From a bacterium (lineage in GTDB: Bacteria > Actinomycetota > Acidimicrobiia > Acidimicrobiales > CATQHL01), in contig JAPOVS010000062.1 in assembly GCA_026708055.1 (NCBI GenBank), forward strand, positions 1 through 37,820: a stretch of 37,820 nucleotides of DNA. The letters are read 5' to 3'. This document shows positions 1-37,820 of the stretch, piece after piece. The position numbers and the translations under genes are program-made. Below the pieces are notes generated by a model. That model saw only the letters and a list, made by a program, of their open reading frames with translations. It was not told where the DNA came from and ran no database searches. Positions within the stretch are counted from its first letter, which is position 1, and each line of letters starts with the position of its first letter.

Positions 1-173
1 GCGCCGCGCCCGCCACCAGAACCGGCGCCAACAAACCCGGCAGCGCCACCAGCAGAACCCACCGCCGCGACCGGCGGCGGCGCGAGAGAGAACCGGCGCG
101 CCGCCCGCCGCCGCGCCGTCGAGTCAGATCAGGCGGACAAACCGGGGGGGGGGGGGACAGAATGTGTCATCAT
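1..173 (-). CDS. 5' end of an exported-protein gene with a C13 tract (apparently phase OFF), runs off the window
   Basis: Only the first codons are inside the window. On the minus strand two in-frame ATGs (173-171 and 170-168) open a frame reading MMTHSVPPPP and then enter a run of 13 C. With 13 C the frame meets TGA within four codons after the tract. With 12 or 15 C the same start would read through an Arg-rich stretch into RRSRRWVLLVALPGLLAPVL and AGAA, a clear export signal with basic n-region, hydrophobic h-region and Ala-rich cleavage region. A GAAGG about 10 nt before the ATG could serve as ribosome site. No ATG, GTG or TTG lies in the signal-peptide frame between the tract and the hydrophobic core, so expression should depend on tract length. 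The mature protein lies left of the window and is unknown. A sequencing error in the homopolymer is the main alternative. Confidence 0.5.
144..156. repeat. 13-nt G/C homopolymer near the start of the left-edge exported-protein gene
   Basis: An uninterrupted run of 13 G on the plus strand (13 C in the minus-strand gene) sits five codons after the first ATG. Homopolymers this long are rare outside hypermutable contingency loci. Its length sets whether the start codon and the signal peptide are in the same frame. Confidence 0.85.
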
Positions 174-520
174 ATTTCACGAACCTTCAGTCCTCTCATG
201 CACGGAACGGGAAGGGCATCCCCTCCATCCACGCCACGGGCGCCGGCACGCCCGCGGGACTCGAACCTGCCGCAAGCCTCCACTGGGCACTCCTCGCCGT
301 CATCCGGTCTCCGAAGGACCACACTACACCCCCAGCGCCCCGCCCCCAAAGCCACCGCGCGCCCGAGCCCAGCGCCGCCACCGACCGCAGCACCCGCCGC
401 CGCACCCAACCCAGCCCCGCCCCACGTCCCCACAACCGCCTACTGAAAGATCTGGGCTAGCCCTGGGCGGTCTCAATCGGTCATTGCCTCGTCAACTGGG
501 ATCTGGCCGGCGGTGACTTT
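174..520. other. Divergent intergenic region without a recognisable gene
   Basis: This stretch separates the minus-strand exported-protein gene from the plus-strand ATPase gene. The open frames across it are Pro/Arg/Ala-rich GC artefacts with no domain signature. A T-arm-like string (GGTTCGAGTCCCGC on the minus strand, about 255-268) is present, but I cannot fold a complete tRNA around it. Nothing else was recognised. Confidence 0.5.
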
Positions 521-612
521 GCATCGGCCTCCACTCAAGTGCTGCATCAGAGGCCGCATATATCTAGCATCAGCTTGTACACAAGGCTTGCATCAGCTAG
601 TACGATTCGTGC
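521..612 (+). repeat. Four iteron-like units with an exact 23-bp period
   Basis: The heptamer GCATCRG begins at 521 (GCATCGG), 544, 567 and 590 (each GCATCAG), each exactly 23 bp from the next. The last two units are alike over 14 bp (GCATCAGCTTGTAC and GCATCAGCTAGTAC). The array ends directly before the GTG proposed as start of the ATPase gene at 614. Regular spacing near two helical turns places the sites on one face of DNA, as in operators or iterons. Which protein binds is unknown; autoregulation by a neighbouring product is a guess. Confidence 0.6.
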
Positions 613-613
613 T

Positions 614-1966
614 GTGGCGTACATTCGGAGATGGCTGGAGGACCGGCTGCGCGACGCACTGGCCGCATCGCCCGCGGTGCTGTTGCAGGGCTCACGGTTC
701 ATCGGCAAGACGACTCTGGCCCGGCGCCTGTCGGCGTCGGCGCTCGACATGTCGAACGAGCAGCACGTCGCCCGGCTCGAGCTGGATCCGCTGGGAATGC
801 TGCGCCGGACCCCCAAGCCGGTGCTCGTGGACGAGTGGCAGCTGCGCCCCCAGACACTTTGGGACATCAAGTCGCTGGTGGACGCAGAGGGGGCGTCGGG
901 GTTCATCATCGCCGGTTCGGCCGGGTACTCGCATCTGGAGGGCTTCAGCCAGTTCCCCCTGACCGGGCGCTGCGACATGCTGCGGCTCCGTCCGATGGCA
1001 CAGGCCGAGCGCCGGGAACTTGCGGTCATGCCGTTGGCCGACCTTCTCTTCGGGGGCTCAGACCAGTGGGGATCGCCCGAGCGTCTGGAGCACAGCGACT
1101 ATGTGAGCATCGCAGTGCAGTCCGGGTACCCGGGCCATGCCCGTCTCGCAGCCGACGAGGCCCACGACGCTCTGCGGCGCATCGCCGCAAACATCATCGA
1201 AGCCGACATCGTCAGGCACCAGACGAGGCGAGACTCCACCGCCACACGTTCGGGCCTGTCGCGGTTCATCGCCGCCTACGCATCCGCAAGCGGACGCATC
1301 GTGGACCTGCTGAGCATCGCGAAAGCCGCAGGCCTCAACGACAAGACAGCCGCCAAGTACCGCGACATGTACGACAACTCGTACCTGCTCGACGAGCTGC
1401 CGATCTGGAGGCCCACCGCCGACTCGCAGGGGTTCCGCCATCCCAAACGAGTTCTGAGCGACCCTGCAATGATGGCCCCGCTCATCGGGACCAGCCCCAG
1501 CGAGCTGACCGCAGCGCCGCAGCTGCTCGGCGGCCTGATCGAGACTTTCGTGCATGCGCAGCTCAGCGCCCAGCAGGCCGTGACCGCCGAGCCCTACGCA
1601 ATCGAGTGCTATGACCTGCGGCGTTCCGGCAAAGCCCGCAGCGCCGCCGCGGCCTACCCGCTGGGAGAAATCGACTTCGTGCTCAGATCCACCAGAAGGC
1701 CCGCCGTCGCCGTCGTGGAGGTCAAAGCCCGCAACCGGGTCAAGCGCCACGACGCCGACCGGATCATCGCCCTGCGCGACGCCATCGACTCCGACCCCAG
1801 AGCAAGCCACGAGTTCACCGCGGGAGCAGTGCTCTGCTGCGGCGACATCGACCCGACCCCCATCAGCGACCGGGTCTGGGCCGCTCCACTGTCAGCACTG
1901 TGGACAACCCCCCCAAGCCCGACACCACCAACGCGTCCATCGGGATCCGAGCCTCGCGTCCCGTGA
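614..1966 (+). CDS. AAA-type ATPase of the AAA_14/DUF4143 family
   Basis: The 450-residue product has a P-loop at residues 26-34 (GSRFIGKTT, normally GPRxVGKTT), a Walker B-like VLVDEWQ, and a sensor-like IIAGSAGYSHL followed by LTGR, the order seen in AAA_14/DUF4143 ATPases. The C-terminal part contains GEIDFVL and VAVVEVKA, which resemble the D/ExK residues of a PD-(D/E)xK nuclease fold common at the end of DUF4143 proteins. These proteins are widespread, often accessory, and their cellular role is mostly undefined. The GTG at 614 (VAYIRRWLEDRL) was chosen because the homology-like region begins there; an ATG at 539 would add 25 residues overlapping the 23-bp repeats. The second glycine of the P-loop is Phe-Ile (SRFIGKT), so ATP use is likely but not assured. 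The family call is firm, the function unknown. Confidence 0.75.
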   Translation: MAYIRRWLEDRLRDALAASPAVLLQGSRFIGKTTLARRLSASALDMSNEQHVARLELDPLGMLRRTPKPVLVDEWQLRPQTLWDIKSLVDAEGASGFIIAGSAGYSHLEGFSQFPLTGRCDMLRLRPMAQAERRELAVMPLADLLFGGSDQWGSPERLEHSDYVSIAVQSGYPGHARLAADEAHDALRRIAANIIEADIVRHQTRRDSTATRSGLSRFIAAYASASGRIVDLLSIAKAAGLNDKTAAKYRDMYDNSYLLDELPIWRPTADSQGFRHPKRVLSDPAMMAPLIGTSPSELTAAPQLLGGLIETFVHAQLSAQQAVTAEPYAIECYDLRRSGKARSAAAAYPLGEIDFVLRSTRRPAVAVVEVKARNRVKRHDADRIIALRDAIDSDPRASHEFTAGAVLCCGDIDPTPISDRVWAAPLSALWTTPPSPTPPTRPSGSEPRVP

Positions 1967-2013
1967 GACGGCACCCGAGGCAGCGCCCGAACTCCGCCAC
2001 CGGCCCGGCGTGT

Positions 2014-2030
2014 CGACGACGTCATCGTCG
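2014..2030. terminator. Possible weak hairpin between convergent genes
   Basis: CGACGA and TCGTCG form a 6-bp stem around a 5-nt loop in the 100-bp gap between the stop codons of the ATPase gene and the large repeat-protein gene. There is no T-run, so this is only a weak candidate for a bidirectional terminator. Confidence 0.25.
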
Positions 2031-2066
2031 GCCCGGCCCGCTGCGCCCGGCCAGGCCCGCGCGGTG

Positions 2067-5000
2067 TCAGTCGTCGTCTTTGATGGTGACCGTGGCGGTG
2101 CCCTGCGCGACGGCGGCGCCCTGGGGGTCGGTGAGGACGGCCTGGAAGGTCTCGTCGCCCTCGGCGCCGCCGTCGTTGAGGATGGCTATGTACACGTAGC
2201 GGTAGAGCAGCCGCGTGCCCGCGGTGAACGTCATCAGCCGGCCGGCGCCCGCGGCGTAGCCGCGGTAGTCGGCGCCGTCTCGGGCTGTGCCGTCTCGTGT
2301 GGACAGCCGCACCGACACCGTCCGGTCGGGGGTCTCGCTGAGATACACCATGAATCTGAGGTAGCGGCCGTTCTCGCTGATCTCCACGTCTCGCACCGAC
2401 AGGGCCGGGCCCGCGGGCACAGGCGGCGGGGGCGGGTCGTCGTCGTCTTTGACGGCGACGGTGGCGGCACCCTGCGACGAGGACACGGTGTAGCCGCTGC
2501 CCGCGTCGACGGTGAGCGTGACCGACCCGTCGGGCTCGTCGGTGCTGTCGCCGACGGTGGCGACGGCGAGATTCGCGGCGCCGCCGGTTCCGACCACGAC
2601 TGTGCGGGTGCCGGTCGTGGCGCCGTGGTCGCCGGCCGCGGTGACGGTGACGGTGACCGTCAGCGGCGTCTTCGGGGCCGGGCTCGCGGAGACGGTGAAC
2701 GTCGCGCTCTGGCCCTCGGTGATCCCGCTGCCCGCCGTCACGCTGACCTCCAGGTCGGGGTCCGGAGGCGGGGGCGGCGGGTCGTCTTGAGGGTCGGGAT
2801 CGTCGGGGGGATCAGTGTCGGGCGTGTCGGGGTCCTGGGGATCGGGCTCTCGGGGGTCGTGGTCTTGGGGCGGGTCGTCGTCGGCGACCGCGACCGTCGC
2901 GGCGCCTTGCGGGGTGGAGACGGTGTAGCCGCTGCCCGCGTTCACGGTGAGCGTGACCGACCCGTCAGCCTCGTCGGCGCCGTCGCCGGCGGTGGCGACA
3001 CTGAACGCCTTGGTTCCGCTGGTGGGGATCGCCACGGTCTGCGCGCCGACCGCGGCGCCGTAGTCGCCGGTCTGGGTGACGGTCACCACCACGCTCAGCG
3101 GCGAAGACGGCGCCGGGCTGACGGAGATGGTGAAGCCGGCGGCGCCGCCCTCGGTCACGCCCGCCCCGGCGGTCACGGCGACCTGCGGCGCCGGTGTCGG
3201 CGTTGGCGGTGTGGGGGCTTTCTCGCGGCAGGCCTCGAGGCTGTCGAGCTCGGTGTAGATCTTCTGCCACAGCGCGTTGGGTCCGGCGCCCTGCCAGTTC
3301 GGCGTCTGGCGGTCGGGGCGGGCTTTGAGGTCGGCGACGGTGTAGTCGTCTTCGCCGAGCATGGTGTCACGGGCGCGCCCGAACGTGTCGACCAGGTCGG
3401 GGCGGCTGCCGTTCCAGGGGTCTTGGGTCTTGGCTTCGACTTCGGCCAGCAGGGCGGTGTCGGCGGTGCGGCACGACGGCGGGGACGGGGGGTCGTCGTC
3501 GTCGGAGACGGCGACGGTGGCGGCGGGCCTGCCCGGCGACACCGCATAGCCCCGGCCCGGGTTCACAGTCAAGGTGAGCGACCCGTCGGGCTCGTCGGTG
3601 CTGTCGCCGGCGGTGGCCACGGCGTGGGCGGCGGAGCCTCCGGCCGGGATGGTGACCGTCGCCGGGCCGGCCGCGGCGCCGAAGTCGCCGCTCTCGATGA
3701 CGGTCACGGCGACGGTCAGCGGCGCCGCGGGCGCGGGGTCGGCGGTCACGGTGAACGACGCGGCGGCGCCTTCGGTGATCGCGGGGCCGGCGGCGACTGT
3801 GATCTCGGGCGCCGCCGGGGCCGCCGGGGCCGGCGCGGGGTCGTCGTCTTCGACGGTGACGGCCGCGGTGGCGCGTGCAGCCGACACGGTCCAGCCGTCG
3901 CCGGCGCCCACGGTGGCGGTGATGTCGCCTGGGGGGGTGCGGGCGTCGTCGTCGGCGGTGGCGACGGCGACGGCGGCGACGCCCGTGGTGGGGATGGTGA
4001 CGGTGCGGGGGCCGGTGTGGCCTGACGCTGCCCTGCCGCCGGCGACGGTCACGGTGACGGCGAGGGGCTCGGCGGGGGCGGGCACCGCCGCGACCACGAA
4101 CCCGGCGTCGCCGCCCTCGGTGACAGGGCTGCCCGACGCGCCGATGCGCAGCTCCGGCAGCGTCGCGTCATCAGACGAAGCGCCCTGCTGTTGTTGTTGG
4201 GCTGCGGCGGCGAGCTGCTCGACGACGGTGAGGATCTTGTCCCAGCGCCGGCGGGGCACGCCCGGCTCCACCGCCTCCACATGGGCCTCCAGCTCGGCGA
4301 CGGTGAACCCGCCGGGCTCGCCGCGTATCGTCTTCAACGCTTTCTGCCAGTTCGCGAGCGCGCCGGCGTTGCCGGTGACGTCGCGATGCCTCGCGATCAT
4401 CGACGCGATCAGCGTCTCGGCCTCAGAGGTGTCCACCGCCGGGGCCTGCTGCTGCTGGGCTGGGAGGGGGTCGTCGTCGTCGTGCACCGGCGCCTTCTCC
4501 GACGCCGGCGCGCCGAGCGTGTACCCCGACCCGGCCCGGATCGTGAGCGTGACCGAGCCGTTGGGCTCGTCGGCGCCGTCGTCGACGGTGCCGAGCCGCA
4601 CCGTCACGGTGCCGGTCGTGGGGATCGCCACGGTGCGGGTCCCCGCCTCTCCCTGGGCGAGCCAGTCGCCGTCCTGGGACACCGCCACAGTCACCGCCAG
4701 CGGCGCCGCCGGGGCGGGGCCGGCGGCGACCATGAACTGCACGTCGGCGCCCTCTGTGCCGCCCGCCGACGCCACCACCGACACCTCCGGGACGGCCGCG
4801 ACCGCGTCCTGGCCGCCGCTGCCGGCGGCGTCGTCGTCCGCGACGGGCTGGGCCGCCGCCGAAGGCGTGCCGAGGTGGAACCCGCCCGGCCACGCCGACT
4901 GCGACGCCAGATGCAGGGTGACGGTCCCGTCGGGCTCGTCTGTGCGGTCGTCGACGGTCGGGACCGTGTAGGTGGCCGTGCCGGACGGGCCGATGACGAC

Positions 5001-8000
5001 GTGGCGCCACCCCAGCCAACCGGGGCTGACCCAGTCGCCGTCCTGTGTCGCCCACACCGTCGCCACCAGCGGCACCGACGGCTTCGGGTCCGCGGTCAAC
5101 TCCCAAACCAGCGGCGCGCCTTCTTTGCCGCGCACGGGCGGCACGTCCTCAGCCACGAACGTCTCAGACACGGCGTAGAGGTAGCGGGAGTGGGTGTTGG
5201 GCTGGTTGACGGCGTTGGGGTGCGCGATCCGCAGCGGACCGTGGGCGGACCCCGAGGGGGCCTCCACCGACGCCAGCTGCGGGCGGTTCGTGCCGAGCTC
5301 GTGGCCGGCGCGGCCGGTGCAGTCGTGGTCGCTGCCCGTCCAGACGCCGTTGCCGATGAGCGTCTCGTCGTCGACGAGGGCGACCGCCGCCCCCGACTCG
5401 TCGCGCGCCGAGTAGCTGCCCCACGACCGGTCACAGAAATCGGCGTTGCCGTCCGCGGCCTTCGCGCCGCCCAGCCAATAGATCGGCGCGCCCGGCCCGC
5501 CCAGCATCGCATTGTCGCGGGCGTCCACCGCAGCAGTGGAGCCCACCACGCGGAACCCGCCCGAATAGCCGCGGATGGCCTGATGGCCGGCCGCGGCCCG
5601 GGCCTGCACCGAGGCGTTGTAGGTGTCGATGTCAGACGACGACGCCGGATGCTTCGACGACGTGAGGAACAGCAGCCGGAACCTGTCCCCCGCACTCAAA
5701 CCCGACGGCGCCAGCGCCCAGTCCGCCGGCACCGGCGTCGGCGCGGGGGCGAGCCGCACCGTCGGCACCGCGCTGCGGGGCCTCGAGATGTCCACCCGGT
5801 GGTGCTCATGCAGCCGGTAGTCGCCGCAGGCCGGCGGATCCGGCGGCGGCGGGCCCGACAAAGACGTGCCCACGATGCACGGATGACCGCTGAACAGCCA
5901 CGCCGGACGGTCAGACGAAGCCACCCCCACGTGCACGAACCGGATATCAGCGAGCCTGGTGACGCCGGTGTCGACCGCGGTCAACAACTCGCCGGTCTCG
6001 GTGCGGTGCGCGCCGAAATCCACGTCCGGCGACGCCGAACCATCGCGGGTGAGCACACGCAAATTCAGATCGAACCGCACCGGACGGCTCAGCACCACCC
6101 AGATATTGCCGTCCGGGTCGCCGCGGCGCGCGAACAGCACCTCGGCCTGGTCGTCGTCGCGGACCACCACCTCCAACTCCCGACGCGCCGACGCCGCCTC
6201 CGCGCCCAAAGCCGCCCCCGACACCTCCAGGGCGGCGACCCAGGTCCAGTCGTCCTCCACAATGTTGTCGTCGATCATCGGCACGAAGAACCGCGCCGAC
6301 GTCTGCCCGACCCTCACCACCGCCGTGTGGCGGGCCTCGTAGATGTCGCCGTCAGGGCCGACCGTCGGCGCCCACAACGACGACGGCGCCTCGGGCTCCA
6401 AAGTCGCGGCCACCCGGAACGGGGCCTTCGCCGCCGGCGACACCGAAACCGGCAATACCAGCTCCGAGGACTCCAGCCACGCCGTGCGCCGGCCCCCCTC
6501 CAGGCCGTCATAATCCCAGCCCGCGGACACCGCATCCCCGGCGGGGCCGTCGCCGTCGGACGCCGCGACCGTCACCGTATGGGTCGTGGCGGCCGGGTCC
6601 AGCTCCACGTCCGCGACGCCGGGATCGATCAGGGTCAACACCGCGGTCTCCGCGCCCTCAGGCTCGGCGTCGTCCACCACCCACACCGAGATGTCCACCG
6701 ACGTCGCCCCCACAGGCACGGCCACCCGCCCGCGCGCGACCGCGCCGCGCGCGGACGGCACGCTGTAGTCCTTGAACGGCTCCGCCGAGCCCGACAGCGC
6801 GAACTCCAGCCCGAACGCCTGCGTGGCGGCCGTGGACAACTCCACGCTCACCGTCGCCGCCGAGCCCTCTGCGGCGGCGGTGGCGGGCTGGGCGAAGCTG
6901 GCCAGCGACGTCTCCGCGATCGTCACCGTCGCCGACGCGGGCGCGGCTGTGGCCAGCCCCGCGGGCACCCCCGACAGCACCACCTCGAACGTCTCCCTGT
7001 CATCGGACACACTGTCCGCCACGGTCGAGATCGACACCGTCCCCCGGGTCTGGCCCGCCGGGATCGTCACCGAGTGGGTCCCGCCGGCGAAGTCAGCCGG
7101 CGAGTCCGCCGTGCCCGCGTTCGCCGTCACGGTGACCGTCACCGCGGAGACCAGAGGCGCCGACAGCACCACCCCCACCTCGGCGGGGCTGCCCTCGGCC
7201 GCCTTGAAGGAAGCCGCCGACAGCGACACGCTCTGCGTCACGTCGGTGATGCTCAACGCCGCCGCGTCGTCGGTGGCCGTCACCCCGCCGCCCAGACCCA
7301 CATCGTTGTTGCCGGAGTCCAACACGCCCGACGTCGTGGCGATCGTGCCCATGCCGACGTCCACCGTCTCGGACTCGCCGCCGACCAAATCAGCGGAGGC
7401 GGTCAGCGTCAACGTCACCGACGCCGCGGTCTCGCCGCTGCTGGGACCCGTGAAAGTCACCGTCGGCGCGCTGGCGGTGTTCAAGTCGTTGCAGGTCACC
7501 CCCGTCGGCAGCGGCGCAGGACAAGCCAGCGTGAAATCGGTGTTGCGAACCGCCGCGCCGGTGCCGCTGTTGAAGGTCAGCGGCACCGCCAAAGACTCGC
7601 CGGCCACCAGCCCCCGGCCCAGCGTGACCGTGTACGTGTGCGCCGCGCCCTCACTCACCGCAGACCCCGAGGCCCGCGCCAAAGTCACCGCCGTCGGGTC
7701 GTCGTCCAGGATCAGGACCTCAGCACGGCCCGGCGAGCCGATCCGATAATGAGTCGGGCGGGGCAGGATCGTCGCGATCGCCTTGCCGTTGGGCTCGTCC
7801 ACACTGTCATCGATGACCCGCACGCCGTTGTTGTGGCCGAAGGATGGGATTGCCAACCGGTTCTCATAGACCCTTATGTCACGGGAATCGCCGAGGTCGC
7901 CCTCCTGCGAGAGCCGAAACCTGACAGCCACTCTGCCGGTGGTGTCAAAGCGGAACGGCGCAATCTCCTGATAGCCGTCTATCTGCTCGCCCTCGGCCAC

Positions 8001-8522
8001 CCGGTCCTTCAGGTACCCATCTCGATGTCGGCCATGGACGGTGATCACCGGCCGCGTGTCCGTCACCACCGTCGCCGTCACCGTCGCCCCCGACACGACG
8101 CCGTTCGGGTAGTTCGCCGTGTCCCCGGAGTCCTGGATGCTGTGCGTGATCACAGCCGTGTCGCTCACCGCCGCGCCCGACGCAGACGTCACCGTCACCG
8201 TCTGCGCCACATTCCAAGCGTTGGAACCAGTGGGCGCGAAAGTCAGCGTGCCCTGGCTGCCGCTCGTATCGGGGTCGGTGTCCACCGTGACATGGGTCGT
8301 GTCGCCCGAGGACACCGCCACCGACACACTGCCCGACGGCGCCGACTTCAATTGCACGGTGTACGTCGCGGCGCCCTCGTTCGCGAACACGTCCAGAGCA
8401 GAGACGCTCAGGGTCAGGCCATGGACGACAGTCTGCGCCTCAGCGTCGCGCACCCCCGACGGCGCCACCAGCAGCGAGGCCGACAACGCCGACGCGAGCA
8501 CCGGAGCGAACAAACGCCGCAC
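2067..8522 (-). CDS. Giant secreted Calx-beta-type repeat protein, probably phase-variable
   Basis: Read from the in-frame GTG at 8522 the product is 2151 residues. It starts with a signal peptide (VRRLFAPVLASALSASLLVA, cleavage near AEAQ). Next come Calx-beta-like modules to about residue 900, an uncharacterised domain at about 930-1122 (LSAGDRFRLLFLTSS, YWLGGAKAADGNADF, VWTGSDHDC), and about five or six repeats of roughly 105 residues of the form TEGxxxxFTVxxxPAP...DEPDGSxTLTV...DDD from about 1126 onward. Two alpha-helical inserts (about 1361-1447 and 1684-1777) interrupt the repeats, and a final Calx-beta module ends in DDD. Calx-beta modules usually bind calcium and build adhesins. No C-terminal membrane anchor or sorting motif is seen, so the protein is probably released or held non-covalently. 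An upstream start at 8626 is out of frame because of a G13 tract. The GTG at 8522 has no good ribosome site, so the gene may be OFF in this sequence. Confidence 0.75.
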   Translation of the reverse strand: MRRLFAPVLASALSASLLVAPSGVRDAEAQTVVHGLTLSVSALDVFANEGAATYTVQLKSAPSGSVSVAVSSGDTTHVTVDTDPDTSGSQGTLTFAPTGSNAWNVAQTVTVTSASGAAVSDTAVITHSIQDSGDTANYPNGVVSGATVTATVVTDTRPVITVHGRHRDGYLKDRVAEGEQIDGYQEIAPFRFDTTGRVAVRFRLSQEGDLGDSRDIRVYENRLAIPSFGHNNGVRVIDDSVDEPNGKAIATILPRPTHYRIGSPGRAEVLILDDDPTAVTLARASGSAVSEGAAHTYTVTLGRGLVAGESLAVPLTFNSGTGAAVRNTDFTLACPAPLPTGVTCNDLNTASAPTVTFTGPSSGETAASVTLTLTASADLVGGESETVDVGMGTIATTSGVLDSGNNDVGLGGGVTATDDAAALSITDVTQSVSLSAASFKAAEGSPAEVGVVLSAPLVSAVTVTVTANAGTADSPADFAGGTHSVTIPAGQTRGTVSISTVADSVSDDRETFEVVLSGVPAGLATAAPASATVTIAETSLASFAQPATAAAEGSAATVSVELSTAATQAFGLEFALSGSAEPFKDYSVPSARGAVARGRVAVPVGATSVDISVWVVDDAEPEGAETAVLTLIDPGVADVELDPAATTHTVTVAASDGDGPAGDAVSAGWDYDGLEGGRRTAWLESSELVLPVSVSPAAKAPFRVAATLEPEAPSSLWAPTVGPDGDIYEARHTAVVRVGQTSARFFVPMIDDNIVEDDWTWVAALEVSGAALGAEAASARRELEVVVRDDDQAEVLFARRGDPDGNIWVVLSRPVRFDLNLRVLTRDGSASPDVDFGAHRTETGELLTAVDTGVTRLADIRFVHVGVASSDRPAWLFSGHPCIVGTSLSGPPPPDPPACGDYRLHEHHRVDISRPRSAVPTVRLAPAPTPVPADWALAPSGLSAGDRFRLLFLTSSKHPASSSDIDTYNASVQARAAAGHQAIRGYSGGFRVVGSTAAVDARDNAMLGGPGAPIYWLGGAKAADGNADFCDRSWGSYSARDESGAAVALVDDETLIGNGVWTGSDHDCTGRAGHELGTNRPQLASVEAPSGSAHGPLRIAHPNAVNQPNTHSRYLYAVSETFVAEDVPPVRGKEGAPLVWELTADPKPSVPLVATVWATQDGDWVSPGWLGWRHVVIGPSGTATYTVPTVDDRTDEPDGTVTLHLASQSAWPGGFHLGTPSAAAQPVADDDAAGSGGQDAVAAVPEVSVVASAGGTEGADVQFMVAAGPAPAAPLAVTVAVSQDGDWLAQGEAGTRTVAIPTTGTVTVRLGTVDDGADEPNGSVTLTIRAGSGYTLGAPASEKAPVHDDDDPLPAQQQQAPAVDTSEAETLIASMIARHRDVTGNAGALANWQKALKTIRGEPGGFTVAELEAHVEAVEPGVPRRRWDKILTVVEQLAAAAQQQQQGASSDDATLPELRIGASGSPVTEGGDAGFVVAAVPAPAEPLAVTVTVAGGRAASGHTGPRTVTIPTTGVAAVAVATADDDARTPPGDITATVGAGDGWTVSAARATAAVTVEDDDPAPAPAAPAAPEITVAAGPAITEGAAASFTVTADPAPAAPLTVAVTVIESGDFGAAAGPATVTIPAGGSAAHAVATAGDSTDEPDGSLTLTVNPGRGYAVSPGRPAATVAVSDDDDPPSPPSCRTADTALLAEVEAKTQDPWNGSRPDLVDTFGRARDTMLGEDDYTVADLKARPDRQTPNWQGAGPNALWQKIYTELDSLEACREKAPTPPTPTPAPQVAVTAGAGVTEGGAAGFTISVSPAPSSPLSVVVTVTQTGDYGAAVGAQTVAIPTSGTKAFSVATAGDGADEADGSVTLTVNAGSGYTVSTPQGAATVAVADDDPPQDHDPREPDPQDPDTPDTDPPDDPDPQDDPPPPPPDPDLEVSVTAGSGITEGQSATFTVSASPAPKTPLTVTVTVTAAGDHGATTGTRTVVVGTGGAANLAVATVGDSTDEPDGSVTLTVDAGSGYTVSSSQGAATVAVKDDDDPPPPPVPAGPALSVRDVEISENGRYLRFMVYLSETPDRTVSVRLSTRDGTARDGADYRGYAAGAGRLMTFTAGTRLLYRYVYIAILNDGGAEGDETFQAVLTDPQGAAVAQGTATVTIKDDD

Positions 8523-8626
8523 AGCCCAGCGCGCCGACGCGCCCCCCCCCCCCCGCGCAACTTCGCAGCCGAACAGGGGCGCTCCGACGTCTGCCGCAAA
8601 CCTCTGACAGCGCCCAGACTCATCAC
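8523..8626 (-). other. Out-of-frame leader of the giant repeat protein, containing the G13 tract
   Basis: A GTG-ATG at 8626-8621 opens MMSLGAVRGLRQTSERPCSA and so on to KLRGGGG, then with 13 G passes into an Arg/Cys-rich frame (ARRRAGLCGVC) that is not the repeat-protein frame. With 11 or 14 G it would continue as ASARWAVRRLFAPVL, joining directly to the signal peptide. A single-base change in tract length would therefore add an N-terminal extension and link translation to the upstream start. This is the same design as at the left edge of the window. Confidence 0.55.
8542..8554. repeat. 13-nt homopolymer (C on plus, G in the gene) before the repeat-protein signal peptide
   Basis: Thirteen uninterrupted G on the minus strand lie about 20 nt upstream of the GTG at 8522 and 24 codons after the GTG at 8626. 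The tract has the same length as the one at 144-156. Confidence 0.85.
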
Positions 8627-8717
8627 CTGGCCATCTTAGCCTGAGCTTCCCCCCGTCGTCGCGGCGGTAGCCGCAGCCTGTGGCTGCCACCGACAACCCG
8701 TGAGCAATCAGGGCTAA

Positions 8718-8735
8718 TCGTTTGTATCCAAACGA
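8718..8735. promoter_or_regulatory. Perfect dyad, probable operator upstream of livK
   Basis: TCGTTTG and CAAACGA form perfect 7-bp arms around TATC, about 75 nt before the livK ATG. The right half (TCCAAACGA) recurs at 20898-20906 in front of the extradiol dioxygenase gene, just after the MarR-type regulator gene. Size and symmetry suit a MarR/TetR-class dimer. Binding by that MarR protein is an inference. Confidence 0.5.
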
Positions 8736-8809
8736 AGTATGTGGCACTCTGTGGGGTGCGCCCGCAGCACCGGCGCGTGCGGGCACGGGGCAAGGAAGGG
8801 AAGACCGAC

Positions 8810-10156
8810 ATGCGGCGTGCATCCACTTGGCGCAGATTCCTGGTACCTGTCGCGGCGGCGACGCTCGTCGTCGCGGCCTGCGGCACCGACGACGAGGAGG
8901 CGGCGCCCGCGCCTCCCCCGCCTCCGGCCACCGAGGCGCCCGCTCCCGATCCCGAACCGCCCCCGCCGCCGGAGCCCGAGCCTCCGGCGCCCGCACCCGA
9001 GCCGCCGCCCGCGCCCGAGCCGGAGGCGCCGGCAGCCGTGGGCTTCGACATCGACGCCGTCCTGGCCGCCGACCTCGACGACTGCGCGCCGGCGCCCAGC
9101 GGCGATCCGCTGAAGATCGGATTCGCCGCCGACCTCTCGGACCTCGGCGGCTTCGCCGACGCCCCCGCCAGCCAGGCGGCGGCGTACTTCATCGACCTCA
9201 TCAACTGCACCGGCGGCGTTAACGGCGCCCCGCTGGAGCTGACGATCCAGAACATCGAGGGCGACCCCGACGTCACCCAGCGCGCCGCCCAGGACCTGCT
9301 GGACGCCGGGGTGTCGGCGATCCTCGGGCCGCCGTTCCCGGACTTCGGCTTCCCGCTGCTGCAGGTGACCGCCGGCCGGGTCCCTGTGCTGTTCGTGGCC
9401 TCGACCGAGCCGACCCTCTCGGATCCCGCTCAGTTGGCGTTCCTGGTGGCCTTCGACGACACCGCCCAGGCCGGCGCCGCGGCGGAGTTCGCACTCGGCG
9501 AGGGTTGGACCACCGCCGTCACGTTCTCCTCGCCCGGGCCCTACTTCGGCTACAACCCCGAGGTCTTCACCGAGGTCTTCGAGGCGGGCGGCGGCACCGT
9601 GATCGCCGACTACAACTACGTGCCCATCGAGGACGTGGACTTCTCGTCGCAGGCCAACGAGATGGCCAACCTGGACGCGCCCCCCGACGTGGTGTACAGC
9701 GCCATGCTGGCCTTCCAGGCGGCCATCCTGCGCGGCCAGCTGGACGGGGTCGGCGTCGAGACCAGGTTCTTGATCACCGACGCCTTCGAGGCCACCGGCG
9801 GCTACGCCGAGGGCGACGCCGTGGAGGGCTTCTACCACACCACCCACTCCTTCCCCGCAGCGGGCAGCCGGGTCGTGATCCTCGACGAAGGATTCGAGGC
9901 CGCCACCGGCGCCGCCCTCGAGAACCCCTCCTTCGGAGGTCTCGCGGCCGACGCCATCGCCATGGTGATCGACGCCTTCCTGCGCACCGGATCCCACGAT
10001 CCTGCCGTGCTGGGCGCCGCCATCGCCGAGGCACAGGGCGTCGAGGGCGTCACCGGCGTGCTGTCGTACCCCGCCGGCAGCGGCTCGCCCATCAAGCCCG
10101 TCTATGTCCACCAAGTCGTGAACGGAGCACCCTCGCTGGCGGGAACCGTCGGCTGA
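8810..10156 (+). CDS. Periplasmic-binding-type lipoprotein of a branched-chain amino acid/aromatic ABC transporter (LivK-like)
   Basis: The 448-residue protein begins with a lipoprotein signal (MRRASTWRRF, hydrophobic core, LVVAAC with lipid-modified Cys24). A Pro/Glu-rich tether of about 45 residues follows, then a type I periplasmic binding fold (KIGFAADLSDLGGF, LTIQNIEGDPDVTQRAAQDL, GVSAILGPPFPDF, and FSSQANEM later). It should be anchored on the outer face of the membrane and deliver ligand to the LivH/LivM permease encoded downstream. ATG 8810 is preferred over the GTG upstream because AAGGAAGGGAAG lies just before it and the signal peptide then starts correctly. The LivK family binds amino acids, but in catabolic clusters members also bind aromatic acids, amides or ureas; the gene neighbourhood favours an aromatic or amine ligand here. 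The ligand itself cannot be read from sequence. Confidence 0.88.
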   Translation: MRRASTWRRFLVPVAAATLVVAACGTDDEEAAPAPPPPPATEAPAPDPEPPPPPEPEPPAPAPEPPPAPEPEAPAAVGFDIDAVLAADLDDCAPAPSGDPLKIGFAADLSDLGGFADAPASQAAAYFIDLINCTGGVNGAPLELTIQNIEGDPDVTQRAAQDLLDAGVSAILGPPFPDFGFPLLQVTAGRVPVLFVASTEPTLSDPAQLAFLVAFDDTAQAGAAAEFALGEGWTTAVTFSSPGPYFGYNPEVFTEVFEAGGGTVIADYNYVPIEDVDFSSQANEMANLDAPPDVVYSAMLAFQAAILRGQLDGVGVETRFLITDAFEATGGYAEGDAVEGFYHTTHSFPAAGSRVVILDEGFEAATGAALENPSFGGLAADAIAMVIDAFLRTGSHDPAVLGAAIAEAQGVEGVTGVLSYPAGSGSPIKPVYVHQVVNGAPSLAGTVG

Positions 10157-10339
10157 GAGCCGACCGGCGGGCTCGCTCCGGGCCGGCGGGCGCAACCTGC
10201 CGGGGCGGTCCCGTTCGGGCGCCGGCCGCCGGCAAAAGCGTGAGACAATCGCGTGCATGCCCGAGATCGAACGGCGCGCCGGCCTGAACGCTTCGATCTC
10301 CGGGCGCCGAGCAGCCCGACGGCGCGCTGAACCAGCACC

Positions 10340-11227
10340 ATGACCGAACTGCTCCAGCAGCTCGTCGACGGGGTCGGGCGCGGCAGCATCTACGCACTGC
10401 TGGCCTTGGGCATCGCCGTCATCTTCGGCGTGATGCACCTCGTGAACTTCGCGCACGGGGAACTCATCACCGTCAGCGCCTACGTGAGCTACGCGCTCTT
10501 CACGCTGGGGCTGGACTGGTGGGTGCTGGTGCCGGCGATCCTGGCGTCCTCGATGCTGACGGCGCTCGGCATCGAGTTCGCCGCGTTCCGCTGGGTCCGC
10601 AACTCCTCGGACTTCACGATGGTCCTCACCTCCTTCGGTGTGCACTTCGTGGTCCAGGCCGTGTTCATCATGGGTGTCTCTGCGAACCGGCGTACCTTCG
10701 CCCGGCCGGGCTGGCTGTTCGAGACCGTCAGCGTCGGCGGGGTGAACCTGGAGATCTACGACCTCGCGGTGATCGGCTTCACACTCATCACGCTTGTCGC
10801 CACCGTCTGGCTGGTTCGTCGCACCATGTTCGGCATGACGCTGCGCGCCGCCGCGGAGGACTTCGAGGCGGCCCGCCTCATGGGCGTGCGCAGCAACCGG
10901 GTCATCCGGGGGGCGTTCGTGCTGTCGGGGATCCTGGCCGGGGTGGCCGCGGTCTTCTGGCTGATGCGCACCGGGCAGGCGGACCCCGCCGCCGGCCTCA
11001 CCCCCATGCTGAAGGGCGTGCTGGCGGCGCTCATCGGGGGGCTGGGCAGCCTGGGCGGCGCCGTCCTGGGCGGCCTGGCGCTGGGTCTGGTGGAGGTCCT
11101 GCTGATCTCGCGCCTGCCCGACGGTCTGGTCGGCCTCACCGACGGGATGGTGTTCGTGTGCATCGCCCTGCTGTTCGTGTTCCGCCCGCAGGGGATGGTC
11201 ACCATCCGCCGGGCCGAGAGGGTGTGA
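10340..11227 (+). CDS. Branched-chain-type ABC transporter permease (LivH-like)
   Basis: The 295-residue protein is very hydrophobic with about eight membrane segments. It has family hallmarks such as GSIYALLALGIAVIFGVMHL near the start, NFAHGE at about 34-39, the cytoplasmic loop RAAAEDFEAARLMGV (coupling helix region), and GGLGSLGGAVLGG near the end. It forms half of the membrane channel with the LivM part of the next gene. It lies 183 bp after livK, a gap that holds GC-rich inverted repeats and a TGAGACAAT string, so some read-through attenuation or a second promoter is possible. Length and motifs are normal for the family. Confidence 0.9.
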   Translation: MTELLQQLVDGVGRGSIYALLALGIAVIFGVMHLVNFAHGELITVSAYVSYALFTLGLDWWVLVPAILASSMLTALGIEFAAFRWVRNSSDFTMVLTSFGVHFVVQAVFIMGVSANRRTFARPGWLFETVSVGGVNLEIYDLAVIGFTLITLVATVWLVRRTMFGMTLRAAAEDFEAARLMGVRSNRVIRGAFVLSGILAGVAAVFWLMRTGQADPAAGLTPMLKGVLAALIGGLGSLGGAVLGGLALGLVEVLLISRLPDGLVGLTDGMVFVCIALLFVFRPQGMVTIRRAERV

Positions 11228-11295
11228 GCGACATGCCGTTGACGACGGTCGCAGTCATATCCCGAGCGAGGGCGGTGGGTCGGGGCGCTGCCGAC

Positions 11296-11321
11296 TGGAT
11301 TCCGGCCTCCGCCGGAACGAC
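11296..11321. repeat. Dispersed palindrome, copy 1
   Basis: TGGATTCCGGCCTCCGCCGG followed by AACGAC, between livH and livMG. It belongs to a family of five intergenic copies in this window with arms ATTCCGG/CCGGAAT; the right arm here carries one change (CCGGAAC). Confidence 0.6.
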
Positions 11322-11359
11322 GAGCATGGGCGAGCCGGAATGAGCGTGGGAGGACAGCA

Positions 11360-13260
<1,901 letters not shown>

Positions 13261-13261
<1 letters not shown>

Positions 13262-14232
13262 TGCGGGCGGTGCTGCTCACCCGCTTCGGGGCGCCGGTGC
13301 GCCTCGTCGAGGACCACCCCGAACCGGCGCCCGACGGCGGCGAGGTGATCGACGTGATCGCCTGCGGTGTCTGCGGTTCCGACCTGCACATCTCCGAGGG
13401 CCTTTTCCCCATCTCCTTGCCGCGGATCCTCGGGCACGAGGTGACCGGCATGCACGCCCGGCTGGGGCCCGTGATGGTCTACGCCCCGTGGGGCTGCGGC
13501 CGCTGCGCCGACTGCAACGCCGAACTGGAGATGATCTGCGCCGACGCTGCCGAGGCCGGCATCTTCTCCGACGGCGGCTACGCCGAGCGGATGGCGGTGC
13601 GGAACGCCCGCTACCTGGCCCCGCTCGGCGATCTGGACCCCGTCGCCGCCGCCCCGCTGGCCTGTGGCGGGCTGACCGCCTACCGGGCCGTCGGGCACAC
13701 GCTGGAGTTGCTGCGGCGGCGCGGCCCGAGCGCCCGGGCCACCGTGATCGGCGCGGGCGGGCTGGGGCAGTTCGCCATCCGCTGCCTGCGGCTGCTCAGC
13801 GACGCCACCGTCGTCGCCGCGGACATCTCAGCGGCCAAGCGCGCCACCGCCCGGGAGATCGGCGCGCACGAGGCCGTCGATCCCGGCGACGGGATCCCCC
13901 CGACTGAGGTGGTGCTGGACTTCATCGGCGCCGACGTGACGCTGGCGCAGGCCGCGGGCGCAGTGCGCAAGCGCGGCATGGTGGTCGTCGTCGGGCTGTT
14001 CGGGGGGAGGATCCCGTGGGGCTTCGGCGCCTGGCCCCACGAGGCAACGTTCATGAACAGCGTCTGGGGCAGCCGGGCGCAGCTCGACGAGCTGCTGGCG
14101 CTGGCGGGCCGCGAGCCGTCGATCATCGGCCCGGTGGAGACCCTGCCCCTCGAGCGGGCGGCGGAGGCGCACGCGCGGGTGCGCGCCGGTGACCTGCGGG
14201 GCCGGCTGGTCCTGACGGTCGGCGGCGTCTGA
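13261..14232 (+). CDS. Zinc-type medium-chain dehydrogenase/reductase
   Basis: The 323-residue protein has the MDR layout: catalytic zinc ligands in CGVCGSDLH and GHEV, four structural-zinc cysteines in GCGRCADCNAELEMIC, and a Rossmann nucleotide site (VIGAGGLGQFA). It should oxidise an alcohol or reduce an aldehyde/ketone with NAD(P), in the cytoplasm. Its start codon overlaps the livMG stop, so it is made with the transporter and probably acts on the imported compound or on its CoA-linked derivative. The substrate cannot be deduced; it is somewhat short (about 340-350 is usual) because the region before the second zinc site is compact. Confidence 0.82.
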
Positions 14233-14333
14233 GGGGGTGCGAACGTTGCATCCGGCGAGCCGCAGCGGAGGATCGCCTCGAACTTCGTACACGGCGTAGC
14301 GTCAGTGGCCATGGAACCGGTAGGGATCGACCC

Positions 14334-15545
14334 GTGAGCGCGCCCCTGGAAGGCATCCTCGTCGTGACGGTGGAGAACGCCGTCTCGGCGCCGTTCACGA
14401 CACGCCATCTCGCCGATCTGGGAGCGCGGGTGCTGAAGGTGGAGCGCCCGCCGGACGGCGACTTCGCCCGTCACTACGACAGCAGGCTGGACGGCGAGTC
14501 CACGTACTTCGTGTGGGGCAACCGGGGCAAGGACAGCATCGCCCTGGACCTGCGCGACCCGGCGCAGCGGGAGCGCTTCGACGATCTTGTGGCCGGCGCC
14601 GACGTCTTCGTCCAGAACCTCTCGCCCGGTGCGGCCCGGCGGGCCGGGCTGCTGGCCGAACAGCTCACCGCACGCCACCCGCACCTCATCGCCTGTGACA
14701 TCTCCGGCTACGGCATCGACGGGCCGCGGGCCGACGACAAGGCGTACGACCTGATCGTGCAGGCCGAGTCCGGTGCCGTCGCACTGACCGGCGACCCCGA
14801 GCGGATGAGCAAGGTGGGGTTCTCGGTCGCCGACATCTGCGCCGGGATGTACGCCCTCAGCGCCATCCTGGCGGCGCTGGTCCGCCGCGCCGCCACCGGC
14901 GAGGGCGCGGCGATCTCGCTGTCGATGCTGGAGTGCCTCGCCGAGTGGACCGCGCCGCAGACCTACGCCTCGGTCGCCGACGGCGCTCCGCCGACCCGCT
15001 CCGCCCGACGCCACTCCCTGATCGCGCCCTACGGCCTGTTCGAGCTCGACGACGGATCGGTGATCATGCTGGCGGTGCAGGCCAACCCGGAATGGGTCGC
15101 GCTGGCCGGCGAGGTCATGGGCAGGCCGGAGCTTGCGACCGACCCCCGCTTCGCCACCAACGCCGCGCGGGTCGTCAACGTGGACGAGCTCGAGGAGGCG
15201 ATCTCGGCCTGCTTCGCCGCGGCGCCGGCCACGCAGGTGCTGTCCAGGCTGCGGGCGGCGCGCATCGCCTTCGGCAGGGTGAACGGGCCGCTGGCGGTGG
15301 CGGACCACGAACAGTTGCACGCACGCGACCGCTTCGGCACCGTCGAACTCCCGGGCGGCGCTGCGACGATGCTGCGACCACCGTTCAACATCAGCGGGGC
15401 CGGTGAGCCTCGCTGGCGCGTCCCCGCACTCGACGAGCACGAACCTGGGCTCGTGGGCGAACTGATCGGGCGCGCCCGTCGCCGGGCGCAGCGCTGCGAG
15501 GGCGCCCCCGCAGCGGACACCGCCGGCTCGGAGATCACGCCCTGA
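14334..15545 (+). CDS. Family III CoA-transferase (CaiB/BaiF/Frc type)
   Basis: The 403-residue protein shows class III features: N-terminal LEGILVVTVENAVSAPFTTR, then HLADLGARVLKVERP, the NRGKDSIALDL stretch, and DKAYDLIVQAESG, in which the Asp of AYD corresponds to the catalytic aspartate of formyl-CoA transferase. Members move CoA between acids such as carnitine, oxalate, benzylsuccinate or bile acids, or act as racemases. The start is GTG 14334 with a GGTAGGG about 9 nt before it. It sits between the dehydrogenase gene and livF in one direction, which suggests that the imported acid is activated as its CoA ester. The C-terminal tail (about 25 residues rich in Arg/Ala) is unremarkable. Confidence 0.85.
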   Translation: MSAPLEGILVVTVENAVSAPFTTRHLADLGARVLKVERPPDGDFARHYDSRLDGESTYFVWGNRGKDSIALDLRDPAQRERFDDLVAGADVFVQNLSPGAARRAGLLAEQLTARHPHLIACDISGYGIDGPRADDKAYDLIVQAESGAVALTGDPERMSKVGFSVADICAGMYALSAILAALVRRAATGEGAAISLSMLECLAEWTAPQTYASVADGAPPTRSARRHSLIAPYGLFELDDGSVIMLAVQANPEWVALAGEVMGRPELATDPRFATNAARVVNVDELEEAISACFAAAPATQVLSRLRAARIAFGRVNGPLAVADHEQLHARDRFGTVELPGGAATMLRPPFNISGAGEPRWRVPALDEHEPGLVGELIGRARRRAQRCEGAPAADTAGSEITP

Positions 15546-15672
15546 TGCTGAGAACGAAGCCATGCGTCGCACTGGGCCTTGTGGTGTTGCGGCGGCGGCA
15601 GGAACCGATGCTGAGACAACCGGATGTGCACTTCGGGTGGATAACCCGCCGAGCAGCCGGGCGGTCGGTCGG

Positions 15673-16401
15673 ATGCTCGAGATCGAGTCGCTGACCACCC
15701 GCTACGGGTCGATCGCCGCGCTGCGGGCCGTCACGCTGCGCGTCGGGGAGGGCGAGATCGTGGGGGTCATCGGACCCAACGGCGCCGGCAAGACCACGCT
15801 GCTGAACTCCGTCGCCGGCCTGCTGAACCCCGCTGCGGGGCGCGTCCTGCTCGACGGAGGCGACGTCACCGGCGCCCCGCCCGACAGGATGCTGCGCGCC
15901 GGCGTCGCCCTCGTCCCCGAACATCGCCGCCTCTTCGCCGACCTGACCGTGCGCGAGAACCTCCTCGTCGCCGGCATCACCGCCACCGCCCGCCAGCGTG
16001 CCGAACGCCTCGAGGAGACGGCGGAGCTGTTCCCCGTCCTCGGTCACCGCCGCGAGACGCCCGCCGGATACCTCTCCGGGGGCGAGGCCCAGCAGCTCGC
16101 CATCGCCCGAGCCCTGATGAGCGCCCCCCGGATCCTGCTGATGGACGAACCCTCCCTCGGACTCGCCCCCACCCTCGTGGACCTCGTCTTCGACCTCATC
16201 GGCCGCCTCGCCGCCGGCGGGCGCACCCTGCTGGTGGTCGAGCAGAACGCCCACCGCATGCTCGACGCCTGCGACCGGGCCTACATCATGCGCTCAGGCG
16301 AGATCGCCACCGAGGGACCGGGGCGCGAACTGCTGCGGCGCACCGACCTCTTCGACACCTACCTCGGCCCCGGAACCGATCCGACCGGCCCGACCGGCTG
16401 A
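15673..16401 (+). CDS. Second ATPase of the branched-chain-type ABC transporter (LivF-like)
   Basis: The 242-residue ATPase has Walker A GPNGAGKT, signature LSGGEAQQLAIARAL and Walker B ILLMDEPSLGLAP, with the short ending typical of LivF. ATG 15673 (MLEIESLTTRYGSIAALRAV) matches the family start; an earlier ATG at 15562 would add 37 residues of unrelated character. It completes the transporter begun at livK: LivK binding lipoprotein, LivH and LivM permeases, LivG (fused) and LivF ATPases. The gene is last in the run and faces the oppositely oriented coiled-coil gene. Confidence 0.9.
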   Translation: MLEIESLTTRYGSIAALRAVTLRVGEGEIVGVIGPNGAGKTTLLNSVAGLLNPAAGRVLLDGGDVTGAPPDRMLRAGVALVPEHRRLFADLTVRENLLVAGITATARQRAERLEETAELFPVLGHRRETPAGYLSGGEAQQLAIARALMSAPRILLMDEPSLGLAPTLVDLVFDLIGRLAAGGRTLLVVEQNAHRMLDACDRAYIMRSGEIATEGPGRELLRRTDLFDTYLGPGTDPTGPTG

Positions 16402-16411
16402 CGGGCGATTC

Positions 16412-16729
16412 TCAGCCGGCCGCCGCCTCGGTCGCGGGCGGTTCCAGCACCGGCCGCTCGGCCGCCGCCGGCAGAGGCAAGGCAATGCCCGAGGCGGCCA
16501 AGGCGCCTTCCATCCGAGCGATCCGCTCCCCGTGCTCCCGCAGGATGACCTCGACCTTGTCGAAACGCTCGTCCACCTTGTTAAATCGCTCATCGACGCG
16601 ACGCTCGGCTGCTGCGAAGCCCTCGGCCATCGCCGAACGCAGGTCGCTGAACCCGGCGCGTATCCAGAATGCGAGCACGCCCAAGGCCACGCCGACAAGC
16701 CCGATCAGAGCCGCGATGATCGTTTCCAC
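16412..16729 (-). CDS. Small membrane-anchored coiled-coil protein, copy 1
   Basis: Translation from GTG 16729 (preceded by AGGATGG at a good distance) gives 105 residues. One N-terminal membrane helix (IIAALIGLVGVALGVLAFWI) is followed by a charged heptad-like helix (AERRVDERFNKVDERFDKVE) and a Pro/Ala-rich tail. This is the layout of DUF1640/hemolysin-XhlA-like small proteins, but no firm family can be named. It is almost the same as the product at 17943-18263, and the identity continues into the noncoding DNA upstream, so the two are a recent duplication. Function unknown. Confidence 0.6.
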   Translation of the reverse strand: METIIAALIGLVGVALGVLAFWIRAGFSDLRSAMAEGFAAAERRVDERFNKVDERFDKVEVILREHGERIARMEGALAASGIALPLPAAAERPVLEPPATEAAAG

Positions 16730-16954
16730 TGGTTTCCATCCTAACCCCCGCCGTGTACGGCCGAGTTGCGACGACGGATGCAAGCGGCCCGATCACGGCA
16801 GGGACTCGCGGGCACGCACCCGAACAAGTTGACGGCGGTGCACAGCCCGCCGGCCGGGCGTTGCCGACAAGAGGACCGCCGACGACGGCAACACGGCCCC
16901 GACCAAGGCGACCATTCGCAACGGCCACAGCCGAGCCCTCGACACTACCGCCGA
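16412..16954. repeat. Segmental duplication, left copy (about 545 bp)
   Basis: This segment aligns with 17943-18488 in the same direction. By eye, more than 400 bp from within the coiled-coil gene through its upstream noncoding DNA are identical. Differences cluster at the two ends, plus a 3-bp indel near the 3' end of the gene. Homology stops at ACCGCCGAG on the right side of both copies. The two copies bracket the toxin-antitoxin genes. Confidence 0.85.
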
Positions 16955-17107
16955 GCACCGGGGCTGCGACACGCGGTCGGACCCGGCAGAGGCGTATCTG
17001 CCTCTTCCGATCCGACGGCTCGGAGTCCGCTGATAGGGGTCTGGGCGGGTGTGGCTCCCCTACCTGCCCCAACGGCCCGGCTACTGCGCCTTCACTCTGG
17101 CTGCGGT

Positions 17108-17494
17108 TCAGACTCGGATGACGTCGAGTTCATCCAGTGGGGGGAAGTCATCGTCTTGCGTCACGACAGGAACACTGAGCGCGATGGCGGTCGCTGCGAT
17201 CCATGAGTCGTTGACCGGCATCCGGAACCCGTGCTCGCGCAGAGTCAGGCGGAGCCCGGCCCAGGCCGCCGCAATCGCCTCGTCGATGGGCACGGGCTCA
17301 AGCGCCAGCGCGCCGGTCAGGGTGGAGAGGCGCCGCTGGCGCGTCGCGGTATCGACCGCAGCGAGCACACCGGCGTGCAACTCGCCGATGGTGATGACCG
17401 AGACGGCGAGTTCGTCGGGCAGCAGGCTCTCCCGGACAGCGCGAGAGGTCTCGCGGGCTATGAAGACCGAGGTGTCGGCGAGACCTCGACTCAC
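17108..17494 (-). CDS. PIN-domain toxin (VapC-like ribonuclease)
   Basis: The 128-residue protein is a PIN domain with the expected acidic residues: Asp in GLADTSVFI, Glu in VITIGELHAGV, Asp in VNDSWIAATAIA, and a terminal acidic patch (TQDDDFPPLDEL). PIN toxins cut RNA, often tRNA, using a metal ion. The GTG start at 17494 overlaps the stop of the antitoxin gene (GTGA), so the two are translationally coupled; longer N-terminal readings run through antitoxin DNA and are not credible. It is the second gene of a type II toxin-antitoxin pair in a duplicated region. Confidence 0.85.
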   Translation of the reverse strand: MSRGLADTSVFIARETSRAVRESLLPDELAVSVITIGELHAGVLAAVDTATRQRRLSTLTGALALEPVPIDEAIAAAWAGLRLTLREHGFRMPVNDSWIAATAIALSVPVVTQDDDFPPLDELDVIRV

Positions 17495-17745
17495 GGCCAC
17501 GGAAGGTCGTCGGTCGTCTCGGTCGACAGCGAGGACAGCTCGTCGGCGAGGTCGGGATCTGCCTGATAGGCGAGCACCTGATCGACGAATCGTTCTCGGC
17601 TCATCCATCGGCGACGTTGGGCAACGGGGATCAACTCGGCGACCGGACGCCCCCGTACGGTAACGGTGATGTGTTCGCCACCGGCGACGCGGTCGAGCAG
17701 CGCCCGTGTCTGATTGCGGAGTTCCCGAGATGCGATTTCAGACAT
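17491..17745 (-). CDS. Phd/YefM-type antitoxin partner of the PIN toxin
   Basis: The 84-residue protein starts MSEIASRELRNQTRALLDRV and has VTVRGRPVAELIP, the DNA-binding and dimer region of Phd/YefM antitoxins. The C-terminal acidic tail (STETTDDLPWP) should wrap the toxin. The start ATG at 17745 abuts a perfect 16-bp palindrome, so the dimer probably represses its own promoter. The 5' leader would be very short or absent. The family call is strong; the PIN toxin as partner follows from the GTGA overlap. Confidence 0.85.
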   Translation of the reverse strand: MSEIASRELRNQTRALLDRVAGGEHITVTVRGRPVAELIPVAQRRRWMSRERFVDQVLAYQADPDLADELSSLSTETTDDLPWP

Positions 17746-17760
17746 GCGACAATTGTCGCA
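17745..17760. promoter_or_regulatory. Perfect 16-bp palindrome, probable toxin-antitoxin operator
   Basis: TGCGACAATTGTCGCA is fully self-complementary and its last base is the first base of the antitoxin ATG. A GACAAT string within it could be the -10 element, which would make the transcript leaderless. Autoregulation at such a site is standard for type II pairs. Confidence 0.7.
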
Positions 17761-17855
17761 CAACATTGCCAAGCTGGGCACCGCGGTGTCTCATCGTGCT
17801 CGTCAACGCCGAGCCGCGAATTCCAAGGCGCGCGAACACAGGGGTTGACCTGGGA

Positions 17856-17942
17856 TTATGCGTGGTTCCAGCGGTCGGCCCATTTGAGGAGTCTGATGGC
17901 GATGATCAGGACTGCAGCCAAAGCGAGTTGGCCGAGCGGGTC
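17856..17942 (-). pseudogene. Possible C-terminal remnant of a transposase
   Basis: A minus-strand reading gives QLALAAVLIIAIRLLKWADR then WNHA and a stop, resembling the C-terminal end of an IS5-like DDE transposase. Only about 25 codons remain and the reading ends where the right copy of the segmental duplication begins. The resemblance is from memory and weak. Confidence 0.25.
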
Positions 17943-18263
17943 TCAGCCCGCCGCCGCCTCCGCCGCGGGAGGTTCCAGCACCGGCCGCTCGGCCGCTGTC
18001 GCCGGCAGCGGCAAGGCAACGCCCGAGGCGGCCAAGGCGCCTTCCATCCGAGCGATCCGCTCCCCGTGCTCCCGCAGGATGACCTCGACCTTGTCGAAAC
18101 GCTCGTCCACCTTGTTAAATCGCTCATCGACGCGACGCTCGGCTGCTGCGAAGCCCTCGGCCATCGCCGAACGCAGGTCGCTGAACCCGGCGCGTATCCA
18201 GAATGCGAGCACGCCCAAGGCCACGCCGACAAGCCCGATCAGAGCCGCGATGATCGTTTCCAC
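17943..18263 (-). CDS. Small membrane-anchored coiled-coil protein, copy 2
   Basis: This 106-residue product starts at the same GTG context (AGGATGG upstream) and is identical to copy 1 over the membrane helix and the coiled coil. It differs only near the C-terminus (LPATAAERPVLEPPAAEAAAG against LPAAAERPVLEPPATEAAAG). The one-residue insertion reflects the 3-bp indel. Being recently duplicated, both copies may be functional, or one may be under gene conversion with the other. Function unknown. Confidence 0.6.
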   Translation of the reverse strand: METIIAALIGLVGVALGVLAFWIRAGFSDLRSAMAEGFAAAERRVDERFNKVDERFDKVEVILREHGERIARMEGALAASGVALPLPATAAERPVLEPPAAEAAAG

Positions 18264-18488
18264 TGGTTTCCATCCTAACCCCCGCCGTGTACGGCCGAGT
18301 TGCGACGACGGATGCAAGCGGCCCGATCACGGCAGGGACTCGCGGGCACGCACCCGAACAAGTTGACGGCGGTGCACAGCCCGCCGGCCGGGCGTTGCCG
18401 ACAAGAGGACCGCCGACGACGGCAACACGGCCCCGACCAAGGCAACCATTCGCAACGGCTGCGGCCGAGCGCTCGACACCACCGCCGA
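17943..18488. repeat. Segmental duplication, right copy (about 546 bp)
   Basis: Direct-repeat partner of 16412-16954. It starts at the stop codon of the coiled-coil gene and ends at ACCGCCGAG, after which the two flanks differ. Confidence 0.85.
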
Positions 18489-18678
18489 GGGTAAGAGCAT
18501 TAGCGGATAGGCGGCCACCGCCGACTGAGGAATTCTCCCGAGTGTCATTCCGGCGCAGGCCAGAATCCAGGCTCCGGCGAAACGATTCGCGCCGCTGCAG
18601 TCGACTGCAAAGCGCCTGGTCAGAGCCTATCCGCTCGTGCTCTAAGCGACGCGGCCCGTAATCGGGCAGGATCGCCGC
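18489..18678. other. Gene-free spacer with one dispersed palindrome
   Basis: Together with the noncoding part of the duplication (18264-18488) this makes about 415 bp without a gene. It holds one diverged palindrome copy at 18544-18570 and otherwise nothing that I recognise. Confidence 0.5.
18544..18570. repeat. Dispersed palindrome, copy 2 (diverged)
   Basis: GTCATTCCGGCGCAGGCCAG followed by AATCCAG. The same family as the other copies, with one arm mutated (CCAGAAT in place of CCGGAAT). Confidence 0.55.
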
Positions 18679-19965
18679 TCAGAGGTAGGGCAGGTACGTG
18701 TCGAGTTCCCAGTCGGTGACGTGGGCGGTGAACTGGTCCCACTCGGTGCGCTTGACGGCGGTGAACTGAGCCACCGCCTCGGCGCCGAACGCCTCGACGA
18801 AGGCCTCGTCGGCCCCCAGCTCGTCGAGGGCCTCCGCCAGGCTCCCGGGCGCGTGCACCTCGCAGCTCACGTTCTCGAGGCCGTCGAGGGTCTCCGGCGG
18901 CGGGCACTCCAGCTCATCGAGCACTCCGAGGCGGCTGGCCACGAGCACCGCGGCGGCGGCGATGTGCGGGCTGGCCGCCGGGTCGGCGAGGCGGTTCTCC
19001 AGGCGGGTGGAGGGGCCGCGTTCGGGGTTCACCCGCACGGTCGTGCAGCGGTGGTCGTGCCCCCAGTTCTGCCAGTAGCCGCAGAGCTGCGCCGGCACCA
19101 GGCGCTTGTAGGAGTTCACCGTGGGGCAGCACAGCGCGGTCATCGGCCGCAGATACGCCAGCTGCCCGGCGATGCACTGCTTCGCCAGTCTCGAGAGTCC
19201 GTCGGTCGCGGAGTGGTCCACGAGGGCGAAGCCGCCCGAGCCGTCCACGAAGCTGAGGTTCACGTGCAGGCCGCATCCCCCCCGGTCGGCGATCGGCTTG
19301 GCCAGGAAGGTGAGGAGCAGTCCCCGCTCGGCGGCGACCTCCCGCGCCATCGTCTTGAACAGGAAGGCCTCGTCGGCGGCCGCCATGGCGTCGTCGTAGA
19401 CGAGCGTGAACTCGAACTGGCTCTCGTCGTACTCGGCGTTCACCGACTCCAAGCGGAACTCGCACGCCATGGCCCGCGCCACTATGTCGCGGCAGACACC
19501 GGAAGGATCGTTGAAATGGCCCGTGCCGTAGACGAAGGATCCCGGCGCGCGGTACGGGTTCCAGCGACCCTCGCCGTCGGGCTGCATGAGGTAGGCCTCG
19601 AACTCGAAGCCCACCTTGGGGGTGTAGCCCACGTCCTCCCAGGCGGCCACGGCGCGCCGCAGCACCTCCCGGGGCGCGAAGGGAATCGGCGCGCCCTCGA
19701 AGCTGAGATCACCGACGGCGACACCGACGCCTTCCTCCCAGCCCGGCCGCACATCGTCCAGACTGAAGTCGCAGTTCAGGTCGGGCATTCCCTCCAGGAA
19801 ACCCGCCCCGGGCACCGGTCCCATGTACCGGTCGTAGTTGAGGGCGAAGGAGGTGAGGCAGTGCCGCGCCCCGCCGGCCGCCACCGCCGCGGGCAGGTAC
19901 TTACCCCGCGGCAGGTTCAGGTGGTCGGGCCAGAGCACGCGGATCTGCTGGTACTCGGCGCTCAC
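18679..19965 (-). CDS. Glutamine-synthetase-family ligase (gamma-glutamyl-amine synthetase-like)
   Basis: The 428-residue protein has the GS catalytic core: metal-site VGFEFEAYL, VNAEYDESQFEFTL (in place of NAExGPGQxE), GGCGLHVNLSF (in place of GxGMHxH), PTVNSYKRLVP, and TTVRVNPERGPSTRLENRLA with ADPAASPHIAAAAVLVA. GTG 19965 is the start because CAGGAGGTA lies 8 nt before it. Central metabolic GS enzymes are longer and more canonical; shorter divergent ones ligate glutamate to amines such as putrescine (PuuA), ethanolamine, isopropylamine or aniline (TdnQ/AtdA1). Its place among ring-cleavage genes, with a class I amidotransferase gene nearby (26202-26897), fits a gamma-glutamylation step. 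The true amine is unknown. Confidence 0.82.
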   Translation of the reverse strand: MSAEYQQIRVLWPDHLNLPRGKYLPAAVAAGGARHCLTSFALNYDRYMGPVPGAGFLEGMPDLNCDFSLDDVRPGWEEGVGVAVGDLSFEGAPIPFAPREVLRRAVAAWEDVGYTPKVGFEFEAYLMQPDGEGRWNPYRAPGSFVYGTGHFNDPSGVCRDIVARAMACEFRLESVNAEYDESQFEFTLVYDDAMAAADEAFLFKTMAREVAAERGLLLTFLAKPIADRGGCGLHVNLSFVDGSGGFALVDHSATDGLSRLAKQCIAGQLAYLRPMTALCCPTVNSYKRLVPAQLCGYWQNWGHDHRCTTVRVNPERGPSTRLENRLADPAASPHIAAAAVLVASRLGVLDELECPPPETLDGLENVSCEVHAPGSLAEALDELGADEAFVEAFGAEAVAQFTAVKRTEWDQFTAHVTDWELDTYLPYL

Positions 19966-20338
19966 GGCGTACCTCCTGACGGTCTCGTCCCTCCTGGAGG
20001 GACTGCTGAGCGATCTCTCCAGCGGGGCGAATCGGGCTGGCGCACCATGGATTCCGGCATTCACCGGAATGACTGGAAGGGTCCGCAGCATTGCTCGGCA
20101 GCCTCCGAGGGCTTGCGGCGTCGTACCACAGGCCACCCTCCGCGTCGAATCTGTCAGGGCGCGCCCGGTGTGGCGACCGCCGCTGCCGATGCCGCCGCCG
20201 CGACCCGACGACCGGCGTCGAATCTGCCCGCTCGGGGGGCAGCGGCACCGGTCGCGGCGAGAATCCGCTCCGGAGAGTCGGTTCCCGATCGGGGCACGAC
20301 GCCGTGGAGCCGCCGGGGGCTGGCGTATTGTTGCGGCC
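19966..20338. promoter_or_regulatory. Divergent intergenic region between the GS-like and MarR genes
   Basis: This 373-bp region must hold the promoters of both genes. It contains AGGAGG (ribosome site of the GS-like gene) at its left end and one dispersed palindrome at 20048-20073. No copy of the TCCAAACGA half-site was seen here. I recognise no further genes. Confidence 0.4.
20048..20073. repeat. Dispersed palindrome, copy 3
   Basis: TGGATTCCGGCATTCACCGG followed by AATGAC, with intact ATTCCGG/CCGGAAT arms around an 8-nt centre. Confidence 0.65.
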
Positions 20339-20860
20339 ATGCCGCGTGCCTTCGCCGCCGGGGACGACGAACTCGTCGAAGCCGAGCGCCTCATCCGCAC
20401 CGAGCTCGGCGCGCTGGACCTCGACCTGCTGGCGCTGGCCGCCGTTTCGAACATCTTCCGGGCGGCCACCGCGGTGCGCAACCACATGGAGCGCGGCGTG
20501 CTCCGCCAGTACGAGCTCTCCTGGAGCGCCTTCGTGGTGCTGTTCGTGCTGCGAGTCTGGGGCGAGCAGGAGTCCGGGCACCTGGCCGCCGAGGCCGGCA
20601 TCACCGGCGGGACCCTCACGGGCGTGCTCAACACCCTGCAGCGCAAGGGATACGCCGAGCGTGTCCCGCACCCCACCGACGGCCGCCGGATGCTGGTGCG
20701 CACCACCGAATCGGGGCACCGCGTCGTAGACGAGATCATGCCCGCCTTCAACAAGCAGGAGGCGCTGGTGACGCGGGACCTCGACGACACCGAGGCGACG
20801 CACCTGGCCGCACACCTGCGGACACTGCTGCGCACCGTCGCCGACCTGAACACATCCTGA
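20339..20860 (+). CDS. MarR-family transcriptional regulator
   Basis: The 173-residue protein has the MarR winged helix: LSWSAFVVLFVLRVW, LAAEAGITGGTLTGVLNTLQ as recognition-helix region, RKGYAERVPHPTDGRRMLVR as the beta wing with the DxRR-type signature, and a C-terminal dimer helix. MarR proteins often sense aromatic acids and repress their catabolic genes. It lies 106 bp upstream of the extradiol dioxygenase gene, and a dyad with a half-site shared with the livK region falls in that gap. The ATG at 20339 (MPRAFAAGDDEL) is used because upstream reading has no family resemblance. Confidence 0.85.
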   Translation: MPRAFAAGDDELVEAERLIRTELGALDLDLLALAAVSNIFRAATAVRNHMERGVLRQYELSWSAFVVLFVLRVWGEQESGHLAAEAGITGGTLTGVLNTLQRKGYAERVPHPTDGRRMLVRTTESGHRVVDEIMPAFNKQEALVTRDLDDTEATHLAAHLRTLLRTVADLNTS

Positions 20861-20888
20861 AGCCGATCTCGACAACTCTCCCGAGAAA

Positions 20889-20906
20889 CTGTTAGGGTCC
20901 AAACGA
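20889..20906. promoter_or_regulatory. Imperfect dyad sharing a half-site with the livK operator
   Basis: CTGTTAG-GGTC-CAAACGA lies 61 bp before the ATG of the dioxygenase gene. The right half, with its flank (TCCAAACGA), is the same 9 bases as in the perfect dyad at 8718-8735. TCGACA about 17 bp before TTAGGG may form a promoter that this site would overlap. Confidence 0.45.
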
Positions 20907-20966
20907 TCCTACTCCCGCGTGCCCGGCGGTGAAGGCACGCGGACCCCCGGGAACGAGGCGACAGGT

Positions 20967-21845
20967 ATGGGTGAGATCGTCGGAGCAGGGCTCGTATCGC
21001 ACGTCCCGCCCATCGTGATGCCCCCCGAGGAGCGGCGACAACTCAACGACGGCGAGGACTTCAGCCTCTGCGCCGGCCTCGAGCGCCTGCGAACCGAGCG
21101 CCTCGACGGACTGCGCCCCGATGTGATCGTGGTCTTCGACACCCACTGGTTCACCACGTTCGAACACATCTGCACGGCACACGAGCGCCGCAGCGGGCTG
21201 TTCACCTCCGACGAACTGCCGCGGGGCATGAGCCGGATGCCCTACGACATTCCCGGCGATCCCGAGTTGGCCTTCGCCCTTGCGGCGCTGGCCGAGCCTC
21301 GCGACGACACCTGGGTGCTGGCCTGCGACGACCCCTACCTGTCGATCCACTACCCCACCGTCAACCTCCTGGGCTACCTGCAGGGCGACGAGGCCTGGGT
21401 GTCGGTGAGCATCTGCCAGACCGCTGTGACCGAGGACTTCCTGCTGCTGGGCGAGTTGCTGGCGGCGGCGGCAGCAGGGCTCGATCGGCGCGTCGTGCTG
21501 CTGGCCTCGGGGGGCCTCAGCCACCGGTTCTGGCCGCTGCGAGAGCTCCGCGCGCACGAGTCGGCGGACCTGCGCAACATCATCAGCCCCGAGGCTCGCG
21601 CCGCCGACGAGGCGCTCATCGCGCAACTGCGCTCCGGTGATCACGCCGCCGTCCTGGCGGGAATGGACGGCTTCCGCCGGCACGCACCGGAGGGGTTCTT
21701 CGGCCACTACCTGATGATGGTGGGCGCCATCGGCGGTGCGGCCTGCCGGGCACCCGGCGAGATGTTCTCCGATTACGAGTCGGCGGCCGGCACCGGGCAG
21801 GCGCACATCTGGTTCGACCGACCCGACGGCGGCTGGTCCGACTGA
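20967..21845 (+). CDS. Class III extradiol ring-cleavage dioxygenase, homoprotocatechuate 2,3-dioxygenase type (HpaD/HpcB-like)
   Basis: The 292-residue protein follows the LigB-type HpcB pattern: LVSHVPPIV (iron ligand His12), VIVVFDTHWF (iron ligand His60), LFTSDELPRGMSRMPYDIPG, VLLASGGLSHRF (catalytic His), and a closing SAAGTGQAHIWF, matching SSGTGQxNxxF of HpcB. It should cleave a catechol-type ring next to the hydroxyls using Fe(II), giving a muconic semialdehyde. ATG 20967 (MGEIVGAGL) agrees with the family start. The next gene is an FAH-family enzyme, which is the downstream partner in homoprotocatechuate breakdown (HpaG). The HpaE dehydrogenase and HpaF isomerase are not seen in the window, so the actual substrate may differ. 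Confidence 0.8.
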   Translation: MGEIVGAGLVSHVPPIVMPPEERRQLNDGEDFSLCAGLERLRTERLDGLRPDVIVVFDTHWFTTFEHICTAHERRSGLFTSDELPRGMSRMPYDIPGDPELAFALAALAEPRDDTWVLACDDPYLSIHYPTVNLLGYLQGDEAWVSVSICQTAVTEDFLLLGELLAAAAAGLDRRVVLLASGGLSHRFWPLRELRAHESADLRNIISPEARAADEALIAQLRSGDHAAVLAGMDGFRRHAPEGFFGHYLMMVGAIGGAACRAPGEMFSDYESAAGTGQAHIWFDRPDGGWSD

Positions 21846-21984
21846 ACGCCGCGGCCGCGCCTTCCCTGTGGCCCGACGCTCCACGAGAGCGCGTCCGGGT
21901 CCCGGACGGCTCGCCCGGGATTTACCCTGACGGGGCAGCCGCCCGCCACGGTGCGAGCCGAGCCACGACTTCGAGGAGGCCTCC

Positions 21985-22833
21985 ATGAGATTTGCCAACG
22001 TGTCCGGCCGGGCGTGCCTGGTGCTGGAGGGCCGGACGGTCGACATCGCCGAGGCCTCCGGGGGCGCCCTGAGCGCCGATCCCATGGCGACGGCGGACCT
22101 GGCGAACCATGCGTCCCTGCGGGCGTTGGCCGCCGAGGCGGATCCGTCCGCCTGGCCGGAACTGGACGAGGCGTCGCTGGGACCCCCGGTGCCGACGCCC
22201 GGCAAGATCATCGCCATGGCCCTCAACTACCGCGGCCACGCGGAGGAGGCCGGCCTGGCGATCCCCACCGAGCCGCACGTCATGGCCAAGTTCCCCACCT
22301 GCATCTGCGGCCCCTACGACGACGTGCCGATCGGTGACCTGAAGATGGTCGACTACGAGGTGGAACTGGTGGTCGCGGTCGGACGACGCTGCAAAGGCGT
22401 GCCCGCCGGCGACGCCTGGCAGTTCATCTCGGGGCTCACCTGCGGCAACGACGTCAGCGACCGCAACGAGCAGTTCCGTCCGCCCGTGCGGCAGTTCTCC
22501 CTCGCCAAGAGCTACGACGCCTTCGGGCCCATCGGCCCGACGATGATCACTCCCGACGAGGTAGCCGATCCCGACGATCTGGCGCTGAGTTGCCGGGTGG
22601 ACGGCGAGGTGCGCCAGCGGGCCCGCACCAGCGACTTCATCTTCGACGTCGGTTACCTGATGGCGTGGCTGTCGCGCTACGTCACCCTGGAGGTCGGCGA
22701 TTTGATATTCACCGGCACGCCCGGGGGGGTGGGTGACTCGATGGACCCGCCGACGTATCTGCGCCACGGCCAGGCAGTGGAGATCGAGATCGAGGGCATC
22801 GGCACGCTCCGCAACCGCATCGTGGCCGGCTAG
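21985..22833 (+). CDS. Fumarylacetoacetate hydrolase (FAH) family protein
   Basis: The 282-residue protein contains the FAH core: GKIIAMALNYRGHAEEAG, the metal site VDYEVELVVAVG with its paired Glu, GLTCGNDVSDR (Asp ligand), LAKSYDAFGPIGP, and LEVGDLIFTGTPGGVG. FAH enzymes hydrolyse C-C bonds in beta-diketo acids or isomerise/decarboxylate ring-fission products (HpaG). GGAGG a few bases before the ATG supports the start. It lies 139 bp after the dioxygenase gene, in the same direction, so it probably processes the ring-cleavage product. Acylpyruvase or ureidoglycolate-lyase-like activity cannot be excluded. Confidence 0.85.
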   Translation: MRFANVSGRACLVLEGRTVDIAEASGGALSADPMATADLANHASLRALAAEADPSAWPELDEASLGPPVPTPGKIIAMALNYRGHAEEAGLAIPTEPHVMAKFPTCICGPYDDVPIGDLKMVDYEVELVVAVGRRCKGVPAGDAWQFISGLTCGNDVSDRNEQFRPPVRQFSLAKSYDAFGPIGPTMITPDEVADPDDLALSCRVDGEVRQRARTSDFIFDVGYLMAWLSRYVTLEVGDLIFTGTPGGVGDSMDPPTYLRHGQAVEIEIEGIGTLRNRIVAG

Positions 22834-22867
22834 GTGACGGCTGAGCAATGCTCCTGTCGCCCGACGC

Positions 22868-22893
22868 GTCATTCCGGCGAAGGCCGGAATCCA
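22868..22893. repeat. Dispersed palindrome, copy 4
   Basis: GTCATTCCGGCGAAGGCCGG followed by AATCCA, with intact arms, in the gap between the FAH and cupin genes. Confidence 0.65.
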
Positions 22894-22978
22894 GAGCTTG
22901 GCCACCCGACCGGCGCTGCCCGCCGATTACTCAGCACACTCCCAGGGGGCCAGCACAGGGGCCCGGGAGGGCTGAGTG

Positions 22979-23350
22979 ATGCGGGTCGTGACCGGCGGCG
23001 ACCGGAGTTCCACCTACGGCGGCCTGTTCACCGGCCGAGTGGCGTTGGAGATGCTGCACGCCACAGAGAGCGACGACGAGCCCGACACCGCCCATGTGCA
23101 CTTCAGCGACGGGGCAGTCACCAACTGGCACAGCCACCCGGGCGGTCAGATGATCTACGTGGTGTCGGGCCGCGGCAGGGTCGGCACCGACGCCGACGGC
23201 ACCGTGGCGCTGGAGCCCGGCACGCTGGTGGTGGCCCCGCCGAACGAGCGCCACTGGCACGGCGCGGCACCGGGCGCGGACTGCACGCTGCTGTGTGTCA
23301 CCTGGGGCACAACCTGCTGGACCGACGAGGCGCCCGACCTCGGTGACTGA
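22979..23350 (+). CDS. Single-domain cupin protein
   Basis: The 123-residue protein is one cupin barrel. Motif 1 is NWHSHPGGQMIYVVSGRGRV, giving two His plus Gln as metal ligands; motif 2 includes ALEPGTLVVAPPNERHWHG with the final His. Small cupins in catabolic clusters act as isomerases, decarboxylases or dioxygenases, or as accessory sensors. ATG 22979 is chosen, with GGGAGG about 8 nt upstream; a GTG three bases earlier is possible. Its position between the FAH and flavin monooxygenase genes points to a step in the same pathway, not to a defined reaction. Confidence 0.75.
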   Translation: MRVVTGGDRSSTYGGLFTGRVALEMLHATESDDEPDTAHVHFSDGAVTNWHSHPGGQMIYVVSGRGRVGTDADGTVALEPGTLVVAPPNERHWHGAAPGADCTLLCVTWGTTCWTDEAPDLGD

Positions 23351-23493
23351 CGCGCGGACCGCAAGCCAGTCCCTCGGCGGTCCGGGCGGCGCGGCCGGTG
23401 GCCTTCCGGCGGCCTAGCAATGGCCCCCTCCAGCGCCCCCGGCATCCCCGCCCTCGCGATCCTGTGGTTGCGGTGGAGGGAGGCCACGAGCAC

Positions 23494-24918
23494 GTGAATC
23501 CCGCGACCGCCGGCGTCCCCGAAGTGGCTGTCGTCGGCTACGGGCCCGTCGGGGCCACGCTGGCGAACCTGCTGGGCCAAGCCGGCATCGAGACCTTCGT
23601 GTACGAGCGCTCGACCGATCCGTACCCGCTGCCGCGTGCGTGTCACCTGGACGCCGAGGTCATGCGGATCTTCCAGAACATCGGCTTGGGCGAGGTGATG
23701 GACCAACTGGTCGAGCCGAGCAGGGGGATGCTCTTCGTGGACCGCGAAGGCAACCCGCTCTTCGACTACGAGGACTTCGTGCGCGACCCGATCCTGGGCT
23801 GGCACGAGGACTACGTGTTCATCCAGCCCGAGCTGGACGCCGCCCTGCGGCTGGGAGTCGAGCGCTTCGACTGCGTGGACGTGCGCCTCGGAGTCGAGGT
23901 GAACAACTGGCAGGCGCTGCCGGGCCGCTGGGTGGTGGCCTGCGACGGCGCCGCCAGCGCGTCTCGGCGCATGGCCGGCATCGACTTCGTGGATCTCGGC
24001 TACGACCAGCGCTGGCTCGTGGTGGACGTGATGCTCTCGCGGCCCGTGGTGCTGCCCGACATCATCCATCAGGTCTGCGACCCGCAGCGGCCCGCCACCT
24101 TCGTTCCGTCGGCCCGCAACCACCGCCGCTGGGAGTTCCGCTTGGAGGCCGGCGAGTCCGACGAGCAGATGTGCCGTCCGGAGACGGTGTGGCGCCTGCT
24201 GGGCCCCTGGCTGCAGCCCGGCGACGGGGAACTCGTGCGGGCCGCGGTCTACGACTTCCACGCCACCGTCGCGGCGACCTGGCGGCGCGGGCGGCTGCTG
24301 CTGGCGGGCGACGCCGCCCACCAGATGCCACCGTTCATGGGCCAGGGCATGTGCTCGGGCATCCGCGACGCCGCAAACCTGGCCTGGAAACTGCGCGCCG
24401 TGCTGCGCGACGGCACCCCGGAGGACCTGCTGGACAGCTACGAGGCTGAGCGGCGCCCCCACGTCGAGCGCTGCATCGAACTGTCCATCGAGGCGGGCCG
24501 GCTGCTCGACGAGCCGGTCTTCCCCGAACCCGACAGCGACGACGGGGAGCGCTGGTCGCGCCTGCCGCCGCTCACCGGGCTCTTCCAGGGGGCCGGTGGC
24601 CCCGCACCGTTCCCCGTCGGCCACCAGGCGCGCCAGCCGACCGTGAGGGTCGACGGGCGGCGCCGGCTGCTGGACGACGTCGCGGGTCCCGGCTGGTGCC
24701 TCCTGAGTGACGGTCCGGCCGACGGCGGCGGCCTGGCGCGGGTGCTGGACGCCACCACCCTCGGCGATCCCGACGGCTGGCTGGCCCGGTTGCTGGGCGG
24801 ATCGGCCGCGTTGCTGATCCGCCCCGACCGCTACGTCTACGGCACCGCGGCGACCGCCGGCGACGTGGCGGAACTGCTGGACGACGCCCGCCGGCGGATC
24901 GGACTGCCCCCCGCCTGA
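23494..24918 (+). CDS. FAD-dependent aromatic monooxygenase, MhpA-like
   Basis: The 474-residue protein has the FAD fingerprint VVGYGPVGATLANLLGQAGI, a DG-type motif VVACDGAASASRR, and the GD motif GDAAHQMPPFMGQGMCSGIR, which closely resembles 3-(3-hydroxyphenyl)propionate hydroxylase MhpA. The family hydroxylates phenolic acids ortho to an existing hydroxyl, producing the catechol needed by the extradiol dioxygenase. GTG 23494 (VNPATAGVPEVAVVG) is used, with GGGAGG upstream. It is about 80 residues shorter than MhpA; part of the loss is the strand pair before the DG motif, where VEV passes straight to NNWQALPGRW. Residues for catalysis appear intact. The exact phenol is unknown. Confidence 0.82.
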   Translation: MNPATAGVPEVAVVGYGPVGATLANLLGQAGIETFVYERSTDPYPLPRACHLDAEVMRIFQNIGLGEVMDQLVEPSRGMLFVDREGNPLFDYEDFVRDPILGWHEDYVFIQPELDAALRLGVERFDCVDVRLGVEVNNWQALPGRWVVACDGAASASRRMAGIDFVDLGYDQRWLVVDVMLSRPVVLPDIIHQVCDPQRPATFVPSARNHRRWEFRLEAGESDEQMCRPETVWRLLGPWLQPGDGELVRAAVYDFHATVAATWRRGRLLLAGDAAHQMPPFMGQGMCSGIRDAANLAWKLRAVLRDGTPEDLLDSYEAERRPHVERCIELSIEAGRLLDEPVFPEPDSDDGERWSRLPPLTGLFQGAGGPAPFPVGHQARQPTVRVDGRRRLLDDVAGPGWCLLSDGPADGGGLARVLDATTLGDPDGWLARLLGGSAALLIRPDRYVYGTAATAGDVAELLDDARRRIGLPPA

Positions 24919-24936
24919 GGGGCCGACCGCCGAGGC

Positions 24937-26205
24937 TCAGCCTGCGGCGAGCCGCAGCGGCAGCCGCTTCAGGCCGTTGATGAAGTTGGAGCGGACCCGG
25001 GTGACCTCGCCGCACACCTCCGGGCGCAGGTTCCTCGCCAGCAACTCCTCCAGGAACACGCGCACCTCCAACCGGGCCAGCCACGACCCCAGGCAGAAGT
25101 GCGGCCCGCCCCCGCCGAAGGTGACGTGGCGGTTGGGGTCGCGGCCCAGGTCCAGCGTGTAGGGGTCGGCGAACTCGTCCTCGTCGTAGTTGGCGGACAG
25201 GTACCAGGTCACGACCTTGTCCCCCGCCGCCACGGGAACCCCGGCGATCTCGGTGTCGGCGACGGCCGTGCGGCGGAAATGGATCTGCGGGGAGGCGTAG
25301 CGCAGGACCTCCTCGACGGCGGCGCTCAGAAGGCCGGGATCGGCGCGCAGGCGCGCCAGTTCCTCGGGGCGCTCGGCCAGCGCCAGGGCGCCACCGTTGA
25401 GGGCGTGGCGGGTCGTCTCGTTGCCGGCGATGACCAGCAGGAGGAACAGCGTGTTGAAGTTCTGCGGCGACAGCTCGTCGGCGGCCACCAGCAGCGATAT
25501 CACGTCGTCGGCCGGACAGCGGCGCTTGCCGTCGGCGAGCTGCTGGGCGTAGGCGAACACCCTCTCCGACGTGGGGCTGCGGAACGGCAGGAGCCGGTAC
25601 GGGTCGGTGTCCTCCTTGTCGAAGATCACCTCGGAGTAGTCGGGGTCGGCGTGATAGATGATCCGGTCGGCCCACTCGAACAGGCTGCCGGTGTCGCCGT
25701 CGGGCACGCCGAGGATGCGGCTGATCATCAGGATCGGCAACCGCCGGGCCACGGCGCTCACGAACTCCACCTCGGCGCCGGCACCGTTGGCCCCGGCCCC
25801 GCCCAGCGCCTCGTCGAGGACTCGCGCCATGATCTCCCGGGCGTCGTCGGCCCAGCGGTCGATGCTGCGGCGCGTGAAGTTGCGCGACACCATGCGGCGC
25901 AGCCGGGTGTGCTCGGGGGGATCGGTCTCCAGCATGGTGCGCCGGGCCTCGCGGGCCTCGGGGTCGCGCTCCAGCTCCTCCAGTTCGGTGCCGCCGATCT
26001 GCGAGGAGAACGTCTCGTGGTCGCGGTGGACCGCTATTAGGTCGGCCCAGCGGGTCACCGCCCAGAAGCCGGCATTGTCGCCCGGCTCGGGGTGCCAGGC
26101 CACCGGCGTCTCGCTCCGCAGGCGGGCGAACGCCTCGTGCGGAACGGCCTGCTCGTAGACGTCGTGGCTACAGATGTCGACCGGAGAGAGCGGCCGGCGG
26201 TTCAC
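24937..26205 (-). CDS. Cytochrome P450
   Basis: The 422-residue soluble bacterial P450 has the I-helix oxygen motif AGNETTRHA, the K-helix EEVLR (ExxR), and the heme loop FGGGGPHFCLGSWLARLE with Cys371 as thiolate ligand. It should hydroxylate a hydrophobic substrate using electrons from a ferredoxin; no redox-partner gene is visible nearby. The heme loop is like that of actinobacterial CYP124/125/268-type enzymes of lipid side chains, but this does not settle the substrate. The GTG start at 26205 overlaps the stop of the amidotransferase gene (GTGA), so the two form an operon and are translationally coupled. Its 3' end faces the monooxygenase gene. Confidence 0.9.
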   Translation of the reverse strand: MNRRPLSPVDICSHDVYEQAVPHEAFARLRSETPVAWHPEPGDNAGFWAVTRWADLIAVHRDHETFSSQIGGTELEELERDPEAREARRTMLETDPPEHTRLRRMVSRNFTRRSIDRWADDAREIMARVLDEALGGAGANGAGAEVEFVSAVARRLPILMISRILGVPDGDTGSLFEWADRIIYHADPDYSEVIFDKEDTDPYRLLPFRSPTSERVFAYAQQLADGKRRCPADDVISLLVAADELSPQNFNTLFLLLVIAGNETTRHALNGGALALAERPEELARLRADPGLLSAAVEEVLRYASPQIHFRRTAVADTEIAGVPVAAGDKVVTWYLSANYDEDEFADPYTLDLGRDPNRHVTFGGGGPHFCLGSWLARLEVRVFLEELLARNLRPEVCGEVTRVRSNFINGLKRLPLRLAAG

Positions 26206-26897
26206 TGCTCCGCGACGTCCTCGAGGAACCAGTCCACGAGCCGCTGGGTGCGATGGACCGCCGACGACTCGATGCGCGCCGTCTCGGCAACGAGTGCGTC
26301 GACGTCGATGCCGTGGGCACGAAGCTCGTCGCCCCCGAATCCGATCCATTCGCCCAGCAGCGAGCCGTCCACCTCGGGATGGAACTGCAGCCCGAGACTC
26401 CGATCCCTGCGGAACGCCTGCGACCCGTTGGCATTGCGGGCCAGTTCGGTGGCACCCTCGGGGACCGTGAAGCGGTCGTAGTGCCACTGGAACCACGGTC
26501 CGGGCGAGAGGCCGTCGGGCTCGTCGGTGTCGATGCTCATCCAGCCGAACTCCGGAGCCGGGGCGCGCGACACCGTGCCGCCCAGAGCCGCCGACAGGAC
26601 TTGGCCGCCGAAGCAAACACCGAGGACCGCCGCCCCGGCTTCGTGCGCCTCCCTGACGAAGTCGAGCTCGCGGTGGATCCACGAGCCGATCTTGGCGTCG
26701 TCGTACACCGACCAGATCGCACCCAGGACGACCACCAGGTCGTAGTCACAGGGGTCGGGAAACTCCCGATCGCTGACGGGGTTCGCCACGTCGGGGACCA
26801 CCCGGAAGGGCTCCAACTCGACCCCCCGGCGCTCCATGGCCTCACCGATCAGCGCCGCGTGTCCGGTCGGGTCGTGCTCGACCGCCAACCCCCGCAC
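26202..26897 (-). CDS. Class I glutamine amidotransferase-like hydrolase
   Basis: The 231-residue protein is a stand-alone class I GATase domain: VVVLGAIWSVYD, the nucleophile elbow GVCFGGQ with Cys95, and FHPEVDG with the catalytic His. It resembles the amidotransferase half of GMP synthase but has no synthetase partner. Such proteins (PuuD, TdnT/AtdA2) can hydrolyse gamma-glutamyl amides in amine catabolism, which fits the GS-like ligase at 18679-19965. The start was set at GTG 26897 because upstream codons run through a dispersed palindrome; TTG three codons later is an alternative. Overlap with the P450 start indicates coupled translation. Confidence 0.75.
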   Translation of the reverse strand: MRGLAVEHDPTGHAALIGEAMERRGVELEPFRVVPDVANPVSDREFPDPCDYDLVVVLGAIWSVYDDAKIGSWIHRELDFVREAHEAGAAVLGVCFGGQVLSAALGGTVSRAPAPEFGWMSIDTDEPDGLSPGPWFQWHYDRFTVPEGATELARNANGSQAFRRDRSLGLQFHPEVDGSLLGEWIGFGGDELRAHGIDVDALVAETARIESSAVHRTQRLVDWFLEDVAEQ

Positions 26898-26954
26898 CGC
26901 CGCATCATACCGGTCATCGATAGACGCCCCGGGGGGTTGTCCTCGATCCGGCCC

Positions 26955-26980
26955 GTCATTCCGGCGAAGGCCGGAATCCA
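26955..26980. repeat. Dispersed palindrome, copy 5
   Basis: GTCATTCCGGCGAAGGCCGG followed by AATCCA; all 26 bases match copy 4. It lies upstream of the amidotransferase gene in the 192-bp gap before priA. Confidence 0.65.
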
Positions 26981-27089
26981 GTGCCGCAGCGGCCGGACGG
27001 CGCTGCCGATGACGCTCCGGCAGCCGCTGAAAATGGCCGCCTACGGCGTTCATCGGCATCACCGCCCTCCGTCCTTTGCGGTCGGAAGG

Positions 27090-29027
27090 TCAGAGGCGGA
27101 GGGGGTCGATGGCCAGGCGGAGGCGGCCCGGGGGGCGTTCGACCGCGTTCAGGGCGTCAAGCAGGAGCGTACGGTCCGCGGCTCGGACGACCCAGCGCCC
27201 CTCGCCCAGTGCGGAGAGCTCGAGGCCGTCGGGGCGGCCCAGACGCTCCATGAAGACACCGGCCGCCGCGCCGGCGACCTCGGCGAGTGCTCCGAACGGG
27301 GGAAATCCGAGTCGGCGCCGCAGCTCGCGGTCGTGGCTGCTGAGCAGGCCGTGGTCGGCGGCGCGGGCGGCCCGCAGGACCGGGTGGTCGGGCTGGCGGG
27401 TCTGCACCAGGATCCGACCTCCGCCGCTGCGGGGGCCGACCAGCCGGGCGGCCCGGGCCAGCAGCGCCATGGCCTGCTCGTTGGCTCGGTAGCGCGTCGC
27501 CGAGAGTTCCTGGTCGAAATCCAGGAAGGCCACCAGATCGGCCTCGCCGGCGCGGTGCAGAGCAGCCTCAGTACCGATCACGACGCGGGCGCCGGCGTCC
27601 GGGGGCTTCGCTGCTGAACGGGCGGGTCCGCTGACCTCGGCCACCTGCTCGCCGAGCAGCACCCCCAGCTCCTCGCGGAGCCGACTGATTCCCGGGCGCA
27701 GGACTCGCAGACGCGTGGCGCCACAGCCCGAACACACCCGCGGCCGGCGCTCGCCGCAGCGCGGGCAGGCGAGGCCGCCGGGCACGTCGTCCCCGTCGGC
27801 GGAGGCGGCTTCCCCGACGGCTGCCCCGCACGAATCGCAGACCACCAGCTCGTCGCAGCCCCCACAGGCCAGCAGCCGTGCCCGGCCCTTGCGGTTCAGC
27901 ACGCAGACGGCGCCGCCGCAGGAGCGCAGGCGGGCCGCCAGCGTCTCGGTCAGCAGGCCGCGGCGTCCGACCTCAGGGTCGCGCTGGTCCACGACTTCGA
28001 AGGTCGGCCAGCCCTCCCGTTCGATGTGGCGCGGCGCGCTCAGCAGCCGGCCCGACGCCGACTCCTGCGCCTCCAGCGTGGGGATCGGAGAGACCAGCAC
28101 GCACGGGACGGCGGCGCGGCGGGCACGCTCCACTGCGACCTCCCGGGCGCTCCAGGTGGGGGAATCCTCGGCCACCAACGCCTCGTCGTGCTCGTCGAGG
28201 ACGACGACGGCGCCGGGCCGGGGCATCGGAGCGAACACCGCAGCGCGGGTCCCCACAACCACGCCGCCGCCGGCGGCCCGTTCCCAATCCTCGGGCACCA
28301 GGGCGGCGGCGATGCCCCGGCGGCGCACCCAGCCGGCCAAGCGGGCCGCCTCGGCCACCTGCGGCACCACCAGCAGGACATCGCCGCGCCGCAGGGCCGC
28401 CGCCAGCAGCGGTCCGCGGTCGCCCGCCGGGGGGATTCTCACGACCGAGACCGCATCGTCGAAAGCGGCTGCCCAGACCGCCGCCCCCTCGGCTCCCGAA
28501 GATGCCGCCGGCGGGCGCCCACCGACCGCGGCGGGCCGCCGCACGGACTCGACGACGCGGGACGGCGAGGCGGTTCCGAAGAACGCAGCGCGGCGCCCGG
28601 CCCAGCGCCAAGCCGCCCAACGAGCCACGTCGAGCACGTCGGCCGACGGGCCGACGCCGACCAGCTTGGCAAGAGGTCGCAACTCCACGGGCGCCGGCCC
28701 GCGCCCGCCATCCCCCGCGGGCGGCGGATCGTCCCCGAGACCGAGTTCCAGACGGAGCTCCGCAGGCTCTCCGGAAACGGCACCGAGGCTTGGGGCGGGC
28801 CGAGCGCCGGGCGCCGGTGATGGGCCGGTGCTCCTCTCCTGTCGGGCCCGCACTTCGGGCTCGGGATCGCAGGCCGTCACCCAGGCCCCCACCCGACGGC
28901 CTTGCAGAGTCACCCGCACCATCGTCCCGACCGTCAGCCTCGCTGCTCGGCCGTCGCGATGCCACGACGCGGGAACCTCGTAGTCGAACTCCTTGTCCAC
29001 CGCCCCCACGTCGGTGAGAACCCGCAC
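27090..29027 (-). CDS. priA: Actinobacterial PriA-like primosome protein (helicase motifs degenerate)
   Basis: The 645-residue protein has the PriA N-terminal fold (VRVLTDVGAVDKEFDYEVP), a DEAH-box-like VVLDEHDEALVAED, the zinc cluster with paired cysteines (CGGCDELVVCDSCG and CPRCGERRPRVCSGCG), and a C-terminal PriA end (VRAADRTLLLDALNAV, RLRLAIDPL). The Walker A loop (GxTGSGKT) is not found. PriA loads the replisome at stalled forks; the actinobacterial version commonly lacks helicase motifs and probably only recognises forks. The start GTG 29027 is the only ATG/GTG/TTG in frame after the metK stop. Gap to metK is 68 bp. A long Gly/Pro/Ala insert (around residues 60-110) is low-complexity. 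Confidence 0.85.
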   Translation of the reverse strand: MRVLTDVGAVDKEFDYEVPASWHRDGRAARLTVGTMVRVTLQGRRVGAWVTACDPEPEVRARQERSTGPSPAPGARPAPSLGAVSGEPAELRLELGLGDDPPPAGDGGRGPAPVELRPLAKLVGVGPSADVLDVARWAAWRWAGRRAAFFGTASPSRVVESVRRPAAVGGRPPAASSGAEGAAVWAAAFDDAVSVVRIPPAGDRGPLLAAALRRGDVLLVVPQVAEAARLAGWVRRRGIAAALVPEDWERAAGGGVVVGTRAAVFAPMPRPGAVVVLDEHDEALVAEDSPTWSAREVAVERARRAAVPCVLVSPIPTLEAQESASGRLLSAPRHIEREGWPTFEVVDQRDPEVGRRGLLTETLAARLRSCGGAVCVLNRKGRARLLACGGCDELVVCDSCGAAVGEAASADGDDVPGGLACPRCGERRPRVCSGCGATRLRVLRPGISRLREELGVLLGEQVAEVSGPARSAAKPPDAGARVVIGTEAALHRAGEADLVAFLDFDQELSATRYRANEQAMALLARAARLVGPRSGGGRILVQTRQPDHPVLRAARAADHGLLSSHDRELRRRLGFPPFGALAEVAGAAAGVFMERLGRPDGLELSALGEGRWVVRAADRTLLLDALNAVERPPGRLRLAIDPLRL

Positions 29028-29095
29028 GACCCGCGGGCCGCGCCGGGGCGGGGGTTCGGGCTCGGTTGGCGGCGACTGACGGGTCGGCGTCCGGC

Positions 29096-30268
29096 TCAGA
29101 GGCCGAGTTCCGATCGCAGCTCGTGGACCCGGTCGGTGCGCTCCCAGGTGAATTCGTCGCGCTCGCGGCCGAAGTGCCCGTAGGCGGCGGTGGCCCCGTA
29201 GATGGGCCGCAGCAGGTCGAGCTCGCGGATGATGACCGCAGGGCGCAGGTCGAACACCTCCGCGACGGCGGGGGCGATCCGGGCGGGGTCGACGCGGTGG
29301 GTGCCGAAAGTCTCCACCATCACCGAGACCGGATCGGCGATGGCGATGGAGTAGGCGACCTGGATCTCGCAGCGGTCCGCGGCCCCCGCGGCAACCAGGT
29401 TCTTGGCCGCCCAGCGGGCCGCGTAGGAGGCCGAGCGGTCGACCTTGGTGGGGTCCTTGCCGCTGAAGGCGCCGCCGCCGTGGCGGGCCATGCCGCCGTA
29501 GGTGTCCACGATGATCTTGCGCCCCGTGAGCCCTGCGTCGGCGACGGGTCCGCCCATCACGAAGCTCCCCGTGGGATTGACGAGGATCCGCGGGTCGGCC
29601 TCGGGGAACAGCGGCCGCAGCACCGGATTGATGACGTGCTCGACGATGTCGGGCTCGATCGTGCGCCGCAGGTCGATCCCGGCGGCGTGCTGGGCGGAGA
29701 CGAGCACCGTCTCCACACCGACGGGAACGTCGCCTTCGTAGCGCACGCTCACCTGGGTCTTGCCGTCGGGGCGCAGGTACGGAACCGTGCCCGCCCGGCG
29801 CACCTCCGCGAGACGCTCGGCCATGCGGTGCGCCAGATGGATCGGCATCGGCATGAGGGTCTCGGTGTCCCGGCAGGCGTAGCCGAAGACCAGGCCCTGA
29901 TCGCCGGCCCCCATCACGTCGGGATCCTCGGGGGGAGCGTTGTCGACGCCGAGGGCCACTTCGGGTGCCTGCTCGCCGATGGCCGAGAGCACCCCGCAGA
30001 CGTTGCCGTCGAAGCCGATGTCGCCCCGGTCGTAGCCGATTCCGCAGATGGTGTCGCGCACGATCCCGGGAATGTCCACCCACGCCTCGGTGCGCATCTC
30101 GCCGCTGACGAGACACAATCCGGTGGTCAGGAAGGTCTCGCAGGCCACCCGGCTCTCGGGGTCCTTGGCGATGAGGGCGTCGAGGACAGCGTCGGAGATC
30201 TGGTCGGCCATCTTGTCGGGATGGCCCTCGGTGACCGATTCCGACGTGAAGATGTACGTGGGGCTCAC
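29096..30268 (-). CDS. metK: S-adenosylmethionine synthetase
   Basis: The 390-residue enzyme makes SAM from methionine and ATP. It shows the family motifs in order: [20 protein letters not shown] at the N-terminus, [12 protein letters not shown] in the middle, [20 protein letters not shown] near residue 260, and an ending YGHFGRE. GTG 30268 ([12 protein letters not shown]) is the start: GAGG lies 4 nt before it and the family begins here. An ATG 15 nt upstream opens a five-codon frame (MIEAL) whose stop overlaps the GTG, which may couple initiation. Length is typical. Next gene downstream is priA, a usual actinobacterial arrangement. Confidence 0.95.
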
Positions 30269-30351
30269 AGTGCCTCGATCATCTCCTCCGGCGACGGTGG
30301 TACGCCGCGATCCGTTCCCGTCGTGTTGCGATCTGTCCCCCGTGAGCGCGG

Positions 30352-30357
30352 AGTATA
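30352..30357 (-). promoter_or_regulatory. Possible -10 element for metK
   Basis: TATACT on the minus strand lies 84 bp upstream of the metK start. No good -35 is seen 17 bp further (GGAGAC). This is only suggestive. Confidence 0.3.
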
Positions 30358-30510
30358 CCGGCTCGCTCTCCGAGGTCTCCGGGCCCGAGAACGCACCAGG
30401 TCGACCGCGCCGTCCAGAGGTCTGCCGTGCCGCTGCCAGGCACCGGCCCTGTTGCCCCCAACACGGTCGAGCGCCCACAATGGCGGGGTGCGAGAGGCGA
30501 CAGTGCCGGG

Positions 30511-31317
30511 ATGATCGACCATGATCGGCATCCGATCGCCTGGCGGGAAGCCGGAGCCGGTCCGCCGGTGGTGTTCCTGCACGGCCTGGGCGGCACCCGC
30601 ACCGCCTGGGACCCCCAGCTGCGCGCCCTGGACTCCCGGTTCCACTGCATCGCCTGGGACATGCCCGGCTACGGGGCGTCCGCGCCGTTGGCGCGGCTGA
30701 CCTTCCCCGCCATCGCAGACAGCCTCGCCGGCCTGCTCGACACCCTCGACATCGAATCCGCCGACCTCGTGGGTCTGTCGTTCGGCGGCATGCATGCGCT
30801 GCACACGGCGATCCGCCATCCACCCAGGGTGCGCAGTCTCGTGCTCGCCGACACGAGTCCGGCATTCGGGCTGGACGGGACCACCGCTCAGGCATGGAAG
30901 GCTGCACGACTGGCGCATCTCGACGCAGGCCAGAGCCCGGCAGAGTTCGCCGGGGGCATTCTCGATGCGATCTCTGCGAAGGCCCTGGAGCCGCGGCTGC
31001 GGAGCCGACTGATCGAGTCCTTCGGCCGGATCTCCCCGGCAGGTTTCCGAGCGGCCGTGGAGTGCCTCCCCCACCACGACGTGCGCGACGCCCTCGGCGG
31101 CATCGGCGCCCCGGCACTCATCATCGTCGGCGAAGCCGATCGGGAGACCCCGGTGGCGTACGCCGAGGCGCTGGCAGCCGGACTCCCCAACGCGACTCTC
31201 GAGGTGCTCGAGGGGGTCGGTCACCTCTCCCCCTCCGAGGCGCCGGAGCGCTTCAACCAGCTCGTCGGCGACTTTCTCAGCCGACCCGACGCACCGTCGG
31301 CCACAACGGAGCGGTGA
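30511..31317 (+). CDS. Alpha/beta hydrolase (NicD/PcaD-like)
   Basis: The 268-residue protein is a plain alpha/beta hydrolase: oxyanion loop [15 protein letters not shown], nucleophile elbow GLSFGGMH (Ser90), acid in VGEADRETP (Asp210) and base in [10 protein letters not shown] (His238). In catabolic operons such enzymes cleave enol-lactones (PcaD), ring-fission products (MhpC) or N-formylmaleamate (NicD). It is followed 80 bp on by a NicX-like dioxygenase gene in the same direction, and NicX and NicD act in sequence in nicotinate breakdown, so deformylation is an attractive guess. ATG 30511 is chosen since homology begins there. It diverges from metK. Confidence 0.8.
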
Positions 31318-31390
31318 GGTCACCATGAGCACCCGACCCCCTCGGCGCCCTCGCCGCCGGGCTGAATCGTCGGCCACAATGGAGCAGTGA
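31296..31390 (+). repeat. Pair of 22-bp imperfect direct repeats
   Basis: GTCGGCCACAACGGAGCGGTGA (31296-31317) covers the last codons and stop of the hydrolase gene. A near copy at 31369-31390 reads ACAAT for ACAAC and GCAG for GCGG and lies just before the next gene. The 73-bp offset suggests a small local duplication. Confidence 0.5.
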
Positions 31391-31397
31391 TGCCAAC

Positions 31398-32444
31398 ATG
31401 AGCGCGCCGGCCGCCGAGTGGCGCTGGGTGCAGCGCTACGCCGAGCAGTTCGCGGCCTGCGATCTGCGCCCCGGCGAGGTGGCTGTGCTGCTGTGGGAGG
31501 CCGCCAGCAAGCCGCTGATCGTCGAGACGGCCCGCCTGGCGCTGGAGTCGATGGGGGCGGCCACCGCCGATGTGCGCATGCCGACGCCGGCCAACCCCGG
31601 CCCTGTGCCGATCCGCTCCACCGGGGCGTCGGTGGCCCTGGCCGGGCACCGGGCCGCCGTCGCCGCCCTGGCCGCCGCCGACTTCGTAGTGGACTGCACC
31701 GCCGAGGGACTGCTGCACGCCCCGGAGTTGGGCGAGATCCTGGCCGCCGGCGCCCGGGTGCTGATGATCTCCGCCGAGCACCCCGAGAACGCCGAGCGCT
31801 GGCCGCACGACCCGTCGCTGGCGGACCGGGTGGCCCGCGGCGTGGCGCTGCTGGAGGCCGCGGAGGCGATGGAGATCACGAGCGCGGCCGGCACCGACCT
31901 GCGGGTGTTGCTGGCGGGCGCCGTGAAGGCCGGCTCGCACGGCTGGTGCACCGAGCCCGGCAGCATCGCCCACTGGCCCGGCGGCCTGGTGCTGGCGTTC
32001 CCCGCCGAGCGCACCGTGAACGGAACGCTGGTGCTGGCACCCGGCGACGTCAACCTCACCTTCAAGGAGTACATCCGGGAACCCGTCACGCTGCGGGTCG
32101 TCGACGACTACATCGTCTCCATCGAGGGCGACGGCCACGACGCCGCCCTGATGGAGTCCTATATGGCCTCCTTCGAGGAGCCCGAGGCGTACGCGGTGAG
32201 CCACGTCGGCTGGGGGATGAACCCCGGCGCCCGCTGGGAGGCCCTCGCCATGTGGGACAAGGCCGACCTCAACGGCACCGAACTGCGGGCCTTCGCCGGC
32301 AACGTGGTCTACTCCACCGGCGCCAACGAGACCGCCGGCCGCTTCTGCCGCGGTCACTTCGACCTCCCCATGCGCAGCTGCACGGTCACCCTCGACGGCG
32401 AGACGGTCGTGGACCGGGGCCACTTGCGAGCCGACCTGCACTGA
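31398..32444 (+). CDS. NicX-like (2,5-dihydroxypyridine 5,6-dioxygenase / aminopeptidase T-like) metalloenzyme
   Basis: The 348-residue protein aligns by eye, over its C-terminal half, with Pseudomonas NicX: TLVLAPGDVNLTFKEYIRE, the metal site SHVGWGMNPGARWEA with His269, GNVVYSTGANE, and GHFDLPMRSCTVTLDG with His320 and Asp322. These correspond to the His-His-Asp iron site of NicX. NicX opens the pyridine ring of 2,5-dihydroxypyridine to N-formylmaleamate with O2. The superfamily is often labelled leucyl aminopeptidase, so other substrates are possible. The upstream alpha/beta hydrolase would be the matching deformylase. The residues were matched from memory of NicX, not by search. The ATG at 31398 fits the family length. 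Confidence 0.72.
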   Translation: MSAPAAEWRWVQRYAEQFAACDLRPGEVAVLLWEAASKPLIVETARLALESMGAATADVRMPTPANPGPVPIRSTGASVALAGHRAAVAALAAADFVVDCTAEGLLHAPELGEILAAGARVLMISAEHPENAERWPHDPSLADRVARGVALLEAAEAMEITSAAGTDLRVLLAGAVKAGSHGWCTEPGSIAHWPGGLVLAFPAERTVNGTLVLAPGDVNLTFKEYIREPVTLRVVDDYIVSIEGDGHDAALMESYMASFEEPEAYAVSHVGWGMNPGARWEALAMWDKADLNGTELRAFAGNVVYSTGANETAGRFCRGHFDLPMRSCTVTLDGETVVDRGHLRADLH

Positions 32445-32478
32445 CGAAACGAATTCTAGATCATTATGCTGTTCTACT

Positions 32479-32492
32479 ATATATTGATATAT
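32479..32492. promoter_or_regulatory. AT-rich dyad in front of a small toxin-like gene
   Basis: ATATAT-TG-ATATAT sits 7 nt before the GTG of the next gene, inside an AT-rich patch (32449-32497) that is unlike the surrounding GC-rich DNA. It may combine promoter and operator. Confidence 0.45.
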
Positions 32493-32499
32493 TCAATGT

Positions 32500-32751
32500 G
32501 TGAAGATCCTGACGTCGGCCTACCGACACGGCGTGTCCGATGACGCGATTCGTCACGCCTGGAAGCACGCGTTGGGCTTCCACGACATCGAACCTGACCA
32601 CGACCCGCCGAAGAGCCTCTGCATCGGCCCGGATCCGGCTGGTAACCTTCTTGAAGTGCTCTACTTCCGGACTGCGGACGACAACGTGGTCATCCACGCC
32701 ATGCGACTCCGGCGCACGTTCCGGTACTTTCTGACGAGAGGAAGGCGATGA
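32500..32751 (+). CDS. Small toxin-like protein, first gene of a TA-like pair
   Basis: The 83-residue protein (GTG start, VKILTSAYRHGVSDDAIRHA) has a middle stretch GPDPAGNLLEVLYF and an ending VVIHAMRLRRTFRYFL. I recall an actinobacterial family of about 80 residues with the pattern HGV...DI.HA...GPD..G.LLEI...VIHAM..R..., often encoded just before a small second gene and labelled toxin-like. The stop overlaps the ATG of the next small gene (ATGA). This and the AT-rich dyad upstream support a toxin-antitoxin reading. Mode of action is unknown. Confidence 0.6.
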   Translation: MKILTSAYRHGVSDDAIRHAWKHALGFHDIEPDHDPPKSLCIGPDPAGNLLEVLYFRTADDNVVIHAMRLRRTFRYFLTRGRR

Positions 32752-32915
32752 GTCAGAATTCTCAAAGAACGCTAAGCGATGAGGAAATTACAGCTATCGC
32801 CATCGAATTTGAGAAACGTGAATTCACACACGAGGAACTCGTCGCAATCGCAGCAACCCGCCGGAGCACGCCACGACCGATTGCAGGGCCACCCTCGGCG
32901 GAAGACGGCGAGTAG
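32748..32915 (+). CDS. Very small antitoxin-like protein
   Basis: A 55-codon frame begins ATG AGT CAG at 32748, overlapping the previous stop by four bases, and ends TAG at 32915. The product starts MSQNSQRTLSDEEITAIAIE and has an amphipathic Glu-rich helix (FEKREFTHEELVAIA) followed by a Pro-rich tail. GAGAGGAAGG just before the ATG is a good ribosome site. Overlap, size and helix content fit an antitoxin for the preceding gene; no DNA-binding motif is certain. Confidence 0.6.
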   Translation: MSQNSQRTLSDEEITAIAIEFEKREFTHEELVAIAATRRSTPRPIAGPPSAEDGE

Positions 32916-32917
32916 GG

Positions 32918-33530
32918 CTGCCGCGCGGTCGAGGACGGTGCCGGCCAAGCAGCGACGGGCAACGCCGCGCCGCTTCCGTTGCCCTGCTGACGGCCTGCGC
33001 CGCCGCCGCGGCACTATCCGCCTGCACCGCCAGCACAGACGAACTCGCCCTCCCCGCCGACAACCCATCCCGCTGACCGCCAACGGCGGCGCCGCCCCTC
33101 TAGACGCCACCCCACCGGGCTCTGAGCCCGCGCCCCCGACACCCGCTCGGGCCACACCCCCGCCCGCTGAGCCCGCGCCACCGGCGTCCGCTCCGGCCAC
33201 ACCCCCACCCGCTGAAGCCGCGCCCCCGGCGGTTCCCGCGATCGACCCGCCGGCGGTGGCCCATTCGCCCAGAGCGACCGTCACCGCTGTGGACATCGTC
33301 GCCCACTACGGCGGTACCGCCGGCGAGGGCCCGTGGCCGTGGGTCCCCGAGGCGTGGACGAACAGCAAGGTGCACCTCTACGACTACCTGCGGTTCTTGG
33401 ACCCCGACGAAACCAGCCCAAGCTGCGAGGCCCGGTGGCAGGTGGCGTGCGCGGACGGGACACCCTGGTGGGTGAGCCACCTCGAAGACCGTAGAGACCG
33501 CCAGAGGTCGCCGCGAGACCGCTGCATGAC
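32918..33530 (+). pseudogene. Decayed lipoprotein gene (frameshifted)
   Basis: One frame from about 32980 reads ASVALLTACAAAAALSACTAS, a convincing lipoprotein signal with lipobox LSAC, and stops at TGA near 33076. A different frame then continues with LTANGGAAPLDATPPG, a long Pro/Ala/Glu spacer, and a globular-looking end (VDIVAHYGGTAGEGPWPWVP, WTNSKVHLYDYLRFLD, WQVACADGTPWW). The two parts look like one lipoprotein split by a frameshift near 33070. No start codon in the signal frame is convincing. Function of the intact protein is unknown; a chance reading of GC-rich DNA is the alternative. Confidence 0.4.
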
Positions 33531-33589
33531 CCACCGGCGAGGGAACGCCGCCGACCCGTTCCGCGATCCTCCTGGGTCGCCTGTATCGG

Positions 33590-33946
33590 CTAGAGGCGCC
33601 GCACCACCTTGCGGAGCTCATTGTTCACGGGGTCCACGGCGAAGCCGCCGGACTCCAGGGCCGTGACGCCCAGCAGCGGATCGACGTCGTCGGGGCCGAA
33701 GATGACGGTGCTGCCCAGCTTGCGCCCCTCGAACTCCATCTGGGCGAGAGCCGTCTGGGTGCGGAACTCGCTGCCGTCGGCGAGCAGGTAGACAGCGTCC
33801 TCCAGCGGCTCGACGCCGATCGCTTCAAGGTGCCGGCGCGGCACGACCGAGTCGATCGCCCCCGTGTCCACCACGAACTCGCCCGCCCAGGAACGCTGCG
33901 AGTCCGCTGGATTCCTGATCGTCACGTCCACCCGGGTCTCGCCCAC
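33590..33946 (-). CDS. Small retropepsin-like aspartic protease domain protein
   Basis: The 118-residue protein has the single-copy retropepsin signature: FVVDTGAIDSVVPRRHLEAI (catalytic DTG), a central strand VYLLADGSEFRT, and PLLGVTALESGGFAVDP near the C-terminus, which is typical of clan AA proteins made as homodimers. The start GTG 33946 is preceded by AAGGAGG at 7 nt. Bacterial members are often encoded alone or with small toxin-like genes, and their targets are unknown. A sigma70-type promoter lies about 95 bp upstream. Confidence 0.8.
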   Translation of the reverse strand: MGETRVDVTIRNPADSQRSWAGEFVVDTGAIDSVVPRRHLEAIGVEPLEDAVYLLADGSEFRTQTALAQMEFEGRKLGSTVIFGPDDVDPLLGVTALESGGFAVDPVNNELRKVVRRL

Positions 33947-34040
33947 GGTGGAACCTCCTTCACTCGATCCGAGGGATCGGAGTCTCGGCGGCGGGCTCTC
34001 GAGGAGCCATGGCGCGTCGAGCCGATCCGACCGTGGCGCG

Positions 34041-34068
34041 ATCCTACTCGATCTCTGAACTTTGTCAA
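34041..34068 (-). promoter_or_regulatory. Sigma70-type promoter for the aspartic protease gene
   Basis: On the minus strand TTGACA (34068-34063) and TAGGAT (34046-34041) are separated by 16 bp. Surrounding DNA is locally less GC-rich. The predicted start site lies about 90 nt before the gene. Confidence 0.65.
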
Positions 34069-34130
34069 GATCTGATAATGATTTACGGGTCATCCTGAAA
34101 CATGCCAGGGCGTTCATATTGACATCCCGG

Positions 34131-35339
34131 TCAGCGACTGGCGCGCAGGGTTGCGACGCGGTCGAGGATGGCTCGGGCGACGTCGCGTTTGGAGGTGAGG
34201 GGGACCGTGGTGCGGTCGCCTGTCGCGTCGAGGAGGACCACCTCGTTGGTGTCGCCGTCGAACCCGACGCTCGGCGCCGAGACGTCGTTGACGACGATGA
34301 GGTCCGCTCCCTTGGCGCGCAGCTTCGCCTCGGCGTTTGCGAGCACGTCGCTGGTCTCCGCGGCGAAGCCCACCAGGGTTCCCACCTCTCCCCCACAGCC
34401 CAACTCGGCGAGGATGTCGGGGGTTGGCTCCAAGCTGATGGTGCGCGCCTCGCCGGTCTTCTTGATCTTGTCAAGGGCAGGTGCGGTCGGCCGATAGTCG
34501 GCGACGGCGGCGGCCATCACGACCACCTCGGCGGGGAGCCGGTCCACGACCGCCGCGCGCATCTCCTCGGCGGTCCCCACGAGCACCAGGTCCACGCTCT
34601 CGGGCAGCGGGCGCTGCACCGTGGCGACGAGGGTGACCTTGGCGCCCCGGGCCGCTGCCTCGATCGCGACCGCGTAGCCCTGCTTGCCGGACGAGCGGTT
34701 GCCGACGAATCGCACCGGATCGATGGGTTCGCGGGTGCCGCCCGCGGTGACGAGAACACGCAGTCCGACCATGTCCCTGGTGGAAGCCTGAGCGCCCGTG
34801 GCGAGGGCCTCCGCCGCGGCGGCCAGGATCGACTCCGGAGCAGCCAAGCGGCCGGCGCCCACATCGCCGCCGGCGAGGCGACCCTCCTCCGGTGCGACAA
34901 CGGTCACGCCGCGCTCTTTGAGCAGGCGCACGTTGTCCTGCACAGCAGGGTGCTCCCACATCTCGGTGTGCATCGCGGGGCATACCACGACCGGCGCCCG
35001 GGTCGCGATGAGCGTGGCGCCGAGCAGATCCTCGGACAGTCCGGCCGCGTACGATCCGATCACCCGGGCGGTGCCGGGACACACCAGGATCAGGTCTGCC
35101 TGCCGGCCGAGGGTGACGTGGGGGATCGGATCCTCGTCCTCGAAGAGCGAGAGACGGGCACGCTCGCTGGCCAGCGCCGAGAAGGTCACCTCGCCCACGA
35201 AGCGCCGAGCTGCCTCGGTCAGCACCGGGATGACGTGGGCACCGGCGTCGACAAGGCGCCGGCAGATCTCGACGGCCTTGTAGGCGGCGATCCCGCCGCT
35301 GACGGCGAGGACGATCCGGCGTCCGGCGAACGGGCTCAC
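34131..35339 (-). CDS. coaBC: Bifunctional phosphopantothenoylcysteine decarboxylase / phosphopantothenate-cysteine ligase
   Basis: The 402-residue enzyme carries out two steps of coenzyme A synthesis. The N-terminal flavoprotein half (CoaC) has VLAVSGGIAAYKAVEI, HVTLGRQADLILVCPGTA with active-site His, PAMHTEMWEHPA and EEGRLAGGDVGAGRL. The C-terminal half (CoaB) has VLVTAGGTREPIDPVRFVGN, RSSGKQGYAVA and VVMAAAVADYRP. The Cys of the ACGD motif of E. coli Dfp is Gly here (AGGD); I believe actinobacterial enzymes commonly vary there. GTG 35339 is preferred, 31 nt after the rpoZ stop with CGGAG upstream; an ATG at 35414 would overlap rpoZ. Confidence 0.93.
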   Translation of the reverse strand: MSPFAGRRIVLAVSGGIAAYKAVEICRRLVDAGAHVIPVLTEAARRFVGEVTFSALASERARLSLFEDEDPIPHVTLGRQADLILVCPGTARVIGSYAAGLSEDLLGATLIATRAPVVVCPAMHTEMWEHPAVQDNVRLLKERGVTVVAPEEGRLAGGDVGAGRLAAPESILAAAAEALATGAQASTRDMVGLRVLVTAGGTREPIDPVRFVGNRSSGKQGYAVAIEAAARGAKVTLVATVQRPLPESVDLVLVGTAEEMRAAVVDRLPAEVVVMAAAVADYRPTAPALDKIKKTGEARTISLEPTPDILAELGCGGEVGTLVGFAAETSDVLANAEAKLRAKGADLIVVNDVSAPSVGFDGDTNEVVLLDATGDRTTVPLTSKRDVARAILDRVATLRASR

Positions 35340-35370
35340 GGGCCGCTCCGCGCCGGGATTCCCGGCGGCC

Positions 35371-35703
35371 TCAGCCGGCCAGTTCGGGCGGCTCGCCGGT
35401 GGGTTCCGGCTCATCGGACTCCTCGGCGGGAGGCTCGTCCTGGACCGTCACCGCCACGATCTTGCCCTGGTCGATCTCCTGCAGGGCGATCGAGAGCGGC
35501 TTGCGGGCCGTCGAGGAGACCTGCGGCGGGATCATCCGGCCCAGACCCTCGCCGAGTTGACCGTAGTAGGAGTTGATCTGCCGGGCGCGCTTGGCGCCGA
35601 GTGACACCAGCCTGAACTTGGAGTCGTCGGCCTGCTTCAGCAGGTGCTCCACGGGCGGGTTGATCATGCTGTTGGTCTCGTCGCCGATCTCGGTGCCCTG
35701 CAT
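35371..35703 (-). CDS. rpoZ: RNA polymerase omega subunit
   Basis: The 110-residue protein contains the actinobacterial omega core: INPPVEHLL, AKRARQINSYYGQLGEG and KPLSIALQEIDQGKI. Omega helps fold and stabilise the beta' subunit. ATG 35703 (MQGTEIGDETNS) is preceded by GGGAG at a suitable distance; a further Met at MINPPV is possible. An acidic tail (PAEESDEPEPTGEPPE) follows the core. The position between gmk and coaBC is the conserved actinobacterial order. Confidence 0.92.
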   Translation of the reverse strand: MQGTEIGDETNSMINPPVEHLLKQADDSKFRLVSLGAKRARQINSYYGQLGEGLGRMIPPQVSSTARKPLSIALQEIDQGKIVAVTVQDEPPAEESDEPEPTGEPPELAG

Positions 35704-35892
35704 CGTCGCTCCCGGAATGGTCGTCGAATCTGTCGTCGGGTGCGGCACACGGCACAACCGGCCGGTGTCACGGGTCGGCCTGTGAGTCGAGGCGGATCGA
35801 ACTGCGGCGCAGCACCGACGCGACCGGCAAGTCTACCGGTCAAGCCCGGATTGTCCGCTGATCTCGCCGCCCCGCCGTGTCTGCGGGGCGCC

Positions 35893-36456
35893 TCAGCCGC
35901 CGGTGGCCGTCTCGGTGGCGAGGCGTCGCCGGTGGTCGTCGATGATCCGCCCCATGGTGGCCACGGTCTCGGCCAGTTCGGCGTTCACCACGACCACGGC
36001 ACCGAGCTCGCGGGCGGTCTCCCGCTCGCTGGCACCGTAGGACAGCCGGGCCCGGACGTGGTCCTCGCTGTCGCCCCGCCCTCGCAGGCGGTGGGCCTGA
36101 TCACCCTCGGTCGGCGCCTCGAGGAACAGCAGCAGCGCCTCGGGGTGGCGCCGGCGAACCTGGCGCGCACCCTGGACGTCGATCTCCAGGAGGATGTCGC
36201 AGCCCGGCGGCGGGTCAGGGTGCGGTGTGCCGTACCGGTACTCGCCGAAGTCGGTCCACTCCAGGAACCCACCCGCCTCGATGGCCGCGTCGAACCTGGC
36301 GCGGTCCACGAAGTGGTAGGCGTCATCGGGTTCACCTGCCCGCTGGGCGCGGGTCGTCCACGATCGGCTCAGCCAGAGCCGATCATCCTGGCCGACCAGT
36401 AGGCGCGCCAGCGTGCTCTTGCCGGACCCGCCCGGTCCGGACAGAACGATCAGCAG
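35893..36456 (-). CDS. gmk: Guanylate kinase with a non-standard start codon
   Basis: The 187-residue reading has the P-loop IVLSGPGGSGKSTLARLL, LSRSWTTRAQRAGEPDDAYHFVD (GMP-binding region), GGFLEWTDFGEYRYGTP, ILLEIDVQGARQVR, LFLEAP and a C-terminal helix, all typical for the enzyme that phosphorylates GMP. The P-loop frame contains no ATG, GTG or TTG before residue 50; the codons available are CTG 36456 (used here) and ATC 36486. The frame continues upstream, without shift, into the mihF stop TAA (36513-36511). So the protein may start at CTG or ATC, or be made by read-through from mihF. A sequencing error is also possible. Confidence 0.88.
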   Translation of the reverse strand: MLIVLSGPGGSGKSTLARLLVGQDDRLWLSRSWTTRAQRAGEPDDAYHFVDRARFDAAIEAGGFLEWTDFGEYRYGTPHPDPPPGCDILLEIDVQGARQVRRRHPEALLLFLEAPTEGDQAHRLRGRGDSEDHVRARLSYGASERETARELGAVVVVNAELAETVATMGRIIDDHRRRLATETATGG

Positions 36457-36510
36457 AGAAGATGCCGTCGGTCCCGATCCCTGGATTGTCGGCGCACAGC
36501 GCGGCGGCTG

Positions 36511-36825
36511 TTACGACAACTTGGCCAAGAGTGCCTCGCGCTGCTTGACGCCGAGGCCGCGCAGCCTCCGCGTCTCGCTGATGTCGAGTTCGGACATGAG
36601 CCGGCGCGCCGTCACCTTCCCGACGCGGGGAAGGGACTCCAACACCGACAGCACCTTGGTGCCGCCGACGACGTCGTCGCCGGCTGCCATGTCCAACACC
36701 TCTGACAGGCTCACGTTGCCGATCTTGAGGCGCTCCTTCAGCTCTGCCCGCTGGCGGCGGACCGCCGCTGCCTTGGCAAGAGCCTCCTTACGTTGCTCAT
36801 CACTGAGTTGGGGGGGTAGTGGCAT
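36511..36825 (-). CDS. mihF: Actinobacterial integration host factor
   Basis: The 104-residue protein begins MPLPPQLSDEQRKEALAKAA and contains LKERLKIGNVSLSEVLDMA, VLSVLESLPRVGKVTARRLM and ELDISETRRLRGLGVKQREA, the helix-two-turn-helix DNA-binding protein specific to Actinobacteria. It bends DNA and is needed for nucleoid organisation. ATG 36825 matches the family start. It directly precedes gmk in the same reading frame; its stop TAA is only 55 nt before the CTG proposed for gmk. Confidence 0.95.
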   Translation of the reverse strand: MPLPPQLSDEQRKEALAKAAAVRRQRAELKERLKIGNVSLSEVLDMAAGDDVVGGTKVLSVLESLPRVGKVTARRLMSELDISETRRLRGLGVKQREALLAKLS

Positions 36826-36920
36826 GGCGGGGACTTTAACCGTGTCGCGGCCGAATCCGTGGCATTTGCGCCACGAACGTCACTCGCCGGCGCCGGGCTG
36901 CCGCTCGCCGGGCCTCGGAC

Positions 36921-37628
36921 TCAACCGGCGAGAAGGGCTGCCGCAGCGGCAGCGGGGTCCCCGACGGCGGTCACCGGACGTCCGATGACGAGGACGTCGG
37001 CACCTGCCGCGACCGCCCCGGCCGGCGTCGCCACCCTGGCCTGGTCGTCGGCGGAGGCGCCGCGGGAGCGGATCCCGGGCACGACGCGCAGCAGGTCCGG
37101 AGCGGCCGCCCGGATCGCAGGCAGGTCGGCGGTGGCACACACGACCCCGCCGCAGCCGGCCGCGGCGGCAGCGCGGGCGCGCTGGGCCAGCAACTCCGGC
37201 GCGGCCACCGAATCGCTGGTCAACACGGTTATGGCCAGTGCCACCGGCGGCTCGGAACCCGCCGCGCGCGCCGCCTCGGCGAGTCCCTCCGCGCCCGCCC
37301 GCAACATGTCCCCACCGCCGGCGGCGTGCAGCGTGACGTAGCGAGCCCCGAGGCTGCCCAGGGCGCGGGCCGCCCGACCGACCGTGTTGGGGATGTCGTG
37401 CAGTTTCAGGTCCACGAACACCTCGAATCCCTCGTCGCGCAGGGACTGCACGGCGCGGGGCCCGACAGCGCCGAACAACTCGAGGCCCACCTTGGCGATG
37501 CCGAACCAGGGACGCAGAACCCGCGCCAACTCCAGCGCCCGGTCCAAGTCGTCGGTGTCAAGTGCGACCGCGCAGCGGGCGGGATCCAACGGTGCGCCCG
37601 CCGGCCGCGGCGAGATGCCCGCCGTCAC
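36921..37628 (-). CDS. pyrF: Orotidine 5'-phosphate decarboxylase
   Basis: The 235-residue enzyme makes UMP from OMP. It has CAVALDTDDLDRALELARVL, IAKVGLELFGAVGPRAV, VFVDLKLHDIPNTVGRAARA (catalytic DxKxxD), RVVPGIRSRGASADDQARV and VLVIGRPVTAVGDP near the end. GTG 37628 overlaps the TGA of pyrD (GTGA), so the two pyrimidine genes are translationally coupled. The 95-bp gap to mihF is short. Confidence 0.94.
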   Translation of the reverse strand: MTAGISPRPAGAPLDPARCAVALDTDDLDRALELARVLRPWFGIAKVGLELFGAVGPRAVQSLRDEGFEVFVDLKLHDIPNTVGRAARALGSLGARYVTLHAAGGGDMLRAGAEGLAEAARAAGSEPPVALAITVLTSDSVAAPELLAQRARAAAAAGCGGVVCATADLPAIRAAAPDLLRVVPGIRSRGASADDQARVATPAGAVAAGADVLVIGRPVTAVGDPAAAAAALLAG

Positions 37629-37820
37629 GACGCCCCCCGCTGCCGGGCGCCATGCGCCGCGCCCGTGAGGTCCCCGACCCGCGGCACGCCCCGGCGCCGG
37701 CACCAGGCCGCCAATTCGCCACACACCCGCTCCGGAGCGCGTGGCGAGGCGAAGGTGGCCGTGCCGACCTGCACGGCGCAGGCGCCCGCCATCAGCATCT
37801 CGACCGCATCGGCGCCGCGC
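37625..37820 (-). CDS. pyrD: Dihydroorotate dehydrogenase, C-terminal fragment
   Basis: Only the last 64 or so codons are in the window. The minus-strand frame reads ADAVEMLMAGACAVQVGTAT then FASPRAPERVCGELAAW and ends RQRGAS followed by TGA. The GACAVQVGTA phosphate-binding stretch is typical for class 1 dihydroorotate dehydrogenases. The stop overlaps the pyrF start. Confidence 0.88.
   Translation of the reverse strand, partial: RGADAVEMLMAGACAVQVGTATFASPRAPERVCGELAAWCRRRGVPRVGDLTGAAHGARQRGAS

Follow-up and report, generated by a model that had tools for sequence, protein, structure and literature searches.

The window, i.e. the whole stretch of 37,820 nucleotides that was analysed, is contig C62 of genome G000 and begins at an assembly break. 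The 5' part of a gene lies on the minus strand at this left edge, where ATGATGACACATTCTGT is followed by a run of 13 C (positions 144–156, or G144–G156 on the plus strand). The minus strand of 1–173 reads ATG ATG ACA CAT TCT GT, then C13, then GGTTTGTCCGCCTGATCTGACTCG. The segment ahead of the tract (157–173) begins with two start codons, ATG ATG (173–168), and would encode the short leader peptide MMTHSV. At the assembled length the ATG frame gives MMTHSVPPPPGLSA and is closed by a TGA (131–129) 15 nt past the tract, in agreement with the sequence-only reading, according to which this frame crosses the tract and soon stops. Another minus-strand frame (2–166) reads HILSPPPPVCPPDLTRRRGGGRRAGSLSRRRRSRRWVLLVALPGLLAPVLVAGAA; it begins behind a TGA that lies 10 nt ahead of the tract, and is still open at position 1. 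This frame has a basic n-region and a hydrophobic core (WVLLVALPGLLAPVLVAGAA, about 2–61), which bears out the export signal described earlier after the tract.

Reading from the start codon gives 14, 16 or at least 58 codons at 13, 14 and 15 C, respectively, and the claim that 12 or 15 C would join the ATG to the signal frame thus holds. ATG, GTG and TTG codons were looked for in the signal frame before the hydrophobic core and none was found; GTG or TTG codons do occur at 49, 34, 31 and 16, all of them within the core. The previous statement that the signal frame has no alternative start is therefore correct in substance, and needs amending only for the codons within the core. The leader region upstream (232–341, minus strand) is about 73% identical to the leader of a paralog on contig C27 of the same genome. 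It contains a stretch resembling a tRNA T-arm (GGTTCGAGTCCCGC, 247–270, minus strand), and a run of ARAGORN on the window found no tRNA.

As had been proposed, this gene is the second of such a design in the window. The other one is also on the minus strand and carries a tract of 13 G (8542–8554) between an ATG (8623–8621) and a signal-peptide frame, which continues into the mature protein (2067–8540). It is out of frame at G13, would need 11 or 14 G, and stays open for 2,157 codons after the tract. The predicted protein contains Calx-beta domains and one more distant copy of the N-terminal domain of the C27 protein (5145–5732). The signal frame of this gene also extends far upstream, with other possible starts.

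The identity between the edge gene and C27 covers exactly 55 nt (1–55), the last minus-strand bases up to the contig end, as would be expected where a de Bruijn graph with k = 55 enters a repeat. In C27 the same signal peptide follows GTG ATG TGT TCT AGT ACG and C12, and leads into at least 1,597 open codons of a predicted secreted protein, up to the contig start; the corresponding readings are 14, 16 or 1607 codons long at 12, 13 and 14 C. Since the signal peptide of the edge gene is of the C27 type and the C27 frame stays open for so long, the edge gene is likely to code for a related protein, also large and secreted, whose own body lies beyond the contig. When the sister genomes were searched at the DNA level for sequence continuing past position 1, only C27 and, for the leader, contig G004:C182 were hit, and no other continuation was found in the own genome.

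The C27 protein had no match in a Pfam search, and the N-terminal domain shared by its family had none in a PDB search; AlphaFold models this domain with a mean pLDDT of 39. Homologs of the first C27 domain, 79–93% identical, are present in metagenome-assembled genomes (MAGs) labelled Acidimicrobiaceae, Microthrixaceae, Actinomycetes, Chloroflexi and Gammaproteobacteria. Three genes (L071, L072 and L074) are 94–98% identical over 3 kb in MAGs labelled Chloroflexi, Gammaproteobacteria and Acidimicrobiia, and this near-identity may reflect either lateral transfer or mis-binned contigs.

With its mature part beyond the contig, the edge gene could also be a decayed pseudogene in which the tract is a by-product of decay. 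A related copy does look broken: in an RCC1-family-like gene with C12 (contig C44; L031, tract at 6924, minus strand) the frame of the hydrophobic signal region is closed by a TAG just past the tract. We regard decay of the edge gene as highly improbable, given that its signal peptide is undamaged and shares 55 identical nt with that of a paralog with a long open frame, that the tract phase is its only lesion, and that the other window gene remains open far past its tract.

The C13 tract of the edge gene is longer than chance would give and lies inside the 5' coding region. The window contains 1109, 258, 99, 22 and 5 runs of G or C at lengths 3 to 7, none at lengths 8–12 and two at exactly 13, both of them placed between an ATG and a signal peptide. 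Extrapolation of the decay of run lengths gives about 0.001 expected runs of at least 13. Naive base composition, which predicts many 10-mers, was rejected as a background because it greatly overestimates the number of runs of 6–9. Tract-bearing loci taken from the genome show a bimodal distribution, with 16, 0 and 1 runs at lengths 7, 8 and 9 and 35 at lengths of at least 10; these loci were picked for their tracts, so that long runs are over-sampled, which does not explain the gap at 8–9. There are 38 tracts of at least 10 in the whole genome. A signal-peptide frame follows 10 of 39 long tracts versus 13 of 689 short runs (p = 7e-8, each run counted in both orientations). Most members of the family have 22–92 tracts of at least 10 per genome, versus 0–6 elsewhere in the order; the exceptions in the family are G003 and G007 with one such tract each. 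A sister-genus genome in 3 contigs (G008; contig G008:C2, L152–L174) has about 52 tracts of at least 10, which are partly clustered and for the most part do not precede signal peptides. The arrangement of ATG, tract and signal peptide was rejected as a general rule for that genome, only a few of the 52 tracts looking so.

The same arrangement was found in 15 genes of this genome and its relatives, and each of them was read at three tract lengths. Only four are in frame at the observed length: G004:C182 (C14, read to the contig end), G004:C171 (C13), G000:C76 (C11) and L072 (C9). The remaining 11 are out of frame, namely both window genes (C13 and G13), C27 (C12), C18 (C15), C38 (C12) and C40 (C12) in this genome, and G004:C137 (G13), G004:C177 (G10), L069 (C14), L070 (C12) and L073 (C12) in the others. 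Four of 15 is close to the one third predicted for a free phase, unlike what a constitutive gene with occasional miscalls would give. RCC1-repeat proteins are among the targets (C18, C40 and C76). In C50, which encodes a protein with PGA_cap and VanY domains, C13 precedes the signal, and no clear ATG was identified before the tract. C38 also has an ATG in the signal frame some 46 nt before its tract; the ATG preceded by AGGAGG was considered the more likely start.

Conceivably, a genuine tract could affect only the leader RNA or the expression level, in the manner of a rheostat, if an unusual codon 3' of it served as the start. This would agree with the ATG found between tract and signal in the relatives L069, L070 and L071, with the ATG directly 3' of the tract in C70 (L039), and with four G tracts lying between −35- and −10-like hexamers (see below). 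Because of their ATG 3' of the tract, L069 and L070 show that the tract is not decisive in every relative. For the window gene such a start seems quite improbable: like C18, C40, C50, G004:C137 and G004:C177, where ATG, GTG and TTG were likewise looked for and not found, it has none of these codons in the signal frame before the core, and the upstream ATGs, several of them preceded by AGGAGG-like sites, are in frames that reach the tract without meeting a stop.

Two pairs of orthologs differ in tract length in such a way that the phase is changed. The leaders of C27 and of G004:C182 from a sister species are about 90% identical and have start codons that share a frame, offset by one codon, but the tract is C12 (out of frame) in the former and C14 (in frame) in the latter. 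Similarly, the RCC1 gene of C40 has C12 (out of frame) and its ortholog G004:C171 has C13 (in frame), with 90% protein identity over the region compared. Both differences concern loci related to the window locus. Together with the absence of a usable start at 13 C and the recurrence of the design, they support the earlier proposal that tract length is decisive for the edge gene. The leader in G004:C182 (L009:2243–2487) is a mosaic, C27-like up to the tract and similar to the window gene after it, with the contig ending 40 nt past the tract. This mosaic suggests that 5' switch cassettes may recombine.

All the sequences compared come from consensus assemblies, most of which are MAGs, and miscalls of long homopolymers can occur in them. 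The tract length could thus be a sequencing or assembly error in a real gene that is constitutively in frame. Homopolymers of 12–15 are error-prone in short reads, and some contig ends carry implausibly long poly-C: contig C58 starts with C53 (L037:1–53) and G002:C20 with C41 (L048:1–41). The latter two are possibly poly-G read artefacts or real tracts that halted assembly; runs of extreme length close to contig ends or N's (L014, L035, L037 and L048) were set aside as possible artefacts. Error is an unlikely explanation, as a paralog and an ortholog, on other contigs and in other genomes, have a tract at the corresponding position, the proportion of genes out of frame is far above the yield of occasional miscalls, and tract lengths differ between orthologs whose flanks match well.

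Polymerases and ribosomes can slip on long homopolymers, and programmed ribosomal frameshifting or transcriptional slippage on the C run might yield some in-frame product at any length, even coexisting with switching. Such a mechanism is very hard to reconcile with the use of both C runs (proline codons) and G runs (glycine codons) and with lengths of 9 to 16 in differing phases, a programmed site being expected to conserve one length and one slippery context. None of the four alternatives, i.e. error, a downstream start, frameshifting or decay, covers the recurrence, the mixture of phases and the differences between orthologs together.

Homopolymer phase variation by slipped-strand mispairing is a textbook mechanism. 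Very probably, the edge locus holds the 5' end of a gene that is translationally phase-variable by this mechanism and encodes an exported protein. Translation would start at the ATG 14–17 nt ahead of the C tract, and mispairing at the tract in replication would add or remove C's. Only tract lengths divisible by three (12, 15) would place the signal peptide and the mature protein in frame with the start codon, and in the other two phases translation would be over within about 16 codons. The assembled consensus of 13 would then correspond to the OFF state, and cells of one population would switch between states, possibly to their benefit. The edge gene would be one of a set of loci in this genome that control secreted repeat proteins and some anti-phage genes.

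Tracts of the latter kind were found in three genes. A type ISP restriction-modification gene (L024:1347–6270, minus strand, contig C26) is split by G11 (3440–3430); it is out of frame at this length and in frame at 10 or 13, and its parts match consecutive stretches (7–932 and 935–1357) of one PADLOC model. This gene is probably a phase-variable phage defence. A gene for an HmaC-like ATPase (L040:73–3437, contig C75) is out of frame at C12. The SspC gene (L044:3361–7236, minus strand, contig C82) was initially a candidate for a frameshift by its tract, which was rejected because frame-by-frame reading shows it to be in frame at C10. In addition, four tracts of G10–G16 lie between TTGACA and a −10-like hexamer (L020:1590 and L021:1932 on the minus strand, L027:6320 and L032:6590 on the plus strand) in the shared motif CTTGACATGC, G tract, TACNTTGCCC. 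The length of the spacer between the hexamers would change with that of the G tract, and the position of these four tracts suggests a transcriptional class as well.

The setting of a repeat near the region coding for a signal peptide is familiar from Neisseria opa and Helicobacter hopZ/oipA, where it determines the frame of a surface protein. Those genes use CTCTT or CT repeats and encode outer-membrane proteins of diderms, whereas the present loci belong to an actinobacterium and have a run of a single nucleotide, C or G, separating the ATG from the signal. Isolate names of the relatives (COS, CO36) are presumably those of sponge projects, and a sponge origin of the lineage is taken here only as a lead. 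Our tentative proposal, which may well turn out otherwise, is that this uncultured and probably sponge-associated acidimicrobial lineage has a genome-wide contingency system that randomly switches some promoters and anti-phage genes as well as the export of RCC1-repeat and Calx-beta-type proteins, with 5' cassettes (promoter, ATG, tract, signal) recombining between genes and species. If so, cells within a single uncultured population, possibly associated with sponges, would make randomly differing sets of large exported repeat proteins and phage defences. This would amount to bet-hedging at the interface of symbiont, host and phage, hidden by consensus metagenome assemblies, and gene presence would be a poor guide to expression in such genomes.

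No relevant paper on such tracts in the present lineage was found in the collection of papers searched, and their scale in it (the number of loci) as well as their targets (RCC1-repeat and Calx-beta-type secreted proteins) appear to be undescribed. Legionella RCC1 effectors and repeat proteins of sponge symbionts exemplify the eukaryotic-like repeats of symbionts and pathogens (PMC7542358, PMC8163846). Several of the tract-bearing genes described here likewise encode predicted secreted proteins with RCC1 repeats, a class that some bacteria use on host cells. One sponge survey tallied ankyrin, LRR, TPR, HEAT and WD40 repeats, which were scarce in Actinobacteriota; its text does not contain the word "phase" (PMC7542358, PMC8163846).

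In phage growth limitation of Streptomyces coelicolor, the length of a G tract in pglX switches an anti-phage gene at measured rates (PMC4365076). It is comparable to the tracts in the ISP restriction, HmaC and SspC genes of the present genome in that a tract lies in an actinobacterial anti-phage gene. However, pglX is one defence gene with measured switching, whereas the present finding concerns the putative switching of a predicted exported protein.

Another member of Actinomycetota, Cutibacterium (Propionibacterium) acnes, has 54 variable tracts, nearly all of G or C (PMC4746626), including those of the phase-variable adhesins DsA1/DsA2 (PMC4746626, PMC3848858). Common to it and to the present lineage are the phylum, the many tracts and their composition of nearly always G or C, the presence of both intragenic frameshift and upstream or promoter classes, and surface proteins among the targets. 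C. acnes belongs to another class of the phylum and its tracts concern other proteins; most of its variable tracts are intergenic and vary by clade. Unlike C. acnes, the present lineage has a recurring design in which the tract is placed between the ATG and the signal peptide.
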